A stretch of DNA of 64,000 bases, taken from Anaerotruncus massiliensis (ex Togo et al. 2026). Lineage in GTDB: Bacteria > Bacillota > Clostridia > Oscillospirales > Ruminococcaceae. The translations under genes were made by a program, and so were the position numbers. Positions 1 through 64,000 of the stretch are shown here, one piece after another (position 1 is the first letter of the stretch; the number at the start of each line of letters is the position of its first letter). The stretch lies in the NCBI RefSeq assembly GCF_900199635.1, contig NZ_LT962687.1:729501-793500 (forward strand), read 5' to 3'. Below the pieces are notes generated by a model, which saw only the letters and a list, made by a program, of their open reading frames with translations, was not told the origin of the DNA and searched no databases.

Positions 1-2
1 TC

Positions 3-335
3 GGCGTCACCGTCGGCGCGACGGCGAGCGCGGAGCGGTTCCTCACCCCGCAGACCCTCGGCATCATCGTCCTCGGCCTCATCGCGTTCGCGTTCGGTAC
101 CGCGGGCGGCGTGCTGCTCGGCGACCTGATGTACGTCCTCTCGGGCGGCAAGATCAACCCGCTGATCGGTTCCGCCGGCGTGTCGGCCGTCCCGATGGCG
201 GCGCGCGTCTCGCAGAAGGTCGGCCAGAAGGAGAACCCGACCAACTTCCTGCTCATGCATGCGATGGGTCCGAACGTCGCCGGCGTTATCGGCTCCGCCG
301 TGGCCGCGGGCGTCCTGCTCTCCATCCTCAAGTAA
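3..335 (+). CDS. Sodium ion-translocating decarboxylase beta subunit, C-terminal part (5' end outside window)
   Basis: Only the last 110 codons are present; the frame is open from base 3 and ends in TAA at 333-335. The encoded stretch has [37 protein letters not shown] and [23 protein letters not shown], which are hallmark membrane segments of the beta subunit of biotin-dependent Na+-pumping decarboxylases (oxaloacetate, methylmalonyl-CoA or glutaconyl-CoA decarboxylase). The family couples decarboxylation of a carboxybiotin carrier to Na+ export through this integral membrane subunit. Which substrate the complex uses cannot be told from the beta subunit alone. An intrinsic terminator follows 20 bases after the stop, so this is the last gene of its operon. 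Confidence 0.93.
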
Positions 336-354
336 TGTTCGATATCGATAAAAA

Positions 355-381
355 GGCGGCCCATGCGGGCCGCCTTTTTTT
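355..381 (+). terminator. Intrinsic terminator after decarboxylase beta
   Basis: An 8-bp GC stem (GGCGGCCC / GGGCCGCC) with a 4-base loop is followed by seven T residues. It lies between the decarboxylase stop and the helicase promoter. Confidence 0.9.
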
Positions 382-384
382 ACG

Positions 385-413
385 TTCCCACGGGTCGGGA
401 AATGTGGTATACT
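385..413 (+). promoter_or_regulatory. Probable sigma-A promoter of the helicase gene
   Basis: TTCCCA and an extended -10 element (TG-G-TATACT) are separated by 17 bases, about 60 bases before the chosen ATG. The -35 matches 4 of 6 consensus bases; the extended -10 makes up for it. Confidence 0.5.
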
Positions 414-472
414 GTAGTTGCCGCGGGCGCGGGACGCGCCCGGCCAAACAACGGAATGTGTGGGGAAACGCA

Positions 473-2836
473 ATGGATTTATCGCTGAAAGACCGTTACA
501 CAGCGGCGCGGCGCCGCATCATCGACGACTTCTTTTCCCGGATGAACCCGATGCAGAAGCAGGCGGTCTACACGCTGAACGGCCCGGTGCTGATCCTGGC
601 GGGCGCGGGCAGCGGGAAGACGACGGTCATCATCAACCGCATCGCGAACATGGTGCTCTTCGGGGACGCCTATCACAGCACCTGGATGCCCGAGCAGGTC
701 ACGGCGGAGGACGTCGCCTTCCTCGAGGAGTACGCCGACGGGGAGAGCTGGGACTCTGACCGCGCCTTTACGCTCATCCGCAGCCACACCGTCATGCCCT
801 GGAACATCCTCGCGATCACCTTTACCAACAAGGCCGCCGGGGAGCTGCGGGAGCGGCTTTCGGCGATGCTCGGGCGGACGGCGGACGACGTGGGCGCCTC
901 GACCTTCCATTCGGCGTGCGTGCGCATCCTGCGGCGCGAGATCGAGCGGCTCGGTTACGGGCGCAGCTTTGCGATTTACGACACCGACGACTCGCTGCGG
1001 GTGATCAAGGGCGCGCTCAAGGAGCTCAACATCGACGACAAGCGGTTCGCCCCCAAGGGGGTGCTCTCCGCGATCGGCCGCGCGAAGGACGAGCTCCTGA
1101 CCCCCGGCGGCTACGAGGCCGGCGTGGGGGACGACTACTACAAGCAGGTCGTCGCCAAGGTGTACGCGATCTACCAGAAGCAGCTCCAGGACGCCAACGC
1201 GGTCGACTTCGACGACATCATCATGCTGACGGTGCGGCTCTTCAAGGAGTTCCCCGAGGCGCTCGACTACTACCGCAACCGCTTCCGCTACATCATGGTG
1301 GACGAGTACCAGGATACCAACCGCGCGCAGTTCGAGCTTGTGCGGCTGCTCGCCTCCGAGAGCGGGAACCTCTGCGTCGTCGGCGACGACGACCAGAGCA
1401 TCTATAAATTCCGCGGCGCGACGATCGAAAACATCCTCCAGTTCGAGGACAACTTCCCCGGCGCGAAGGTCTTCCGGCTGGAACAGAACTACCGCAGCAC
1501 CGAAACGATCCTCGACGCGGCCAACGCGGTCATCTCGAACAACACCGAGCGCAAGGGCAAGACCCTCTGGACCCAGAACGGGGAGGGGGTCAAGGTGCGG
1601 GTGCACCGCGCCGCCGACGAAAACGGGGAGGCGCAGTTCATCTGCGACACGATCCAGGCCAACGTGCAGGCGGGCGCGAAGTATTCCGACCATGTGGTGC
1701 TCTACCGCATGAACGCCCAGTCGCAGATGCTCGAGCGCGGCATGGTCAAGGCGGGCATCCCCTACCGTATCATCGGCGGGCTGCGCTTTTACGAGCGCAA
1801 GGAGATCAAGGATATCGTCTCCTATCTGAGCGTGCTGAGCAACCGGTCGGATTCGCTGCGGCTGCGGCGGATCATCAACGAGCCCAAGCGGAAGATCGGA
1901 GACAGCACGGTCAACGCGGTGGCGGAGATCGCCGCCGGGACGGGCGCGGCGATGTTCGACGTGCTCGAGCACGCGGACGAATACGCCTCCCTCGGGCGCA
2001 AGACCGCCGACCTCATGGCGTTCGCGGCGATGATGCGCGGGCTGATGGAGGCGGCGGACACGCTGCCGCTGGGCGAATTGCTCGACGAGCTGCTCGACCG
2101 GACGGGCTACCTTGCGATGCTCCAAGCGGAGGGCTTTGAGGGCCAGACGCGGATCGAGAACATCGAGGAGCTCAAGAGCACGATGAACCGCTATGAGGAG
2201 GAGAACGCCGAGCACTCCCTCTCCGGCTTCCTGGAGGAGATTTCCCTCTACACCGACATCGACAAATACGACCCGAACGACGACGCGGTGGTGCTGATGA
2301 CGATGCACTCGGCCAAGGGGCTCGAGTTCGACACCGTCTTCATCGCGGGCGCGGAGGAGGGGATTTTTCCGGGCGTGCAGGCGATGTACGACCCCGCGCA
2401 GGTGGAGGAGGAGCGGCGGCTCGCCTACGTGTCGATCACCCGCGCCAAAAAGCAGCTCTACATCTCCGACGCGGCGCAGCGGATGCTCTTCGGGCAGACG
2501 ATGCGCAACCGCCCCTCGCGGTTTTTGGCGGAGATTCCGCCGGAGCTGTGCGAGTCGGAGGACGAGACGCTGCTCCGCCGCCAGCAGGCGGCCGCCATGC
2601 CGGCGAAAAAGCCCCGCTACTCCGAGAGCGACCGGATGCTGGGGGTGGGCCGCCAGCCCGCGCCCGACGAGGGCTTCGACCTGCGGCCGGGGGACGGGGT
2701 CACACACAAGGTGTTCGGCGGCGGCATGGTGATCTCGGTCACGCCGATGGGCAACGACCACCTTGTGGAGGTGGCGTTCGACGGTGTCGGAACCAAGAAG
2801 GTTATGGCGAAATTCGCCCGCCTGAAGAAGGTTTAA
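473..2836 (+). CDS. pcrA: UvrD/PcrA-type ATP-dependent DNA helicase (superfamily 1A)
   Basis: The 787-residue product has the full SF1A helicase motif set in order: Walker A GAGSGKTT at residues 44-51, AITFTNKAA (Ia), MVDEYQDTN (II), VGDDDQSIYKFRGA (III), QNYRST (IV), a TMHSAKGLEFDTVF block (V) and RRLAYVSITRAKKQL (VI). The C-terminal segment after residue 690 ends in a small beta-rich domain typical of PcrA. Such enzymes unwind 3'-tailed DNA in nucleotide excision repair, mismatch repair and removal of RecA or stalled RNA polymerase. I start at ATG 473 because the longer open frame back to 335 runs through the terminator and promoter. The SD before 473 (GGGGA) is modest. PcrA versus a second UvrD paralogue cannot be separated here. 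Confidence 0.93.
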   Translation: MDLSLKDRYTAARRRIIDDFFSRMNPMQKQAVYTLNGPVLILAGAGSGKTTVIINRIANMVLFGDAYHSTWMPEQVTAEDVAFLEEYADGESWDSDRAFTLIRSHTVMPWNILAITFTNKAAGELRERLSAMLGRTADDVGASTFHSACVRILRREIERLGYGRSFAIYDTDDSLRVIKGALKELNIDDKRFAPKGVLSAIGRAKDELLTPGGYEAGVGDDYYKQVVAKVYAIYQKQLQDANAVDFDDIIMLTVRLFKEFPEALDYYRNRFRYIMVDEYQDTNRAQFELVRLLASESGNLCVVGDDDQSIYKFRGATIENILQFEDNFPGAKVFRLEQNYRSTETILDAANAVISNNTERKGKTLWTQNGEGVKVRVHRAADENGEAQFICDTIQANVQAGAKYSDHVVLYRMNAQSQMLERGMVKAGIPYRIIGGLRFYERKEIKDIVSYLSVLSNRSDSLRLRRIINEPKRKIGDSTVNAVAEIAAGTGAAMFDVLEHADEYASLGRKTADLMAFAAMMRGLMEAADTLPLGELLDELLDRTGYLAMLQAEGFEGQTRIENIEELKSTMNRYEEENAEHSLSGFLEEISLYTDIDKYDPNDDAVVLMTMHSAKGLEFDTVFIAGAEEGIFPGVQAMYDPAQVEEERRLAYVSITRAKKQLYISDAAQRMLFGQTMRNRPSRFLAEIPPELCESEDETLLRRQQAAAMPAKKPRYSESDRMLGVGRQPAPDEGFDLRPGDGVTHKVFGGGMVISVTPMGNDHLVEVAFDGVGTKKVMAKFARLKKV

Positions 2837-2901
2837 CGGGTTTTTTGGTCGAATGTTCACGATTTGTTAAAAACGCCCTTCTCCGATTCGACAGATTCCG
2901 C

Positions 2902-2927
2902 CAATTACAGAGCGTATAATGTAATTG
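2902..2927 (+). promoter_or_regulatory. Inverted repeat around a TATAAT box upstream of the 74-residue protein gene
   Basis: CAATTAC (2902-2908) and GTAATTG (2921-2927) are perfect 7-bp inverted repeats, and a TATAAT hexamer (2915-2920) lies between them. No good -35 sits 17 bases upstream, so this would be a weak or regulator-dependent promoter. A protein bound to the dyad would cover the -10. Confidence 0.4.
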
Positions 2928-2977
2928 CAGCGAACGAAAGATAACGCTGTCGAAAAAAGTCAAGGACGGGATAACAG

Positions 2978-3202
2978 ATGAACGCAATCAAAAAATGGAT
3001 CCTCGCGGTCCAAATCGAGAACAGGTGGAAAAAGATCGGGAACAACCGCAGGAAGATGGGCGCTCTGCTGGAAAACGGCGAGCCCTACAGCTCTCCCGCG
3101 CTTGTCCGGCTGGACGGTGAGACCGCCCTGCTCGGCTACCAGGCCAGGCAGATGGAGCGGCGCTACCGGGAGCTGATGGGCGATTCGCTGGTGAGCGCCT
3201 GA
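2978..3202 (+). CDS. Small charged protein of unknown function (74 aa)
   Basis: The 74-residue frame starts at ATG 2978 and ends just before a strong terminator. The protein is basic and helical in appearance (MNAIKKWILAVQIENRWKKIG at the start, RQMERRYRELMGD near the end), with no signal peptide, transmembrane segment or cysteine. I do not recognise a family. It stands alone: an upstream inverted repeat overlaps its candidate -10, and the next genes run on the opposite strand. GC-rich codon use matches the neighbours, so coding is plausible but rests on frame, position and terminator only. There is no strong SD directly before the ATG (GGGATAACAG), which lowers confidence. Confidence 0.55.
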   Translation: MNAIKKWILAVQIENRWKKIGNNRRKMGALLENGEPYSSPALVRLDGETALLGYQARQMERRYRELMGDSLVSA

Positions 3203-3232
3203 ACGGGTACATATGGTTCAATGAAGAAAAAA

Positions 3233-3266
3233 CCGGGGCCGCGTAAAACGCGGCCCCGGTTTTTTG
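3233..3266. terminator. Bidirectional intrinsic terminator
   Basis: An 11-bp perfect stem (CCGGGGCCGCG / CGCGGCCCCGG) with a TAAAA loop is flanked by an A tract on the left and a T tract on the right. It can end both the plus-strand small gene and the minus-strand lysis cassette. Confidence 0.9.
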
Positions 3267-3299
3267 CCGGGCGGGGGAGGGAGGAGACCGCTCCCCGCC

Positions 3300-3506
3300 T
3301 TATGAAAAGATCAGGTTGAGCAGGACCGGGACGAGGCACCCACCGATCGCGGCGAGGATGCCGAGGATCAGGTTGAGCTTGGTCTTGATGACGGCGAAGC
3401 TCACCTCGCCGTCCCCGAGCCGCTCGTCGTATTCCCGGAACTTCCCGTCGACCTTCTGTTCCAGCGCGCGCAGCGATTCGCACGGCTGGTTCTTGGAGCA
3501 GTCCAT
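3300..3506 (-). CDS. XhlA-like / phage lysis accessory protein (68 aa)
   Basis: This 68-residue protein has a soluble N-terminal half with a heptad-like run (ALEQKVDGKFREYDERLGD) and a C-terminal hydrophobic segment (LILGILAAIGGCLVPVLLNLIF). That layout is seen in XhlA/haemolysin-type phage proteins that partner with holins at the membrane. It starts one base after the amidase stop (TGAGATG), so the two are translationally coupled, and it ends 34 bases before a terminator. The family assignment rests on architecture and neighbourhood rather than a diagnostic motif. Its place as third gene behind a phi LC3-type holin and an amidase supports a role in lysis or in anchoring the amidase. Confidence 0.6.
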   Translation of the reverse strand: MDCSKNQPCESLRALEQKVDGKFREYDERLGDGEVSFAVIKTKLNLILGILAAIGGCLVPVLLNLIFS

Positions 3507-3507
3507 C

Positions 3508-4170
3508 TCACACCCCCAGTCTGCGGCGCGCGTTTTCGAGCGCCGCGGCCAATTCGTCGAGCGCGGCCCGGACCGTCTCCCGCGCCGGGTCCCGCGGCAC
3601 GTCCCCGGCCGAGGGGGCGCGGTAGGCGATCCCCACCACCCGGCAGAGCCCCCGCGCGGCCGCCTCGGCGTACTGCGGGAGATAGCGGTCGAACAGGGTG
3701 TTGTCCTCTTCGTTGGTGAGGAAGCCCAGCTCGAGCAGCGCGGAAGCCATGACGGTGCCCGTGTTGACGCCGAAATCCCGGTAGTTCTGCGGGGTCCCCT
3801 TGCGCACCCCCCGGTCCCGCACCGGCGTGACGGCGAGCAGCTCGGTCAGGATGTCCTGCGCCTTCTGCACGGTCGGCCAGTCGGCGCCGCTGTGCACCCA
3901 CAGGCCGACGCCCCGCGCGGCGGGGCCCGCCGCGTCGCGGTGGAGGCTCAAGAAGTAGGCGCAGCCCGCCTCGTTGGCGATGCGGCAGCGTTCGGCGATC
4001 GGCAGGGCCGCGTCCGAATCGCGGGTGAGCACCACGCCGAGCCCCTGCGCCTCCAGCAGGGGCTTGAGGGCGCGCGCGAGGCGCAGGACGTCGTCCTTCT
4101 CGTACCGGCTTTTGAGCACCGCGCCGGGGTCGGCGCCGCCGTGCCCCGGGTCAAGGCAGATTTTTACGAT
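3508..4170 (-). CDS. N-acetylmuramoyl-L-alanine amidase (Amidase_3 fold), apparent non-standard start
   Basis: The protein is a zinc-dependent peptidoglycan amidase. Zn ligands are visible as the His of CLDPGHGG, the Glu of KSRYEKDD and the His of FLSLHRD, and the catalytic Glu is in LLELGFLTNEED. The conserved N-terminal motif KICLDPGHGGADPGAV is encoded at 4164-4117, upstream of the first ATG/GTG/TTG in frame, which is GTG 4119. Starting at 4119 would delete the first zinc ligand. The frame is open back to 4272 but has no standard start; a GGGAGG sequence lies 8 bases before ATC 4168-4170, which I take as the probable start. It overlaps the holin stop by 7 bases. The alternative is a frameshift fusing holin and amidase, or a damaged gene. 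Residues after about 165 are Ala- and Arg-rich, with no clear binding domain. Confidence 0.82.
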   Translation of the reverse strand: MVKICLDPGHGGADPGAVLKSRYEKDDVLRLARALKPLLEAQGLGVVLTRDSDAALPIAERCRIANEAGCAYFLSLHRDAAGPAARGVGLWVHSGADWPTVQKAQDILTELLAVTPVRDRGVRKGTPQNYRDFGVNTGTVMASALLELGFLTNEEDNTLFDRYLPQYAEAAARGLCRVVGIAYRAPSAGDVPRDPARETVRAALDELAAALENARRRLGV

Positions 4171-4469
4171 CGCGCTTCCCTCCCATCCGTCCGGCGGTCC
4201 CGGCGCGGGGCCGCGTAGGTCATCGCGAGGCGGCTGTCCCCGACGCCCGCGGTGGTCGGGTCGACCACCGCGTTAAAGACGCTCACGAGCACCGACACCA
4301 CGACGACGGGGTTCTGCACGGCGCGCACAAAGAGCGCCCCGAGTGCGGCCCAGCGCGTCATGTCCTCCCACGAAAGGCCGAAATAGGCGAGGATGGGCAG
4401 CAGTACGGCACATGCGACCTGCGCCCACCAGAGCGGATTCCGGAACCGCACGGCCCAATTGATTTTCAT
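4164..4469 (-). CDS. Phage holin, phi LC3 family
   Basis: The 101-residue protein begins MKINWAVRFRNPLWWAQ, followed by a hydrophobic helix (VACAVLLPILAYFGL), a short loop with W-x-x-L and a second helix (NPVVVVSVLVSVFNAVVDPTTAGVGDS). This is the characteristic layout and wording of the phi LC3 holin family, small membrane proteins that permeabilise the cytoplasmic membrane and release the endolysin. A good SD (AAGGGGG) precedes the ATG. It is the first gene of a three-gene cassette behind a near-consensus promoter at 4514-4542. No other phage structural or replication genes are in the window, so this is an orphan or domesticated cassette. Confidence 0.85.
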   Translation of the reverse strand: MKINWAVRFRNPLWWAQVACAVLLPILAYFGLSWEDMTRWAALGALFVRAVQNPVVVVSVLVSVFNAVVDPTTAGVGDSRLAMTYAAPRRDRRTDGREARS

Positions 4470-4513
4470 CAGATTCCCCCTTCTTGACCGGTTTTATCGT
4501 TCCCTGCAATTTT

Positions 4514-4542
4514 ATTGTATCACAACCTATGGTTGTTATCAA
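4514..4542 (-). promoter_or_regulatory. Lysis-cassette promoter with palindrome in the spacer
   Basis: Read on the minus strand: TTGATA, a 17-base spacer and an extended -10 (TG-A-TACAAT), 45 bases before the holin ATG. The spacer contains a perfect 6-bp inverted repeat ACAACC-ATA-GGTTGT (4522-4536), which would place a bound regulator between the -35 and the -10. Confidence 0.7.
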
Positions 4543-4631
4543 GAAAACGGCCCTCCCAAACAGGGGAAAAACGCCGGTTTACGCCGAAGGGGGAGATAAT
4601 CCGGACAGCCCAAAAGCGCGGGAAGGGTAAA

Positions 4632-4660
4632 TTGACGGATGTCTTTTGGCATGATAAAAT
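4632..4660 (+). promoter_or_regulatory. Sigma-A promoter for the 264-residue conserved protein
   Basis: TTGACG and TAAAAT are 17 bases apart, with a TG one base before the -10 (TG-A-TAAAAT). It lies about 97 bases before the ATG at 4757 and diverges from the lysis-cassette promoter. Confidence 0.75.
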
Positions 4661-4756
4661 AGGGACGGAACGAAAATTTCTCTGCCGATGCACAAAAAGA
4701 CGAATCGCTCATAAAATGTATTGAGTACAGCTCAAAACATAACTAGGAGGATTCAT

Positions 4757-5551
4757 ATGGCAGAGCAAAGAACAGCTCCTGTTACCGCGACCGGAGCAAA
4801 CTGTTTCAAGGAAGCAGTATGCATAGATGCCGGCAGGATCTATGATTCCTGCACCGATAAGGACTGCCTGACGGATTTGCAGGTATTCTTTACTGACCGC
4901 GCCCAGCCGGTGATCGACAGCGCGATGAGCATCAAATGCAAAGACGTGGAAATCATCACCGTCTACCTCGACGTCGAGCCGGTGCCCTTCAACAAGGGCT
5001 TCTACTCGGTCGATCTCACCTTCTTCTTCAAAGTGACGGTCAGCGCCTACACCTCCCCGGTGGCCCCTCCGGCCAATGTGGTGGGAATCGCGGCCTTCTC
5101 CAAGAAGGTCATCCTCTACGGCTCCGACGGGAACGTCAAGGTCTACAACTCGACCGACCCGCGCGGCGGCATCGACCACGACAACACCAACATGCCCAAG
5201 GCGAGCGTCCATGTGGTCGACCCGATGTGCCTCGACAGCAAGCTGGTCGAGTGCGGCTGCGGCCGTGCGTTTGAGTCCGGCGTGACCCTGCCCGGTTCGA
5301 TCTGCAACCTGTTCGACGGCGACTTCGCGGTCTGCAAGCCGGAAAAGGTGGTACTTATCACGATCGGGCTGTTCACCATCGTCCAGCTCGAGCGCAGCGT
5401 GCAGATGATGATCCCGGCCTACGACTACGCGGTGCCGGATAAGGAGAGCACGAGCAATTCCACCGAGGACCCCTGCGAGGTCTTCCGCAAGATCAAATTC
5501 CCCCTCAACCAGTTTTTCCCGCCGAAGCTCTCCGAAGCGGATCAGCTTTAA
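4757..5551 (+). CDS. Conserved clostridial protein of unknown function (264 aa, Cys-rich)
   Basis: I start at ATG 4757 (MAEQRTAPVTATGANCFKEA) because a perfect AGGAGG sits 6 bases upstream; the longer frame from 4721 lacks one. The protein is soluble, beta-rich in appearance and has ten cysteines, including MCLDSKLVECGCG and a CFKEAVC pair. It contains DVEPVPFNKGFYSVDLTFFFKV and SAYTSPVAPPANVVG, segments I associate with a protein found in many Clostridia that has no assigned role. There is no signal peptide. A single strong promoter drives it, so it is probably monocistronic. A role in the spore coat or envelope would fit the Cys content but is only a guess. Confidence 0.8.
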   Translation: MAEQRTAPVTATGANCFKEAVCIDAGRIYDSCTDKDCLTDLQVFFTDRAQPVIDSAMSIKCKDVEIITVYLDVEPVPFNKGFYSVDLTFFFKVTVSAYTSPVAPPANVVGIAAFSKKVILYGSDGNVKVYNSTDPRGGIDHDNTNMPKASVHVVDPMCLDSKLVECGCGRAFESGVTLPGSICNLFDGDFAVCKPEKVVLITIGLFTIVQLERSVQMMIPAYDYAVPDKESTSNSTEDPCEVFRKIKFPLNQFFPPKLSEADQL

Positions 5552-5660
5552 ACCGAAAACCCGGCGACGGATATCGTCCGGCGCGGGCGGATGAACCCCT
5601 GTGAAGCGGGGCTCCGCCCCGCCGGACGCGGACGTTTTTTTAAAAACAGGAGGATGCGCA

Positions 5661-6452
5661 ATGCCAAAGGTACAGCCCAAAGTCACCCTTTTAAGCCATA
5701 CCCCCAACCCGGAAAAGACGGTCGCCTCGGCGGCCAAGCTGTGCTATTCCTCGGCGTCCCTCGGCGATCTGATGGACAACCTCACCGAGGAAAAGGCGTC
5801 CGATTTCGTGCAGATGCTGGCGGAGATCGGCCATGAGAGCCCGATCGAGCACGCGAGCTTCACCTTCGGCATCGAAGGGGTCTCGCGCGCCTTCCTCGCG
5901 CAGATCACCCGCCACCGCATGGCCTCCTACAGCGTGCAGAGCCAGCGGTACGTGCGGGAGAAGGCGTTCGACTACGTCCTGCCGCCCGAGATCGAGGCGG
6001 ACGACGAGGCGCTCTCCGAGTTCGAGGAGGCGATGGAGGCGGCGCAGGAGAGCTACGACCGCATCGCCGCGATCCTCAAAAAACGCCGCGCCGCCGCGCT
6101 CGTCGCGGAGGGCATGGAGGAGAAGGAAGCCGCCAAAAAGGCGGAGAAGCTGGCGATCGAGGACGCCCGCTTCGTGCTGCCCAACGCGTGCGACACCAAG
6201 ATGATCGTCACGATGAACGCGCGCAGCCTCTATAACTTCTTCGCGCACCGCTGCTGCAACCGCGCCCAGTGGGAGATCCGGGCGGTCGCCGACCAGATGC
6301 TCGCGCTCGTGAGCGCGGTCGCGCCGACTCTCTTTTCGGGCGCGGGGCCGTCCTGCTGCCGCGGCGGCTGCCGCGAGGGCAAGATGAGCTGTGGAAAGCC
6401 GCAGGAGGTGCGCGGGCACATCGCGAAGCTCAAGCAGGGGGGACGGGCGTGA
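5661..6452 (+). CDS. thyX: Flavin-dependent thymidylate synthase ThyX
   Basis: The 263-residue protein carries the ThyX signature RHRMASYSVQSQRY at residues 84-97 (RHR-x7-S), plus ESPIEHASFTFGIEGVSR and NARSLYNFFAHRCCNRAQWEIR. ThyX makes dTMP from dUMP with methylene-THF, FAD and NADPH; it replaces ThyA in many anaerobes. The start at 5661 is set by AGGAGG at 5648-5653. The charged insertion around residues 113-165 (EADDEALSEFEEAMEAAQES onwards) is the usual helical region. The stop overlaps the start of tmk by 4 bases (GTGA), which couples dTMP synthesis to its phosphorylation. The tail is Cys-rich (SCCRGGCREGKMSCG), as seen in several clostridial ThyX proteins. Confidence 0.95.
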   Translation: MPKVQPKVTLLSHTPNPEKTVASAAKLCYSSASLGDLMDNLTEEKASDFVQMLAEIGHESPIEHASFTFGIEGVSRAFLAQITRHRMASYSVQSQRYVREKAFDYVLPPEIEADDEALSEFEEAMEAAQESYDRIAAILKKRRAAALVAEGMEEKEAAKKAEKLAIEDARFVLPNACDTKMIVTMNARSLYNFFAHRCCNRAQWEIRAVADQMLALVSAVAPTLFSGAGPSCCRGGCREGKMSCGKPQEVRGHIAKLKQGGRA

Positions 6453-7120
6453 CCGGCAGGCTGATCGTCATCGACGGGCTGGACGGCTCGGGCAAGCAGA
6501 CGCAGGCAAAGCTCCTCTGCGACCGGCTGCGCCGGGAGAACGTGCCGGTGCGCGCGGTGAGCTTCCCCGACTACGCCGAGCCGTCGTCGGCGCTCGTCAA
6601 GATGTACCTTTCGGGCGAATTCGGACAGGCCGACGACGTCGGCCCCTACGCCGCGAGCAGCTTTTACGCGGTCGACCGCTACGCGAGCTACCAGCGGTTC
6701 TGGAAGGCGGACTACCTTTCGGGGCATACTATTGTCGCCGACCGCTACGCGACCTCCAATCTCATCCACCAGATGTCCAAGCTGCCCCCCGATGAATGGC
6801 CCGCCTTCCACGCGTGGATGGAGGACTTTGAATACGGGAAGCTCGGCCTCCCGCGCCCCGACGCGGTCGTCTACCTGGACATGCATCCCGACGTTTCGCG
6901 GGCGCTGCTGTCGGGCCGCTACCACGGGGACGAGTCGAAGCGGGACATCCACGAGGCGAATTTCGCCTATATGCGGCGGTGCCGCGTCTGCGCGCTCTAC
7001 GCCGCCGAACACTTCGGCTGGCGGGTGGTGCGCTGCTCGGACGAGCGCCGCGCCTTCCCGGTCGAGGAGATCGCCGAGGAGGTCCGGCGGGCGGTCAACC
7101 CAACAGAAAGGTCCTTATAA
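6449..7120 (+). CDS. tmk: Thymidylate kinase
   Basis: The 223-residue protein opens with the P-loop IDGLDGSGKQTQAKLL and has FPDYAEPSSALVKMYLSGEFG, a DRYATSN (DRY) motif and the lid region LSGRYHGDESKRDIHE, all typical of dTMP kinase. It phosphorylates dTMP to dTDP in the cytosol. It starts at GTG 6449, overlapping the thyX stop, so it is translationally coupled to thyX. The DGLDGSGKQT P-loop and the longer Y-rich middle (YAASSFYAVDRYASYQRFW) belong to the clostridial subgroup, not the E. coli type. It is followed after 3 bases by the DUF2156 gene. Confidence 0.93.
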   Translation: MTGRLIVIDGLDGSGKQTQAKLLCDRLRRENVPVRAVSFPDYAEPSSALVKMYLSGEFGQADDVGPYAASSFYAVDRYASYQRFWKADYLSGHTIVADRYATSNLIHQMSKLPPDEWPAFHAWMEDFEYGKLGLPRPDAVVYLDMHPDVSRALLSGRYHGDESKRDIHEANFAYMRRCRVCALYAAEHFGWRVVRCSDERRAFPVEEIAEEVRRAVNPTERSL

Positions 7121-7123
7121 GCT

Positions 7124-8038
7124 ATGCCGGATTTCAGAAGAATCACCCTTGCGGACAAGGAATGGATCGACCCGCTGCTCCGGATGGGGAACCTGAGGGG
7201 CAGCGAATACACCTTTACCAACAATTTCATCTACCGCACGATCTACCACATCGAGGTCGCGCGGATGAACGACTACTACCTCGTGCGCTCCCACCGGGAG
7301 GGCGGCGCGTACTCCTACCTCTACCCGGCGGGCAGCGGCGACCTCAGGCCGGTCGTCGACGCGCTCGTCGCGGACGCGGCGGAGCTCGGGGTCCCCTTCC
7401 ACATGAACGGCGTTCCCCGCGAGGGGACCGCCGCGCTGGAGGCCCTCTTTCCCGGGCGGTTTGCCTTTTCGGAGGCGCGCGACAACTTCGACTACCTCTA
7501 CGAGAGTGAAAAGCTCATCACCCTGTCGGGCAAAAAGCTGCACGGCAAACGGAATTTCGTCAACCGCTTTCTGGCGGAGAACGAGGGCCGCTGGGCCTAT
7601 GAGGCGGTCACGCCCGAAAATCTGCCCGAATGCTGGCGGATGAATGTGGCGTGGTGCGCGGAGAACGGCTGCGGCGAGGACCCGAGCCTGGCGGAGGAGA
7701 CCTGCGCGGTCAAAAACTGCTTCGACAACTTTACCGCGCTGGGGCTCCGGGGCGGGCTGCTCCGGCTGGACGGCGGGGTGATCGCCTATACGATGGGCCT
7801 GCCGCTCAATTCGGACACCTTCATCGTGCACATCGAAAAGGCGTTTGCGTCGATCGCGGGCGCCTATCCGATGATCAATCAGCAGTTCGCCGCGCACAAC
7901 TGCGCGGATTACAAATATGTCAACCGGGAGGACGACGTGGGGGACGAGGGGCTGCGCAAGGCGAAGCTCTCCTACAGGCCCGCCATCCTCCTCGAAAAGT
8001 TTGAAGCCGTGCTGAAAGAACCCTCGGGCGGGAGGTGA
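7124..8038 (+). CDS. DUF2156 domain protein (lysyl-phosphatidylglycerol synthase C-terminal-like, GNAT fold)
   Basis: The 304-residue protein has YLYESEKLITLSGKKLHGKRNFVNRFL at about residues 125-151 and a C-terminal block ending in KYVNREDDVGDEGLRKAKLSYRP. Both are characteristic of DUF2156, a tandem acetyltransferase-like fold related to the aminoacyl-transfer domain of MprF. Clostridial stand-alone members lack the membrane part and have no proven substrate. There are no transmembrane segments here. It follows tmk by 3 bases and precedes another GNAT gene by 4, so all are in the thyX operon. Aminoacyl or acyl transfer is inference from the fold. Confidence 0.82.
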   Translation: MPDFRRITLADKEWIDPLLRMGNLRGSEYTFTNNFIYRTIYHIEVARMNDYYLVRSHREGGAYSYLYPAGSGDLRPVVDALVADAAELGVPFHMNGVPREGTAALEALFPGRFAFSEARDNFDYLYESEKLITLSGKKLHGKRNFVNRFLAENEGRWAYEAVTPENLPECWRMNVAWCAENGCGEDPSLAEETCAVKNCFDNFTALGLRGGLLRLDGGVIAYTMGLPLNSDTFIVHIEKAFASIAGAYPMINQQFAAHNCADYKYVNREDDVGDEGLRKAKLSYRPAILLEKFEAVLKEPSGGR

Positions 8039-8042
8039 CGGT

Positions 8043-8918
8043 ATGATCCGGTTTGCGGAGGAAGGAATGCGCGCCCGGCTGAAAGAGCTGTGGCGCGAAT
8101 GCTTCGGCGACAGCAACGAGTATGTCGACCTCTATTTCGCGAGCCACGACATCGCGCGGCACACGATGGTCTTCATGGACGGGGAGAACCCCGTCTCGAT
8201 GCTCTCGCTGCTGCCGATGACGGTGGTGACGCGGGCGGGCATCCTGCCCGCGCGGTACGTCTACGCGGTGGCGACCAAGGAGAGCTACCGCGGGCGGGGG
8301 ATCAGCACGCGGATGCTCGAGGCGGCCCACAGGGTGCTGCGCGCCGAGGGGGTCAAGCTGTCGGTGCTCGTGCCCTCGAGCGCCGCGCTCTACAACTTCT
8401 ACGGCAAGCGCGGGTTCGACACTGAGTTCTATTCCGGGCTGGCGGTCGTCGGGCGGGAGGAGATCGCGCCCTTTGCGGGCAGCTTTTTCATCAGCGAGGC
8501 CGACCCCCTGGAGTTTATGCAGATCCGCGAGCGGGCGTTCGCCGGGCGCACGATGTTCGTGCGCTGGGACGGCGACGCGCTCGCCTACCGGATGACCGAG
8601 ACGGCCTTTGGCGGCGGCGAGACGCTGGCGATCACGATCGGCGACGCGCGGGCCATCGCCGTCTGCCACATGGAGGGCGGCAGGGTGAACGTCAAGGAGC
8701 TCGCGCTCGACGGGATGGCCGCCGGCACGGCGCTCTCGGTGCTCCAGCACAAGTTCGGCGCCGACGAGTACCACCTGCGCCTGCCGCTCGACCTCGACTG
8801 CCCCTATCCGCTCGAGCGGGTGCCGGCGGGCGTAACCTGCTGGTACGACCCCGAGGCGCGCGAGCGGGTGTTCGGCGGCGGGGGCGGGGCGCCCTACCTG
8901 AACCTGGTGCTCGACTGA
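8043..8918 (+). CDS. GNAT family N-acetyltransferase (Eis-like layout)
   Basis: The 291-residue protein has an N-terminal GNAT core: YVYAVATKESYRGRGISTRMLEAA carries the acetyl-CoA-binding R/Q-x-x-G-x-G/A loop, followed by LVPSSAALYNFYGKRGF. After residue 140 a second, degenerate domain follows, and the protein ends in a C-terminal sterol-carrier-like region, a layout resembling Eis-type acetyltransferases. The substrate is unknown. It lies 4 bases after the DUF2156 gene, probably in the same transcript. A short GC hairpin lies in the 53-base gap to the next gene. Confidence 0.8.
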   Translation: MIRFAEEGMRARLKELWRECFGDSNEYVDLYFASHDIARHTMVFMDGENPVSMLSLLPMTVVTRAGILPARYVYAVATKESYRGRGISTRMLEAAHRVLRAEGVKLSVLVPSSAALYNFYGKRGFDTEFYSGLAVVGREEIAPFAGSFFISEADPLEFMQIRERAFAGRTMFVRWDGDALAYRMTETAFGGGETLAITIGDARAIAVCHMEGGRVNVKELALDGMAAGTALSVLQHKFGADEYHLRLPLDLDCPYPLERVPAGVTCWYDPEARERVFGGGGGAPYLNLVLD

Positions 8919-8971
8919 ACGCGCCGCCCGCCGGGCGGTATCCATATTTTAACCGATCGAGGTGCTGACAG

Positions 8972-9517
8972 ATGATCTATGTATTTCTGGCCGATGGATT
9001 TGAGACGGTCGAGGCGCTCGCCGTCGTCGACGTGCTGCGGCGCGCCAAACTGGAGGTGCGCACGGCGGGGGTGGGCGGCAGGACCGTCACGAGCGCGCAC
9101 GGCGTGCCCGTCGTGTGCGACGTCACCGCCGGCGAGGTGGACAAGGAGGCGATGGAGCTGCTCTTTTTGCCGGGCGGCATCCCCGGAACCCCCAACCTCG
9201 AGGCGAGCGGAGAGGTGCAGGACTGCATCACCTACGCCGCCGAACACGACAGGTGGATCACCGCCATCTGCGCGGCGCCCTCGATCCTGGGCCACCGCGG
9301 CCTGCTTGAGGGGCGCACGGCGACCTCCTTCCCGACCTTCCAGAAGGAGCTGCGCGGCGCGAATATCCCGGCGGACGCCTACGTCTGCGTGGACGGCAGG
9401 TACGTCACCGGGCGGGGCATGGGCGTGGCCGTGGAGTTCGGGCTCAAGCTCGTCGAGCTGCTCGCCGGGAAAGAGGCGTCCGACGCCATCCGCGGGTCGA
9501 TCCAATGCAGGGAATAG
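8972..9517 (+). CDS. DJ-1/PfpI family protein
   Basis: The 181-residue protein shows the DJ-1 order: VFLADGFETVEALAVVDVLRRA at the start, LLFLPGGIPGTPNL, the nucleophile elbow ITAICAAPSILG with the reactive Cys, and YVTGRGMGVAVEFGLKLVELL. Family members act as glyoxalase III/deglycase-like enzymes or redox-stress chaperones. The nearby Glu of FETVEA would activate the Cys. The gene overlaps the next one by 13 bases, so it is co-translated with 5-formyl-THF cyclo-ligase; this pairing (DJ-1 with YgfA) is common in Clostridia. It could carry an older ThiJ label, but a thiamine role is not supported. Confidence 0.9.
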   Translation: MIYVFLADGFETVEALAVVDVLRRAKLEVRTAGVGGRTVTSAHGVPVVCDVTAGEVDKEAMELLFLPGGIPGTPNLEASGEVQDCITYAAEHDRWITAICAAPSILGHRGLLEGRTATSFPTFQKELRGANIPADAYVCVDGRYVTGRGMGVAVEFGLKLVELLAGKEASDAIRGSIQCRE

Positions 9518-10119
9518 ACATCCGGCCGCTCAAAATGCGGCTGCGCGGGGAGATCAAGGCGTGGCGGCGGGCGCTGGAGCCCAGTTGGAAGGCGGCCGCG
9601 GATGAAAAGATCTGTGCCCGGGTGCTCGCGCTGCGGGAATACGCGGCGTGCTCCACCCTGCTGACCTATGTCTCGCTGCCCATCGAGGTGGACACGCTGC
9701 GTCTCATCTCCCACGCCTTCGCGGACGGCAAAAAGGTGGCCGCGCCCCGCTGCGTCGAGGGCACCCACGAGATGGAATTCTACGAAATTTCCTCGATGGA
9801 CGACCTCGCGCGCCAGACCTTTGGGGTGCTCGAGCCGGTGCGGGAGCGGTGCCGCCGGCTCACCGACTTTTCGGGGAGCGTCTGCCTCGTGCCCGCGCTC
9901 GCCTACGACCGCGCCGGGTACCGGCTGGGGTACGGCGCGGGGTATTACGACCGGTTCCTGTCGGTCTATCCCGGCCCGAAGATCGGGCTGGTCTACGCGC
10001 AGAACCTGCGCAGGAGCCTGTGGAAGGGCCGGTACGACGTGCCGGTCGACCTGATCGTCACCGAGGCGCGCCTTTTTGTCCCGCAGGCGGCGGGGGCGGA
10101 ACGCAAAAAAAAGAAATGA
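9505..10119 (+). CDS. 5-formyltetrahydrofolate cyclo-ligase
   Basis: The 204-residue protein has the MTHFS fold signatures: KMRLRGEIKAWRRAL at the start, TYVSLPIEVDTLRLI, and the ATP-binding RAGYRLGYGAGYYDRFL near residue 135. The enzyme converts 5-formyl-THF to 5,10-methenyl-THF with ATP, returning stored folate to one-carbon metabolism. This fits the nearby ThyX, which consumes methylene-THF. It overlaps the DJ-1 gene and ends in a lysine run whose stop codon lies inside the stem of the following terminator. Confidence 0.93.
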   Translation: MQGIDIRPLKMRLRGEIKAWRRALEPSWKAAADEKICARVLALREYAACSTLLTYVSLPIEVDTLRLISHAFADGKKVAAPRCVEGTHEMEFYEISSMDDLARQTFGVLEPVRERCRRLTDFSGSVCLVPALAYDRAGYRLGYGAGYYDRFLSVYPGPKIGLVYAQNLRRSLWKGRYDVPVDLIVTEARLFVPQAAGAERKKKK

Positions 10120-10150
10120 CGGTTTCGGGCAAGCCCGAAACCGTCATTTT
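10114..10150 (+). terminator. Intrinsic terminator overlapping the cyclo-ligase stop
   Basis: A 17-bp near-perfect stem with an AA loop ends in TTTT. The left arm includes the TGA stop codon of the preceding gene. Confidence 0.85.
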
Positions 10151-10210
10151 CGTTGCCCCCGCGCCGGGCGGGGAGGTGGTTACAGTCTGTCGATGTAGAG
10201 TCTGTTTGGA

Positions 10211-10369
10211 TTAGCAGCAGCCGCCGCCGAACCCGCCCCAACCACAGAGGAGGATAATGATGATGATGATCCAGATCCAGCTGCCGTAGCCATAACCGAA
10301 ACCGCCGTTTCCACCGCATCCGCATCCACAGTTCTGCATGCCGCACCCGCAGCAATTGTTGTTACACAT
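10211..10369 (-). CDS. Cys/Gly-rich membrane miniprotein (52 aa; chorion-class high-cysteine / YjcZ-like)
   Basis: A 53-codon minus-strand frame encodes a protein that opens MCNNNCCGCGMQNCGCGCG, continues as a Gly/Tyr stretch, then a short hydrophobic run SWIWIIIIIILLCG, and ends GFGGGCC. Eleven of 52 residues are Cys. Such miniproteins occur in clostridial genomes labelled chorion-class high-cysteine HCB protein, and resemble YjcZ-type sporulation proteins. A GAGGTG SD is 8 bases before the ATG. A CATAGTATG element about 45 bases upstream loosely resembles a sigma-K -10 (CATAnnnTA) with an AC pair 16 bases before it. A spore-envelope role is inference. Confidence 0.75.
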   Translation of the reverse strand: MCNNNCCGCGMQNCGCGCGGNGGFGYGYGSWIWIIIIIILLCGWGGFGGGCC

Positions 10370-10511
10370 AAGTTGACACCTCGCTGTTGATGATTTGTTT
10401 CATACTATGTCTGAAGCGGCAAATGGGTTACATCAACCGGAAAGAGAAATTTTTTGCCGTCCGCCCGGGGCGCGCGGTGAAAAAATTTGTACGGGAAACT
10501 CGTTAAAAGAT

Positions 10512-10540
10512 TTGATTATTATGCCGAATTGAGGTATTAT
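10512..10540 (+). promoter_or_regulatory. Sigma-A promoter of the mltG operon
   Basis: TTGATT and TATTAT are separated by exactly 17 bases, 70 bases before the mltG start, in an AT-rich island of otherwise GC-rich DNA. Confidence 0.65.
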
Positions 10541-10610
10541 ATATTGTACATTGGGTTTTTCCGCCACAGGCCCGGGAAGGCTTCCCGCCGGGTGGAGGAT
10601 AGGAGGACAC

Positions 10611-12149
10611 ATGAGCAACCGGGACGAGTTTGAAGACCTGATCAAGAACTTTAAGCTGGACGACGTCGAGGACCCCGCGCCCGCGCAGACGCCCCCGCCC
10701 CGCCGCCCCGCTTTTGACTTTGAAGAGGATAACCAGCGCTACAGCGCTTCCAGGGAGCGCCGGCCGGCCGGCGCGGCGGCCGTGCGGGAACGCCCCGCGC
10801 GCCGGATGCAGCCCCCGCCCGAGTACCGCGCGCCCGCCGCGCAGGCGGGCGGCGCGGACGCCGTGCGCCCGAATACCGCGCGCAGGCGCGAATTCAAGGT
10901 GCAGATCGACGACGAGGAATTCTACGAGCCGTCGACCTCGTCGCCGCGCCCGCCGAGGAGCGGCGGGGGCGGAGGCGGCCGGTCGGGCGGCGGCGACGGC
11001 GGGGACCGCCATTCGGGCGGCGGCGCCGGCCGCTGGTTCAAGGCGCTGCTCGTGCTGGTCGTCGTGCTCGGGCTTTCGGTCTTTCTGGCGATGTTCGCGC
11101 TCCAGAGCGCGAGCGACATGTTCGGCCTCAATAAGCCGGAGGGCGAGGTGAGCTTCGAGTTGCCCGACGAGGACCTCTCGATCTCCGAGATCGCCTCGAT
11201 GCTCCAGAAGGAGGGCATCGTCACCCAGCCGCTGACCTTCCGCCTCTACGCGACGCTCAAGAAGGTCTCCCCGGACTCCTTCTTCCCCGGCGACTACACC
11301 CTCAACACCAACATGAGCTACGATGAAATCTTCGTCGCCTTCCGTTCGGGCACCGGGCCGGAGCAGGTCACCCTCATCTTCTACGAGGGCTGGACCCTTT
11401 CGGATATCGCGGACAAGCTCGAGGAGAACGGCGTCTGCAAGAAGGAGGACCTCTTCCGCTACCTCGAGGAGAACGGCGCGGCGTTTGAGGAGAAATACCC
11501 CTTCCTGGCCGACATCCCCGACGACGCGAACCGCTACCGCCGCTACGAGGGCTATTTCTTCCCCGACACCTACGACTTCTACGTGGGCGAGGATCTGGGC
11601 ACCGTGGTGCAGAAGTTCTTCAACCGCTTTGACCAGATGGTCAACACCGACGAGCTCCAGCAGCAGATGAAGGCGCAGAACCTGACGCTCGACCAGGCGA
11701 TCACGCTGGCGTCGGTCATCCAGAAGGAGGCGGGCCGCACCGACGACATGAAGATGGTCTCCTCCATCTTCCACAAGCGCCTCGAAAATCCCGCGCAGTT
11801 CCCGAAACTCCAGTCGGACGTGACGATCTTCTACGTCGAAAACGACATCAAGCCCTATCTTGAAAACCCGGACGATCCGGTCAATCAGCCGATGTACGAC
11901 GCATACAATACCTATGTGTGCGACGGACTGCCCGTCGGGCCGATCTCCAACCCGGGCGTCGACGCGATCAAGGCCGCGATCTATCCGCAGAACACCGACT
12001 ACTACTACTTCCTCGCGGACAAGGACGGCAAGTTCTATTACGCGGCCACGATCGAGGAGCACGCAGCGAATATCGCGGCGGCCGGCATCGGGGTCGACCA
12101 CGGCATCACGATGCCGGGCGAGGGCGGCGACAGCGAGCCGCAGCAGTAA
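10611..12149 (+). CDS. mltG: Endolytic murein transglycosylase MltG (YceG-like)
   Basis: The 512-residue protein has a cytosolic, low-complexity N-terminus (residues 1-140, rich in Pro, Arg and Gly with an acidic patch), one transmembrane helix (FKALLVLVVVLGLSVFLAMFA), a LysM-like segment (DEDLSISEIASMLQKEGIV) and the YceG catalytic domain with the ASVIQKEAG motif holding the catalytic Glu and DVTIFYVEN. MltG cuts nascent glycan strands at the membrane and sets chain length. Start 10611 has AGGAGG at -12. It is followed after 14 bases by the U32 peptidase gene. The Gly-rich linker just before the membrane helix is unusually long. Confidence 0.93.
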   Translation: MSNRDEFEDLIKNFKLDDVEDPAPAQTPPPRRPAFDFEEDNQRYSASRERRPAGAAAVRERPARRMQPPPEYRAPAAQAGGADAVRPNTARRREFKVQIDDEEFYEPSTSSPRPPRSGGGGGGRSGGGDGGDRHSGGGAGRWFKALLVLVVVLGLSVFLAMFALQSASDMFGLNKPEGEVSFELPDEDLSISEIASMLQKEGIVTQPLTFRLYATLKKVSPDSFFPGDYTLNTNMSYDEIFVAFRSGTGPEQVTLIFYEGWTLSDIADKLEENGVCKKEDLFRYLEENGAAFEEKYPFLADIPDDANRYRRYEGYFFPDTYDFYVGEDLGTVVQKFFNRFDQMVNTDELQQQMKAQNLTLDQAITLASVIQKEAGRTDDMKMVSSIFHKRLENPAQFPKLQSDVTIFYVENDIKPYLENPDDPVNQPMYDAYNTYVCDGLPVGPISNPGVDAIKAAIYPQNTDYYYFLADKDGKFYYAATIEEHAANIAAAGIGVDHGITMPGEGGDSEPQQ

Positions 12150-12163
12150 AAAGGAGCGTTCCC

Positions 12164-13384
12164 TTGCAAAAGCCAGAACTACTCTCTCCGGCGGGCGGCC
12201 GGGAGCAGCTGGAAGCCGCCGTGCGCTTCGGCGCGGACGCGGTCTACCTGGGCTCCGGGCGGTTCAACATGCGCGCCGCGGCCTCCCTCGGGCCGGACGC
12301 GCTTGCCGGCGCGGTCTCCTTCGCGCATGAAAACGGCGTCCGCGTCTATCTCGTGTGCAATACCCTGCCCTCCTGCGAGGAGGCGGACGCGTTGCCGGAC
12401 TTTTTAAGCGCGGCGCGTTCGGCGGGCGTGGACGCGCTCATCGCCGCCGACCTCGGCGTGATGGCGCTCGCGCGCCGCATCGTTCCGGAAATCCCGCTGC
12501 ACGTCTCCACCCAGGCGGGGGTCGTCAACCACCTGACCGCGTCCGCGCTCCATGAGCTCGGCGCCTCCCGCGTCGTGCTGGCGCGCGAGCTTTCGCTCGC
12601 GGAGATCCGCCGCATCCGGGAGAATACCCCGCCCGGGCTCGAGCTCGAGGCGTTCGTCCACGGCGCGATGTGCATGTCGGTGTCGGGGCGCTGCCTGCTC
12701 AGCAGCTACCTCACCGGCCGGGACGCCAACCGCGGCGCCTGCGCGCAGCCCTGCCGCTGGAGCTACCGCCTCGTGGAGGAGAAGCGCCCCGGCCAGTACT
12801 TTCCCATCGGGGAGGACGGGCGGGGCAGCTACATCCTCAACGCGAACGACCTGTGCATGATCGAACACGTCGGCGAACTGGCGGAAGCGGGCGTCTCCTC
12901 CTTCAAGATCGAGGGGCGCGCAAAATCGTCCTACTACACCGCGTCGGTCACCGCCGCCTACCGGGCGGCGCTCGACACGTGGATGCAGAGGGGGGAGCCT
13001 CCGCCCTGGGCCCTCGAAGAGGTGGGGAAGGTGAGCCACCGGCCCTATTCGACCGGCTTCTATTTCGGCGCGCCCGGCCAGAACGCCGCATTCGGCGGTT
13101 CCCTGTGCGGCTGGGAGGTGCTCGCGATGGCGGAGGGCTGGTCGGACGGCGTGCTCGAAGTGAGCCTGCGCAACCGCTTTTCACGCGGCGAGGAGGCGGA
13201 GCTGCTGCTTCCGCGTGAGAGCCCGCGCCCCCTTTCCGTCACGGCGGTCGAGGACGTCGGGGAGGGCGCCGTGGAGACGGCCTGCCACCCGATGCGGCGT
13301 TACCGCATCCCCTGCCCGTTTCCCGTGCCGCCCGGCGCTTGGCTGCGCCGGAGGGTTGCGGGGGAGAACGAGGGAACGGAATGA
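12164..13384 (+). CDS. Peptidase U32 family protein (TrhP-like)
   Basis: The 406-residue protein starts at TTG 12164 with AAGGAG 7 bases upstream. It has PELLSPAGGREQLEAAVRFGADAVYLG, the U32 signature EAFVHGAMCMSVSGRCLLSSYL, and NRGACAQPCRWSY, which supplies four conserved cysteines (probable Fe-S ligands), then SFKIEGRAKSSYY. Family members act in tRNA uridine-34 hydroxylation (TrhP) or as collagenase-like proteins; the Cys set favours the RNA-modification type. It is co-transcribed with mltG. The C-terminal 80 residues form the small beta domain of the long U32 form. Confidence 0.88.
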   Translation: MQKPELLSPAGGREQLEAAVRFGADAVYLGSGRFNMRAAASLGPDALAGAVSFAHENGVRVYLVCNTLPSCEEADALPDFLSAARSAGVDALIAADLGVMALARRIVPEIPLHVSTQAGVVNHLTASALHELGASRVVLARELSLAEIRRIRENTPPGLELEAFVHGAMCMSVSGRCLLSSYLTGRDANRGACAQPCRWSYRLVEEKRPGQYFPIGEDGRGSYILNANDLCMIEHVGELAEAGVSSFKIEGRAKSSYYTASVTAAYRAALDTWMQRGEPPPWALEEVGKVSHRPYSTGFYFGAPGQNAAFGGSLCGWEVLAMAEGWSDGVLEVSLRNRFSRGEEAELLLPRESPRPLSVTAVEDVGEGAVETACHPMRRYRIPCPFPVPPGAWLRRRVAGENEGTE

Positions 13385-13600
13385 TTTGACGGCCGTGCCC
13401 ATCTCCGCACAGGATATCATCAAACGTTTTGCCGGCTTTTTCAAAAGCCGCGGGTGAGGCGAAAGCCGGAGGCTTTCGCCGGGGGCGGAGCCCTTGACCC
13501 GGGCCCGCAGGCCCTGCCGTAAGCGATTTTTCTTTGGTTCTTTCTTTTTCAGGAAAAAAGAAAGAATGGGTGTAACACCGCCAAACCATGATTTCAAAGA
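13385..13600 (+). repeat. Hairpin-rich intergenic segment before yebC
   Basis: The gap contains several short GC stem-loops, among them GGCGAAAGCC-GGAG-GCTTTCGCC, and a T-rich hairpin near 13535-13565 of the TTCTTT...AAAGAA type, similar to one at 51900-51945. A 20-codon frame (MPISAQDIIKRFAGFFKSRG, from GTG 13395) lacks an SD and I do not call it. The T-rich hairpins probably end the mltG operon. Confidence 0.55.
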
Positions 13601-13613
13601 GAGGTTGAAGGAT

Positions 13614-14360
13614 ATGTCCGGACATTCCAAATGGGCAAACATCAAACGCAAAAAGGAAAAGACCGACGGCGCGCGCGCGAAAATCTTTACGAAGATCGGG
13701 CGCGAGATCACCGTTGCGGCGCGCGAGGGCGGAGCCGACCCGGCGAACAACTCCAAGCTGGCGACGCTGATTGCGAAGGCGAAGGCGAACAACGTCCCGA
13801 ACGACAACATCGAGCGCCTGCTCAAAAAGGCGGGGGACAGCAAGGAGGACTACGAGGAGATTACATACGAGGGCTACGGTCCTTCGGGTGTGGCGGTCAT
13901 CGTGGAAACCCTCACCGACAACCGCAACCGCACGGCGGGCGATCTGCGCCACTACTTCGACAAATGCGGCGGCAACCTCGGCCAGAACGGGAGCGTCTCC
14001 TTCCTGTTTGAAAAGAAGGGCGTCATCGTCATCGACAACGAGGAGGGCAAATACGACGAGGAAAAGGTCATGGACGACTGCTTCGAGTGCGGGGCGGCCG
14101 ACTATGACTACAGCTCCGACGACGTGATCGAGATCTACACCGAGCCCAACGACGTGGCGAAGGTGGCGGGCGCGCTCGAGCAGATGGGCTACACCTACGA
14201 TTCCGCCGAGGTCGAGTACATTCCGATGACCAAGGTGAAGATCGACGACGAGGAGCTCGCCCAGAAGATGGAGAAGCTGCTCGACATGTTCGACGACAAC
14301 GACGACGTGCAGAACGTCTACCACAATTGGGACCAGCCGGAGGAGCCCGACGAGGACTGA
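13614..14360 (+). CDS. YebC/PmpR family protein (TACO1-like)
   Basis: The 248-residue protein starts MSGHSKWANIKRKKEKTDGARAKIFTKIGREI, the invariant N-terminus of YebC proteins, followed by DNIERLLKKA, YEGYGPSGVAVIVE, LTDNRNRTAGDLRHYFDKCGGNLG and a C-terminal acidic tail. Family members are transcription factors and, more recently, translation factors that help ribosomes through polyproline stalls. The chosen ATG has GAGAGG upstream and gives the family's standard N-terminus; the frame extending upstream runs through a hairpin. A terminator follows, so it is a single-gene transcript. Confidence 0.95.
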   Translation: MSGHSKWANIKRKKEKTDGARAKIFTKIGREITVAAREGGADPANNSKLATLIAKAKANNVPNDNIERLLKKAGDSKEDYEEITYEGYGPSGVAVIVETLTDNRNRTAGDLRHYFDKCGGNLGQNGSVSFLFEKKGVIVIDNEEGKYDEEKVMDDCFECGAADYDYSSDDVIEIYTEPNDVAKVAGALEQMGYTYDSAEVEYIPMTKVKIDDEELAQKMEKLLDMFDDNDDVQNVYHNWDQPEEPDED

Positions 14361-14387
14361 CCGGCCAGGAGCGGAAATAATGAAACA

Positions 14388-14420
14388 GCGGGCGCGGCAT
14401 CTGCCGCGCCCGCTTTTTTT
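14388..14420 (+). terminator. Intrinsic terminator after yebC
   Basis: A 12-bp GC stem (GCGGGCGCGGCA / TGCCGCGCCCGC) with a 2-base loop is followed by seven T residues. Confidence 0.92.
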
Positions 14421-14486
14421 GCGCGCCGGGAAGGAAAATTCAGGAGGCGGGAAAATCCCGGAATCCCCGGGCCTTTCCCGTGATTC

Positions 14487-14503
14487 GGCCAGATGCTGGG
14501 AAC
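14487..14503 (+). repeat. Left copy of a short direct repeat flanking the recombinase module
   Basis: GGCCAGATGCTGGGAAC matches GGCCAAATGCTGGAAAC at 16558-16574 at 15 of 17 positions. The pair brackets the recombinase, its sites and the linked unknown gene, and could be remnants of an integration target. Confidence 0.3.
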
Positions 14504-14582
14504 CGCCTTCCAGACTCTGGTTCGCGGCGCGAAATTAGGTGGAAAGCAACAAAAACGCGCCAAAAATTTCAGTGGAAATTAT

Positions 14583-14634
14583 AGTTCCGGAACTTCCGTG
14601 CGTATGCCGAACTCCCGGAAAAAATGGGTATACT
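14583..14634 (+). promoter_or_regulatory. Palindrome and -10 element upstream of the recombinase
   Basis: AGTTCCGGAACT (14583-14594) is a perfect 12-bp palindrome, and TATACT (14629-14634) is a good -10 about 29 bases before the recombinase ATG. No clear -35 is 17 bases upstream (GCCGAA), so the promoter is weak or activated. Confidence 0.4.
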
Positions 14635-14662
14635 TATGGCAATCACGGAAGGAGAGAAGCAT

Positions 14663-15514
14663 ATGAGCAGTGTCAAACAACTGGAACAGGCGGAGGTCGA
14701 CGGCTTCCTGAGGAACCTCTATCTCGAGGAGCGCAGCGAAAACACCGTCAGCAAATACCGCCGGGATATCGCGCGCTTCGGCCGGTTCCTGGCGGAGGGC
14801 CGGGCGCTGGACAGGGAGGCGGTGGTGGCCTACAAGCGCTATCTGGTCGGCGAGGGCTATAAGGCGTCCTCCGTCAATTCCATGCTGGCGGCCGTCAACG
14901 CCCTGTTGTCCTACCTGGGCCTTCCCGACTGCCGGGTGCGGCTGTTAAAAATCCAGCGTCAGGCGTTCCGGGACCGGTCTCGCGAATTGCAGAAGGCGGA
15001 CTACCTGCGCCTGCTTGAGACCGCGCGCAGCCGGAAAAAGCCGCGCGCCGAGGCGCTGCTGCAAACCCTGTGCGGCGTCGGGATCCGCGTCAGCGAGCTG
15101 CCCTTCATCACGAAGGAGGCGGTGCTGGAGGGCCGGGCGGCCATCCGCTGCAAGGGGAAATGCCGGGTCGTACCCCTGCCCGACCGCCTCCGGCGCATCC
15201 TCCTGCGCTACTGCGGGGAGCGGGGGATCACGTCGGGCCCGGTCTTCGTCACCCGCAGCGGCAGGCCCATGCACCGGTCGACCGTCTGGCGCACGGTGAA
15301 AAGCCTCAGCGCGGACGCGAAGGTGCAGCCGCGAAAGGTCTATCCCCACAACCTGCGCCACCTGTTCGCCTGCACCTATTACCGGCAGAGCCGGGACATC
15401 GCCGGACTGGCGGCCCTTTTGGGCCACGCCAGCACCGAAACCACCCGGATCTACACGGCGACGAACGAGACGGAGTACGCCGGCCTCATCAACCGGCTGG
15501 GCCTTGTGCCCTGA
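14663..15514 (+). CDS. Tyrosine recombinase / site-specific integrase (XerD-like)
   Basis: The 283-residue protein has a SAM-like N-terminal domain (EQAEVDGFLRNLYLEERSENTVSKYRRDIARF) and a catalytic domain with the expected residues: Arg142 in GVGIRVSEL, a Lys in the RCKGKCRVVPLP turn, His229 and Arg232 in PHNLRHLFA, His255 in LLGHAST and the Tyr264 nucleophile in RIYT. It is complete and looks active. ATG 14663 follows AAGGAGA by 7 bases. It sits immediately upstream of two dif-like sites in inverted orientation, which makes a local invertase the best guess; an integrase left by a mobile element is the alternative. It is not the chromosomal XerC/XerD by context. Confidence 0.92.
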   Translation: MSSVKQLEQAEVDGFLRNLYLEERSENTVSKYRRDIARFGRFLAEGRALDREAVVAYKRYLVGEGYKASSVNSMLAAVNALLSYLGLPDCRVRLLKIQRQAFRDRSRELQKADYLRLLETARSRKKPRAEALLQTLCGVGIRVSELPFITKEAVLEGRAAIRCKGKCRVVPLPDRLRRILLRYCGERGITSGPVFVTRSGRPMHRSTVWRTVKSLSADAKVQPRKVYPHNLRHLFACTYYRQSRDIAGLAALLGHASTETTRIYTATNETEYAGLINRLGLVP

Positions 15515-15537
15515 GAAAAGGCCCGGAAAACAAAAAA

Positions 15538-15561
15538 GCAACATAATGCGTATTATGTTGC
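15538..15561. repeat. dif-like recombination site 1 (left end of a putative invertible segment)
   Basis: The 24-base site has 10-bp palindromic arms around the asymmetric core GCGT. Written as half-sites it is AACATAA-TGCGTA-TTATGTT, very close to the XerD half-site and 6-bp spacer layout of bacterial dif. It lies 23 bases after the recombinase stop. Its A-rich left flank and T-rich right flank could also make it a weak terminator. Confidence 0.7.
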
Positions 15562-15808
15562 AGTTTTAAAACCTCGCTCTATTTTAGGCTACATAATCTT
15601 CCCTTATTATGCAACAAAATGGCAATCTTCGCAATAGGCGGCCCGGATTTTTCGCCGTTTGGGGCCGCCCGGGAGTATGCCGAAAATGCGCGTCAACGGT
15701 CCCTCGCCGCTGATGTGCTTTCGTGCAGGCCAAATACCCCTGACAGGCGCGCGTCCAAAGCCGGCGGAGCTGTTTTATGCCTGATATGACCATTTTTCGG
15801 CCCGGTTT
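15562..15808. other. Putative invertible 247-bp segment, non-coding, with a leftward promoter
   Basis: No gene is visible. The left part is AT-rich, unlike its surroundings. On the minus strand TTGCGA (15629-15634) and CATAAT (15606-15611) are separated by 17 bases and point away from the 15888 gene; inversion would turn this promoter towards that gene. A third, imperfect site-like dyad lies at 15588-15615 (GCTACATAAT and ATTATGCAAC, 8-base spacer). Confidence 0.5.
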
Positions 15809-15843
15809 GCAACATAATACGCATTATGTTGCAAACCGGGCCG
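15798..15843. repeat. dif-like recombination site 2, inside a 46-bp perfect palindrome
   Basis: The central 24 bases (15809-15832) have the same 10-bp arms as site 1 but the core ACGC, the reverse complement of site 1's GCGT: AACATAA-TACGCA-TTATGTT. The arms extend to 21 bp each (CGGCCCGGTTT outward), giving a perfect 46-bp palindrome apart from the core. Sites 1 and 2 are therefore exact inverted copies. Confidence 0.75.
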
Positions 15844-15887
15844 TATTCCGGGGCCGGAGCTTTTCTTTTGCGAAAGGATGGAAGGTC

Positions 15888-16469
15888 ATGAAAGTCAACT
15901 ACGGCCAATTGGGGACCGAAGCGGAGATCGTCCTGATCCGCCTGAGCCGGGAGGCGGAGGGACAGCCCGCCGGGACGTTGAGCAACGTCTACCTCCCGGA
16001 GCCGGTGAGCTTCTACGGGCTCGGGGATCTCTTTTTGGAACTGGACGCGATCTACCGTTACCTCCGGTTTCCATGCGCGGACAGGGATGTCCGCTATTTC
16101 AGCAGCCGCCGCCAGCTCCAGGCGAACCGCCAGCCGGTTCCGCTGGACACGCTCCGGTATGAGCGGCGCCGGGAGCTGGAAACCACCATGCAGGAGCCGT
16201 ACGATTTCGTCGTGCAGGTGATCTACCGGCAGAACGACAGCTGGCAGGGCTTTCTGACGTGGGTGGGCAGGAACGTGCGCGTCTCCTTCACCAGCGCGCT
16301 GCAATTGCTGCGGCTTCTCGCGGAGGCGATGGGGTGCGACGGGAAGGTGCAGGTCTTGGACGCCCAGCGGGACGCGGCGCTGGTCGCCGACTGGAGGCTG
16401 CAGCAGAATGCGGAGCGCGAGCGGCGCGCCCCGGAACCGGCGCCGTGGGGGGAGGACGCGGACGATTGA
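15888..16469 (+). CDS. Protein of unknown function linked to the recombinase (193 aa)
   Basis: The ATG at 15888 follows AAAGGATGGAAGG. The protein is soluble with no signal peptide. It has two recognisable blocks: an N-terminal half (NVYLPEPVSFYGLGDLFLELDAIYRYLRFP) and a C-terminal half (VQVIYRQNDSWQGFLTWVGRNVRVSFTSALQLLRLL), then a charged tail. I do not recognise a named family; the second block looks like a compact beta-alpha domain. It lies 45 bases after the second dif-like site, the expected place for a target of a phase-variable promoter. Codon use matches the chromosome, so it is not recently acquired by that measure. Confidence 0.75.
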   Translation: MKVNYGQLGTEAEIVLIRLSREAEGQPAGTLSNVYLPEPVSFYGLGDLFLELDAIYRYLRFPCADRDVRYFSSRRQLQANRQPVPLDTLRYERRRELETTMQEPYDFVVQVIYRQNDSWQGFLTWVGRNVRVSFTSALQLLRLLAEAMGCDGKVQVLDAQRDAALVADWRLQQNAERERRAPEPAPWGEDADD

Positions 16470-16557
16470 GCCGTCCGGGCACTTCTTTTCCATCGCGCGC
16501 GCGAAGGTGCTTCCGGCCCCTGTTTCCGCTGGAAAGTTTCGACAGTTCCCGCGCGGC

Positions 16558-16574
16558 GGCCAAATGCTGGAAAC
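16558..16574 (+). repeat. Right copy of the short direct repeat flanking the recombinase module
   Basis: GGCCAAATGCTGGAAAC matches the copy at 14487-14503 at 15 of 17 positions, in the same orientation. Confidence 0.3.
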
Positions 16575-16621
16575 CCGCTCCCGAATGGGGCTTTGAGGGG
16601 ATAAAACAGGCTAAATTCGAC

Positions 16622-16655
16622 AAAAAGACGCCGAAAATTTCGGCGTCTTTTTTTT
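16622..16655 (+). terminator. Intrinsic terminator between the module and the dcw cluster
   Basis: A stem GACGCCGAAA / TTTCGGCGTC flanked by A and T tracts ends in eight T residues. It isolates mraZ from upstream transcription. Confidence 0.92.
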
Positions 16656-16673
16656 GCTGGAAAAGAAAAGCAC

Positions 16674-16702
16674 TTGCATTTTTTATCTGCGGCAAGTATA
16701 AT
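16674..16702 (+). promoter_or_regulatory. mraZ (dcw cluster) promoter
   Basis: TTGCAT and a perfect TATAAT are 17 bases apart, 83 bases before the mraZ ATG. The MraZ operator begins 8 bases after the -10. Confidence 0.85.
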
Positions 16703-16710
16703 AAAGAGGT

Positions 16711-16740
16711 AAAAGTGGTGAAAAGTGGTTAAAAGTGGAG
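16711..16740 (+). promoter_or_regulatory. MraZ operator: three 10-bp direct repeats
   Basis: Three consecutive decamers read AAAAGTGGTG, AAAAGTGGTT and AAAAGTGGAG. GTGG boxes at 10-bp spacing downstream of the mraZ promoter are the known binding pattern of MraZ, so the cluster is probably autoregulated. Confidence 0.85.
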
Positions 16741-16785
16741 GAATCGCCACCCAAGTGGCGGACAAGCCCGGAGGGAGGTGATAAA

Positions 16786-17205
16786 ATGCTCACAGGACAG
16801 TACACCCACAGCATCGACGCGAAAGGCCGGGTGAACTTCCCCGCGAAGCTGCGCGAGGAGCTGGGCGAGCGTTTTATCATCACGCGCGGGCTCGACAACT
16901 GCCTCTTCGTCTACTCGGTGGACGAGTGGGACCAGCTCGCGGCAAAGCTGCACGAGCTGCCCATCAGCAAATCCGCCCCCCTCAACCGGTTCTTCTTCGC
17001 GGGAGCCGCCGAGGCGGAGCCGGACAAGCAGGGCAGGGTGCTCCTGCCGGCGCACCTGCGGGAATACGCGGGGCTCGACCGGGACGTCACGATCGCGGGC
17101 GTCTCCAACCGCGCCGAGATCTGGGACAGCGAGCGCTGGGAGAAGCAGAACGAGCAGCTTACGGCCCAGTCCATCGCGACCGCGATGGACGAGCTGGGGT
17201 TCTAG
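16786..17205 (+). CDS. mraZ: MraZ, transcriptional regulator of the dcw cluster
   Basis: The 139-residue protein begins MLTGQYTHSIDAKGRVNFPAKLREELG and has a second AbrB/SpoVT-like half PDKQGRVLLPAHLREYAGLDRDVTIAGV, the two DxKGR/DxQGR repeats that define MraZ. MraZ forms a ring and binds GTGG direct repeats at its own promoter to control division and wall genes. The ATG at 16786 has GGGAGGTG 6 bases upstream. rsmH follows after 3 bases. Length and motifs are standard. Confidence 0.97.
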   Translation: MLTGQYTHSIDAKGRVNFPAKLREELGERFIITRGLDNCLFVYSVDEWDQLAAKLHELPISKSAPLNRFFFAGAAEAEPDKQGRVLLPAHLREYAGLDRDVTIAGVSNRAEIWDSERWEKQNEQLTAQSIATAMDELGF

Positions 17206-17208
17206 GCG

Positions 17209-18138
17209 ATGGCGGAATTTTCACACCGCCCCGTCCTGCTGGACGAGTGCATCGAGGGCCTGGCCATCCGCCCGGACGGCATCTATGTCGACGGGACGGC
17301 GGGCGGCGCGGGGCACTCCTCCGAAATCGCAAAGCGCCTGACCACCGGACGGCTGGTCGCGCTCGACAAGGACCCCGACGCGGTGAAGGCCGCCTCCGAA
17401 CGGCTCGCGCCCTATCCCTGCGCCGTCGTCGTGCAGAGCGATTTTTCCCAGATGAACGGCGTGCTCGACCGGCTGGGGATCGACGGGGTGGACGGCATCC
17501 TGCTCGACCTGGGGGTCTCCTCCCACCAGCTCGACACCCCCGAGCGGGGCTTTTCCTACATGCACGACGCGCCGCTCGACATGCGCATGTCCCAGTCGGG
17601 GCTGAGCGCCTACGACGTGATCAACGGCTATGACTTCAAGGAACTGTGCCGGGTGTTCCGCGATTACGGCGAGGAGAAATTCGCGCCGATGATCGCTAAA
17701 CATATTTTGCATACCAGAACGCAGCGCCCCATTGCCACTACCGGAGAACTGGCAACACTGATTAGCGCGTCGATCCCCGCAAGGGCGAGACGCGAGGGCG
17801 GGCATCCTGCAAAGCGCGTCTTTCAAGCGGTCCGAATTGAGGTAAACGGGGAACTCTCCAGCCTGTCTGTTTTTCTCGGCGAAACGTTTGAAAGACTCCG
17901 CTCCGGCGGGCGCATGGCAATCATCACCTTCCATTCGTTGGAAGACCGCATGGTCAAACAGCGGTATGCGGCGCTTTGCAGGGGCTGCACCTGTCCGCCG
18001 GACTTTCCGGTGTGCGTGTGCGGCAACCGGCCCAAAGGGAAACTCGTGAACAAAAAACCCATCGAGGCGGGGGAAACGGAGCTCGCGGCCAACAGCCGCA
18101 GCAAGAGCGCCAAGCTGCGCATCATTGAGAAACTATAG
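17209..18138 (+). CDS. rsmH: 16S rRNA (cytosine-1402-N4)-methyltransferase RsmH (MraW)
   Basis: The 309-residue protein starts FSHRPVLLDECIEGL and has the SAM-binding YVDGTAGGAGHSSEIAKRL, LLDLGVSSHQLDTPERGFSYMHDAPLDMRMS and the C-terminal TFHSLEDRMVKQRY. RsmH methylates N4 of C1402 in the ribosomal P site. It is the second dcw gene, as usual. From about 17695 to 17945 the base composition drops and codons rare elsewhere in the window appear (AGA, CGA, CAA, GTA, ATT), while the protein remains normal; this looks like a mosaic patch. Upstream and downstream parts are GC-rich. Confidence 0.96.
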   Translation: MAEFSHRPVLLDECIEGLAIRPDGIYVDGTAGGAGHSSEIAKRLTTGRLVALDKDPDAVKAASERLAPYPCAVVVQSDFSQMNGVLDRLGIDGVDGILLDLGVSSHQLDTPERGFSYMHDAPLDMRMSQSGLSAYDVINGYDFKELCRVFRDYGEEKFAPMIAKHILHTRTQRPIATTGELATLISASIPARARREGGHPAKRVFQAVRIEVNGELSSLSVFLGETFERLRSGGRMAIITFHSLEDRMVKQRYAALCRGCTCPPDFPVCVCGNRPKGKLVNKKPIEAGETELAANSRSKSAKLRIIEKL

Positions 18139-18154
18139 AAGGAGGGAAGGCGCC

Positions 18155-18661
18155 ATGCAGACGCGATACGCCGGGAACGGCAGCGTTGCCTACGATCTGG
18201 ACCGGTTCCAGCCAAAGCCGCGGATGCGGGTGAAAAGGCCGACCCTGGTCGTGGCGAACCCCGGCGTCAAGGCGCGTGCGCGCCGCCGGACGGCCACCGT
18301 GCTGGGCATTGTGGCGGCGGCCGCGGTGGTCGTGGGGATCGTGGTCACGATGCTTTACAGCCGCGCGGTGCTCACCGAGCTGAGCCAGCAGATCGCCCAT
18401 CAGACCTCGCTGCTCGAAAAGGAGCAGAGCGAATACACCCGCCTGACGGCGGAACTGGACGCCAAAATTTCTCTGCGCAACGTTGAGGACTATGCCACGC
18501 AGACGCTCGGCATGTTCCCGGTGGACAAAAGCCAGGTCACCTACGTGGACCTGAGCGAGGGGGAAAAGATCGAACTGACAAGCGAATCGCCCAAGCAGTC
18601 GCTGTTCGACAAGGTCGAGCTGGCGATCATCAACGTCAAGGAACGGCTTGGCGAGGACTAA
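18155..18661 (+). CDS. ftsL: FtsL-like cell division protein
   Basis: The 168-residue protein has a basic cytosolic N-terminus, one transmembrane helix (TATVLGIVAAAAVVVGIVVTMLYS), a coiled-coil-like stretch (LTELSQQIAHQTSLLEKEQSEYTRLTAELDAK) and the VEDYATQTLGMFPVDKSQVTYVDL segment typical of FtsL/DivIC-like bitopic proteins. FtsL joins FtsQ and FtsB in activating septal synthesis. The start has AAGGAGGG upstream. Sequence conservation in this family is weak, so the name depends mostly on topology and the position between rsmH and the PBP gene. Confidence 0.85.
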   Translation: MQTRYAGNGSVAYDLDRFQPKPRMRVKRPTLVVANPGVKARARRRTATVLGIVAAAAVVVGIVVTMLYSRAVLTELSQQIAHQTSLLEKEQSEYTRLTAELDAKISLRNVEDYATQTLGMFPVDKSQVTYVDLSEGEKIELTSESPKQSLFDKVELAIINVKERLGED

Positions 18662-18697
18662 AACGGATGGCGCATCCATAAATATAGAGTGGCACGA

Positions 18698-18750
18698 AAA
18701 GCAAGAAGGATTGAGGGAGGGACCGCGTACCCGTCCGTACTTCTTGCTTT
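18698..18750 (+). promoter_or_regulatory. 11-bp inverted repeat in the ftsL-spoVD gap
   Basis: AAAGCAAGAAG and CTTCTTGCTTT are perfect inverted repeats separated by 31 bases, inside the 177-base gap before the PBP gene. It could be a long-loop stem in the transcript. No promoter is clear. Confidence 0.35.
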
Positions 18751-18838
18751 CCTCGCATTTTGCGCCCTTTTCGACGGCAATCCCGCCGGTTCGCGGGGCT
18801 GCGCGCCCGTAACTTTTGCAAAGGACTGGTATATTAAG

Positions 18839-21088
18839 ATGGCAAAGCCTCCAACCTATCATATGAGAAGCCGGATGATCGTCGTACTGGTGGCGATGAT
18901 CGTCTTCGGCTTCTGCGTCGTTCTGCACCAGCTCTTCAAGCTGCAGGTCGTCGAGGGCGAGGCCCTCCAGGCGCGCGCGCTCCAGCAGCAGCTGCGCAGC
19001 GAGCGCATCGGGGCCAAGCGCGGCACGATCTATGACACCAACGGCAACCCGCTCGCCAAGAGCGCGACCGTCTGGTCGGTGTGCGTCGCGCCGGGGCTGA
19101 TCGACACCCCCGAAAAGGAGTCGGACGTCACCGCGGCGCTCGAGAAGTTTCTCGAGCTCGACAAGGAGTCGATCCAGAAGAAGCTCGCGCTCAAGGGCAC
19201 CCTCTACCAGGTGGTCAAGACCAAGGTGGAGAAGCCGCAGGCGGATGAGCTGATGACCTTTGTCAGCGAGAACGGCCTCACGGGGCTCATCTTCCTCGAG
19301 CAGGACACCCGCCGCTACTATCCCTACGGCAACTTTGCTTCGGCGGTGCTCGGCTTTGCCAACGACGACAACCACGGCGCCTACGGGCTGGAGAGCTACT
19401 ACGAAAAGGTGCTCGCCGGCACGCCGGGGCGCGTGGTCTCGATGAAGAACAGCCGCGGCGTCGACATGGACCTGCAATATTCGCAGGAGTACGCCGCCAA
19501 GGACGGGGACTCCCTCGTGCTGACGATCGACGAGACGATCCAGCACTTCCTCGAAAAGAACCTCGAGATCGCGCTGCCCGAGCACAAGGTGCGCAACCGG
19601 GTGACGGGCGTCGTCATGGACGTGAAGACGGGCGCGGTGCTCGCGATGGCCTCCAAGCCCGACTTCGACCCCAACAACCCCTACGAGATCCTCGACGACA
19701 AAAAGCGCGAGGAGCTCGAAAACCTCAAGACGGTCGCCACCAAGGAGCAGTACGACCAGGCGCTGCGGGAGGCATGGTACGCCCAGTGGCGCAACTACGC
19801 GATCTCCGACCCCTATGAGCCGGGCTCGGTCTTCAAGATCATCACCGCCTCGGGCGCGCTGGAATGCGGCGCGGTCACCCGGCAGTCGACCTTCTACTGC
19901 TCGGGCGCCACGACGGTCAACGGCACCCCCTACCACTGCTGGGTCTGGGCGAGCCGCGGCGAGGGCCACGGCCAGCAGGACCTCGAGCACGCGATCATGA
20001 ACTCCTGCAACCCGGCGTTCATCGATATCGGCCAGCGCATGGGCGCGCAGAACTTCGCCGAATACTTCTCCAACTTCGGCCTCACCGAGAAGACGGGCAT
20101 CGACCTGCCCGGCGAGGCGACGAGCATCTACCACGCGCGCTACACCATCAACGACCTCGCCTCCAGCTCCTTCGGCCAGACCTTCAAGGTCACGCCGATC
20201 CAGCTGATTACCGCCGCGAGCGCGGCGGTCAACGGCGGCAAGCTGATGCAGCCCTACATCGTCAAGCAGATCGTCGACGCGGAGGGCAACGTCATCTCCA
20301 ACACCGAACCGGTCGTCAAGCGGCAGGTCGTCTCGGAGGACATCTCCAAGGAGATGCGCCTCATGCTCGAGCAGGTCGTCGCCAACGGCTCCGGCCGCCA
20401 GGCGCAGATCCCCGGCTACCGCGTGGGCGGCAAGACGGGCACCTCCGAGCAGCTCGACAGCCCCAAGCTCAAGTCGGAGGGCCGCACCCCGAACACCCTC
20501 TCCTTCTTCGGCTTCGCGCCGGTGGAGGATCCGCAGGTGGCCTGCCTCGTGCTGATCGACGACCCGGACATCTACAACGCCTACGGTTCCACCGTCGCGG
20601 CGCCGATCGTCGGCGCGGTGCTGGCGGACACCCTGCCCTACATGGGCATCGAGCCGCAGTACACCGAGGAGGAGCTCGCGAACGTCGCCACCAAGGCGGA
20701 ATACCTCATCAACCTCGACCTGCACGACGCCCAGTACAAATGCCGCGTCAGCGGGCTGAAATACCGCGTCGTCGGAAACGGCACCAAGGTGCTCCGCCAG
20801 ATCCCCGAGGCGGGCGAGACGATCCCCGAGGGCGGCACCATCGTCCTCTACACCGAGGAGGAGGGCGCGGGCGACCTCATCCCGGTGCCCGACGTGGTCG
20901 GCAAGACGGTCGAGGAGGCCAACCGCTCGATCGTGGGCGCGGGGCTCAACATCTCGATTTCGGGCGAGCAGATCGAGGGCACCCACCAGGTGGTGTCCTC
21001 CCAGACGCCCGCCGCGGGCGAGCAGGTGGAGGCCGGGACGGTCGTCACCATTCAGTGCGTTGAAAGCACCGCTCCCGTCACCGAATGA
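18839..21088 (+). CDS. Class B penicillin-binding protein, SpoVD/FtsI type, with PASTA domains
   Basis: The 749-residue protein has one N-terminal transmembrane helix (MIVVLVAMIVFGFCVVLHQLF), the class B dimerisation motif RGTIYDTNGNPLAKS, and transpeptidase motifs S330-VFK, S389-CN and K532-TG. Two PASTA-like domains close the protein (about residues 625-680 and 680-745). It crosslinks septal or spore-cortex peptidoglycan. I start at ATG 18839 since an in-frame GTG at 18689 has no SD and would add a spurious second helix. The dcw context allows either the vegetative FtsI/PBP2B role or the sporulation SpoVD role; the PASTA tail does not decide. Confidence 0.92.
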   Translation: MAKPPTYHMRSRMIVVLVAMIVFGFCVVLHQLFKLQVVEGEALQARALQQQLRSERIGAKRGTIYDTNGNPLAKSATVWSVCVAPGLIDTPEKESDVTAALEKFLELDKESIQKKLALKGTLYQVVKTKVEKPQADELMTFVSENGLTGLIFLEQDTRRYYPYGNFASAVLGFANDDNHGAYGLESYYEKVLAGTPGRVVSMKNSRGVDMDLQYSQEYAAKDGDSLVLTIDETIQHFLEKNLEIALPEHKVRNRVTGVVMDVKTGAVLAMASKPDFDPNNPYEILDDKKREELENLKTVATKEQYDQALREAWYAQWRNYAISDPYEPGSVFKIITASGALECGAVTRQSTFYCSGATTVNGTPYHCWVWASRGEGHGQQDLEHAIMNSCNPAFIDIGQRMGAQNFAEYFSNFGLTEKTGIDLPGEATSIYHARYTINDLASSSFGQTFKVTPIQLITAASAAVNGGKLMQPYIVKQIVDAEGNVISNTEPVVKRQVVSEDISKEMRLMLEQVVANGSGRQAQIPGYRVGGKTGTSEQLDSPKLKSEGRTPNTLSFFGFAPVEDPQVACLVLIDDPDIYNAYGSTVAAPIVGAVLADTLPYMGIEPQYTEEELANVATKAEYLINLDLHDAQYKCRVSGLKYRVVGNGTKVLRQIPEAGETIPEGGTIVLYTEEEGAGDLIPVPDVVGKTVEEANRSIVGAGLNISISGEQIEGTHQVVSSQTPAAGEQVEAGTVVTIQCVESTAPVTE

Positions 21089-21122
21089 CGGCCGGCATCT
21101 TTTCCTGAAAGGGGTCCACAAC

Positions 21123-22565
21123 ATGCTGCTTTCCAAGCTGCTCGAGGGAGTCGAATACGAGGGCTCCGTCAAGGACTGTGAAATAAAGGGCGTCACCTCC
21201 GATTCGCGTCAGGTGGAGCCGGGGATGCTCTTCGTGTGCATCCGCGGGACCCGCGCCGACGGGCACGGCTACGCGAAGGGCGCGGTCGAGGCGGGCGCGG
21301 CGGCGGTCGTGTGCGAGCGGGACCTGGGGCTTCAAAACCAGATCCTCTGCGCGGACACCCATCTCGCCTACGGCCTGCTCTGCGGCAACTGGTACGGCAA
21401 CCCCGCGCGGCGGCTGAGCCTCATCGGCGTGACGGGCACCAACGGCAAGACGACGGTCACCTGCATGGTCAAGCACATTCTGGAAACCACTGGCGCCCGC
21501 GTGGGGCTCATCGGCACCATCCACAACGAGATTGACGACATCGTCCTGCCCGCCAAGCACACCACCCCCGACGCGCTCGCGCTGCACGGGATGCTTTCGC
21601 GCATGGCGGACGCGGGGTGCCGGTACGTTGTGATGGAGTGCTCCTCCCACGCGCTCGACCAGCAGCGGCTGGCGGGGCTCCGCTTCGAGGCGGCGGCCTT
21701 CACCAACCTGACGCAGGACCACCTCGATTACCACCACGACATGGAAAACTACTACCACGCCAAAAAGAAGCTCTTTTCGATGTGCGGCACCGCCGTCGTC
21801 AACGTCGACGACGCCTACGGCCAGCGGCTCGCGGAGGAGATTACCTGCCCGAAGATCACCTTCTCCACCCAGTCGGACGAGGCGGACTACACCGCCAAGG
21901 ACATCCGCCCCGCGCCCGATTCCAGCCGGTTCATGCTGGTGGGGAAGGGGCAGATCGCGCGGGTGCGCCTGCCGATCCCGGGGGATTTCTCGGTCGCCAA
22001 CGCGATGACCGCCGCGTGCAGCTGCATCGCGGCCGGGCTCACGGTGGAGGCGGCGGCCGCGGGGCTGTGCAGCTGCAAGGGCGTGGTCGGGCGCATCGAG
22101 GTGCTCCCGACCGGCACCCCCTACACCGTCATCCGCGACTATGCCCACAGCCCCGACGGGCTCGAAAAGATCATCACGACGATGCAGAAGTTCGCCGTGG
22201 GGCGGGTCGTGACCCTCTTCGGCTGCGCGGGCAACCGCGACCGGACCAAGCGCAAAAAGATGGCGGAGATCGTGGCGCGCCTCTCCGACTTTGTCATCCT
22301 CACGTCGGATAACCCGCGCGACGAGGACGAACTGCAGATCATCGAGGACGCGAAGCCCGGCCTGCTCGAGCACCCGGACACCCCGTATGAAATCATCCCC
22401 GACCGCTACGCGGCGATCGAGTGGGCGCTCGACCACGCACAGCCGGACGACGTGCTGATCTTGGCGGGCAAGGGCCACGAGGACTACCAGGTGCTGAAGG
22501 GGGAGACGATCTGCTTCGACGAAAAACAGATTGTGCTGGATCTGCTGGCAAGACGAAAGGGGTGA
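21123..22565 (+). CDS. murE: UDP-MurNAc-L-Ala-D-Glu:meso-diaminopimelate ligase MurE
   Basis: The 480-residue Mur ligase has the ATP loop GTNGKTT at residues 105-111, KHTTPDALALHGML, the FTNLTQDHLDYH motif and a C-terminal DNPR at 396-399. DNPR is the meso-diaminopimelate-selecting motif (lysine enzymes differ), so the wall peptide is DAP-type. The ATG at 21123 follows GAAAGGGG. murF starts 4 bases after the stop. The enzyme adds the third residue of the stem peptide in the cytosol. Confidence 0.96.
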   Translation: MLLSKLLEGVEYEGSVKDCEIKGVTSDSRQVEPGMLFVCIRGTRADGHGYAKGAVEAGAAAVVCERDLGLQNQILCADTHLAYGLLCGNWYGNPARRLSLIGVTGTNGKTTVTCMVKHILETTGARVGLIGTIHNEIDDIVLPAKHTTPDALALHGMLSRMADAGCRYVVMECSSHALDQQRLAGLRFEAAAFTNLTQDHLDYHHDMENYYHAKKKLFSMCGTAVVNVDDAYGQRLAEEITCPKITFSTQSDEADYTAKDIRPAPDSSRFMLVGKGQIARVRLPIPGDFSVANAMTAACSCIAAGLTVEAAAAGLCSCKGVVGRIEVLPTGTPYTVIRDYAHSPDGLEKIITTMQKFAVGRVVTLFGCAGNRDRTKRKKMAEIVARLSDFVILTSDNPRDEDELQIIEDAKPGLLEHPDTPYEIIPDRYAAIEWALDHAQPDDVLILAGKGHEDYQVLKGETICFDEKQIVLDLLARRKG

Positions 22566-22569
22566 CGCA

Positions 22570-23937
22570 ATGGAACGCATGACGATCGATGAGATCGCGC
22601 GGGCGGTCGGCTGTCCCGGGAGCTATCCCGGCGCGGTCGACGTGATCTCGACCGACTCCCGGAGCCTGCCGGAGGGCTGCCTCTTCGTGGCGCTCGAGGG
22701 GGAGCGGTTCGACGGGCACGACTTCATCCCCGCCGCCCTGCGTTCGGGCGCCGCGGCGGCAGTCGCGCACGAGCGGCGCGACTACGGCCCCGGCACCGTG
22801 CTCTACGTGAAGAACACCCAGCGCGCGCTGATGGAGATCGCGAAGGCCTACCGCGCCAAATTCTCCATCCGCTGCGTGGGGGTCACCGGAAGCGTCGGCA
22901 AGACGACCACCAAGGAGATGATCGCCGACGTGCTCTCCTGCGCCTACCGGACCCTCAAGACGGAGGGCAACCTCAATAACGAGATCGGGCTCCCCAAGAC
23001 CCTCTTCCGCCTCGACCGCACGACCGAGGCGGCCGTCGTCGAGATGGGGATGCAGGGGCTCGGGGAGATCGCGGCGCTGGCCGGCGTGGCAAGGCCGGAC
23101 GTCGGCGTCATCACGAATATCGGCGTGAGCCATCTGGAGCGGCTCGGCTCCCGCGAAAACATCCTGAAAGCCAAGCTGGAGCTGGCCGACGCGCTGCCCG
23201 ACGGCGCGCCGCTCCTCCTCTGCGGGGACAACGACCTGCTTTCGCGGGTGCGGATCCCCCGCCTCGACGTGCGCTTCTACGGCATTGAAAACCCCGCCTG
23301 CGGCCTGCGGGCGAAGGACCTCCGCGAGGGGGAGGGGGAGACCTCCTTCCTCCTCTGCGGCGAATTCGGCGAGCTGCCGGTGACGATCCCCTGCGCGGGG
23401 CGGCACAACGTCCTGAACGCGCTCGCGGCCTTTTCCGCCGGGCTGGCGCTGGATATCCCGCCCGAAAAATGCGCGGCGGCGCTGCGCGAATACATGCCCT
23501 CCGGCATGCGCCAGAAGGTGGTGCACTGGCGGGGGATCACGGTGGTGGAGGACTGCTACAACGCCTCCCCCGACTCGATGCGGGCCGCGCTCGAGACGCT
23601 GGCGGGCCATCCCTGCACGGGCAGGCGGATCGCGGTGCTCGGCGGGATGCTCGAGCTGGGCGCGATCTCGGAGCGGGCGCACCGGGAAATCGGGGCGTTC
23701 GCCGCCGAAAAGGGGATCGACCTGCTGCTTGCATACGGCGGCGATGCGTGCTATTATCGACAGGGCGCGTCGGAGGGGGGCATCCCCGTCGAGCTCTTTG
23801 GCGATAAGGAGGAGCTGCTCGCGCGCCTGCGGGAGGAGATCCGCCCGGGCGACGCCGTATGGGTCAAGGGAAGCCGCGGCATGCGCATGGAGGAGATCCT
23901 CGAAGGACTGTATAAGGGAGAAGTTGTGAATGAATAG
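22570..23937 (+). CDS. murF: UDP-MurNAc-tripeptide:D-Ala-D-Ala ligase MurF
   Basis: The 455-residue protein shows MurF order: DSRSLPEGCLFVALEGERFDGHDF, the ATP loop VTGSVGKTTTKEM, LKTEGNLNNEIGLP, FTNIGV-type segment GVITNIGVSHLERLGSRENI and DCYNASPDSMRAALETL. It adds D-Ala-D-Ala to finish the pentapeptide precursor. The gene runs 8 bases into mraY, so they are translationally coupled. Length and motifs are normal. Confidence 0.96.
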   Translation: MERMTIDEIARAVGCPGSYPGAVDVISTDSRSLPEGCLFVALEGERFDGHDFIPAALRSGAAAAVAHERRDYGPGTVLYVKNTQRALMEIAKAYRAKFSIRCVGVTGSVGKTTTKEMIADVLSCAYRTLKTEGNLNNEIGLPKTLFRLDRTTEAAVVEMGMQGLGEIAALAGVARPDVGVITNIGVSHLERLGSRENILKAKLELADALPDGAPLLLCGDNDLLSRVRIPRLDVRFYGIENPACGLRAKDLREGEGETSFLLCGEFGELPVTIPCAGRHNVLNALAAFSAGLALDIPPEKCAAALREYMPSGMRQKVVHWRGITVVEDCYNASPDSMRAALETLAGHPCTGRRIAVLGGMLELGAISERAHREIGAFAAEKGIDLLLAYGGDACYYRQGASEGGIPVELFGDKEELLARLREEIRPGDAVWVKGSRGMRMEEILEGLYKGEVVNE

Positions 23938-24946
23938 CGGCATGACCCTCATCCTGATCACGCTGGTCGCGTTTGCCGTCACGGCCCTGCTGGGGTTCGT
24001 GATGATCCCCTTCCTGCACAAGCTCAAGTTCGGCCAGACGATCCTCGACATCGGCCCCGCCTGGCACAAGAAGAAGCAGGGCACCCCCACCATGGGCGGC
24101 GTCATGTTCATCATCGGCATCACGGCGGCGGTCGTGATCGGGGTCTCGACCCTCTGGCTTTCGCCCGCGGCGCAGGGATATCTTGGCGACCCGCGGGGTA
24201 ATATAAAGCTGTTTGCGGGGGTCGCGATGGCGCTCGCGTTCGGCGCGGTGGGTTTTCTGGACGACTACATCAAGGTGGTCAAGCACCGCAACCTCGGGCT
24301 GACGGCGCGCCAGAAATACCTGATGCAGCTGGTCATCGGGGTCTTCTACCTCGTGATGCTCTACATCGCGGGGGACCGCTCGACGGCGGTCGCGGTGCCC
24401 TTTTTGGGCACGCTGGAGCTCGGGCCCTTCTACTACCTGCTGGCGATGATCATCATCACCGGCTTCGTCAACGCCGTCAACCTCACCGACGGCCTCGACG
24501 GGCTCTCCTCGTCGGTCACCTTCGTCTATGCGGTGGTCTTCCTCGTCATCGCGGGGATTCTCCAGTTCGGCCAGGCGAGCGTGATCGCCGCCGCTCTCGC
24601 GGGCGGCACGCTCGGCTTCCTCGTCTGGAACTTCTATCCCGCCAAGGTCTTCATGGGGGACACCGGTTCCCTCTTTTTGGGCGGCCTGGTGGTGGCGCTC
24701 GCCTTCCAGGTGGGGATGCCGCTGCTGCTCGTCTTCGCGGGGGTCGTCTTCTGGTGCGAGGCCTTTTCGGTCATCATCCAGGTTTGCTACTTTAAAGCCA
24801 CCCACGGCAAACGGCTCTTCAAGATGAGCCCCATCCACCACCACTTCGAGATGTGCGGATGGAGCGAGGTGAAGATCGTCTCGGTCTTCGCCCTCGTGGG
24901 ACTCCTCGGCGGCGCGCTGGCCGTCTGGTCGGTGCTCCTGCTGTGA
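23930..24946 (+). CDS. mraY: Phospho-MurNAc-pentapeptide transferase MraY
   Basis: The 338-residue polytopic membrane protein has about ten hydrophobic segments and the MraY motifs KKQGTPTMGG, FLDDYIKV, NAVNLTDGLDGL, MGDTGSLFLGG and IHHHFEMCGWSE. It transfers phospho-MurNAc-pentapeptide to undecaprenyl phosphate to make lipid I. In most Firmicutes murD follows mraY; here the next gene is ftsW/spoVE after 48 bases, with no murD. Confidence 0.96.
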   Translation: MNSGMTLILITLVAFAVTALLGFVMIPFLHKLKFGQTILDIGPAWHKKKQGTPTMGGVMFIIGITAAVVIGVSTLWLSPAAQGYLGDPRGNIKLFAGVAMALAFGAVGFLDDYIKVVKHRNLGLTARQKYLMQLVIGVFYLVMLYIAGDRSTAVAVPFLGTLELGPFYYLLAMIIITGFVNAVNLTDGLDGLSSSVTFVYAVVFLVIAGILQFGQASVIAAALAGGTLGFLVWNFYPAKVFMGDTGSLFLGGLVVALAFQVGMPLLLVFAGVVFWCEAFSVIIQVCYFKATHGKRLFKMSPIHHHFEMCGWSEVKIVSVFALVGLLGGALAVWSVLLL

Positions 24947-24994
24947 CGCGGGGCCCCGGCCGAAATCAATCCAACGGAAAAGAGGTGCTTGCCG

Positions 24995-26146
24995 ATGGAA
25001 GCGGCACGGCCTGCGGGGAAAACCCGTAAAAAACGCATCCGGGCAGAGAAGGGCGGCATCGACCTGACCTTCATGTTCCTTGTGCTGATTCTGCTTGCGA
25101 TCGGGCTGATCATGCTCTTTTCGGCGAGCTACGCGTCCGCCTACTACGAGACGGGCAACAGTTTCTATTACATTTCCCGCCAGCTGCTCTTCGCGATCGT
25201 CGGCATCATCGGGATGTTCGTCGTCGCCAACATCGACTACCACATCCTGCACCGGTTCGCCTTCCTCATCTACATCGGCACCGTCTTCCTGCTCATCCTC
25301 GTGCTCTTTGTCCATACCCGTGAGGACGCGCGCCGGTGGATCCCGCTCGGGTTTACGACCTTCCAGCCGTCCGAGCTCGCGAAGTTCGCCGTCGTGCTGA
25401 TCTTCGCGCACCTCATCTCCACCAACTACGACAGGATGAAGGACCCCAAATACGGCGTCTGGCCGTTTTTGGCGCTGATGGGCATCGTGGTCCTGCTCAT
25501 GCTGCTCGAACCGCACCTGTCCGGCACCATCCTCATCCTGTCGATCGGCATCATCATGATGTTCGTGGGCGGCACCGACCTGAAATGGTTCATGATCGGC
25601 GGCCTGCTGCTGGCGGCGGCGGTCGTCGTCATCGTATTAATACCGGGCGTCATCCCCTACGCGATGAGCCGCATCCAGCACTGGCGCGACCCGTGGATCG
25701 ACCCGCAGGGCAAGGGCTTCCAGACGATCCAGTCGCTCTACGCGATCGGATCTGGCGGACTCATGGGCGTCGGGATCGGCAACTCCCGCCAGAAGCACCT
25801 CTATCTGCCCGAGCCGCAGAACGACTTCATCTTCTCGGTCGTGTGCGAGGAGCTCGGCTTCATCGGCGCGACGCTCATCATTCTCGTCTTCGTGCTGCTC
25901 ATCTGGCGCGGCTATGTCATCGCGATGCGCTGCCGCGACCGGTTCGGCTCGATGCTCGCCATCGGCCTCACGACGCAGGTGGGCGTGCAGACGATTTTAA
26001 ACATCGCCGTCGTCAGCAACACGATCCCCAACACGGGCATCAGCCTGCCCTTCTTCTCATCGGGAGGTACGGCGCTCGTCATGCTCCTGGCGGAGATGGG
26101 GGTCATCCTGTCCGTCTCCCGGCAGACCAACCTCGAGAAGGAGTAG
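24995..26146 (+). CDS. SEDS family protein FtsW/SpoVE
   Basis: The 383-residue membrane protein has about ten transmembrane helices and SEDS motifs: MLFSASYASAYYETG, ARRWIPLGFTTFQPSELAKFA, LLEPHLSGTILIL, the LPEPQNDFIFSVVCEELGF loop, and NTGISLPFFSSGGTALV. SEDS proteins polymerise lipid II with a class B PBP; its partner here is the PBP at 18839. I use ATG 24995, 7 bases after AGAGGTG, rather than TTG 24989. Vegetative FtsW and sporulation SpoVE cannot be told apart by sequence. A repeat array separates it from murG. Confidence 0.93.
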   Translation: MEAARPAGKTRKKRIRAEKGGIDLTFMFLVLILLAIGLIMLFSASYASAYYETGNSFYYISRQLLFAIVGIIGMFVVANIDYHILHRFAFLIYIGTVFLLILVLFVHTREDARRWIPLGFTTFQPSELAKFAVVLIFAHLISTNYDRMKDPKYGVWPFLALMGIVVLLMLLEPHLSGTILILSIGIIMMFVGGTDLKWFMIGGLLLAAAVVVIVLIPGVIPYAMSRIQHWRDPWIDPQGKGFQTIQSLYAIGSGGLMGVGIGNSRQKHLYLPEPQNDFIFSVVCEELGFIGATLIILVFVLLIWRGYVIAMRCRDRFGSMLAIGLTTQVGVQTILNIAVVSNTIPNTGISLPFFSSGGTALVMLLAEMGVILSVSRQTNLEKE

Positions 26147-26619
26147 CGGCGGCCTGCCCGGCCTTTGGCCGGAGCGGCTTCGCCGACGGCCGCTCAAAGG
26201 GGGCCCCGCCCCCTTTGGATCCCCCGCGAGGTGTCGCCTTGCGACCCGGCCCTGCGGGCCGGAACCTTAAGAGGAGCCTTCGGCGGAGGAATCATGGCGG
26301 CCTGCCCGGCCTTTGGCCGGAGCGGCTTCGCCGACGGCCGATCTCCGGCCCAAAAGCCGCCTGCGGCGGTTGGCCTCCGAAACGCGGCCTGCGGGCCGCA
26401 GTCAAAGGGGGCGGTACGCGCCACTTGTCCCTTCGGGACAAATGGTGTCCCCATTCGGGCTGTCGCTTCGCGACCCCTTTGGATCCCCCGCGAGGTGTCG
26501 CCTTGCGACCCGGCCCTGCGGGCCGGAACCTTAAGAGGAGCCTTCGGCGGAGGAGTCATGGCGGCCTGCGAGCCGTTCGAGGGGACGGGATATGGGATGA
26601 TTGGGAGGGCTCTGACAAC
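26147..26619. repeat. Array of GC-rich hairpins inserted between ftsW and murG
   Basis: The 473-base gap holds no gene. It is built of short palindromes (GGCCTTTGGCC, GGCTTCGCC, GGGGGCCCCGCCCCC, TGTCCCTTCGGGACA, GGCCCTGCGGGCC). A 95-base unit at 26211-26305 recurs at 26475-26569 with a single difference, and a 42-base unit at 26152-26193 recurs at 26300-26341. Part of it (about 26410-26475) reappears inverted near 39950-40015. Open frames here encode repeat peptides and are not genes. Confidence 0.85.
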
Positions 26620-27738
26620 ATGAGAATTCTGTTTGCGTGCGGCGGGACGGCGGGTCACATCAACCCCGCGATCGCCGTGGCCAACTTCATCAAGGCCCGC
26701 CATCCCGAGGCGGAGATCCTCTTTGCGGGCAACCCCAAGGGGATGGAGGCGCGCCTCGTCCCGAAGGCGGGCTTCGCCTTCGCGCCGATCGAGATCATGG
26801 GCTTCCAGAGGAAGCTCACCTGGTTCAACGTCAGGTACAACTTCCGCTCGGTGGGCTGCCTCATGCTCTCGTGGGGCCGCGCGAAAAAGCTCATCCGCGA
26901 TTTTGCCCCCGACATGATCGTCGGCACGGGCGGCTATGTGAGCGGGCCGATCCTGCGGGAGGGGGCCAAGCTGGGGGTGAAGACGGTCACCCACGAGTCG
27001 AACGCCTTTCCCGGCGTGACGACCAAGGTGCTCGCGCGCACGGCGGATAAGGTGCTGATTTCGGTCGAGGAGGCCAAACGATACCTGCCGCGGGGCAGGG
27101 AATACATCGTGACCGGCAACCCGGTGCGGGAGGAGATTCTCTTTGCCGACCGGGAGAAGGCGCGCAAAAAGTTCGGCGTGGGGGACCGGGTGTGCATCGT
27201 CTCCTTCGGCGGAAGCCTCGGCGCCCGCCGGTTGAACGAGGCGGTCGCGGGGCTGATGGCGTGGGAGCAGAGGCGCGGCGGCGTCTTCCACATCCACGCG
27301 ACCGGCTCGATCGAAAAGGACCGCTTCCCGCAGATGCTGGCCGCCGCCGGGGTGGACCCCTGCGCCCCCGGCCTCGACATCCGCACCTATATCGACGACA
27401 TGCCCGACTGCCTCGCGGCGGCGGACCTCGTCATCTCCCGTTCGGGCGCGATGACCCTCTCCGAATTGGAGGCGAGCGGCACCGCGTCGGTGCTCATCCC
27501 CTCGCCGAACGTCGCGGAGAACCACCAGTACCACAACGCGATGGTGCTGGCGGAGCACGATGCGGCGGTGGTCATCGAGGAAAAGGACCTGACCCCCGAG
27601 CGGCTGAGCGGCCGGGTGGAGGAGCTCTGCCGGAACCCGCAGACCCTGCGGCGGCTGGGCCGCAACGCCCAGGCGATGGCGATCATCGACGCGAACGAAC
27701 GCATCTATTCGGAAATCATGGCGCTTTACAAGGCGTAA
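26620..27738 (+). CDS. murG: UDP-GlcNAc:lipid I GlcNAc-transferase MurG
   Basis: The 372-residue GT28 enzyme begins RILFACGGTAGHINPAIAVANFI (the GGTxGHI loop) and has GTGGYVSGPIL, THESNAFPGVTTKVLA, SFGGSLGARRLNEAV and the C-terminal SRSGAMTLSELEASGTASVLIPSPNVAENHQYHNA. It converts lipid I to lipid II at the inner membrane face. The ATG at 26620 follows GGGAGG by 11 bases; an open frame upstream only reflects the repeat array. The array between ftsW and murG may affect read-through. Confidence 0.96.
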   Translation: MRILFACGGTAGHINPAIAVANFIKARHPEAEILFAGNPKGMEARLVPKAGFAFAPIEIMGFQRKLTWFNVRYNFRSVGCLMLSWGRAKKLIRDFAPDMIVGTGGYVSGPILREGAKLGVKTVTHESNAFPGVTTKVLARTADKVLISVEEAKRYLPRGREYIVTGNPVREEILFADREKARKKFGVGDRVCIVSFGGSLGARRLNEAVAGLMAWEQRRGGVFHIHATGSIEKDRFPQMLAAAGVDPCAPGLDIRTYIDDMPDCLAAADLVISRSGAMTLSELEASGTASVLIPSPNVAENHQYHNAMVLAEHDAAVVIEEKDLTPERLSGRVEELCRNPQTLRRLGRNAQAMAIIDANERIYSEIMALYKA

Positions 27739-27746
27739 TTTTCGCC

Positions 27747-27770
27747 GGGGACGCGAAAGCGTCCCCTTTT
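27747..27770 (+). terminator. Hairpin between murG and murA, possible partial terminator
   Basis: GGGGACGC-GAAA-GCGTCCCC has a GNRA-type loop and is followed by four T residues. The short U tract suggests attenuation rather than full termination. Confidence 0.6.
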
Positions 27771-27867
27771 ACACGTATTTGCCCTTTCACCCGGCGGGAC
27801 CATGCGGCATAGTATGGTTTTGCAAGGGCTTCCCGTACCCTTGCGAAAAGCGAAAGGGTGCGTGAAG

Positions 27868-29121
27868 ATGCCGAAACTGCTAATTGAAGGTGAAAAAAGG
27901 CTGGAGGGTCGGTTGCGGGTCCACGGGGCGAAAAATTCCGTGTTGCCGATTTTGGCGGCGACATTGCTGTCGGGAGACTGTGTGATACATAACTGCCCCC
28001 GCCTGACGGATGTCGACGCCGCCTGCAACATCCTCCAGCATCTTGGTTCCGAAACGCGGCGCGAAGGGGACAGCATCCTCGTCGGGGCCGCCGATTCCTG
28101 TTGCTGCTGCATCCCAGACGAGCTGATGCGCCGGATGCGCTCGTCGATCGTCTTTCTCGGGGCGATCGTGGCCAAATGCGGCCACGCGCGCATTTCGCTT
28201 CCCGGCGGGTGCGAGCTCGGGCCCCGTCCCATCGATCTGCATCTGGCCGCGCTTGAAAAGCTCGGCGTCACGATCGAGGAGGACCACGGCTACCTCAACT
28301 GCGCGGTGAAGGACCGCCTGCGGGGCGCGAGCATTCCGCTGCCCTTCCCCAGCGTGGGCGCGACCGAAAACATCATGATCGCGGCCTCCCTCGCCGAGGG
28401 GGAGACGGTCATCAAAAACGCGGCGCGCGAGCCGGAGATTTCCGATCTGGCGGCCTTCCTCAACGCCTGCGGCGCCAGGGTGCGCACCACGCCGGACGGC
28501 GACCTGCACATCACCGGCGTCAAGTCCCTGCACCCCGCCGAGCACAGCGTCATCCCCGACCGGATCGCGGCGGCGACCTACCTGTCCGCGGCGGCCGTCA
28601 CGGGGGGAGACGTGACGCTTGACGGCGTTTGCACCGAACACCTGGCGGCGGTGCTGCCCTATTTCGAGGAGATGGGCTGCCGGCTGAAAACCGCGCCGGA
28701 GGAGATCCGCCTGACCGCCGCGCGCCCGCTGCGCGCGATGAGCATGGTGCGCACGATGCCCTATCCGGGCTTCCCGACCGACGCGCAGTCCCCGCTGATG
28801 GCGGCGGCGTGCGTGGCGCAGGGGAGCAGCATCTTTGTGGAGAACATCTTCGAGAGCCGCTACAAGCATGTGCCCGAGCTCATCCGCATGGGCGCGGACA
28901 TCAAGGTGGAGGGGCGCGTGGCGCTCGTCCACGGGGTGAAGGAGCTGCACAGCGCGACGGTGCACTGCACCGACCTGCGGGGCGGCGCGGCCATCGCGGT
29001 GGCGGCGCTGGCGGCCGCGGGGGAGACGGAGCTGTTGGACATCGGCCACATCGACCGCGGATATGAGAACTTCGAGGAGAACCTGCGCGGGATCGGCGCG
29101 GCGATCCGCAGGGTCCCCTGA
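27868..29121 (+). CDS. murA: UDP-GlcNAc 1-carboxyvinyltransferase MurA
   Basis: The 417-residue protein begins KLLIEGEKRLEGRLRVHGAKNSVLPILAATLL and has the catalytic Cys in SLPGGCELGPRPIDLHL, where PEP/fosfomycin attach, plus PTLGKGSG-equivalent segment FPSVGATENIMIAA and GFPTDAQSPLMA. It commits UDP-GlcNAc to wall synthesis. The start at 27868 follows AAAGGG; I prefer it to the frame start at 27802. A run of four cysteines (DSCCCCIPDEL) near residue 75 is unusual. Firmicutes often have two MurA paralogues; this is the dcw copy. Confidence 0.95.
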   Translation: MPKLLIEGEKRLEGRLRVHGAKNSVLPILAATLLSGDCVIHNCPRLTDVDAACNILQHLGSETRREGDSILVGAADSCCCCIPDELMRRMRSSIVFLGAIVAKCGHARISLPGGCELGPRPIDLHLAALEKLGVTIEEDHGYLNCAVKDRLRGASIPLPFPSVGATENIMIAASLAEGETVIKNAAREPEISDLAAFLNACGARVRTTPDGDLHITGVKSLHPAEHSVIPDRIAAATYLSAAAVTGGDVTLDGVCTEHLAAVLPYFEEMGCRLKTAPEEIRLTAARPLRAMSMVRTMPYPGFPTDAQSPLMAAACVAQGSSIFVENIFESRYKHVPELIRMGADIKVEGRVALVHGVKELHSATVHCTDLRGGAAIAVAALAAAGETELLDIGHIDRGYENFEENLRGIGAAIRRVP

Positions 29122-29151
29122 CGGGTGGGAAAATTTGCCCCGCCGCCGCGA

Positions 29152-29181
29152 TTGCGCGAAACGCCTCCCGCGTGGTATAAT
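29152..29181 (+). promoter_or_regulatory. Promoter upstream of the ftsQ gene
   Basis: TTGCGC and an extended -10 (TG-G-TATAAT) are 18 bases apart. The start would give a 240-base leader rich in GC stem-loops before the ATG at 29428. A second TATACT box lies at 29381-29386 but has no good -35. Confidence 0.6.
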
Positions 29182-29427
29182 AAGCACGTTTCCAGGCACC
29201 GCCGCCCGCGCCCGCGGGGGCGGGCACGCGGCTTTCCCTGCCGCGGCCGCATCCCGGCCGTGCGGCGGCCGCGCGGCCAAATCCGACGGCCGGCCCCTTT
29301 TGGGGCGGCCGCGGGAAGTGAAAATCAGGTCCCGCGCGGCGGTTCGACAGGATTTGCAGGCATCCGCGGCGGATACGCGGTATACTGGTATCCGGCCTGC
29401 CGGGGACTATGATACACGGAGGACGTC

Positions 29428-30585
29428 ATGAAGCAGAAGCTCCTTTCATTCGGCGGCAGAACGCCCCGCGCGCCCGACCGGGCGCAGGCGGCGGCAGCCG
29501 CGGGCGCGCGCCGGCGCAGGAAGCGCACCGGCCGCCAGACGCTCTACTATCTGCTGATCCTGCTTGTCGCGGCGGCGGTCGTGGCCGTACTGTCGCTGAC
29601 CGTCTTCTTCCGGATCGAAAAGCTCGAGGTCACCGGCGTCACCAAGTACGCCGCGGAGGAGATCCTCGAGGCCAGCGGCGTCAAGGTGGGGGACAACCTC
29701 TTCCGGGTGAACGCGCGCAGGGTGGAAAAGAAGCTTACCCAGCAGTTCCCCTATGTCGAGGGGGTGGCCCTCAGGCGGACGCTGCCCGCGACCCTCACCC
29801 TTGAGATCGCGCAGGCAAAGCCGCTCGGCGCGGTATCCACGGCGGCGGGCTACGTGGTCATCGGCAAGACGGGCCGTGTGCTGGAGATCGGCGCGGCGTC
29901 GGTGCCGCAGGACGTGATGACGGTCACGGGCATGTACCTCTACGACCCCAAGGTGGGCCAAAAGCTGGGCGAGGGCTACACCAAGGAGGAAACGGACGAG
30001 GCGGATAAGGAGGCGTACGGCTTCCTGCTGCTCTCCCGGCTGATGGACGCGGTCGAGGAGACCGATTTCGGCAAGGTCTCCCTCGTGGACTTCTCCAACC
30101 AGCTCGACATGATGCTCGTCTACGACAACCGCCTGCTGATCGACCTGGGCGGCGGCACCGAGCTGCCCTACAAGCTGCGCTTCGCGAAGAAGGTGATCGA
30201 GGACGAGCTGTCCGACACCTTCGAGGGCAGGCTGGACGTGTCGCTCGCGCCCACCACGAACGAGATCTACTCCTGGCCGGGGGACATCCGGCAGGAGCTG
30301 GAAAAACGGCGGCTCACCGCCGCCGCGCAGGCCGGGGAGGGGGACAAAAAGCCCACCGTCCATTCGGACAACCCCGACCTCGCGGTCATCCCGGGCACCG
30401 CGCCCTCGAGCGGCGCGGAGGCGGCGGGCTCCTCCTCGGAGGAGGCGGCGTCCTCGGCCTCGCCGCAGGACGACCTCTTTGCGACGATCCCGGGCACGGC
30501 CCCCTCGTCCGCGCCGGAGGAGTCCTCCGCGGCGCCGTCGGAAGCCGCTCCGGAAAGCTCCCCGCCGGCCTCTCCGGCGGCGTGA
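29428..30585 (+). CDS. FtsQ/DivIB-type cell division protein with low-complexity tail
   Basis: The 385-residue bitopic protein has a basic cytosolic N-terminus, one transmembrane helix (TLYYLLILLVAAAVVAVLSLTVFF), a POTRA domain (IEKLEVTGVTKYAAEEILEASGVKVGDNLF) and the beta domain, then about 90 residues rich in Ser, Ala, Pro and Glu in which VIPGTAPSS / TIPGTAPSS is repeated. FtsQ links early and late divisome proteins. GGAGG lies 6 bases before ATG. The tail is longer than usual and probably disordered outside the cell membrane. Confidence 0.88.
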   Translation: MKQKLLSFGGRTPRAPDRAQAAAAAGARRRRKRTGRQTLYYLLILLVAAAVVAVLSLTVFFRIEKLEVTGVTKYAAEEILEASGVKVGDNLFRVNARRVEKKLTQQFPYVEGVALRRTLPATLTLEIAQAKPLGAVSTAAGYVVIGKTGRVLEIGAASVPQDVMTVTGMYLYDPKVGQKLGEGYTKEETDEADKEAYGFLLLSRLMDAVEETDFGKVSLVDFSNQLDMMLVYDNRLLIDLGGGTELPYKLRFAKKVIEDELSDTFEGRLDVSLAPTTNEIYSWPGDIRQELEKRRLTAAAQAGEGDKKPTVHSDNPDLAVIPGTAPSSGAEAAGSSSEEAASSASPQDDLFATIPGTAPSSAPEESSAAPSEAAPESSPPASPAA

Positions 30586-30618
30586 GGGAAATATTACATT
30601 TTGCCTTGCCGGGCGCGT

Positions 30619-30668
30619 TTGCTATTGATTTATCAGGCTGAATCTGATAAGATAATATTTAATAGTAT
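30619..30668 (+). promoter_or_regulatory. AT-rich ftsZ promoter region with inverted repeat
   Basis: This AT-rich island 75-120 bases before ftsZ includes TTGATT, then TTATCAG-GCTGAAT-CTGATAA (30630-30650, perfect 7-bp arms), then GATAATATT. -35/-10 spacing is not ideal for any pair (20 bases for TTGATT/GATAAT), so the exact promoter is unsure. Confidence 0.45.
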
Positions 30669-30740
30669 ATCGAATTGCGCGTTTGGATGATAAGGGACTT
30701 GCAGGATTCCATTTTATAGAATTGCACAGGGGGAACCGCG

Positions 30741-31847
30741 ATGTTAATGAACTTCGACATGGCCAGTGACAGTGAGAACGTTGTCTCGATCAAGGTGGTC
30801 GGGGTCGGCGGCGGCGGCGGAAACGCCATCAACCGCATGGTGCAGTCGGGGATGAAGAGTGTGGAATTCATCTCGATCAATACCGATAACCAGGCGCTTC
30901 TGCGCTCGCATGCTACATACAAGCTGCACATCGGGGACAAGCTCACCCGCGGCAAGGGCGCGGGCGGCAACCCCGAAAAGGGCCAGCGGGCCGCCGAGGA
31001 GAGCCGCGACGAGATCGCCTCGGCGCTCAAGGGCACCGATATGGTCTTCATCACCGCAGGCATGGGCGGCGGCACCGGGACGGGCGGCGCGCCCGTCGTG
31101 GCGGAGGTCGCCCACGAGATGGGAATCCTCACCGTGGGCATCGTCACCAAGCCCTTCAACTTTGAGGGAAAGCACCGCATGGAGCAGGCGGAGATGGGCG
31201 TCACCGCGCTGCGCGAGCATGTGGACGCGCTGCTGGTCATCCCCAACGAGCGCCTCAAGCTGATCTCGGAGGAGAAGATCACCCTCCAGAACGCCTTCTC
31301 CGCGGCGGACGACGTGCTCAAGCAGGGCGTCCAGTCGATCTCCGACCTTGTGAACATCCCCGGCGTGGTCAACCTCGACTTCGCCGACGTGACCGCGATC
31401 ATGAAGGACGCGGGCTACGCCCACATGGGCGTGGGCAGCGCCTCGGGCAAGGACAAGGCCCGCGCGGCCGCCGAAGCGGCGATCTCCTCCCCGCTCCTTG
31501 AAACCTCGATCAACGGCGCGAAGGGCGTGATCGTCAACATCACCGCCTCCCCCGACATCGACCTGGACGACATCGACGTCGCCTCCTCGATGATCCACGA
31601 GGCCGCGCATCCCGACGTCAACCTCATCTGGGGCGCGACCTTCGACGATTCGCTTCAGGATGAGATGAAGGTCACGGTGATCGCCACCGGCTTCGACAGC
31701 GACCGCAACTTCACCCTCCCCAACTACAGCTTCAGCAAAAAGACCGACGGCAAGGCGGAGCCCGGTGCTCCCGCGACCGAGGCCGGCGGGGACGACGACG
31801 ATAATTTCTTCGACATTCTGTCAATATTCAATAACAAGAAGAACTGA
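30741..31847 (+). CDS. ftsZ: Cell division protein FtsZ
   Basis: The 368-residue tubulin homologue has [17 protein letters not shown], the GTP-binding [30 protein letters not shown], and the T7-loop [15 protein letters not shown]. It assembles the Z ring. Before the end comes an acidic linker ([10 protein letters not shown]) and then [13 protein letters not shown], which differs from the common IPxFLR conserved tail and may be the lineage's own partner-binding peptide. ftsA, usually just upstream, is absent. The gene ends in a strong terminator. Confidence 0.97.
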
Positions 31848-31852
31848 TCTGT

Positions 31853-31892
31853 AACAGGGAGTATTGCCGGATTGGCAATACTCCCTGTTTTC
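31853..31892 (+). terminator. Intrinsic terminator after ftsZ
   Basis: A 16-bp perfect stem (AACAGGGAGTATTGCC and its complement) with a GGATT loop runs into T residues. It marks the end of the dcw cluster. Confidence 0.92.
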
Positions 31893-31931
31893 TCTGCAAA
31901 GAACCTGTAAAATGTCACGGGGGGACGCAAT

Positions 31932-34127
31932 ATGAACGACAACACGAACCCGATCCTCTACCAGAACCGCGAACTCAGCTGGCTGAAGTTCAACCTGCGC
32001 GTGCTCGAACAGGCGTGCGACGGGTCGATTCCGCTGCTCGAGCGGCTGAAGTTCCTCTCGATCTTCGGCAGCAACCTCGACGAGTTCTTCATGATCCGGG
32101 TGGGCACCCTGACCGACGCGTCGCTGCTCGATCCGGACGCGATCGACAACAAGTCCCTCATGAGCCCCGCCGAACAGCTCGAGGCGATCTTCGCGGACAC
32201 CCGCGCGCTGATCGAAAAGAAGGACGCCGCCTACAAACGCCTCTCGGCGGATATGGCGGGGGAGGGGATCGAGCATCTCGACCTCTCGATGCTCACCGAG
32301 GAGCAGACCGTCTTTCTGGAGAACTACTTCCGCGGCGAGATCCTGCCGATGCTCTCCCCGCAGATCATTGACAAGCACCATCCCTTCCCCTTCCTGCGCA
32401 ACAAGGAGACCTACATCTGCACCCAGCTCAAAACCAAGGGGGAGTTCGTCAAGCTGGCGATCATCCCCGTGTCCACCGGGTTCGACCGGATCGTCTACCT
32501 GCCGTTCGACAAGAACAAGTTCGTGCTGCTCGAGGAGCTCGTGCTGCGCTACTGCGAGCACATCTTCCAGGGCTATGTCGTCGTGGCCAAGACGATCTTC
32601 CGCGTCACCCGCAACGCCGACATCAACGTCGACGAGGCGATGTACGACCACGACATGGACTACCGCAGCGTCATGGAGGAGATGGTCAAGAACCGCCGCA
32701 AGCTGATGCCGGTGCGCGTCGAGTTCCAGGGGGAGGCGAGCGAGGCGATCATCGACCAGCTCTGCAAAAAGCTCGAGCTGACCCGCGACCGCGTCTTCTT
32801 CAACCTCTCTCCGCTCGACATGGGCTTCGGCTTCACCCTCTGCTCCAAGATGGAGCGCCGCGGGCTTCCGGGGCTCTTCTACCCGCCGCTCACGCCGCAG
32901 GATTCCTCCCTGGTCACGCCCGGCAGGCCGATGATCCCCCAGATCGAGGACCACGACATCCTGCTCTCCTATCCGTTCGAGAGCATGAAGCCGTTCATCT
33001 CCCTGCTGCTCGAGGCGGCGGACGACCCGACCGTGCTGTCGATCAAGATGACCCTCTACCGGGTCGCGCGGGAGAGCCAGATCGTCTCGGCGCTCATCAA
33101 GGCGGCGGAGAACGGCAAGGAGGTCCACGTCGTCGTCGAGCTGCGCGCGCGGTTCGACGAGGAGAACAACATCATCTGGTCCAAGCGGCTCGAGGAGGCG
33201 GGGGTCAACGTCGTCTACGGGCTGGGCGAATACAAGGTCCACTCCAAGCTGCTGGTCATCACCCGCCGGGTGGAGGAAAAGATCTGCTTCATCACCCAGA
33301 TCGGCACCGGCAACTATAACGAGAGCACCGCGCGGCTCTATACCGACCTCTGCCTGATGACCGCCGATCGTGAGTTCGGCGAGGACGGCACCCGCATCTT
33401 CAACGGCATCCTGACCGGCAACCCGGTGGGGGACACCAAATACCTCGTGGCCGCGCCCGTCTCGATGAAGCCGATGGTGCTGCGGTTCATCGAGCAGGAG
33501 ATCATCGCCGCGCGGGAGGGCCGCCCGGCCGCGATCACCGTCAAGATCAACTCCCTCACCGACAAGGACGTGATCGACAAGCTGACCGAGGCGTCGATGG
33601 CGGGGGTCAAAATCCGCATGATCATCCGCGGCATCTGCTGCCTGCGGGTGGGGGTGCCGGGCCATACCGACAACATCGAGGTCGTCAGCATCGTCGGGCG
33701 GTTCCTCGAGCATTCGCGCATCTACGTGTTCGGCACGCCCGAGCGCAGCCGGATGTACATCTCCTCCGCCGATTTCATGACGCGCAACATGGAGCGCCGG
33801 GTGGAGGTCGCGGCCCCCATCCGGGACGAGAAGCTCAAGGCGCGGATCATGAACCTGCTCGACCTCGAGTTCTCCGACAACGTCAAGGCCAAGCGGCTGC
33901 TCTCCGACGGGGAATACGAGCCGGTCAAGAACGACAAGCCCCCGATCGACAGCCAGATCGACCTCTTCAAGCTCGCCTACATGCGCGCGGAGGAGTCGGC
34001 GCGGGTGCGCGCCTCCCGCCCGGTGCAGCCGGTGATGCGCCCGGCGCAGCCGCAGGCGGCGCCCGTGGCCCCGGCGGCCCCCAGGCGCGGGCTGTGGGAT
34101 AAGATCCGCGCCCTGTTCCACAAATGA
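31932..34127 (+). CDS. ppk1: Polyphosphate kinase 1
   Basis: The 731-residue protein starts LYQNRELSWLKFNLRVLEQA and has SIFGSNLDEFFMIRVG, DILLSYPFESMKPF and EVHVVVELRARFDEENNIIWSKRLEEAGV, with the autophosphorylated His437 in GEYKVHSKLLVITR, then FITQIGTGNYNESTARLYTD. PPK1 makes polyphosphate from ATP reversibly at the membrane. The last 50 residues form a Pro/Ala-rich tail after the catalytic core, an extension not needed for activity. A GNAT gene follows by 14 bases. ppx is not linked. Confidence 0.96.
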   Translation: MNDNTNPILYQNRELSWLKFNLRVLEQACDGSIPLLERLKFLSIFGSNLDEFFMIRVGTLTDASLLDPDAIDNKSLMSPAEQLEAIFADTRALIEKKDAAYKRLSADMAGEGIEHLDLSMLTEEQTVFLENYFRGEILPMLSPQIIDKHHPFPFLRNKETYICTQLKTKGEFVKLAIIPVSTGFDRIVYLPFDKNKFVLLEELVLRYCEHIFQGYVVVAKTIFRVTRNADINVDEAMYDHDMDYRSVMEEMVKNRRKLMPVRVEFQGEASEAIIDQLCKKLELTRDRVFFNLSPLDMGFGFTLCSKMERRGLPGLFYPPLTPQDSSLVTPGRPMIPQIEDHDILLSYPFESMKPFISLLLEAADDPTVLSIKMTLYRVARESQIVSALIKAAENGKEVHVVVELRARFDEENNIIWSKRLEEAGVNVVYGLGEYKVHSKLLVITRRVEEKICFITQIGTGNYNESTARLYTDLCLMTADREFGEDGTRIFNGILTGNPVGDTKYLVAAPVSMKPMVLRFIEQEIIAAREGRPAAITVKINSLTDKDVIDKLTEASMAGVKIRMIIRGICCLRVGVPGHTDNIEVVSIVGRFLEHSRIYVFGTPERSRMYISSADFMTRNMERRVEVAAPIRDEKLKARIMNLLDLEFSDNVKAKRLLSDGEYEPVKNDKPPIDSQIDLFKLAYMRAEESARVRASRPVQPVMRPAQPQAAPVAPAAPRRGLWDKIRALFHK

Positions 34128-34141
34128 CGGGAGGAAACGCC

Positions 34142-34657
34142 ATGTCCGAATTTATCATACGCCCATGCAGGCCGTCCGACGCGGAGGGCATCCACGCGCT
34201 GCGCGTCATGGAGGGCGTGCGCGAAAACATCCTCGCCCTTCCCTCCGAGCGGCTCGGGTTCTGCGAGGCATACTTAAACGGCCTCGGCCCCGACGACCAC
34301 CAGTTCGCGGCGGCCGTGCCGCTGCCGGGGGGCGGGGAGAAGATCGTCGGCACCGCCGGCCTCCAGGTCTATCCCGGCCGGATGCGCCATTCGGCGGGGT
34401 TCGGCATCATGGTCCACCGCGACTGGCAGGGCAGGGGCGTCGGGCGCGCGCTGATGGAGGCGGCGCTCGACGTGGCGGACAACTGGCTCATGCTCACGCG
34501 CGTCGAGCTCACCGTGTTCACCGACAACGCCCGCGCCATCGGGCTCTACAAGTCGCTCGGCTTCGAGATCGAGGGCACCAAGCGGATGGGGGCGATCCGG
34601 AACGGGGAGTACGCCGACGAATACTACATGGCGCGCCTGCGCCCGCCGCGCGCTTGA
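34142..34657 (+). CDS. GNAT family N-acetyltransferase
   Basis: The 171-residue protein has the acetyl-CoA loop HRDWQGRGVGRALMEAALDVA and the C-terminal VFTDNARAIGLYKSLGFEIEGTKR, typical of RimJ/RimL- and PhnO/YhhY-like acetyltransferases. The substrate is unknown. GGGAGG precedes the ATG. It is probably co-transcribed with ppk1. The promoter of the next operon overlaps its stop codon. Confidence 0.85.
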   Translation: MSEFIIRPCRPSDAEGIHALRVMEGVRENILALPSERLGFCEAYLNGLGPDDHQFAAAVPLPGGGEKIVGTAGLQVYPGRMRHSAGFGIMVHRDWQGRGVGRALMEAALDVADNWLMLTRVELTVFTDNARAIGLYKSLGFEIEGTKRMGAIRNGEYADEYYMARLRPPRA

Positions 34658-34683
34658 CAAAACGCGGCAAAAACGGGTAAACT
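34654..34683 (+). promoter_or_regulatory. Promoter of the topoisomerase operon
   Basis: A perfect TTGACA (overlapping the GNAT stop codon) and TAAACT are 18 bases apart, 95 bases before the subunit B start. Confidence 0.75.
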
Positions 34684-34702
34684 AAAAGCTGGATTTTACG
34701 AG

Positions 34703-34729
34703 GTTGTACGCCCGTAGCGGGCGTACAAC
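34703..34729 (+). promoter_or_regulatory. 12-bp perfect hairpin in the topoisomerase leader
   Basis: GTTGTACGCCCG-TAG-CGGGCGTACAAC sits 14 bases after the expected transcription start. No T tract follows, so it is an operator or leader structure and not a plain terminator. Confidence 0.55.
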
Positions 34730-34777
34730 TTGCGTCTGGGCGAATTTCCCGCATTACAGAAAGACGGAGGCAGGCAG

Positions 34778-36763
34778 ATGCCAAAAAAACGGACCGCCGA
34801 TTACGGCAACGAGAGTATTTCCTCCCTCAAGGGCGCCGACCGGGTACGCAAGCGCCCGGGGGTAATCTTCGGCTCGGACGGGCTGGAGGGCTGCGAGCAC
34901 GCGATGTTTGAGATTCTCTCCAACTCGATCGACGAGGCGCGCGAGGGGTACGGGGACAAGATCCTCATCACCCGCTACCGCGACCAGTCGATCGAGGTCG
35001 AGGATTTCGGCCGGGGCATCCCGGTGGACTACAACCAGCGGGAGGAGCGCTACAACTGGGAGCTCGTCTTCTGCGAGCTCTATGCGGGCGGCAAATACCA
35101 GACCAACGAGGGGGAGAGCTACGAATACTCCCTCGGCCTCAACGGGCTGGGGCTCTGCGCGACCCAGTATTCCTCCGAATACATGGACGTGGAGATCTAC
35201 CGCGACGGCTTTAAATACTCCCTGCATTTCGAGCACGGGGAGAATGTCGGCGGCCTTCAAAAGGAGGAGACCCGCCGCCGCGCCACCGGCACGAAGATCC
35301 GCTGGCGGCCCGACCTCGCGGTCTTCACCGACATCGACATCCCGCTCGAATACTATGCCGACACGATCAAGCGGCAGGCGGTCGTCAACGACGGCGTGAC
35401 CTTCCTGCTCAGAAACCAGGCGGACTCCGGCTTCGAGGAGACGGAGTTCCGCTATGAAAACGGCATCGTCGACTATGTGGCGGAGCTCGCCGGTGACGGG
35501 ACGCTCACCCCCATCCAGTTCTGGAAGGCGGAGCGCCGCGGCCGCGACCGGGAGGACAAGCCGGAATACAAGGTGAAGCTGTCGGTGGCCTTCTGCTTTT
35601 CCAACCGGGTGAGCCGGTGCGAATACTACCACAACTCGAGCTGGCTCGAGCATGGCGGAAGTCCCGAAAAGGCGGTCAAGCTCGCGTTCACCTACATGAT
35701 CGACAACCTCATCCGGAACGCGGGCAAGTACCAGAAGGGGGAGAGCAAGGTCACCTTCGCGGACGTGGAGGACTGCCTGGTGCTCGTCTCCTCCAACTTC
35801 TCCACCCAGACCTCCTATGAGAATCAGACCAAAAAGGCGATCACCAACAAATTCGTCTACGAGGCGATGAACGATTTCCTCCGCCACCAGATGGAGGTCT
35901 ATTTCATCGAGAATCCCGACGAGGCGGCGCGGATCGCCGAGCAGGTGCTCATCAACAAGCGCAGCCGGGAGAACGCGGAGAAGACCCGCCTCAACCTCAA
36001 AAAGAAGCTCGCCGGCACGGTGGACATGTCCAACCGGGTGCAGAAGTTCGTCGACTGCCGCACCAAGGACGTCTCACGGCGCGAGATCTACATCGTGGAG
36101 GGCGATTCGGCGCTCGGCGCCTGCAAGCTCGGCCGGGACAGCGAATTCCAGGCGATCATCCCGGTGCGCGGCAAAATCCTCAACTGCCTCAAGGCGGACT
36201 ACGACAAGATCTTCAAAAGCGACATCATCGTCGACATCTTCAAGGTGCTCGGCTGCGGCGTGGAGGTCACCACCAAGGCGAACAAGGATTTTTCCTCCTT
36301 CGACCTCGACGGCCTGCGCTGGAACAAGATCGTCATCTGCACCGATGCGGACGTCGACGGCTTCCAGATCCGCACGCTGATCCTGACGATGCTCTACCGC
36401 CTCGCCCCCACGCTGATCGAGCGGGGATATGTCTACATCGCGGAATCCCCCCTCTACGAGATCACGACGAAGGACAAGACCTGGTTCGCCTACACCGAGC
36501 AGGAGAAGACGCACGCGCTCGAGGAGATCGGCAACGCGAAATACACGGTCCAGCGCTCCAAGGGGCTCGGTGAAAACGAGCCGGACATGATGTGGCTGAC
36601 GACGATGAACCCCGAAACGCGGCGCCTCATCAAGGTGACCCCCTCCCAGGCGAAGGAGACCTCCGACATGTTCGACCTGCTGCTGGGGGACAACCTCGCC
36701 GGGCGCAAGGAGTTCATCGCGGAAAACGGCTACCAGTATCTGGAGCTGGCGGACCTCTCATAA
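34778..36763 (+). CDS. Type IIA DNA topoisomerase subunit B, divergent ParE/GyrB-like
   Basis: The 661-residue protein has the GHKL ATPase, transducer and TOPRIM domains: RKRPGVIFGSDGLEGCEHAMFEILSNSIDEA, SLGLNGLG in the ATP lid, IVEGDSALGACKLGRD, PVRGKILNCLKADYDKIF, TDADVDGFQIRTL and QRSKGLGENEPDMMW. These depart from GyrB/ParE consensus (GLHGVG, EGDSAGG, LRGKILN, DADVDGAHIRTL, QRYKGLGEM). TOPRIM acidic residues (E, DxD) are kept, so it should be active. It is paired with subunit A at 36818. It appears to be the divergent clostridial topoisomerase and not the main gyrase. Start set by GGAGG at 34764-34769. Confidence 0.88.
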   Translation: MPKKRTADYGNESISSLKGADRVRKRPGVIFGSDGLEGCEHAMFEILSNSIDEAREGYGDKILITRYRDQSIEVEDFGRGIPVDYNQREERYNWELVFCELYAGGKYQTNEGESYEYSLGLNGLGLCATQYSSEYMDVEIYRDGFKYSLHFEHGENVGGLQKEETRRRATGTKIRWRPDLAVFTDIDIPLEYYADTIKRQAVVNDGVTFLLRNQADSGFEETEFRYENGIVDYVAELAGDGTLTPIQFWKAERRGRDREDKPEYKVKLSVAFCFSNRVSRCEYYHNSSWLEHGGSPEKAVKLAFTYMIDNLIRNAGKYQKGESKVTFADVEDCLVLVSSNFSTQTSYENQTKKAITNKFVYEAMNDFLRHQMEVYFIENPDEAARIAEQVLINKRSRENAEKTRLNLKKKLAGTVDMSNRVQKFVDCRTKDVSRREIYIVEGDSALGACKLGRDSEFQAIIPVRGKILNCLKADYDKIFKSDIIVDIFKVLGCGVEVTTKANKDFSSFDLDGLRWNKIVICTDADVDGFQIRTLILTMLYRLAPTLIERGYVYIAESPLYEITTKDKTWFAYTEQEKTHALEEIGNAKYTVQRSKGLGENEPDMMWLTTMNPETRRLIKVTPSQAKETSDMFDLLLGDNLAGRKEFIAENGYQYLELADLS

Positions 36764-36817
36764 GCGCCCGCGCTCCCGCGGCGGAGGCCGGCGCAAAACA
36801 GTATTGAGGTGCAGTGA

Positions 36818-39052
36818 ATGGCAACAAAGAAACCCAAAAAGGAACCGAAAAAACCGGTGAACTCCTCGGCGGTCATCGAGAACGCCGGGGTGATGATCGA
36901 GCAGCCGATCGTGACGACGCTTGAAAGCAACTACATGCCCTACGCGATGAGCGTGATCGTCTCGCGCGCAATCCCCGAGATCGACGGCTTCAAGCCCTCC
37001 CACCGCAAGCTGCTCTACACGATGTACAAGATGGGGCTGCTCACCGGCGCGCGGACCAAGTCGGCAAACGTGGTGGGCCAGACGATGAAGCTGAACCCAC
37101 ACGGCGACGCGGCGATCTATGAGACGATGGTGCGCATGTCGCGCGGGTGCGAGGCGCTGCTCCATCCCTATGTGGACAGCAAGGGAAATTTCGGCAAGGC
37201 GTACAGCCGCGACATGGCCTACGCCGCCAGCCGTTACACCGAGGTCAAGCTCGACGCGATCGCGGCGGAGCTCTTCCGCGACATCGACGAGGACACCGTC
37301 GACATGGTCGACAACTACGACAACACCCAGAAGGAGCCGACCCTTTTTCCGGTGACCTTCCCGTCGATCCTCGTCAACTCCAACATCGGCATCGCGGTCG
37401 GCATGGCCAGCTCGATCTGCCCCTTCAACCTCGCCGAGGTGTGCGACACGACGATCGCGCTGCTCAAAAACCCCGGCCACGACATCCTCGAGACGCTGCG
37501 CGCCCCCGACTTCCCGGGCGGCGGCTACATCGTCTACAACGAGGACGATCTGCGCAAGATCTATGCGACCGGGCGCGGCGGGGTGCGGGTGCGCTCCCGC
37601 TGGAGCTACGACAAGGCGAACAACTGCATCGACGTCACCGAGATCCCCCCGACCGCGACGGTCGAGGCGATCATGGACAAGATCGTGGACCTCGTGAAGG
37701 GCGGCAAGATCCGCGAGATCGCCGACATGCGCGACGAGACCGACCTCTCCGGCCTCAAGCTCACCCTCGACCTCAAGAGGGGCGCCGACCCCGACGCGCT
37801 CATGCGCAAGCTCTTCCGCATCACACCGCTCGAGGACACCTTCTCCTGCAACTTCAACGTCCTGATCGCCGGAATGCCGCGCGTCTGCGGCGTTAAGGAG
37901 CTGATCGAGGAGTGGGCGGCCTTCCGCGAGGGCTGCGTCAAGCGCCGGGTCTACCACCAGCTCGGCAAAAAGAAGGAAAAGCTCCACCTGCTCATGGGAC
38001 TCAAAAAGATCCTGCTCGACATCGACAAGGCGATCCGGATCGTGCGGGAGACCGCCGAGGAGCGGGAGGTCGTTCCCAACCTGATGATCGGCTTCGGCAT
38101 CGACGAGGTGCAGGCGGAATATGTGGCGGAGATCAAGCTGCGCCAGCTCAACCGCGAGCACATCCTCAAGCGGGTCGAGGAGACCGACCAGCTCAAAAAG
38201 GAGATCGCCGGGATGGAGGAGATCCTCGCGGACCGCAAAAAGGTCCGGGCGATCATCATCGACGAGCTCCGCGCGGTCAGCAAGAAGTACGCGAAGCCCC
38301 GGAAGAGCCTCCTCTACTATCCGTCGGGCGAGGACGAGGAGGAGCCTGAGTCGCTGGTTCCCGACTATCCGGTGCACCTCTTCTTTACGAGGGAGGGATA
38401 CTTCAAGAAGATCACCCCCCAGTCGCTGCGCATGAGCGGCGAGCAGAAGCTCAAGGAGGGGGACGCCGTCGCCCGCGAGGTGGAGGCGACCAACAACACC
38501 GACTTGCTCTTCTTCACCGACCGCCAGCAGGTCTACAAGGCGAAGGCGAGCGACTTCGACGACGGCAAGGCGAGCGTGCTGGGCGATTACATCCCCGCCA
38601 AGCTCGGCATGGACGAGGGAGAAAGCGCCGTCTATATGGCGGTCACCGCCGATTACGCGGGCTATATGCTCTTCTTCTTTGAAAACGGCAAGGCCGCGAA
38701 GGTGGACCTCTCGGGCTACGCCACCAAGACAAACCGCAAAAAACTGCTGGGCGCCTATTCCGACGCGTCGCCGCTCGCGGCCTGCTTCCAGATCGAGGGC
38801 GGGGAGGACTTCCTGATGACCTCCTCCTCCGGGCGGATGCTGCTGGCCAACGCCGGGGCCGTCTCCTCCAAGACGACCCGCACCACGCAGGGCGTCGCGG
38901 TTATGACGCAGAAGAAAAACCACCGCGTTGCCTCGGTGAAGCCGTTCAGCGAAGGGATGCTCGCGAATCCCCACCGGTTCCGCACCAAGACCCTCCCGGC
39001 CGCCGGCATGATGCCCCGCGAGGAGGACTACGGAGAGCAGCTGACCTTATAA
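36818..39052 (+). CDS. Type IIA DNA topoisomerase subunit A, divergent ParC/GyrA-like
   Basis: The 744-residue protein has YMPYAMSVIVSRAIPEIDGFKPSHRKLLYTMYKMGL, KLNPHGDAAIYETMVRM, VDSKGNFG and the catalytic Tyr in YAASRYTEVKLD (canonical AAxRYTE). A long coiled-coil arm (EIKLRQLNREHILKRVEETDQLKKEIAGMEEIL) and a C-terminal beta region with loose blades follow, but no clear GyrA box, so it is unlikely to supercoil. It cuts and rejoins DNA with the subunit B gene 54 bases upstream. A decatenase role is inference. Confidence 0.88.
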   Translation: MATKKPKKEPKKPVNSSAVIENAGVMIEQPIVTTLESNYMPYAMSVIVSRAIPEIDGFKPSHRKLLYTMYKMGLLTGARTKSANVVGQTMKLNPHGDAAIYETMVRMSRGCEALLHPYVDSKGNFGKAYSRDMAYAASRYTEVKLDAIAAELFRDIDEDTVDMVDNYDNTQKEPTLFPVTFPSILVNSNIGIAVGMASSICPFNLAEVCDTTIALLKNPGHDILETLRAPDFPGGGYIVYNEDDLRKIYATGRGGVRVRSRWSYDKANNCIDVTEIPPTATVEAIMDKIVDLVKGGKIREIADMRDETDLSGLKLTLDLKRGADPDALMRKLFRITPLEDTFSCNFNVLIAGMPRVCGVKELIEEWAAFREGCVKRRVYHQLGKKKEKLHLLMGLKKILLDIDKAIRIVRETAEEREVVPNLMIGFGIDEVQAEYVAEIKLRQLNREHILKRVEETDQLKKEIAGMEEILADRKKVRAIIIDELRAVSKKYAKPRKSLLYYPSGEDEEEPESLVPDYPVHLFFTREGYFKKITPQSLRMSGEQKLKEGDAVAREVEATNNTDLLFFTDRQQVYKAKASDFDDGKASVLGDYIPAKLGMDEGESAVYMAVTADYAGYMLFFFENGKAAKVDLSGYATKTNRKKLLGAYSDASPLAACFQIEGGEDFLMTSSSGRMLLANAGAVSSKTTRTTQGVAVMTQKKNHRVASVKPFSEGMLANPHRFRTKTLPAAGMMPREEDYGEQLTL

Positions 39053-40466
39053 TTGTTTTCGGCTGCCCGCCGAGGGAGGATTCTTTAGGTTTGCCGCTCG
39101 GGGAGCGGCGGAGGTTGTCGGTAGTCGGCCGACGGCGACCCCTTAGGCTTTTCCGCCCAGCGGGCGGAGGGCTTTTGTTCGCGCCCCTTCGGGGTGCTTT
39201 ATAGGTGCCGCCTTCGGCGGCGGAGATTGCCGGGTCCCGCCCCGGCAGGCGGCCCCATTTCTTGTACGGACAAGAAATGGGGGAAAGAAGCCGCAGGGGG
39301 CCATGCCCCCTTGACCCCCGCGCCGCCTCCGGTTGGCCTGCGGCCAAAGTCGGCGGCGCCCTCTTCACGGATCAGCGGACGGGTGTACAGCATCCCGCCA
39401 GCCGCCGCGCCGCGGGCGCAATGCCTCTGCCGGCAAGTCTCCGGAACCGTACCGGAAGTGCTTCCGGGGAGGCACGGCCGCTTTTGCGTGGCGCGCAACG
39501 CCCACGGGGAGGCGGAAAACTGCGCGGCTACGCCGCGCACGCACGCAGAGCGCGCGAACGCCCGGAACGGGCGTTGTTTTCCGCCGTGTGTCCCCGGCGA
39601 GCCATCCAGCTTCATCTGTTGGGAGCGCCCGCAACCTGAATTGAGCCTTCAGCTGGTGTACCCGTGGGGAGCGGCGGTAGCCTGCGGGTACTGGCAAGGT
39701 ACTTCCGGAGATACCGCTTAGAGTTCCGGCCCGCAGGGCCGGGTCCGCGTAGCGGACTCAAGCCGGGGTCGCGGGGCGGAGCGCCCGCGACTGCGGTCCG
39801 CAGACCGCGTTTCGGAGGCCAACCGCCGAAGGCGGCTCTTAGGCCGGAGATCGGCCGTCGCGCGTAGCGCGCTCCGGGCATCCGCCGAAGGCGTTCTCTC
39901 AGGATTCCGGCCCTTCGGGCCGGGTCGCATGGCGACTCCCTACGGGGAATCCAAAGGGGTCGCGAAGCGACAGCCCGAATGGGGACACCATTTGTCCCGA
40001 AGGGACAAGTGGCGCCTGTGGCCCTCTTTGAATGCGCGTCGCCGCTCTGCGGCGCTCGCCGCAGGCGAGGAGCGCATCTATGCCCGGGCAGGCCGCCCAA
40101 GGCGGAGGGCCCTTGAGCGCCCTTCTTCCGCCGACTTCTTGGGCGCGCAAGAAGTCGGCCCGCCCGCCGGGGCGGGTCCCGGCAATCCATGCCGCCGCAG
40201 GCGGCTCCCCTCAGCCCTCCGAAGGAGGGCGATCAAATGCCTCGCCGGGCGCAGCGCGGATTATCTAAAAAGCCCCGCCGCCCACGGGCGGCAATTCCCG
40301 TGAAAGCTCCGCCGCTCCCCGAGCGGCAAAAAAAACAGAAGCCGGACGGGAGGCCCGTCCGGCTCGGGTTTTCCGCCCCGTGCAAACGCAATTTCGAGGT
40401 AAAAACCGTTTTTAGTATGCGCCCGGGGGATGAAAAGATGCAAAACGGAAAAAATTATTTGAAACC
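39053..40466. repeat. 1.4-kb intergenic array of dispersed GC hairpin repeats
   Basis: No gene can be supported here. From the left: an inverted ~60-base unit (GTTTGCCGCTCGGGGAGCGG type, 39090-39190), the structured element 39310-39600 shared with 51555-51915, a unit at 39624-39791 shared with 45926-46102, and hairpins 39800-40330 partly shared (inverted) with 26410-26475. Near 40341-40368 a strong GCCGGACGGG stem may terminate transcription. Open frames of 60-190 codons encode Arg/Ala/Pro-rich repeat peptides. Confidence 0.85.
39511..39585. repeat. Structured repeat core, copy A (multi-hairpin junction)
   Basis: An outer 10-bp stem (GGCGGAAAAC / GTTTTCCGCC) encloses GCGCGGC-TAC-GCCGCGC and AACGCCCG-GAA-CGGGCGTT with a third, weaker hairpin between them. 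It could fold as a four-way junction in DNA or RNA. An inverted copy lies at 51609-51683. Confidence 0.6.
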
Positions 40467-40467
40467 C

Positions 40468-40496
40468 TTGCATTGAAAGGGTGATTATGCTATCAT
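40468..40496 (+). promoter_or_regulatory. secG promoter
   Basis: TTGCAT and an extended -10 (TG-C-TATCAT) are 17 bases apart, 42 bases before the secG ATG. Confidence 0.8.
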
Positions 40497-40537
40497 ATTA
40501 CGAGTTGGAGTACTCAGGAATCGGAGGTAAAAAAAGG

Positions 40538-40789
40538 ATGAATGCGATTGAAATCATCGGCGGCGTCCTGATCATGATTGCTGCCGTTGTGATTACCGTG
40601 ACTGTCATGTTTCAGGAGGGTAAAGGCAACGGCCTGAACGCGCTTGCCGGCTCGAATGAATCGTCCTATCTCGGGAAGAACAAAAACCGCTCGATGCAGG
40701 CGACCATGGTCCGCGTCACCAAGTATACGGGGATCGCGTTTGTGGTCATCACGCTTGCGGTCTATCTCATCAGCTACGCGATGAAATAA
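40538..40789 (+). CDS. secG: Preprotein translocase subunit SecG
   Basis: The 83-residue protein has two transmembrane helices (IEIIGGVLIMIAAVVITVTVMFQ and the C-terminal TGIAFVVITLAVYLISYAM) and the cytosolic loop EGKGNGLNALAGSNESSYLGKNKNRS with the SecG hallmark G-x-G-L and AxTxxL-like hinge. SecG stimulates SecYE/SecA-driven export. The start is set by CGGAGG and by MNAIEI; the longer frame at 40481 overlaps the promoter. It has its own promoter and terminator. Confidence 0.93.
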   Translation: MNAIEIIGGVLIMIAAVVITVTVMFQEGKGNGLNALAGSNESSYLGKNKNRSMQATMVRVTKYTGIAFVVITLAVYLISYAMK

Positions 40790-40802
40790 GCGATTTGCGG
40801 AC

Positions 40803-40833
40803 AAACGCCCGGCCGTTCGGCCGGGCGTTTTTT
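40803..40833 (+). terminator. Intrinsic terminator after secG
   Basis: AAACGCCCGGCC-GTTC-GGCCGGGCGTTT is a 12-bp stem followed by T residues. Its A-rich left flank makes it usable for the opposing GNAT gene as well. Confidence 0.92.
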
Positions 40834-40846
40834 GTGCCGGGGATGT

Positions 40847-41275
40847 TCAGGAAAACTCCTTGACAAGCGTCTCATGCTCGCAGAATTCCTCGAAGAACCG
40901 TTCCCCCGTGGGCCGGTAGCCGCACTTCTCATAGAAGGGGATGGCGTAGAGCTGCGCGCCCACGACGATTTTTTTCGCGCCCCGCTTCCGCGCCGCGGCC
41001 TCGAGCCGTTCCATCAGCAGCCGCCCGAGCTGCTCGCCGCGGAAGGCCTTGCACACCGCGATGCGCCCGATGTGGAAGGTCTCGCCGTCCGCGTCGCAGT
41101 AGACCCGTCCGGTGGCGGCGGGCCGGCCCTCCCGGTAGACGACCATGTGCCGCGACACCGCGTCGAACTCGTCCTCGTCGGGGATGGTGAAGCCCTGTTC
41201 CTTCGTAAATACCTCGTCGCGCACCCACAGCGCGTCGGAAAGGTTGTCCGTGCCGTCAAAAAATCGAATCTCCAT
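40847..41275 (-). CDS. GNAT family N-acetyltransferase (ElaA-like)
   Basis: The 142-residue protein has DALWVRDEVFTKEQGF, IGRIAVCKAFRGEQLGRLLMERLEAAA (acetyl-CoA loop) and VGAQLYAIPFYEKCGYRPTGERFFEE, the pattern of ElaA-type acetyltransferases. The substrate is unknown. GGAGG lies 6 bases before the ATG, and its promoter (TTGATT-17-TATAAT) lies inside the 3' end of bofA. It ends opposite secG over a shared terminator. Confidence 0.87.
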   Translation of the reverse strand: MEIRFFDGTDNLSDALWVRDEVFTKEQGFTIPDEDEFDAVSRHMVVYREGRPAATGRVYCDADGETFHIGRIAVCKAFRGEQLGRLLMERLEAAARKRGAKKIVVGAQLYAIPFYEKCGYRPTGERFFEEFCEHETLVKEFS

Positions 41276-41309
41276 AGCGTCCTCCGGTAAATGAAACGTT
41301 CACCGGACC

Positions 41310-41338
41310 ATTATACGCCCTCACACGCCGAAAATCAA
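41310..41338 (-). promoter_or_regulatory. Promoter of the ElaA-like gene
   Basis: On the minus strand TTGATT and a perfect TATAAT are separated by 17 bases. The -35 overlaps the last codons of the bofA-like gene. Confidence 0.75.
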
Positions 41339-41581
41339 CTTGACGACGAGCAGGGAAATCACGCCGGGCAGGCCGAGCAGCGTGGCGGCGCCGACGGTGA
41401 AGAGGTTGGGGGAGAGGGCGATCCCGGTGAAGGCCCCGGACCAGCAGACGGCAAGGAGGGCGGCGTTGCCGGTGAGGGCGGAGAAGCAGAGAGAACGGAG
41501 AAAATGCCGGGAACGCCACAGGGCGGCGAGCATGATCAGGCAGACGGCGCCCGCGGCGGCGGTCAGGATGGATAGCGCCAT
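41321..41581 (-). CDS. BofA-family pro-sigma-K processing inhibitor-like membrane protein
   Basis: The 86-residue protein has three hydrophobic segments and the BofA C-terminal signature NLFTVGAATLLGLPGVISLLVVKLIFG. In Bacillus, BofA sits in the outer forespore membrane with SpoIVFA and inhibits the SpoIVFB protease until sigma-K is needed. GGAGGTG lies 5 bases before the ATG at 41581. Two CATATCC boxes 20 bases apart upstream resemble a sigma-E promoter, as for bofA. Many Clostridia have BofA-like proteins without SpoIVFA, so the exact target is open. Confidence 0.85.
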   Translation of the reverse strand: MALSILTAAAGAVCLIMLAALWRSRHFLRSLCFSALTGNAALLAVCWSGAFTGIALSPNLFTVGAATLLGLPGVISLLVVKLIFGV

Positions 41582-41615
41582 ATTTTTCACCTCCGGGCTT
41601 TTGGATTCCATTACA

Positions 41616-41645
41616 GGATATGTCCGCGCGCCGGAGGATATGTCC
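41616..41645 (-). promoter_or_regulatory. Possible sigma-E-type promoter of the bofA-like gene
   Basis: On the minus strand GGACATATCC occurs twice, 20 bases apart. CATATCC boxes at this spacing resemble the -35 (ATAT) and -10 (CATAnnnT) elements of sporulation sigma-E. It could also be a pair of operator half-sites. Confidence 0.45.
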
Positions 41646-41682
41646 AAAAAAAGAGCCCGCAGCACGTGCTGCGGGTTCTTTT
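41646..41682. terminator. Bidirectional terminator between rnpB and bofA
   Basis: AGCCCGCAGCA-CG-TGCTGCGGGTTCT with A residues before and T residues after. It lies directly at the 3' end of the RNase P RNA on the minus strand. Confidence 0.88.
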
Positions 41683-41690
41683 GCGCGTAG

Positions 41691-42050
41691 AGAGGGCGTC
41701 TGTAAGCCGGGTTCTGTCGTGGACAACGATCTTTCTGGGCCGCGCGTCGCCGCGCGGCTCAAGCCGCCTTTCGGGACCCGGCGGGCCGCCGCATCGTCCC
41801 AGCTGGCGTTGCTTCGGATAGGGTTTACATGGCGGCGCGGTTACCCGCGTCCCGGTGAGCTCTTACCTCGCCTTTCCATCCTTACCACCGTCCGCGGGGG
41901 AAGCCCCCGTGATGCGATGGCGGTATCTTTCTGTTGCACTTTCCCTCGGGTCGCCCCGGCCTGCCGTTAGCAGGTATCCCGCCCTGTGAAGCCCGGACTT
42001 TCCTCACGCCCCCGCAAAGCGGGGCCGCGCCGCTGTCCAACGCGCTCTCT
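41691..42050 (-). ncRNA. rnpB: RNase P RNA, bacterial class A
   Basis: On the minus strand the conserved 5' core GAGGAAAGTCCGGGCT is followed by the CAGGG..GGTAACG-type J region (GATACCTGCTAACGGCAGG), GGGAAAGTGCAACAGAAAG, GGTAAGGATGGAAAGG and, at the 3' end, ACAGAACCCGGCTTACAG. These are the universally conserved helices P4 and CR I-V of RNase P RNA. P1 is formed by AGAG...CTCT at the ends. The ~360-base length and layout fit class A, which Clostridia use, in contrast to class B in Bacillus. It processes pre-tRNA 5' ends with RnpA. Ends are accurate to a few bases. Confidence 0.95.
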
Positions 42051-42061
42051 ACACTGGTGTA

Positions 42062-42090
42062 AGTATACGCCAAACGCACGAATCCGTCAA
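42062..42090 (-). promoter_or_regulatory. rnpB promoter
   Basis: On the minus strand TTGACG and TATACT are 17 bases apart, placing the start at the RNA's 5' end near 42050. Confidence 0.85.
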
Positions 42091-42169
42091 CCTTGTCCGT
42101 CAATCCTGCAAAGATCATATAAAAAACGTGAAAACTTTGAAAAAAGACCATTTTTTTGCAACATTCATC

Positions 42170-42198
42170 TTGCATCACTGCAAATGATTCATTATAAT
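42170..42198 (+). promoter_or_regulatory. gdhA promoter
   Basis: TTGCAT and a perfect TATAAT are separated by 17 bases, 80 bases before the gdhA start, within an AT-rich stretch. Confidence 0.85.
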
Positions 42199-42266
42199 AA
42201 AGAATATCTGATAAGCGGCCCGCCGGCGCGGCGGCCCGAACGGGCCGGATGGATGAAATTCGATAA

Positions 42267-43634
<1,368 letters not shown>

Positions 43635-43668
43635 GCGAAACGGGTCCCGCACAGCGGATGAGAAACGA

Positions 43669-43703
43669 TCAGGCTGCCGGAATTCCTTTCCGGCAGCCTG
43701 TTT
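43669..43703 (+). terminator. Intrinsic terminator after gdhA
   Basis: CAGGCTGCCGGA / TCCGGCAGCCTG, a 12-bp stem with a 7-base loop, is followed by TTT. Confidence 0.85.
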
Positions 43704-43751
43704 CCATACCGCCGGAGGTTTGTGGCATCTGACGAAAATAACGGATTTTTT

Positions 43752-43780
43752 TTGACACGGAACCGCTTCCGTGCTATGAT
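43752..43780 (+). promoter_or_regulatory. ilvE promoter
   Basis: A perfect TTGACA and an extended -10 (TG-C-TATGAT) are 17 bases apart, 52 bases before the ATG. Confidence 0.88.
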
Positions 43781-43832
43781 GGAAACCATATAGAAAACCG
43801 TATCACCGGGGAGAAAAAAGGAGTGTTTACCT

Positions 43833-44903
43833 ATGATGGAGATCAAGGTCACGCTGACCGATCATCCGAAGCAGAAGCCCGACGAGAACAACCTCGGCTT
43901 CGGCCATATCTTTACCGACCACATGTTCCTGATGGACTACGACGACGGACAGGGCTGGCACGACCCGCGCGTCGTCCCCTACGGCCCCATCCCGATGGAC
44001 CCGGCCTGCTCCTGCCTGCACTACGCGCAGGAGGTCTTCGAGGGCATGAAGGCCTACCGCACCGCCGACGGCAAGATCCAGTTCTTCCGTCCCGGCCAGA
44101 ACTTCAAGCGCCTGAACACCTCCTGCGAGCGCCTCGTCATCCCGAAAATGGATGAGGAGCTGCTGATGGAGGGCCTCAAGCGGCTCGTCACCATCGAGAA
44201 GGACTGGGTCCCCTCCGCGCCGGACACCTCCCTCTACATCCGCCCCTTCATCGTCGCCACGCAGGCGGTGCTGGGCGTGCATCCGTCCGCGCACTACGTC
44301 TACTGCGTCATCCTCTCACCCTCGGGCGCCTACTACGCGGGCGGCATCGATCCGGTCAAGATCTACGTCGAGACAAAATACGTCCGCGCGGCCTCCCAGG
44401 GCGGCATGGGCGCCTACAAGACGGGCGGCAACTACGCCGCCAGCCTCATCGCGCAGGAGGAGGCCGAGAGGCAGGGCTATTCCCAGGTGCTGTGGCTCGA
44501 CGCGGTCGAGCGCAAATACGTCGAGGAAGTCGGCTCGATGAACGTCTTCTTCAAGATCGACGGCGAGATCGTCACCCCGGAGCTCGACGGCAGCATCCTG
44601 CCCGGCATCACCCGCAAATCGGTCATCCAGCTGCTCCGGTCGTGGGGCATGAACGTCTCCGAGCGCAAGCTCTCGATCGATGAGCTCGAAAGCGCCGCCA
44701 AGGCGGGCAAGCTCGAAGAGGCGTGGGGCACCGGCACCGCCGCCGTCATCTCGCCGATCGGCGAGCTCAAATGCGGCGGCACCGTCACCATCATCAACGA
44801 GGGCAGGATCGGCGAGATCAGCCAGAAGCTCTACGATACGATCACCGACATCCAGTGGGGGCGCATCCCCGATCCCTTCGGGTGGATCACGCCCTGCTGC
44901 TGA
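43833..44903 (+). CDS. ilvE: Branched-chain amino acid aminotransferase
   Basis: The 356-residue fold-type IV PLP enzyme has SCLHYAQEVFEGMKAYRTADGKIQFFRP, FIVATQAVLGVHPS, the PLP-Lys region GAYKTGGNYAASLIAQ, WLDAVERKYVEEVGSMNVFF and GITRKSVIQLLRSWG. It transfers amino groups between glutamate and the branched-chain 2-oxo acids. The longer form (about 356 residues) matches the IlvE subgroup common in Firmicutes. AAGGAG precedes the ATG by 12 bases; an ATG three bases later is an alternative start. An inverted repeat element follows 5 bases after the stop. Confidence 0.95.
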   Translation: MMEIKVTLTDHPKQKPDENNLGFGHIFTDHMFLMDYDDGQGWHDPRVVPYGPIPMDPACSCLHYAQEVFEGMKAYRTADGKIQFFRPGQNFKRLNTSCERLVIPKMDEELLMEGLKRLVTIEKDWVPSAPDTSLYIRPFIVATQAVLGVHPSAHYVYCVILSPSGAYYAGGIDPVKIYVETKYVRAASQGGMGAYKTGGNYAASLIAQEEAERQGYSQVLWLDAVERKYVEEVGSMNVFFKIDGEIVTPELDGSILPGITRKSVIQLLRSWGMNVSERKLSIDELESAAKAGKLEEAWGTGTAAVISPIGELKCGGTVTIINEGRIGEISQKLYDTITDIQWGRIPDPFGWITPCC

Positions 44904-44907
44904 CCTC

Positions 44908-45208
44908 TTGGGTTTGCCGCGCTGCGACGGCCCGCAGGCCTAGTGCCGGAGGCGTGTCCCGCCGACGGCCGCCCGGCGGGGCTATCGCGGGAATTGCCGC
45001 TTTCCAAGCGGCAAGAATTACTTGCGCGTTCCGCCGCGCACCACGGGTTCCTTTTCGGACGGACGAAAAGGAACCAAAAGTCCGCCTAAGGGACTTCCGC
45101 CAGTCCCTTAGGAATCCCCGGGAGTACCTTGCCATAACCCGCAGACTACCGCCGCTCCCCACAGGTACACCAGCTGAGGGCTCAATTCAGGTTGCGGGCG
45201 CTCCCAAT
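44908..45208. repeat. Left long inverted repeat flanking the two-gene insert
   Basis: This 301-base sequence reappears in reverse complement at 45922-46342, nearly identical except for an internal block of about 120-150 bases present only on the right. It contains the hairpin GGTTCCTTTTCGG / CGAAAAGGAACC and several GC stem-loops, and no gene. Confidence 0.85.
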
Positions 45209-45265
45209 GAACGAAAATTTTACTGCGCAACAAGAAGCGGCCACCCATCGGGCGGCCGCTTCTTA

Positions 45266-45523
45266 TTACAGCACGGTGAGGCGCTTGAGCAGGGAAACAC
45301 AGTCGAGATAGCCGCGCCAGTAGGCCCAGCCGACCTCGTAGTTTGCGCGGGTGCGAAGGACCTGGCGGTAATCGTCGAATGTTTCTCCGCCGGGCAGGGC
45401 GGCTTCGAGCTGTTCAACCTGCTCGTCAAGCAGGGAACAGGCTTCGGAATCGTGCAGTGCGTCCCGCTGTTCGGTGAGACGCCCGTGGAGGTAGCTTTCA
45501 AAGTCGTCATGGGTGACGGTCAT
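45266..45523 (-). CDS. Small protein of unknown function (85 aa)
   Basis: The frame from ATG 45523 (MTVTHDDFESYLHGRLTEQRDALHDSEA) has AAAGGGG upstream. The product is acidic, mainly helical in appearance and ends ANYEVGWAYWRGYLDCVSLLKRLTVL, resembling small phage- or plasmid-borne helical proteins, but I cannot name a family. It lies downstream of the RHH gene on the same strand, 140 bases away, inside the inverted-repeat-bounded segment. A GC hairpin (45226-45252) follows as probable terminator. Codon use is less GC-biased than flanking genes, which fits acquired DNA. Confidence 0.65.
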   Translation of the reverse strand: MTVTHDDFESYLHGRLTEQRDALHDSEACSLLDEQVEQLEAALPGGETFDDYRQVLRTRANYEVGWAYWRGYLDCVSLLKRLTVL

Positions 45524-45663
45524 GGACGGCCCCTTTCTGTCATTGCCGCACAGGTACTTGCAGAAATCATGCGCACATGGTAAAATATTTGTGCGTGAGG
45601 TCCGCAAGGTCCTGTGCGTGGGTCGGAAACGGCGGGCTTCTTGTTGGGGGATCGCCGTTTCCT

Positions 45664-45816
45664 TCACTTTTCCTTGAGGCTTTTGATGCCGTCCCGGATC
45701 GCTTCCGGCTGGGTTTTCTGATGTCGCGTACAGTAATCAAGGAGGATTTTGAAGTCCTCGTCGTTGATACGCGCTCCAACCTTATGCGGTTTCGGATCGG
45801 TCGTCGGCCGCCCCAT
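45664..45816 (-). CDS. Ribbon-helix-helix (CopG-like) transcriptional repressor, 50 aa
   Basis: The core MGRPTTDPKPHKVGARINDEDFKILLDYCTRHQKTQPEAIRDGIKSL has the RHH pattern: a short beta strand (KVGARI) then two helices with the conserved turn. It should bind DNA as a dimer. Its promoter is embedded in a 20-bp-arm inverted repeat, which points to autorepression. Start choice is uncertain: a perfect AAAGGAGGTGA lies 21 bases before ATG 45816; an AGGTG-ACG-CACCT hairpin between them could shorten the distance, or translation may start at an upstream in-frame CTG or GTG. No toxin partner is evident; the 85-residue gene downstream is the only candidate. Confidence 0.75.
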   Translation of the reverse strand: MGRPTTDPKPHKVGARINDEDFKILLDYCTRHQKTQPEAIRDGIKSLKEK

Positions 45817-45844
45817 TTTTGCGGCGGTCAGGTGCGTCACCTCC

Positions 45845-45896
45845 TTTGACTTTTGACCCCAAAACAATTATAAGATTTTTGGGGTCAAAAGTCAAG
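45845..45896 (-). promoter_or_regulatory. RHH-gene promoter within a 20-bp-arm inverted repeat (operator)
   Basis: Arms at 45845-45864 and 45877-45896 match at 19 of 20 positions when one is inverted (TTGACTTTTGACCCCAAAA). On the minus strand TTGACT and TATAAT are 17 bases apart, the -35 within one arm and the -10 in the 12-base centre. Binding by the RHH protein would block RNA polymerase. The locus is strikingly AT-rich. Confidence 0.8.
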
Positions 45897-45921
45897 AACT
45901 TTTTGCGAGCCGGGCTGTTCC

Positions 45922-46342
45922 ATTGTTGGGAGCATCCGCAACCTGAATTGAGCCCTCAGCTAGTGCACCTGCGGGGAGCGGCGGCAGTTCGCGGGTTATG
46001 GAAAGGTACTCCCGGAGATACCGCTTAGAGTTCCGGCCCGCAGGGCCGGGTCCGCGTAGCGGACTCAAGCCGGGGTCGCGGGGCGGAGCGCCCGCGAGCG
46101 GCCGTCGCGCGTAGCGCGCTCCGGGCGCAGCCCGGGCAGGCCGCCCAAGGTGGAGGGTTCTTAGGCGGACTTTTGGTTCCTTTTCGTCCGTCCGAAAAGG
46201 AACCCGTGGCGCGCGGCGGAACGCGCTCGTGATTCTTGCCGCTTGGAAAGCGGCAATTCCCGTCTACGCCCCGCCGGGCGGCCGTCGGCGGGACACGCCT
46301 CCGGCACTAGGCCTGCGGGCCGTCGCAGCGCGGCAAACCCAA
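45922..46342. repeat. Right long inverted repeat flanking the two-gene insert
   Basis: Reverse complement of 44908-45208 with an extra internal block (about 46020-46165) that matches 39700-39791. Hairpins include GGTTCCTTTTCGTCC / GGACGAAAAGGAACC and GCCGCTTGGAAAGCGGC. No gene is present from 45897 to 46465. Confidence 0.85.
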
Positions 46343-46450
46343 AACCGCCGCCGGTCGGCCACCGGCAGCTGCGCCGCTAGATGAGCGGCAAACCCAAAAC
46401 CGCCGCCGGTCGGCCACCGGCAACTATGCCGCTCCCCGAGCGGCAAACCC
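46331..46450 (+). repeat. Tandem ~56-base units, two to three copies
   Basis: GCGGCAAACCCAAAACCGCC starts near-identical units at 46332 and 46388, each with GGTCGGCCACCGG and a GCCGCT...AGCGGC hairpin; a third partial unit abuts the yigZ gene at 46430. The same family is found at 51960-52110 and, inverted, near 39090. Confidence 0.75.
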
Positions 46451-46465
46451 GAGAGGAGCCCTCCA

Positions 46466-47092
46466 GTGGACGAATACACGACGATAAAGGCTTTTGCGAG
46501 CGACGAATTCACCGAGCGGCGCTCCCGTTTTATCGGGCATGTGAAGCCGGCGGCGAGCGAGGCGGAGGCGGCGGCCTTCATCGCGGAGTGCCGCGACAAA
46601 TACTGGGACGCAAGCCACAACGTCTACGCCTACATCCTGCGCGACGGCCAAACCCGCCGCTACTCGGACGACGGGGAGCCGCAGGGGACGGGGGGCGTGC
46701 CGGTGCTCGAGGTGCTCCAGCGGGAGGGGCTGACCGATCTGGTCTGCGTGGTGACGCGCTATTTCGGCGGGGTCCTGCTCGGCGCGGGCGGGCTGGTGCG
46801 GGCCTACTCCCACGGCGCGAAGCTCGCGGTCGACGCGGCGGAGCGGATGACGATGAGCGAGTGCACCGAGCTGGCGCTCGAATTCGGCTACGACCTCTAC
46901 GGGAAGATCTCCTACCTGCTGCCGCAGTTTCACGCGCAGACGACGTTTTCCGACTTTGGGGCGGTCGTGCGGCTGCAGGTGCTGGTGAAGGACTGCTTTG
47001 TCCCGTCCTTTGAAAAGGCGCTGGCGGAGGGCACCTCCGCGCTGGTGACGCCGCGGGCGGTCGACCGCCGGTACGCCTGCATCCCCGAATGA
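46466..47092 (+). CDS. YigZ/IMPACT family protein (UPF0029)
   Basis: The 208-residue protein begins at GTG 46466 with GAGGAG upstream. It has FTERRSRFIGHVKPAASEAEAAAFI, DASHNVYAYILRDGQTRRYSDDGEPQGTGGVPVLEVL and VVTRYFGGVLLGAGGLVRAYSHGAKLAVD, the YigZ signature, and a C-terminal ferredoxin-like domain. Relatives bind nucleic acid or ribosomes and in eukaryotes regulate GCN2; the bacterial role is not settled. A repeat array precedes it, so its promoter is not evident. Confidence 0.92.
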   Translation: MDEYTTIKAFASDEFTERRSRFIGHVKPAASEAEAAAFIAECRDKYWDASHNVYAYILRDGQTRRYSDDGEPQGTGGVPVLEVLQREGLTDLVCVVTRYFGGVLLGAGGLVRAYSHGAKLAVDAAERMTMSECTELALEFGYDLYGKISYLLPQFHAQTTFSDFGAVVRLQVLVKDCFVPSFEKALAEGTSALVTPRAVDRRYACIPE

Positions 47093-47111
47093 ATCCTGTC
47101 GAACGGTGGAA

Positions 47112-47160
47112 CATCCTGCCTTTTGCAAGAAATTTCTGCATCAGGCAGGAATTTTTTTAT
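47112..47160 (+). terminator. Terminator after yigZ
   Basis: CCTGCC ... GGCAGG encloses GCAAGAAATTTCTGC and runs into a seven-T tract. The stem is imperfect but the T tract is strong. Confidence 0.65.
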
Positions 47161-47174
47161 CTGCGGAGTATAAT
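47153..47174 (+). promoter_or_regulatory. Promoter region of dgt-dnaG-rpoD, motif shared with mraZ
   Basis: A perfect TATAAT at 47169-47174 is preceded by TTTTTATCTGCGG-AG. The mraZ promoter has TTTTTATCTGCGG-CAAG before its TATAAT. No good -35 is visible here (CAGGAA at the 17-base position). Confidence 0.55.
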
Positions 47175-47232
47175 ATAGTAGAACAAACTGCAAACCGGCA
47201 TGGAAAGCCGCTTGACGGGAGGGAGGCACCGC

Positions 47233-48246
47233 ATGACGATCCGCGAGCAGACGCAGGAAATCCAGGCGCGCACCCTGTCAAAATACGCCAGCCTCTCCCA
47301 AAACTCGCTCGGACGCGAACGCCCGGTCGAGGACTGCCCGCTGCGCACGCCCTACGCGCGCGACCGCGACCGGATCCTCCACTGCAAGTCGTTCCGCCGG
47401 CTGATGCATAAGACGCAGGTATTTCTCTCCCCGGAGGGGGACCACTACCGCACCCGGCTGACCCATACGCTGGAGGTGAGCCAGATCGCGCGGACGATCG
47501 CCGTCGCGCTGCGCCTCAACGAGGAGCTCACCGAGGCGATCGCGCTCGGCCACGACCTCGGGCACACGCCGTTCGGACATGCCGGGGAGCGCGCGCTCGC
47601 ACAGGTCTGTCCGCACGGGTTTTCCCACGCGCAGCAGAGCGTGCGGGTCGTCGAGCGGATCGAAAACGACGGCGCTGGCCTCAACCTCACCTGGGAGGTT
47701 CGCAACGGCATCGGCTGCCACTCCTACTCCAACCCCTCCCCGGAGGGCCGGGCAAGGACGCTCGAGGGACGCGCCGTCTATTTCGCGGACAAGATCGCCT
47801 ACCTCAACCACGACCTCGAGGACGCGCTGCGCGCGAAGGTGCTGACGCAGGACGACATCCCTTGGACGATCAAATACGCGCTCGGGCGCACCAAATCCCA
47901 GCGGATCACCGCCCTCATCACCTCGCTGGTGGAAAACAGCGGCGAGGACGTCGGGATGGACAAAGCGACCGCCGAAGCGTTCGCCCAGTTCAACTCGTTT
48001 ATGTATGAAGCGGTCTACCTCAACCCCGTGGCGAAGGGGGAGGAGGGCAAGGCGGAGGAGGTCGTCAAGAGCCTCTACCGCCACTTCGCGGAGCACCCGC
48101 AGGAGCTGCCCGACGAATACCAGGCGATCTATGAGCGGGAGGACGCCGCGCGCGCCGCCTGTGATTACATATCGGGCATGTCCGACCGCTACGCGGTCGC
48201 GACCTACGAACGGCTGTTCGTCCCGCGCCCGTGGGAAATCTATTGA
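47233..48246 (+). CDS. dGTPase-like HD domain deoxynucleoside triphosphate triphosphohydrolase
   Basis: The 337-residue protein has RRLMHKTQVFLSPEGDHYRTRLTHTLEVSQIARTIA and AIALGHDLGHTPFGHAGERAL, the H...HD...D metal site of dGTPases, then GRAVYFADKIAYLNHDLEDAL. It cleaves dNTPs to nucleoside and triphosphate. ATG 47233 follows GGGAGGGAGG. In Clostridia this gene commonly precedes dnaG, as here with a 31-base gap, linking dNTP control to replication. Confidence 0.92.
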   Translation: MTIREQTQEIQARTLSKYASLSQNSLGRERPVEDCPLRTPYARDRDRILHCKSFRRLMHKTQVFLSPEGDHYRTRLTHTLEVSQIARTIAVALRLNEELTEAIALGHDLGHTPFGHAGERALAQVCPHGFSHAQQSVRVVERIENDGAGLNLTWEVRNGIGCHSYSNPSPEGRARTLEGRAVYFADKIAYLNHDLEDALRAKVLTQDDIPWTIKYALGRTKSQRITALITSLVENSGEDVGMDKATAEAFAQFNSFMYEAVYLNPVAKGEEGKAEEVVKSLYRHFAEHPQELPDEYQAIYEREDAARAACDYISGMSDRYAVATYERLFVPRPWEIY

Positions 48247-48277
48247 TTGGAACAATCCGGAAAGGAGGCGGCCGCCG

Positions 48278-50044
48278 ATGATTTCAGAACTTTTCCTGCA
48301 GGAACTCAAAAGCTACAGCGACATCGAACAGGTCGTCTCCTCCTATGTGCACCTCAAGCGGCGGGGGCGGGTGGCCACCGGGCTCTGCCCCTTCCACTCG
48401 GAAAAGACCCCCTCCTTCACCGTCTACCCCGACAACCAGAGCTTCTACTGCTTCGGCTGCGGCGCGGGGGGCGATGTGATCACCTTCATCCGCCGCATCG
48501 AAAACCTCGAGTATGTGGAGGCGGTGCGCTTTCTGGCCCAGCGCGCGGGCATGGCGATGCCGGAGGACACGCGGGACGACGGCATGGCGCGCCTCAAGGC
48601 CCGCGTGCTGGAACTCAACCGCACCCTCGCGCGGTTCTACCACAGCTGCCTGCGGGGCCCGCAGGGCAAGCCGGGGCTCGACTACCTGCACGGGCGGGGG
48701 CTCACCAACCAGACGATCATCCGGTTCGGCCTCGGCTACGCGCCCGACAGCTGGGATACCGCCTGCAAATACCTGCGCTCCAGGGGCTTTACCGACGACG
48801 AGATGGTTTCCGCCGCCGTGGCGGCCCGGGGGAAGAGCGGCGGCCTCTACGACAGCTTCCGCAACCGGGCGATCTTCCCGATCATCGACCTGCGGGGCAA
48901 TGTCGTCGGCTTCGGCGGGCGGGTCATGGGGGACGCGAAGGGACCCAAATACCTCAACTCGTCCGACACGCCCGTCTTTAAAAAGAGCCGCAACCTCTTC
49001 GCGCTCAACTTTGCAAAGGCCTCCAAGCGGGAAGGGCTCATCCTCTGCGAGGGATATATGGACGTGATCGCGATGCACCAGGCGGGGTTCGACAACGCCG
49101 TCGCGACGCTGGGCACCGCGCTCACCTCCGAGCAGTCGCGGCTGATCGCGCAGTATGCCCAGGGCGTCACCCTTTCCTACGACTCGGACGGCGCGGGACA
49201 GGCCGCGACCCGGCGGGCGGTCGGCCTGCTCGGGGAGGTCGGCGTGAAGATCAAGGTGCTCTCCATCACGGGGGCGAAGGACCCCGACGAATACATCAAG
49301 AAATTCGGCGCCGAGCGGTTTTCGCTGCTGCTTGAAGGCGCGTCGAACGCCACCGAGTTCGAGATCGCCAAGCTCAGGCAGAAATACGACTGCGACACCG
49401 CCGACGGCAAGGTCGCCTTTCTGCGGGAGTTCGTCGCGCTGATGGCGGGGATTCCCAACGCGGTCGAGCGGGACGTCTACCTCTCCAAGGTGGCCTCCGA
49501 GCTGGAGGTGGCCAAGGAGGCGGTCGAGACGCAGCTCAAGTTCGAGCAGAAGCGCGCGTCCAAGCGCCGCAAGCGGGACGCCTCCGAGCTCAAGGTCTAC
49601 AGCGAGGTCAAGGCGCCCAGCCAGCGGCAGGATTTCCAGCGGGCGCGCAACATCAAGTTCGCGCTGGCGGAGGACAAGCTGCTCGGCATCCTCATGAAGA
49701 ATCCGGATTATTACGCGCATGCCGCGTCCCGGATTACGCTGGAAGACTTTGTCACCGACCGCAACCGGGAGCTGGCAAAGGTGATCTTCGAGCGGCTGGC
49801 GGCGGGGCAGTCGGTGGAGCTCAGCCTGCTGTCGGCGCAGCTTACGGTCGACCAGATGGGCGTTGCGTCCGAGCTGGTCAACGCCGTATCGGGCATGATG
49901 TTCGGCGTGGAGGATGTCGACAGTTATATCGACACCATCCTCAGCCATAAAAATATCAAGTCGCAGGACGAGGTCGCGGCAATGACGGATGACGACCTGA
50001 AGGCGTACATAGCCTCGTTAGCGTCCAAGAAGAAGTCAAACTGA
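48278..50044 (+). CDS. dnaG: DNA primase DnaG
   Basis: The 588-residue protein has the zinc-binding domain [34 protein letters not shown], the RNA polymerase domain with [23 protein letters not shown] and the [32 protein letters not shown] / [15 protein letters not shown], and a C-terminal helicase-binding domain (residues about 430-588). It makes RNA primers for replication. AAAGGAGG precedes the ATG. rpoD follows after 19 bases, the classic macromolecular synthesis operon. Confidence 0.96.
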
Positions 50045-50063
50045 TTTAGGGGGACATACAGCA

Positions 50064-51148
<1,085 letters not shown>

Positions 51149-51149
<1 letters not shown>

Positions 51150-51178
51150 AGGAACCCTTTTGAAAAAGGTTTCCTTTA
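51149..51178 (+). terminator. Terminator after sigA
   Basis: AAAGGAACCCTTTT-GAAA-AAGGTTTCCTTT forms an imperfect stem. A related hairpin follows the acetyltransferase gene at 53483-53510. Confidence 0.7.
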
Positions 51179-51246
51179 GAATCCTTTCAAAACCTTTGGT
51201 TCAGGCGTCGCGCGGCGTTTTGCCGCGGGCGCGTCCCGTGAGGGAG

Positions 51247-51281
51247 AAGAAGCGGCCGCCCTTCCGGGCGGCCGCTTCTTT
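51247..51281. terminator. Strong hairpin, likely bidirectional terminator
   Basis: AAGAAGCGGCCGCCC-TTCC-GGGCGGCCGCTTCTT is a perfect 15-bp stem. Its ends are A/G-rich and T/C-rich. Confidence 0.7.
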
Positions 51282-51608
51282 GAGCTTCCGGGCCCGTCCC
51301 GGGGATGGTTTTGGGTTTGCCGCGATTCGCCCGGCGAGGCTTTTTTCGTGCCCCTCCGGGGCGCTCCAGATGTGCCGCCTTCGGCGGCGGGGATTGCCGG
51401 GACCCGCCCCGGCGGGCGGGCCGACTTCTTGCGCGCCCAAGAAGTCGGCGGAAGAAGGGCGCTCAAGGGGGGCTCACTTGAAGAAGATGGGGGCGCAAAG
51501 CTCGCCCCCCTTGAGAATCCCCCCGCCGCTCGCGTCCAGCCAGCCGCGGGTAGAAGGCTGGTGCCGCTGCGTCCAACAACGGCTGTCGGAAGGCTCGCCA
51601 AAACCCGC

Positions 51609-51683
51609 GGCGGAAAACAACGCCCGTTCCGGGTGTTCGCGCGCTCTGCGCGCGTGCGCGGCAAAGCCGCGCAGTTTTCCGCC
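51609..51683. repeat. Structured repeat core, copy B (inverted relative to copy A)
   Basis: Reverse complement of 39511-39585 with changes mostly in loops (TAC to TTT in one loop). The outer GGCGGAAAAC stem and all inner stems are preserved. Confidence 0.6.
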
Positions 51684-51959
51684 TCCCCGTGGGCGCTGCG
51701 CGCCACGCAAAAGCGGCCGTGTCTCCCCGAATGCACTTTCGGTACTGCTCCGGAGACTCTCGGGCAGAGGCATTGCGCCCGCGGCGCGGCGGCGGATGGG
51801 ATGCCGTACACCCGTCCGCTCATCCATGGACGGGGCGCCGCCGACTTTGGCCGAAGGCCAACCGGAGGCGGCGCGGGGGTCGCAGGGGCGCAGCCCCTCG
51901 TGCCCTTCTTTGGTTCCTTTCTTGGGCAAGCAAGAAAGGAACTCGCTGTCGGTCGACTA

Positions 51960-52105
51960 CCGACATACTGCGCCGCTCGATGAGCGGCAAATCTAAAACC
52001 GCCGTCGACCGGCCACCGACAACCTCCGCCGCTCACTGAGCGGCAAATCCAAAGCGGCCGCCGGCCGCCAGCCGACAATCTCCGCCGCTCCTTGAGCGGC
52101 AAATC
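51960..52105 (+). repeat. Three tandem ~60-base hairpin units
   Basis: GAGCGGCAAATC followed by a GGCC-rich stem and CCGACAA occurs three times at about 60-base spacing, each unit carrying CCGCTC-nn-TGAGCGG. Spacing and imperfect identity do not fit a CRISPR array. Confidence 0.75.
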
Positions 52106-52119
52106 CGGGAACCCCGCCC

Positions 52120-52148
52120 TTGACAAAACGCGCCGAATGTTATACACT
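52120..52148 (+). promoter_or_regulatory. Promoter of the Rrf2 operon
   Basis: A perfect TTGACA and TACACT are separated by 17 bases, 54 bases before the Rrf2 ATG. Confidence 0.8.
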
Positions 52149-52159
52149 TAATTAGTATA
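52141..52159 (+). promoter_or_regulatory. Dyad overlapping the -10, likely Rrf2 operator
   Basis: TATAC-ACTTAATTA-GTATA is an inverted repeat covering the -10 and the start site. Rrf2/IscR-type regulators bind such AT-rich dyads at their own promoters. Confidence 0.5.
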
Positions 52160-52201
52160 GTTTATTCCTTTTGGAAAAGCGCGAACAAAGGAGCGGATTT
52201 C

Positions 52202-52597
52202 ATGTATATCACCCTCGAAGCCGACTACGCGGTGCGGATTGTCAACTGTCTGGCGAAGAACGGGAGCCGGATGGATGCCAAGGCGCTCTCCGCCGCGACG
52301 GGCGTGACCCTGCGCTTTTCCCTCAAAATCCTGCGCAAGCTGGTCGCGCAGGGGATCGTCCGGTCCTATAAGGGCACGCAGGGCGGCTACGAGCTCGCCC
52401 GCGCGCCGCAGGAGATCCCGCTTGGAGAAGTCATCGAGACGGTGGAGGGCCCGATTACGATCAGCCGGTGCGTCGGCGGCGACGGGGAGTTCCAGTGCAC
52501 CCGCGTCGAGGAGGGGGAATGCCGCTTCAACCGCGCCTACGCCGAGATCGCGAAGCTGGTGCGCGACCGCCTCTACGCCATCCATTTCGGCGAATGA
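52202..52597 (+). CDS. Rrf2 family transcriptional regulator
   Basis: The 131-residue protein has the Rrf2 winged helix: MYITLEADYAVRIVNCLAKNGS, VTLRFSLKILRKLVAQGIVRSYKGTQGGYELA, and a C-terminal Cys set (SRC, FQC, GEC) that in the family holds a [2Fe-2S] or senses redox or sulfur state. AAAGGAG lies 7 bases before the ATG. It overlaps the next gene by 4 bases. The effector is unknown; autoregulation through the dyad at 52141-52159 is likely. Confidence 0.92.
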   Translation: MYITLEADYAVRIVNCLAKNGSRMDAKALSAATGVTLRFSLKILRKLVAQGIVRSYKGTQGGYELARAPQEIPLGEVIETVEGPITISRCVGGDGEFQCTRVEEGECRFNRAYAEIAKLVRDRLYAIHFGE

Positions 52598-52920
52598 CCG
52601 CGCCGTTTGCCGCGGGGCTGGCCGCCGGGTGTGTCTGGGCGGCGGCGGACGCGCTGCTGCTGCGCTATGCCGCGAAAAAGGCGGCGAAAGCTCCCAAACG
52701 CGCCGGGACCCTTGTCATGCTGGGGTTTGCGGCGCGCTGGTTTTTTACGATCGCGCTGATCGCGCTGGCGCTGTTTTTACCGCAGCTCGACGCAGTGGGA
52801 GCGCTGCTGCCGCTGATCGCGCAGAAGCTGCTGCTGGCCCTGCTCGCGGCGCTGCCCCGCGGACAGAAAACAGACGCGCCGCCCTCCGGCGGCGCGCGAA
52901 AGGAAGATGGACCAAAATGA
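52594..52920 (+). CDS. Small Ala/Leu-rich membrane protein (108 aa)
   Basis: The protein has three or four hydrophobic segments (FAAGLAAGCVWAAADALLL, TLVMLGFAARWFFTIALIALALFLP, AVGALLPLIAQKLLLALLAAL) and a short charged tail. Size and topology recall ATP synthase subunit I-like proteins, but no diagnostic motif is present, so I leave it unnamed. ATGA overlaps couple it to both the Rrf2 gene upstream and the acetyltransferase downstream. It may be the regulated effector of this operon. Confidence 0.7.
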   Translation: MTAPFAAGLAAGCVWAAADALLLRYAAKKAAKAPKRAGTLVMLGFAARWFFTIALIALALFLPQLDAVGALLPLIAQKLLLALLAALPRGQKTDAPPSGGARKEDGPK

Positions 52921-53480
52921 CAGAACGTGAGAAGATGCTCGCCGGAGAACCGTACGATCCCGGGGATCCCGAGCTGGTGCGGCTGCGTCTGATGATGCGG
53001 CAGATCTGCCAGGCCTACAACAATTTGCCGCCCGAGGACGAAGCGGGGCACGACCGCCTGCGCATGCGGATGCTCGGTGCGCACAAGGAGCGCGCCTACA
53101 TGGAGCCGCCCGTGTGGTTTGATTACGGCGTCAACACCTCGGTGGGCGAGCGGTTTTACGCCAACTTCGGCCTGACCGTGCTGGACAGCGCGCAGGTCAT
53201 CATCGGCGACTATGTGGAGATCGGTCCCAACGTCGATATCTACACCGCCACCCATCCGCTCGATCCGACCGCGCGCGCCACCGGGCTGGAATATGGAAAA
53301 CCGGTGCGCATCGGCAACCATGTCTGGATCGGCGGGCATACGGTAATCAACCCCGGCGTGACGATCGGCGACAACACGGTGATCGGTTCGGGCAGCGTCG
53401 TGACGCGGGATATCCCCGCGGGCGTGCTGGCCGCCGGAAATCCCTGCCGCGTCATCCGGAAGATCGTGGAGAGCCTGTGA
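52917..53480 (+). CDS. Hexapeptide-repeat O-acetyltransferase (maltose/galactoside type)
   Basis: The 187-residue protein begins MTEREKMLAGEPYDPGDPELV, the Mac N-terminal domain, and continues as a left-handed beta helix with hexapeptide repeats: VIIGDYVEIGPNVDIYTATHPLDP (catalytic His), IGNHVWIGGHTVINPGVTIGDNTVIGSGSVVTRDIPAGVLAAGNPCRVIR. It acetylates sugars with acetyl-CoA. It overlaps the membrane protein gene by 4 bases and ends in a hairpin terminator. Being controlled by an Rrf2 regulator is unusual for this family. Confidence 0.93.
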   Translation: MTEREKMLAGEPYDPGDPELVRLRLMMRQICQAYNNLPPEDEAGHDRLRMRMLGAHKERAYMEPPVWFDYGVNTSVGERFYANFGLTVLDSAQVIIGDYVEIGPNVDIYTATHPLDPTARATGLEYGKPVRIGNHVWIGGHTVINPGVTIGDNTVIGSGSVVTRDIPAGVLAAGNPCRVIRKIVESL

Positions 53481-53482
53481 CC

Positions 53483-53510
53483 AAAGGGAACTTTCGAGAA
53501 AGTTCCCTTT
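53483..53510 (+). terminator. Terminator hairpin after the acetyltransferase
   Basis: AAAGGGAACTTT-CGAG-AAAGTTCCCTTT is a perfect 12-bp stem ending in T residues, directly after the stop codon. Confidence 0.8.
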
Positions 53511-53685
53511 GGAAACCCTCAAAGCGTCTGGCGCAGGCGGGGCGCTGCCCGCAGCTGTCCGCGCGTCCCGTGAGGAGCGCTAAAGGCCGGCCCAGCCGGG
53601 CGGCCTTGTTCATGCGGAGAGTTCCCTTTGGAAACCCTCAAAGCGTCTGGCGCGGGCGGGGCGCTGCCCACAGCCGTCTGCGCGA
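53501..53685 (+). repeat. Direct repeat pair (~65 bases, 119 bases apart)
   Basis: AGTTCCCTTTGGAAACCCTC starts copies at 53501 and 53620; both continue with AAAGCGTCTGGCGC and GGGGCGCTGCCC with four or five differences. A more diverged relative follows sigA near 51165. The rest of the 53481-53768 gap holds no gene. Confidence 0.75.
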
Positions 53686-53704
53686 TATGAAAGCAAAGGA
53701 AAGC

Positions 53705-53738
53705 GGCCGCCCTTGCCGGGCGGCCGTTGTTTTTTGTT
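53705..53738 (+). terminator. Intrinsic terminator at convergent operons
   Basis: CGGCCGCCC-TTGCC-GGGCGGCCG followed by GTTGTTTTTT. It lies between the plus-strand Rrf2 operon and the end of the minus-strand Rnf-like operon. Confidence 0.75.
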
Positions 53739-53768
53739 TATGGTCCCGCGCGTCTGGAGATGCGGCGG

Positions 53769-54338
53769 TCAATAGTCGATGACGACGAACTCCCCAAGGT
53801 TTTCGGGGGCGTCGAGGGGCTTTGCGAAGTCGGCCGGGTAGAAGCACCCGGAGTGGGGCTTTTCGGGCCCCTCGCAGAGCTTGTAGAGGTTGCCGGTAAA
53901 GGCCGTGCCCTTAACAGGGGAGAAGCGCGGGTAGTAGGTCTTCATGACGGCGGCGGAGAGGAAGAGGTTTCCGCCCCAGAACACCCCCTGGAGGTCCTCG
54001 CCGGTAAACATGTGGAGCGAAGCGGCCTCCGCCGCGACGAGGACGGCGGTGACGTCCTCCGCGCCGCGCAGAATCCGCATGCTCCGGTCGGCGCGGATCA
54101 GGAGGGTAAGGGGGGGCTCGTCCCCGGTAAAGCGGAAGACCGCCCGCAATTCGCTCTGCGGGAGCGGCTCCGCCTCAAACGCGAGCAGCTGGAGGGAGAG
54201 CCCGCCGTGAGAAAAGCAGACGCGCGCCTGGGAATAGGGCTTGTAATCCCGCTTTTCGAGCGGGAAGGTGGTGAGCTTGGCGACATGGAGCGTCTCGTAG
54301 TCGGGCTCGCCGGGAAAGAGGCGGACTTTAAAGGCCAT
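53769..54338 (-). CDS. Protein of unknown function, possibly carbohydrate-binding (CBM9-like)
   Basis: The 189-residue protein begins MAFKVRLFPGEPDYETLHVAKLTTFP and ends FTGNLYKLCEGPEKPHSGCFYPADFAKPLDAPENLGEFVVIDY. The aromatic-rich C-terminal block with GNLYK and PHSGCFYP recalls family 9-like carbohydrate-binding domains in clostridial proteins, but I am not certain. There is no signal peptide. GGAGG precedes the ATG by 8 bases. It is the last gene of the Rnf-like operon, 17 bases after the DUF4015 gene. Confidence 0.7.
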   Translation of the reverse strand: MAFKVRLFPGEPDYETLHVAKLTTFPLEKRDYKPYSQARVCFSHGGLSLQLLAFEAEPLPQSELRAVFRFTGDEPPLTLLIRADRSMRILRGAEDVTAVLVAAEAASLHMFTGEDLQGVFWGGNLFLSAAVMKTYYPRFSPVKGTAFTGNLYKLCEGPEKPHSGCFYPADFAKPLDAPENLGEFVVIDY

Positions 54339-54355
54339 GTAAAAACCTCCTGTAA

Positions 54356-55606
54356 TCAGACGTCGGGCTGCGGGTAACTGCCGTCGGGGCTGTAGATGAT
54401 GTAGCTGATGACGCCGTTTTGGGAGGCGGCGCCGATCTGGGCGTTAATATCATCGACCGTATACATCTTATTATTCTCGATCGTGTAGGAGGCGGGATAC
54501 GCCTGCACGAGCACGGTGACGTTTTTGCCCGCGACGTCGGGGGCGATGAATTTGAGCAGGCTGTCGACGGTGCCGCGCGGGTCGAGCACGGGCGCCTCGA
54601 GGGAAAAGCTCTCGAGGGTGAAGCCGTCGCCGAACTGAGCGGGCATCACGCCGATGGTCACGTTGTCATTGGCGATCGCGAGGGGATTGGAGCCGTAGTA
54701 GGTATTGTTGGCGCCGAGTGCGGCGAGTCCGGAGATGTAGACGCTCACATCGCCGCCCTTGGCCTGCACCTGCTGGTCGATCTGGTCGAGGAAGACGGAG
54801 AGCGCGTCCGACCGGGTCACACCCTCCGCGGTCGGGCCGTAGGAGGCGTACTCCTGCCCGTAGCCGGTGGGGAAGCTGACGTTGTCGAGCAGGATCCGTC
54901 CCACCCCGAGCGACACGCTCTCGGTGGCGATGTCGATGATATAGGCGCGGGCCAGGTCGGAGTAGGGATTGAGCCATGGCATGCCGCCCTGGTCGGCGGC
55001 GTTGTCGAGCCAGAGGATCTCCGTGTTCATGTACTTGATGCCCGCGTCGGGGATCCGGGAGGGCGCGATGGGATCCCGGAAGGCGTTGAGCCGCCCGATG
55101 GGGATGAGGTTCTTTTCCTTGAGCTTTTGGCAGAGGGCCCCGAGGTCATAGGCATTTTCCGACTGCGCGCCCGTCTGCGCCACAAGGTCGAGGTCGGACC
55201 GGTAGAGGATGTTGCCCTGCTGGTCCTTGAGGTCGAAGAGCACCGCGTTGATCTCGGTGCGGGTGAGCTCGTCGAGCAGTTGGTCAAGCAGGGCGGGATC
55301 CCGGATCTGCGCGTTCGTCAGGTAGAGCGCGCGCACGTCGGCGGGGACGGGCGGCTCCGGTTCGGGCTCCGGCTCGGACGTTTCGGCGGGCGGGGGCGCG
55401 GGCTCGGCCTCGCTCGGCGCGTTGTGTGAAGCGGCCGCGAGCGCGCCCGAGAAGTAATCGCGGATGGGGCCGTAGGCGTTATAGCCCACGAACGCCACGA
55501 TAAAGACGGCGGCGGCGACCAGCGCCCCCCGCAGGACGAGCGAGCCCGTCGAGCGCTTGCCGCGGTAGATGCGGTTGTACCGTTTGATCTTGTAATTCTT
55601 TGCCAT
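54356..55606 (-). CDS. Membrane-anchored putative glycoside hydrolase (DUF4015-like)
   Basis: The 416-residue protein has a basic N-terminus, one signal-anchor helix (LVLRGALVAAAVFIVAFVGYNAYG), a Pro/Glu-rich linker (EPEPEPEPPVPA) and a TIM-barrel-like domain: VRALYLTNAQIRD, INAVLFDLKDQQGNILY, LIPIGRLNAFRDP, ILWLDNAADQGGMPWLNPYSDLARAYIIDIATES and GRILLDNVSFPTGYG. These match the DUF4015 putative glycoside hydrolase family. It should act outside the membrane. It follows rnfA by 45 bases, so an envelope role beside the Rnf-like genes is suggested by position only. Confidence 0.82.
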   Translation of the reverse strand: MAKNYKIKRYNRIYRGKRSTGSLVLRGALVAAAVFIVAFVGYNAYGPIRDYFSGALAAASHNAPSEAEPAPPPAETSEPEPEPEPPVPADVRALYLTNAQIRDPALLDQLLDELTRTEINAVLFDLKDQQGNILYRSDLDLVAQTGAQSENAYDLGALCQKLKEKNLIPIGRLNAFRDPIAPSRIPDAGIKYMNTEILWLDNAADQGGMPWLNPYSDLARAYIIDIATESVSLGVGRILLDNVSFPTGYGQEYASYGPTAEGVTRSDALSVFLDQIDQQVQAKGGDVSVYISGLAALGANNTYYGSNPLAIANDNVTIGVMPAQFGDGFTLESFSLEAPVLDPRGTVDSLLKFIAPDVAGKNVTVLVQAYPASYTIENNKMYTVDDINAQIGAASQNGVISYIIYSPDGSYPQPDV

Positions 55607-55651
55607 CGTATCACCACCGTTTCAGGATAGGCGCCTTTGGGGGGAGGCCCG

Positions 55652-56260
55652 TCAGGTCGGGAGCTGGTGGCCGATCAGCCCATAGATCGCCAGGGAGAGG
55701 ATTCCGATATAGAGCAGCATGATGGGCAGCCCGCGGAAGGCGCGGGGCACGTCGGACAGGGCGATGCGGCGGCGTCCCTCCCGCACGAGCAGCAGGGCAG
55801 CGGTGTAGCCGATCCCCGAGCCGAACGCGAAGCCGACGGTTTTGACAAAGCCGTAGCCGCCCGAAAAGGCGATGAGGATGGTGCCGAGCACGGCGCAGCT
55901 GAAAGCCGCGTTCGCGGCGTCCCGGCGCAGCGGATAGTGGATGCGCGGGAACCACGCGCGGGTGACGAGATAGAGCAGCGTAAAGACGGCGCAGACGCAC
56001 GCGAGCGTGGAGATCGACGTCAGATAGCGGATGCCGAGCCGGGTGGAGAGCTGCTGCTCGCGCAGCAGCCGGTTGAGCGGCCACGCGAGCGCGGCGGAAA
56101 CGACGGTGATAAAGGTGAGCGCCGCGCCGAACGCAAAGATGCGGCGGGGAGCCCCCATCATCAGCGTGTCCCTGCTCGACCCGAGCCCGCGGGTAAAGAC
56201 CGCGTTTTGCAGCACGGCCGCGGAGAGGGCGATGATCAAAAACTCAGACAGGACGTTCAT
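55652..56260 (-). CDS. rnfA: RnfA-like membrane subunit lacking the first cluster Cys
   Basis: The 202-residue polytopic protein has about six transmembrane helices and aligns to RnfA/NqrE: AVLQNAVFTRGLGSSRDTLMMG corresponds to the canonical NNFVLVKFLGLCPFMG, with Ser29 where the [2Fe-2S] Cys should be. The second site, AAFSCAVLG (Cys122), is kept. In normal RnfA/RnfE pairs four such cysteines hold an intramembrane iron-sulfur cluster. GGAGG precedes the ATG. Last Rnf gene in the operon; no rnfB follows. Confidence 0.82.
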   Translation of the reverse strand: MNVLSEFLIIALSAAVLQNAVFTRGLGSSRDTLMMGAPRRIFAFGAALTFITVVSAALAWPLNRLLREQQLSTRLGIRYLTSISTLACVCAVFTLLYLVTRAWFPRIHYPLRRDAANAAFSCAVLGTILIAFSGGYGFVKTVGFAFGSGIGYTAALLLVREGRRRIALSDVPRAFRGLPIMLLYIGILSLAIYGLIGHQLPT

Positions 56261-56291
56261 GGGTTACCTCCATAGAAAACCGGCGGGCCGG

Positions 56292-56942
56292 TTATTCCGG
56301 TTTGGGATTGTGCCGCCGGTAGGAAAAGACGAGCGCCGCGCGCCGCAAAAACCGCACGAGCGCGCTGAGCAGCGCAACGGCGATAAAGCCCGCGAACGCG
56401 ATCTGGACACCCTCGGCCTTGAAGGGGAGGGGGACCGGCACGCCCCACAGGGAGCCCGCCCCGAGCAGCTCGCGGAAGAAGGCGATGAGGCACATGGCCA
56501 GCGCGAAGCCGAGGCTGTAGGCGGCCGCGTCGACGAGCGCCATGACGGGCCGGTCGGCCGGGCGCTCATAGCGGGCGCAGAGGGTCAGCAGGATGGTGTT
56601 GACCGAGAGGATGGGCACATAGATGCCCAGCGAGTCGGCGACCTCGGGGGAGATGGGCAGGATGAGCGGCACGCACGCGACGACCACCACCATTGCGAAG
56701 AGGGTGTAGACCACGGGCGAAAACCACCTCGGCAAAAACCTGCCGACCAGCGAGGCGAGCAGCACGGTGGGGATGAGCGAACAGGCGAGCAGAATGGAGA
56801 TCGAGACGCTGCTGCGCAGGCTGGTGGTGACCATCACCGCGAAGGGGAGCGCCAGCCCGCAGCAGAGCACGGGATTCCTGCCGAAGATGCCGTCAAACCA
56901 GCGTCCGCGCCTGCGGGCGCGTTTTAGCTTTTCTAGCTTCAA
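56292..56942 (-). CDS. rnfE: RnfE-like membrane subunit lacking both cluster Cys
   Basis: The 216-residue protein starts at TTG 56942 with GGAGG 6 bases upstream. It has about six helices and aligns to RnfE/NqrD: NPVLCCGLALPFAVMVTT corresponds to canonical NSALVQLLGLCPLLAVTS, and GIYVPILSVNTILL to GIFIPLIVTNCIVV. Leu32 and Thr116 replace the two conserved cysteines, although a Cys pair exists at 27-28. It overlaps the 3' end of rnfD by 50 bases. rnfG, normally between rnfD and rnfE, is absent. Confidence 0.82.
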   Translation of the reverse strand: MKLEKLKRARRRGRWFDGIFGRNPVLCCGLALPFAVMVTTSLRSSVSISILLACSLIPTVLLASLVGRFLPRWFSPVVYTLFAMVVVVACVPLILPISPEVADSLGIYVPILSVNTILLTLCARYERPADRPVMALVDAAAYSLGFALAMCLIAFFRELLGAGSLWGVPVPLPFKAEGVQIAFAGFIAVALLSALVRFLRRAALVFSYRRHNPKPE

Positions 56943-57903
56943 GGTGTTTCCTCCTTATGGCGCGGTGCAGCGATTCGTTGTAGCGGTCGATCAGCGGGAC
57001 GAACGCGTTCGCAATGAGCACCGCGAAGGGCATACTTTCCTCGTACCCGCCGAAATAGCGGAAGAGCATGGCGACCACGCCCGCGAAGACGCCGTACACC
57101 GCCATCGAGGAGTCCCGTTTGGGGCTGGTGACGGGGTCGGTGAGGACGAAGACCGCGCCGAAGAGCAGCGTCCCGGACATGAGTTCGTAAAAGACCGCCT
57201 GCAATCCGGTCCCAGCGCGCGGGAAGAGGAGCGTCACCGCGGCGCAGGCCGCGAGGAAGGGCAGCGGGAGCTGCCAGCGCACCGTCCGCCGGAAGATGAG
57301 ATAGACCAGGCAGGCGAGAATGACGAGGATGTTGGTCGCGCCCATCGGGCCGGGGTAGTTGCCGAAGAGCAGCTCGGTGAGGTTGTTGGTGGGAACGCCG
57401 CCGACCTTGAGCACGAAGGCGGGGTTCTGGTAGAGCTGCGCGGTCACCTCACCGAAGGCGGGGATGCGGTCGAAGGGCATGGGATACATGAACACGAGCC
57501 CCGGCCAGCAGATCGCCGCGAAGGAGAAGCCCGCCGCCCCGGGGTTGAAGAGGTTCTGCCCGGTGCCGCCGAAGGGGTGCTTGACGATCGCGATGGCGAA
57601 GACGGCGGCGGACGCGACCACGTAGTAGGGGATCGTCGCGGGCATCGTCAGCGCGATGATGAGCCCCGTAACCACGGGGGAGAGGTCGCGCGGGTTGGGG
57701 CGCCTGCCGCGGATGAGGGTGCACAGCGCGTCGCAGACGACCGCCGTGACGACCGACACGGCGCAGACGATCAGCGCGCGCCCGCCGTAGTAGAGGAACG
57801 CCAGCACGCACAGCACGAGCAGCAGGATGATCATATCGGACATGAGCGTCCGGTTGCTTTCGGGAAAGCGGATGTGGGGGGCCGCCCTGCGATTCAGTTT
57901 CAA
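56893..57903 (-). CDS. rnfD: RnfD-like membrane subunit
   Basis: The 336-residue protein has eight to ten helices and RnfD/NqrB features: NPRDLSPVVTGLIIALTMP, AIVKHPFGGTGQNLFNPGAAGFSFAAICWP and the segment GNYPGPMGATNILVI, whose GAT-N could be the Thr that carries covalent FMN in RnfD. It starts at TTG 57903, overlapping the rnfC stop (TTGA), with AAGGGGGGGA upstream. The conserved HPFGGxGxNLFNPA motif is intact, so of the four subunits this is the most canonical. Confidence 0.87.
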   Translation of the reverse strand: MKLNRRAAPHIRFPESNRTLMSDMIILLLVLCVLAFLYYGGRALIVCAVSVVTAVVCDALCTLIRGRRPNPRDLSPVVTGLIIALTMPATIPYYVVASAAVFAIAIVKHPFGGTGQNLFNPGAAGFSFAAICWPGLVFMYPMPFDRIPAFGEVTAQLYQNPAFVLKVGGVPTNNLTELLFGNYPGPMGATNILVILACLVYLIFRRTVRWQLPLPFLAACAAVTLLFPRAGTGLQAVFYELMSGTLLFGAVFVLTDPVTSPKRDSSMAVYGVFAGVVAMLFRYFGGYEESMPFAVLIANAFVPLIDRYNESLHRAIRRKHLEARKAKTRPQARTLV

Positions 57904-60509
57904 CGGTCGTCCCCCCCTTTTTCGGTGGAATCATTTTTGCGCCAGCCGCGCATCGGGTCCGGCTTCTGCGCGCCCGCGGCCGCCAGCGCGGCGGCCGGCT
58001 CCCCGGCCTCCTTTGCCGGCGCGCTCTCCTCCGCGACCGCTTCGGGCGGGAGCAGCTCCACCTCCTCGAGGGGAGCGCCGGGCGCGTCGGTGGGGGACAC
58101 CGTCCGCGCGGCCTCCTCCGGGATGCCCGCGGACCCGCCGCCGGCAACGGCGGGCTCGGCGATAACGGCCTCGGCTGCGACAGGCGCGCCGGAAACGGCT
58201 TCGGCGGTTATAGGCCCGGCGCCGGGCTCCGGCGCGGGCTCCCCGGGAATGTCGTTCCCGCCGAGCACCACCGTGACCGGCCGCCCCTCAAAGGCGGCCT
58301 GCGCCTGCCGCGCGGCGTCCGCCGCGGCGCGGGCGTTTTCCTTCGCCCGGTCGAGCGCGGCCTCGATGTCGGCGCGCGCCCGTTCGTCCGTTTGGCGCGC
58401 CTCCTCGAGGCGCGCCTCATAAGCGTCCTTCGCGGACTGCCTGGCCCGCTCGTACTCCCGCTGGGCGGCCTCGTAGACCTCCAGCGCCCTTGCGCGCGCC
58501 TGTGCGTCCGCTTCCTGCGCCGCCTCGTAGACCTTCAGCGCGGCGGCCTTGTCCGCCTCGCAGGCCTCCTGCGCCGACTCATAGGCTGTCAGCGCGGCGG
58601 CCTTGTCCGCCTCACAGGTCCGGCGCGCCGCCTCGCAGGTCTCCCGCGCGGCGAGCTTGGCCGCTTCCGCGGCCTGCCGTGCGGCGGCGGCCGCCTCCTT
58701 GGCGGCGGCGCGGGAACGCACGCCCTTTTCGAGTTCGGATTCGTAGCTGACCTTCGCGGCGGCCTTTGCCTCGCCGCAGGCGGCCTGCGCCTCGGCGCGG
58801 ACCCGCTCCGCGCCCGCCTGGAGTTCGTCCAGCGTCCTTTTGAACGCCTGCCTGTCGTCGTCGGAAAGCGCGGAATTGCGCTCGGCCTTCGCCAGCGCCT
58901 TCGCCGCGTCCTTTTCGGCGCTCTGCTGCGCCTTGAGCGCGTCGGAGAACGCCTTGTCCGCCGCCTTCTCCTCCGCCTGCATCCGCTTGAGCGCGGCGGC
59001 GTCCGCGCGCTCGGCGGCCCGGTCTGCGGCCTCCGCGGCGGCAGCCGCGTCGGAGACCGACTTGTCGGCGGCCTGTTCGGCGGCCTGCCTCTGCCGCTCG
59101 GCCTGCGCGAACGCGCCGTCGGCGGCCTGCCCGGCCTCCTGCTTCCGGCGCAGCGCCTGCGCAAGCGCCTCGTCGGCGGCGCGCTGGGCCGCCTGATTCG
59201 CTTCGAGCGCCTGCGCGAGGGCGCGGTCGGCCTGCGCGTCGGCGGCACGGTGGTCCGCGAGCGCCTGCGCAAGGGCGCGGTCCGCCTCCCTGTCCGCGGC
59301 GGCGTGCGCGGCCGCGGCTTCGCCCCGGCGCTTTTCGTCGGCGCGGCGCGCGGCGGCAAGCGCCCTGCGGTGGTCGATTTGCGCGCGGTGGAGCGCGTAA
59401 TCGGCCAGGTAGCTCTCATAGTCGGCGGCGTCCTTCTTGGCGAGCAGGGCGGCGTTCGTCCGGATCGAACCGGCCATCGGCTTAAAGCTGCGCGCGGCCT
59501 TCTGGACCGTCTCGGACAGGTCGAGCTTGGCGGGGCACATGTAGCTGCAGGTCCCGCAGCCGATGCACATCTGCGCGTCGAGGGTGCGGAAGGCGGCGTA
59601 CCGCTTTTCCTGGACGGCGCGGTAGATAAAGAAGGGGTTGAGCCCCTTGGGACAGACGTGGACGCAGCGGGAGCAGCCGATGCAGCCGAACCCGAGGCTT
59701 TTGAAGTCCTGGCGGAAGGCGAGGACGGCGCGGGTGGAGGGGGTGACGAGGGTGTTCTCGGTGTCGATGACCGAGATGCCGGTCATCGAACCGCCCACGA
59801 CGACGCGCGCGGGGTCCTCGATGAGCCCGCAGCGTTCGAGCACCTGCGCGACGGTCATGCCGAGGGAGACCTCAAGGTTGGTGGGGTTGCCGATGCAGTC
59901 GCCCGCGACGGTGACGAAGGTGGTGGTCTGCGGGCGGTTGAAGAGGACGGCGCGCGCGAGCTGGATGAGCGCGCCCACGCCGATGAGCAGGACGTCGTCG
60001 TCGGCCTCGAAGGCCTGCGACGCCTGGTATTCGGCCGGATAGCGTCCGCGGATGCGGCGGACGGAAAAGCCCTCGATCTTCCGCGGGATGCGGATGTCGA
60101 GGTCGGTCAGATTTTTATAGACGGCGAACTGCGCCTCCGCGGCGCCTGCCGCGCGCTGCGCGAGGCGCAGGCCGAGGGCGCTGTGCGCGGGGTTCTTGAG
60201 CAGGGGGCCGAGCTGGCTGGAGAGGTAGGGCTCGTCGTCGACCGCGTCGGCGATCAGCAGGCGGGGAGGCGTTTGCTGGCAGGCGGCCAGCTTGTCCGCG
60301 AGCGGCTGGCCGTCCCGCTCGTCGACGATATGCGCGTCGCGCGCGAGCGAAGCGATCTCCGCCGGCGTGAGGGAATCCGCGTCCCCGACGGGCGGGCGGT
60401 CCATCGTCACGCCGATGGTGTCGGCATTGACGAACTCACGCAGGTCCCGTGAGAGCGCGGGCTCTTTATGCTGCTGAAGCAGGATGCCTTTATAGAAAAA
60501 ACCCGCCAT
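57900..60509 (-). CDS. rnfC: RnfC-like ferredoxin-type protein with giant Ala-rich coiled coil
   Basis: The 869-residue protein has an RnfC core (residues 1-350) with AVDDEPYLSS for the canonical AECEPYL, a soluble ligand-binding-like middle, and two [4Fe-4S] motifs, C276-x2-C-x2-C-x3-C286-P and C315-x2-C-x2-C-x3-C325-P. The N-terminal barrel domain is missing, and the Gly-rich GLGGAxFPT loop that binds NADH/FMN is replaced by DAHIVDERDGQPLADKL (58-74). Residues about 365-765 are an Ala-rich coiled coil with repeated CEADKAAAL and EAAQ units; an acidic Pro/Ala tail follows. RsxC of E. coli also has an Ala-rich tail, but clostridial RnfC normally does not. GGAGG precedes ATG 60509. Confidence 0.85.
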   Translation of the reverse strand: MAGFFYKGILLQQHKEPALSRDLREFVNADTIGVTMDRPPVGDADSLTPAEIASLARDAHIVDERDGQPLADKLAACQQTPPRLLIADAVDDEPYLSSQLGPLLKNPAHSALGLRLAQRAAGAAEAQFAVYKNLTDLDIRIPRKIEGFSVRRIRGRYPAEYQASQAFEADDDVLLIGVGALIQLARAVLFNRPQTTTFVTVAGDCIGNPTNLEVSLGMTVAQVLERCGLIEDPARVVVGGSMTGISVIDTENTLVTPSTRAVLAFRQDFKSLGFGCIGCSRCVHVCPKGLNPFFIYRAVQEKRYAAFRTLDAQMCIGCGTCSYMCPAKLDLSETVQKAARSFKPMAGSIRTNAALLAKKDAADYESYLADYALHRAQIDHRRALAAARRADEKRRGEAAAAHAAADREADRALAQALADHRAADAQADRALAQALEANQAAQRAADEALAQALRRKQEAGQAADGAFAQAERQRQAAEQAADKSVSDAAAAAEAADRAAERADAAALKRMQAEEKAADKAFSDALKAQQSAEKDAAKALAKAERNSALSDDDRQAFKRTLDELQAGAERVRAEAQAACGEAKAAAKVSYESELEKGVRSRAAAKEAAAAARQAAEAAKLAARETCEAARRTCEADKAAALTAYESAQEACEADKAAALKVYEAAQEADAQARARALEVYEAAQREYERARQSAKDAYEARLEEARQTDERARADIEAALDRAKENARAAADAARQAQAAFEGRPVTVVLGGNDIPGEPAPEPGAGPITAEAVSGAPVAAEAVIAEPAVAGGGSAGIPEEAARTVSPTDAPGAPLEEVELLPPEAVAEESAPAKEAGEPAAALAAAGAQKPDPMRGWRKNDSTEKGGDDR

Positions 60510-60571
60510 AAGCAACCTCCGATAATCAAAAAATTGCGAAGAACATAAGATAGTGCGGGGGGGAATGTGCG

Positions 60572-61144
60572 ATGGAGTATCAACAGCTCGGCCCGCGCCG
60601 CCTGCGGGTGGCGCTCACGCGCGAGGAGCTCGAGGAGCTTGGCCTCAGCTACGACGCGCTCGACTACCGCGACCTGCGCACCCGCTCGCTGCTGCTGACG
60701 CTGCTGGAGACGGCGCGTGGCGCGGTGGAGTTCGAGGCGGGCGGCCGCATCCTTGTGGAGGTGGCCCCCGCGGGGGAGGGCGGCTGCGAAATCTGTTTTT
60801 CGGGGCTGGGCCGGCGCCGCCCCCAGCGGTGGAAGGTGCGGCGTCATGTCGCCGCGCCCGTCGTCTACGCCTTTGACGACGTCGACGCCCTGATCGAAGG
60901 GTCGGTCAAACTGTTCCGGCGCTGCTCCCACCGGATCCTGCGCAGCGCCCTCTACCGCATGGGGAGGGGCTGGCGGCTGGTGGTGCATCCGCTCGACGAG
61001 GCGGGCGGGGTGACCCTCTCGCTGCTCGACGAATTCGCGCCGCGCTGCGGGGAGGGGGAGCTGGCCGAGGCGTGGCTCGGAGAGCACGCCGAACAGGTGC
61101 TGGACGACAAGGCGGTCGACCTGATCTGCGCCTATTTCGGCTGA
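60572..61144 (+). CDS. MecA-like adaptor protein
   Basis: The 190-residue protein follows the MecA layout: N-terminal DxDYxDxxTRxLLxxLLExAR-type segment (LSYDALDYRDLRTRSLLLTLLETAR), ILVEVAPAGEGGCEICFSG, then a C-terminal domain with YAFDDVDALIEGSVKLF and LVVHPLDEAG. MecA proteins deliver substrates such as ComK to the ClpC protease. The clostridial targets are unknown. GGGGGGAATG precedes the ATG. It is transcribed away from rnfC. Confidence 0.85.
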   Translation: MEYQQLGPRRLRVALTREELEELGLSYDALDYRDLRTRSLLLTLLETARGAVEFEAGGRILVEVAPAGEGGCEICFSGLGRRRPQRWKVRRHVAAPVVYAFDDVDALIEGSVKLFRRCSHRILRSALYRMGRGWRLVVHPLDEAGGVTLSLLDEFAPRCGEGELAEAWLGEHAEQVLDDKAVDLICAYFG

Positions 61145-61148
61145 GGGG

Positions 61149-61811
61149 TCAGAGCGCGCCCTCGGCGGCGGCGCGCAGCCCCGCGACCGCGGCGGCGTAG
61201 TCGGGCTTCCCGAAGAGGGCGCTGCCCGCCACAAAGACGTTCGCGCCCGCGCGCACGACGGCGGGGACGGTGCGTTCGTCGATGCCGCCGTCCACCTCAA
61301 TGTCCATCGGGACGCCCAGCCGGCCGCACTCGCGGCGGACGGCCTCGATCTTGGGGCACATGTCCGCCATGAACTTCTGTCCGCCGAACCCGGGCTCCAC
61401 CGTCATCACCAGCACCATGTCGAGCTGGGAAAGATAGGGGAAGAGGGCTTCGGCGGGGGTCCGGGGCTTGATGGTCATGCCGCATTTTTTTCCCTTCGCC
61501 CTGATGGCGTCGATGACGGCCTGCGGATCGCTTTCGCTTTCGACGTGGAAGGTGACGATATCCGCGCCCATGTCGCAGAACTGCGGCGCATAGGTGAGCG
61601 GGTCGCTGATCATCAGGTGCACGTCGAGCGGCAGGGCGGTCTTTTTGCGCAGGGAGGCGACCACCGGCAGGCCGATGGAGATGTTGGGGACAAAATGACC
61701 GTCCATCACGTCGACGTGGACCATTTCGACGCCGGCGCGCTGCATGGCGGACACCTCGGCCTCGAGGTTGGCAAAATCACAGGCGAGGATGGATGGGGAA
61801 ATTTTGAACAT
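61149..61811 (-). CDS. rpe: Ribulose-phosphate 3-epimerase
   Basis: The 220-residue TIM barrel has ISPSILACDFANLEAEV, VEMVHVDVMDGHFVPNISIG, LDVHLMISDP, DIVTFHVESE, the MVLVMTVEPGFGGQKFM signature and DIEVDGGIDERTVPAVVRAGANVFVAGSALFG. Metal ligands (His, Asp, His, Asp) are all present. It interconverts ribulose-5-P and xylulose-5-P. GGAGG precedes the ATG. Promoter TTGCAA-17-TATAAT lies about 70 bases upstream. The 3' end abuts the MecA-like gene tail-to-tail with a 4-base gap. Confidence 0.96.
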   Translation of the reverse strand: MFKISPSILACDFANLEAEVSAMQRAGVEMVHVDVMDGHFVPNISIGLPVVASLRKKTALPLDVHLMISDPLTYAPQFCDMGADIVTFHVESESDPQAVIDAIRAKGKKCGMTIKPRTPAEALFPYLSQLDMVLVMTVEPGFGGQKFMADMCPKIEAVRRECGRLGVPMDIEVDGGIDERTVPAVVRAGANVFVAGSALFGKPDYAAAVAGLRAAAEGAL

Positions 61812-61882
61812 GGCTGCCTCCGTAAAGTGATCTCCCGCAAATGCGGGGCAAAAGGCACTTTTGGCCTTGAATGTGCACGAAT

Positions 61883-61911
61883 ATTATATCGTAATGTGCC
61901 GTGGATTGCAA
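61883..61911 (-). promoter_or_regulatory. rpe promoter
   Basis: On the minus strand TTGCAA and a perfect TATAAT are 17 bases apart. The -10 is the centre of a near-palindrome ACGAATATTATATCGT, a possible operator. Confidence 0.8.
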
Positions 61912-62028
61912 GAAAATAGGGTCAACGGTCGCAGAATTCACAGGGCGTTCACCATTTGGCCATCTCGGGGCGGGAGGGGGCCGCCCGCGCGGCCGGGAAA
62001 TAAAGGCGCGCGCGGGCACGGAAATCTA

Positions 62029-62057
62029 TTGACAAGGGATGGTAAATTTGCTAAAAT
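62029..62057 (+). promoter_or_regulatory. tRNA operon promoter
   Basis: A perfect TTGACA and an extended -10 (TG-C-TAAAAT) are 17 bases apart, about 20 bases before tRNA-Gly. Confidence 0.9.
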
Positions 62058-62078
62058 TAAATGCGTCGCTTAAAGCCT

Positions 62079-62152
62079 GCGGGTGTAGTTCAATGGTAGA
62101 ATGTCAGCCTTCCAAGCTGAAAACGTGGGTTCGATTCCCATCACCCGCTCCA
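62079..62152 (+). tRNA. tRNA-Gly (anticodon TCC)
   Basis: The acceptor stem GCGGGTG / CACCCGC, the D arm TAGTTCAATGGTAGA, the anticodon loop CTTCCAA (TCC) and the T arm GGGTTCGATTCCC form a standard cloverleaf. The 3' CCA is encoded. First of a four-tRNA cluster. Confidence 0.96.
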
Positions 62153-62182
62153 TAACCCCCGCGCCTGAGGGCGGCCGATTGT

Positions 62183-62259
62183 GCGCCAGTAGCTCATCCG
62201 GATAGAGCAACTGCCTTCTAAGCAGTAGGTTGGGGGTTCGAGTCCCTCCTGGCGCGCCA
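62183..62259 (+). tRNA. tRNA-Arg (anticodon TCT)
   Basis: Acceptor GCGCCAG / CTGGCGC, the anticodon stem-loop ACTGC-CTTCTAA-GCAGT (TCT, reads AGA/AGG) and the T arm GGGGGTTCGAGTCCCTC. CCA is encoded. AGA is rare in this window except in the atypical stretch of rsmH. Confidence 0.96.
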
Positions 62260-62350
62260 TTTTCACTTTGCGCCAGGCCTCCTTGAACGCGAAGCGTTCT
62301 CGTCGGGCCGAGACAAACGCGCCGTCCCTGAAAACGGGACACGCCATATG

Positions 62351-62427
<77 letters not shown>

Positions 62428-62469
62428 TCAAATTCCCCGGCCGCGTAGCGGGCGGGGAATTTCTCAAAT

Positions 62470-62544
62470 TGGGCCGTCGTCAAGCGGTAAGACACAGCAC
62501 TTTGACTGCTGCATTCGCAGGTTCGAATCCTGCCGGCCCAGCCA
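62470..62544 (+). tRNA. tRNA-Gln (anticodon TTG)
   Basis: Acceptor TGGGCCG / CGGCCCA, the anticodon stem-loop CAGCA-CTTTGAC-TGCTG (TTG) and the T arm GCAGGTTCGAATCCTGC. CCA is encoded and merges into the following terminator stem. Confidence 0.96.
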
Positions 62545-62584
62545 TACAAAAACCGACTTGTTTCGACAGGTCGGTTTTTGTATG
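62543..62584 (+). terminator. Terminator of the tRNA operon
   Basis: CATACAAAAACCGAC ... GTCGGTTTTTGTATG forms a 15-bp stem. The T tract lies inside the right arm, and the stem begins within the CCA end of tRNA-Gln. Confidence 0.85.
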
Positions 62585-62647
62585 GTCCACGCCGCCCGGA
62601 CGGAATCGTCCGTGGGGCGGAAATACGACGGAGAGGGCGTGAACGCC

Positions 62648-63145
62648 ATGTGCGCTGATCAAATGTCCCTGCGGTTCGCGGTCCCGGCGGATTTGGACCG
62701 GATCTGCGAAGTGGAGGCGGCCTGCTTCCCGGCGGGCGAGGCGGCCCCGCGGGAGGTCCTCGCCGAACGGCTGAAGGCCTACGCCGGGTCCTGCTGGCTG
62801 CTGGAGGACGGGGAGGTCCTGGCGGCCTTGATCAACGGGATGCCCACGGACGAAAAGGACCTGCTGGACGGCATGTACGGGTCGACCGGCTACTACCGGG
62901 AGAATGGCCGGTGGATGATGATTTTCGGCGTGGATACGGCGCCTGCGTACCGGAGGCGGGGCTGTGCGGCCCGGCTCATGAAGCGGGTGATCGCGGACGC
63001 GAAGGCCGGGGGCAGGGCGGGCGTCGTGCTGACCTGCAAGGAGCGTCTGATCCCCTATTACGAGCGGTTCGGGTTCCGGAACGAGGGCCTGTCCGCGTCG
63101 ACGCACGGCGGGGAAACCTGGTACCAGATGCGGCTGACCTTTTAG
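62648..63145 (+). CDS. GNAT family N-acetyltransferase (arylalkylamine-type layout)
   Basis: The 165-residue protein has RFAVPADLDRICEVEAACFPAGEAA, a segment typical of AANAT-like acetyltransferases, GVDTAPAYRRRGCAARLMKRVIADAKAGG for the acetyl-CoA loop, and LIPYYERFGFRNEGLSASTHGG. The substrate is unknown. ATG 62648 is chosen; GTG 62639 is too close to the SD (GGAGAGG), and ATG 62663 is a further option. It lies directly after the tRNA terminator and probably has its own weak promoter. Confidence 0.85.
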   Translation: MCADQMSLRFAVPADLDRICEVEAACFPAGEAAPREVLAERLKAYAGSCWLLEDGEVLAALINGMPTDEKDLLDGMYGSTGYYRENGRWMMIFGVDTAPAYRRRGCAARLMKRVIADAKAGGRAGVVLTCKERLIPYYERFGFRNEGLSASTHGGETWYQMRLTF

Positions 63146-63295
63146 AGGGCCTGCTTAGAAGCCCCCCGCGGACGGGGAAAAGGGGAACAGCTATGTAAAA
63201 TTTCATCCGCCGGAGGCGGTTCGCTCCGCCGCGGAAACGCCGGTGGGACCGTGGTTTCGAGGGAGATAAGCAATATAATTCTAGAAATATAATGG

Positions 63296-63325
63296 TTTCC
63301 ATAATCAGGTAATAACTCCTATAAT
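63296..63325 (+). promoter_or_regulatory. Promoter of the XRE regulator
   Basis: TTTCCA and a perfect TATAAT are 18 bases apart. Two more TATAAT boxes lie upstream at 63274 and 63288 around TTCTAGAA. AACTCC (63314-63319) pairs with GGAGTT (63336-63341), so the ribosome site may be masked in a longer transcript. Confidence 0.5.
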
Positions 63326-63349
63326 TTCAGTGGAAGGAGTTGATTGCCG

Positions 63350-63712
63350 ATGACCGTACAGGAACTTGGCCGGAGCGTCAGATTCCGCAGGCAGCAGATG
63401 GGCGTTTCACAGGAGAGCTTTGCGGCGAAAGCGGGAATCAGCCTGCGGAAGCTCAGCGACATCGAGTGCGGCAACGGGAACCCTACCTTCGACACGATGG
63501 ACAGCATCGCCGCCGCGTTCGGCATCCAGATCGAGGAACTGATCTGCGCCGACGTCGAGGTGGACCTGCTGCCCCGGAACGACCTCTCCCGCCTCCAGCC
63601 GATGCTGGACCGCCTGCCGGAGGCACAGCAGGAGCTCTTCCTGTCCGCCGCGGAGGGCGTTCTCATCCAGTGGACCGAGCGGAGCAGGGCGGGACATGGC
63701 GCCGCCCTATAA
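63350..63712 (+). CDS. XRE family helix-turn-helix regulator
   Basis: The 120-residue protein has an N-terminal Cro/CI-type HTH: LGRSVRFRRQQMGVSQESFAAKAGISLRKLSDIECGNGNPTFDTMDSIAAAFGIQIEEL at residues 6-65. The rest (LQPMLDRLPEAQQELFLSAAEGVLIQW) is a short helical region. ATG 63350 lies 10 bases after AAGGAG; TTG 63344 is the alternative. It probably binds the AT-rich region upstream. No phage genes adjoin it. A terminator follows. Confidence 0.9.
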   Translation: MTVQELGRSVRFRRQQMGVSQESFAAKAGISLRKLSDIECGNGNPTFDTMDSIAAAFGIQIEELICADVEVDLLPRNDLSRLQPMLDRLPEAQQELFLSAAEGVLIQWTERSRAGHGAAL

Positions 63713-63743
63713 TAAACGGGGCTTTGATACGGGATATGGAAGA

Positions 63744-63770
63744 GGGGAGCGGCGTGCCGCTCCCCTTTTT
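63744..63770. terminator. Terminator between the XRE and metallopeptidase genes
   Basis: GGGGAGCGGC-GT-GCCGCTCCCC is a perfect 10-bp stem followed by five T residues on the plus strand. It lies 13 bases from the end of the opposing gene. Confidence 0.9.
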
Positions 63771-63782
63771 AAATGACCGGGA

Positions 63783-64000
63783 TCATTTGCGCGGGCGGCG
63801 GCGGAAGAGCCGCCCCTCCCGGCGGCCCGCTTCCAGCGCGGCGCGCCGGGCCTGCTCCGGGTCCTCCCGCGCGGCGTGCCGCCGGAGGTAATCGCCAAAC
63901 TGCGCCTCGTCCTCCCGGTCGAGCGCGTCCTCGCCCGCGAGGGCCTCGATGTGGTGGCGGAACTCGTGGCGGACGGTCTTGCGCAGTTCCCGGCGCAGCT
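63783..64000 (-). CDS. Metallopeptidase-like protein, C-terminal part (start outside window)
   Basis: The minus-strand frame is open from the window edge to TGA 63783-63785. It encodes 72 residues with LRKTVRHEFRHHIEALAGEDALDREDEAQFGDYL, containing HEFRH, an HExxH zinc motif, followed by a basic Arg-rich tail. The pattern R-H-E-x-R-H-H-x-E-x-L-A-G matches a conserved, uncharacterised metallopeptidase family of Firmicutes. The N-terminal half and start are not in the window. Substrates are unknown. Confidence 0.8.
   Translation of the reverse strand, partial: LRRELRKTVRHEFRHHIEALAGEDALDREDEAQFGDYLRRHAAREDPEQARRAALEAGRREGRLFRRRPRK

Follow-up and report, generated by a model that had tools for sequence, protein, structure and literature searches.

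A probable invertible promoter switch beside a tyrosine recombinase gene of Anaerotruncus massiliensis, and sequence rules shared by its relatives

The recombinase locus between yebC and mraZ

The window, i.e. the whole 64,000-nt stretch of Anaerotruncus massiliensis DNA that was analyzed, belongs to a genome of 3.15 Mb in 7 contigs. Between two genes that read as yebC (ending at 14360) and mraZ (16786) lie a tyrosine recombinase gene, two short inverted sites and a gene for a protein of 193 aa. The recombinase gene (14663-15514, plus strand) was a complete ORF of 283 aa, as the preliminary description had it, and its product, the presumed invertase, matched the Pfam families Phage_integrase (PF00589, E 2.2e-23) and Phage_int_SAM_1 (PF02899, E 1.3e-12). 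The residues R142, K164, H229, R232, H255 and Y264, which we take to be the catalytic residues of the family, were invariant in a 38-sequence alignment. The closest models were XerA/XerD-like and matched below the cut-off (120.3 bits vs 329.6), and the closest solved structures were XerC-like, XerD and XerA proteins.

The intact recombinase gene ends 23 nt before site 1 (15538-15562, plus strand; GCAACATAATGCGTATTATGTTGCA). Site 2 (15808-15832, minus strand) is an exact inverted copy of it over 25 nt (100% identity), with 245 nt between the two. Each site is itself palindromic around an asymmetric core: the 18-mer ACATAAT-GCGT-ATTATGT occupies 15541-15558 in site 1, with the core GCGT at 15548-15551, and 15812-15829 in site 2, where the core at 15819-15822 reads ACGC. 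The earlier observation of two inverted sites directly behind the recombinase gene, with cores that are each other's reverse complement, was thus confirmed. Across the 3.15-Mb genome, only sites 1 and 2 matched AACATAATnnnnATTATGTT exactly, and the longest inverted pair in 2000 dinucleotide shuffles of 15515-15887 measured 15 nt, compared with the 25 nt of the real pair. A third site-like copy at 15592-15611 was rejected and read as a -10 element, CATAAT, plus a chance ATTATG. True extra tandem copies of the site were present at one end of four related loci (L008, L027, L061 and L020), where they would permit alternative inversions or small deletions.

The putative invertible segment (15563-15807, 245 nt) had been called AT-rich, which holds relative to the locus (53% vs 61% GC) but not in absolute terms. 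It contains a predicted promoter on the minus strand, with a -35 element TTGCGA at 15629-15634, a spacer of 17 and a -10 element CATAAT at 15606-15611. This promoter currently points toward the recombinase, a state designated OFF, which is the one orientation seen in the single assembly of the sequenced isolate. Downstream of site 2 lies the candidate target gene (15888-16469, plus strand), which encodes a 193-aa member of an uncharacterized family and is preceded by an RBS-like GGAAGG recognized by eye. A search of 13500-17300 against Rfam returned nothing at the gathering threshold.

Ten genus-mates were compared at this spot. Blocks homologous to yebC and mraZ were 302 nt apart in G004 and 210 nt apart in G003, the corresponding gap in the window being 14361-16657. 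G010 had another stretch there, with 1.3 kb between the two genes; in G005 the genes were more than 1 Mb apart, in G001, G002, G006, G008 and G009 they were on separate contigs, and in G007 neither gene was found. The recombinase, switch and target therefore represent a gain at, or a loss from, the yebC-mraZ spot.

Site pairs and matched cores in related loci

A scan of the genome contigs with the single recombinase protein found no relative, while an alignment-based scan did; the recombinase was matched in 38 of 100 related genomes, its own included. One matched locus, L253 of the order-mate G242, proved identical to L133 of Pseudoflavonifractor sp. MSJ-37, a strain listed under Oscillospiraceae, which places the host in the same clostridial order. 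The discovery set comprised 122 unique loci, 42 of them from related genomes (the window's included) and 80 from named relatives, the latter being 80 of the 575 loci matched in the alignment-based scan. For the held-out set 100 further loci, picked from a longer list, were fetched after the predictions had been fixed, and 92 were kept after dropping 8 that had already been seen. Site pairs were picked by their arms only, and the cores were ignored.

An inverted pair resembling ACATAAT-nnnn-ATTATGT was present 3' of the recombinase in 82 of 122 discovery and 68 of 92 held-out loci. Where 700 bp or more of 3' sequence was available, it was found in 79/97 and 67/77 loci, respectively, which leaves 18/97 and 10/77 that had enough sequence and no pair. 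The repeats matched over 18-29 nt in nearly all loci. Of the 80 named relatives, 58 had the pair no more than 900 bp 3' of the recombinase (one of them, L078, with a motif other than the usual one), as against 0 of 237 control regions 1.9-3.8 kb away; on the 5' side it was seen in one of the 80, 75 of which had 900 bp there.

The 4-nt cores of the two sites were identical in all 82 discovery pairs, which had 55 distinct cores between them, whereas shuffles averaged 1.9 matches and never exceeded 9. In the held-out set 67 of 68 pairs matched, with 44 distinct cores and a shuffle maximum of 10. Over both sets the cores thus matched within 149 of 150 pairs while varying freely between loci, and none of the 82 + 68 pairs had a palindromic core. 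Read from outside to inside, the core had a pyrimidine at both ends in 90 of the 150 pairs, a purine at both ends in 22 and one of each in 38. Cores that are matched and yet free to vary are accounted for by strand-exchange recombination; an operator or a terminator gives no such account.

Flipped segments and contig ends

Recombinases were at least 75% identical in 77 locus pairs. The segments could be aligned in 41 of these pairs, of which 27 shared one orientation and 14 were flipped; the 14 flips come from 14 loci and cannot be counted as independent events. In the pair L107 and L176, for example, the 273-bp stretch running from site to site aligned on the minus strand between flanks that aligned on the plus strand. 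Where promoters could be called confidently, their orientation agreed with that of the segment in 9/9 flipped and 15/17 same-orientation pairs.

Assembly graphs are expected to branch at invertible sites, and contigs do end there: of 38 truncated contigs (some of them duplicates), 11 ended 0-8 nt past a site. In the held-out set, 13 of 92 loci had a contig end within 300 bp on the 3' side of the recombinase match, compared with 5 on its 5' side. As far as sequence can tell, the core covariation, the flipped homologous segments and the contig ends argue for real inversion in this family. A further locus, L022/L067 on contig 19 of G022, was a perfect inverted duplication of 2664 nt with a 263-nt switch segment in its middle. 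This palindrome is what an assembly path via a flipped copy would produce, but a misassembly or a real duplication may also explain it.

Promoter position and helical phasing

The promoter-like TTGCGA-17-CATAAT noted in the preliminary description does lie on the minus strand facing the recombinase, but its raw score of 9.3 was unremarkable and was reached by 23% of 40 shuffles (one strand of each being scored). It is its distance from the site, which fits the rule of the family, and not the score, that makes this predicted promoter convincing. The best sigma-A-like promoter of a segment scored at least 9 in 70 of 82 discovery loci (22% in shuffles), facing the recombinase in 57 and the target in 13, and in 64 of 68 held-out loci, facing the recombinase in 42 and the target in 22. 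In 122 of these 134 promoters, 40-80 bp lay between the end of the -10 element and the outer edge of the site that the promoter faces. The distances clustered at means of 44.6, 55.1, 65.5 and 75.1 (n=14, 40, 59 and 8), with one in between. Of the 64 held-out promoters, 58 were at 43-78 bp from the faced site and 6 outside this range; 56 of the 58 fell in the windows fixed beforehand and 2 in the gaps, for a binomial P of 2e-7 that counts related loci as independent. ON calls outside the spacing windows (4/13 discovery, 5/22 held-out) may be miscalls.

In a tree of 82 recombinases, whose bootstrap was not fully settled, the 55 and 65 distance classes were scattered, with at least 11 and at least 10 changes forced by well-supported branches; repeated jumps by one helical turn are therefore implied. 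The distance between the sites, which ranged from 189 to 449 bp in the discovery set, was also periodic: a scan from 5 to 30 bp gave a best period of 10.40-10.45 bp with spacings near whole turns (R 0.57, n=150; 10.46 for the discovery and 10.32 for the held-out set alone). After thinning to recombinases less than 60% identical, R was 0.44 for site spacing (n=40, p 4e-4) and 0.62 for promoter distance (n=31, p 6.5e-6). The window follows both rules, as 65 nt separate the 3' end of its -10 element from the outer edge of the 18-mer in site 1, and its sites are 271 bp, or 25.8 helical turns, apart. This comparison with related switches suggests that the parts must share one face of the helix.

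Proposed mechanism, terminators and alternative explanations

The order of recombinase, site 1, promoter segment, site 2 and usually a same-strand ORF was the same in the window as in its relatives, in keeping with the combination of parts first pointed out. Taken together, the locus is very probably a self-contained invertible-promoter switch of the kind that underlies phase variation. The observation on which this reading was originally based is right and its mechanism most likely so, given the core covariation, flipped segments and contig ends of the relatives. The recombinase would bind the palindromic arms of both sites, the 245-bp segment would be looped out, and strand exchange within the asymmetric core would lead to inversion. 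In the OFF state the promoter would fire toward the recombinase, with the transcript ending at a predicted leftward intrinsic terminator (15532-15561, minus strand) made up of the site 1 hairpin and an outer T-run. Inversion would place the same promoter 65 bp away from the outer edge of site 2; in this ON state, transcription would read through site 2, which is without a T-run, into the gene at 15888. We infer that the recombinase acts on both sites, that inversion takes place in the host species and that the gene at 15888 is switched by it.

A leftward terminator between site 1 and the end of the recombinase gene was predicted in 45/82 discovery loci, the window included, and in 24/68 held-out loci, the latter being lower than the 'about half' predicted beforehand; site 1 was within the terminator stem in 33 of the 45 and 14 of the 24. 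Terminators past site 2 in the ON direction were found in 13/82 and 6/68 loci, and the same two stretches read the opposite way gave 3 and 9 of 82, and 3 and 1 of 68. The flanks outside each site therefore seem to determine the polarity.

It is unlikely that the switch was active formerly and is now locked in this strain. One orientation was seen and the promoter is weak, but the two sites match perfectly and the recombinase gene is complete, its key residues being invariant in 38 relatives.

Slightly less probable still is a termination switch like that of Clostridioides difficile cwpV, in which the promoter would lie outside the segment (e.g. read-through from the recombinase gene) and a hairpin at site 2 would block the target. 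For cwpV itself the explanation given is a terminator formed in the OFF orientation only (PMC2784873), and the window does have a 21-bp stem around site 2 (15798-15843, plus strand, -38 kcal/mol) in the present orientation only, the flipped one leaving 11 bp. However, this stem is followed by a T-run on neither strand, site 2 stems of at least 12 bp occurred in few relatives (6/57 OFF and 2/13 ON loci), and most of them have a predicted phased promoter within the segment. The extended site 2 hairpin was rejected as a general OFF device, being rare among relatives. In the window the modeled stem may add an OFF block, and so supplement promoter inversion instead of replacing it.

That the palindromes are mere terminators or operators around the recombinase gene, with no recombination between them, is very improbable. 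Site 1 with its T-run is indeed predicted as a terminator and operators are typically palindromic, but neither needs matched letters in the loop, let alone in nearly every pair over so many different cores, and neither accounts for homologous segments found flipped in relatives.

The sites had been described as dif-like, and their layout fits that of dif, in which a 6-bp centre separates XerC- and XerD-type half-sites; a housekeeping role in Xer/dif chromosome resolution, to which the XerA/XerD model matches might also point, can nevertheless practically be dismissed, as the sites are two, inverted and 271 bp apart instead of one dif, a better XerD match is present elsewhere in the genome (C7:1488422, 199.2 vs 120.3 bits, likewise under the cut-off of 329.6, which only 4 of 14 control genomes passed), and genus-mates G003 and G004 have nothing of the switch at the same spot. 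A dif string searched for had no match in the genome within 3 mismatches.

Downstream genes and possible portability

We further considered that recombinase and switch form a portable cassette, re-used before unrelated genes and acting as one looped complex, with sites and promoter on one helix face because the recombinase tetramer touches RNA polymerase, so that inversion is coupled to transcription. This extended model is tentative and, in our estimate, rather doubtful. Such a cassette would be ∼1.2 kb long, starting ∼60-120 bp ahead of the recombinase match and ending shortly after site 2. Where recombinases shared at least 85% identity and the available sequence sufficed, downstream ORFs were homologous in 3 of 20 locus pairs and upstream ORFs in 0 of 3. 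When 20 close pairs were compared base by base, the last matching piece ended 0-28 nt beyond site 2 in 10 pairs (for some of which that piece amounted to little more than the site), homology stopped inside the segment in 5, and it continued well past site 2 in the remaining 5 (L246/L252, L209/L251, L226/L240, L100/L117 and L011/L203). On the 5' side homology often set in 60-120 nt ahead of the match to the recombinase; for L187/L189 and L176/L193 all 300 nt fetched were homologous, and only the downstream gene was seen to differ.

From the 82 loci 67 downstream ORFs were scanned, with short or doubtful ones omitted and L065 taken in place of L026. Among the 25 of 63 families listed were InlB/Flg_new repeats (5), signal peptidase S26 (4), LRR, prepilin N_methyl and helicase (3 each), and Wzz, SpaA, TetR and the integrase N-terminal domain (2 each). 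XerA-type models matched 3 of the 67 targets, and in L007, L133 and L137 the ORF behind the switch resembles another tyrosine recombinase, which may mean that these loci place one invertase under the control of another.

The candidate target at 15888 had no Pfam or NCBIfam match at E 0.001, with weak sub-cut-off matches at looser limits, and nothing convincing among PDB sequences (best E 0.029); an AlphaFold2 model from two sequences had a pLDDT of 40.6. Its family, which is without a Pfam model, is recognizable by the motif RQN-x-TWQG ... FRSxLEL (18 sequences aligned). It was present in 14 of 100 genomes, its own included, with six matches in its own genome counting the protein itself, and a member is also found behind a switch in Eubacterium sp. 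An11 (L140). Around other family members 23 of 51 neighboring ORFs, picked by eye, were scanned, yielding BTAD/Trans_reg_C regulators (6), VWA domains (2), a sortase domain (1) and a tip-pilin Ig domain (1); several members are directly followed by ORFs whose starts read like signal peptides. A role of the target in surface-protein control is a guess.

Comparison with known systems

The locus resembles E. coli fimS with FimB and FimE in having an invertible promoter with adjacent tyrosine recombinase(s). The fimS element has two dedicated recombinases and short 9-bp repeats, whereas the window has one Xer-like recombinase and palindromic sites. With XerC/XerD-dif it shares the site layout and the recombinase family, but function, copy number and site orientation differ.

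In C. difficile, RecV switches the surface protein cwpV and flagellar genes by similar means, i.e. a tyrosine recombinase, short inverted repeats and a segment of ∼200 bp (PMC2784873, PMC5903667). As described there, RecV works at several distant loci, and for cwpV the promoter is external to the segment; in the present family each recombinase adjoins a site pair of its own, and the promoter is predicted to lie between the two sites. In the Cdi7 element beside CDR20291_3416 a recombinase likewise adjoins the invertible segment, whose inversion is unaffected by RecV; by its description this segment holds a small ORF, unlike that of the window (PMC5903667).

Clostridial tyrosine-recombinase invertons are already in print (PMC11892184). 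In the hCom2 gut community, that source describes read-level flipping of clostridial invertons beside tyrosine recombinases, with a median of 3 invertons per genome in Clostridia-like strains of one defined gut community, and inverton group 139 with invertase group 35 is clostridial in 32 of 33 cases. Compared by text description only, the switch in the window is likely to belong to these groups: in them a tyrosine-type recombinase adjoins a short inverton (the two coordinates given leave 205 and 227 nt between the repeats) and, in a further likeness, the invertases are generally not under control of the inverton promoter (PMC11892184). The main text of that paper is without the words 'spacing' and 'helical' and has 'terminator' once, in a suggestion for future work.

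The open-licence PubMed Central literature searched yielded no description of the helical phasing, the terminator or the portable cassette. The single locus seems to be one more inverton of the gut-Clostridia kind, while the comparative rules seem new within that literature. To our knowledge rules for recognizing invertons from sequence are scarce. Those of this family comprise dif-like arms, a free but matched core, a position 3' of the recombinase, a promoter at ∼45/55/65/75 bp, a site spacing near whole turns and, in about half of the loci or fewer, a leftward terminator at site 1; they point to switches and to their likely ON/OFF state from a single assembly. The phasing of both sites and promoter also opens the way to direct tests of short-loop synapsis and of whether the recombinase might contact RNA polymerase.

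Further switches and repeats

Within-genome locus pairs shared a core in 52 of 110 cases, all 52 in G095, G108 and G153. G095 had 15 recombinase matches (L281-L293, L026 and L066), with the core TGAT in 10 of 13 readable cores and prepilin-like ORFs behind 8 of 10 newly fetched site-pair loci. This genome could hold an expanded repertoire of pilin switches, and its identical sites could also recombine between loci.

A second switch, L056, was present in the genome of the window itself (G000:C7:1284000-1302000). Its recombinase is 47% identical to that of the window and its core is CCGT; it was without a clear phased promoter (best call R236). This switch precedes a 755-aa protein with a signal-peptide-like start, and a paralogue of the window target lies ∼6 kb further on. 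The window also contains a second inverted repeat (45172-45197 and 45936-45961, 26 nt, 738 nt between), which by eye is part of a larger intergenic repeat with opposite-orientation copies around small ORFs.
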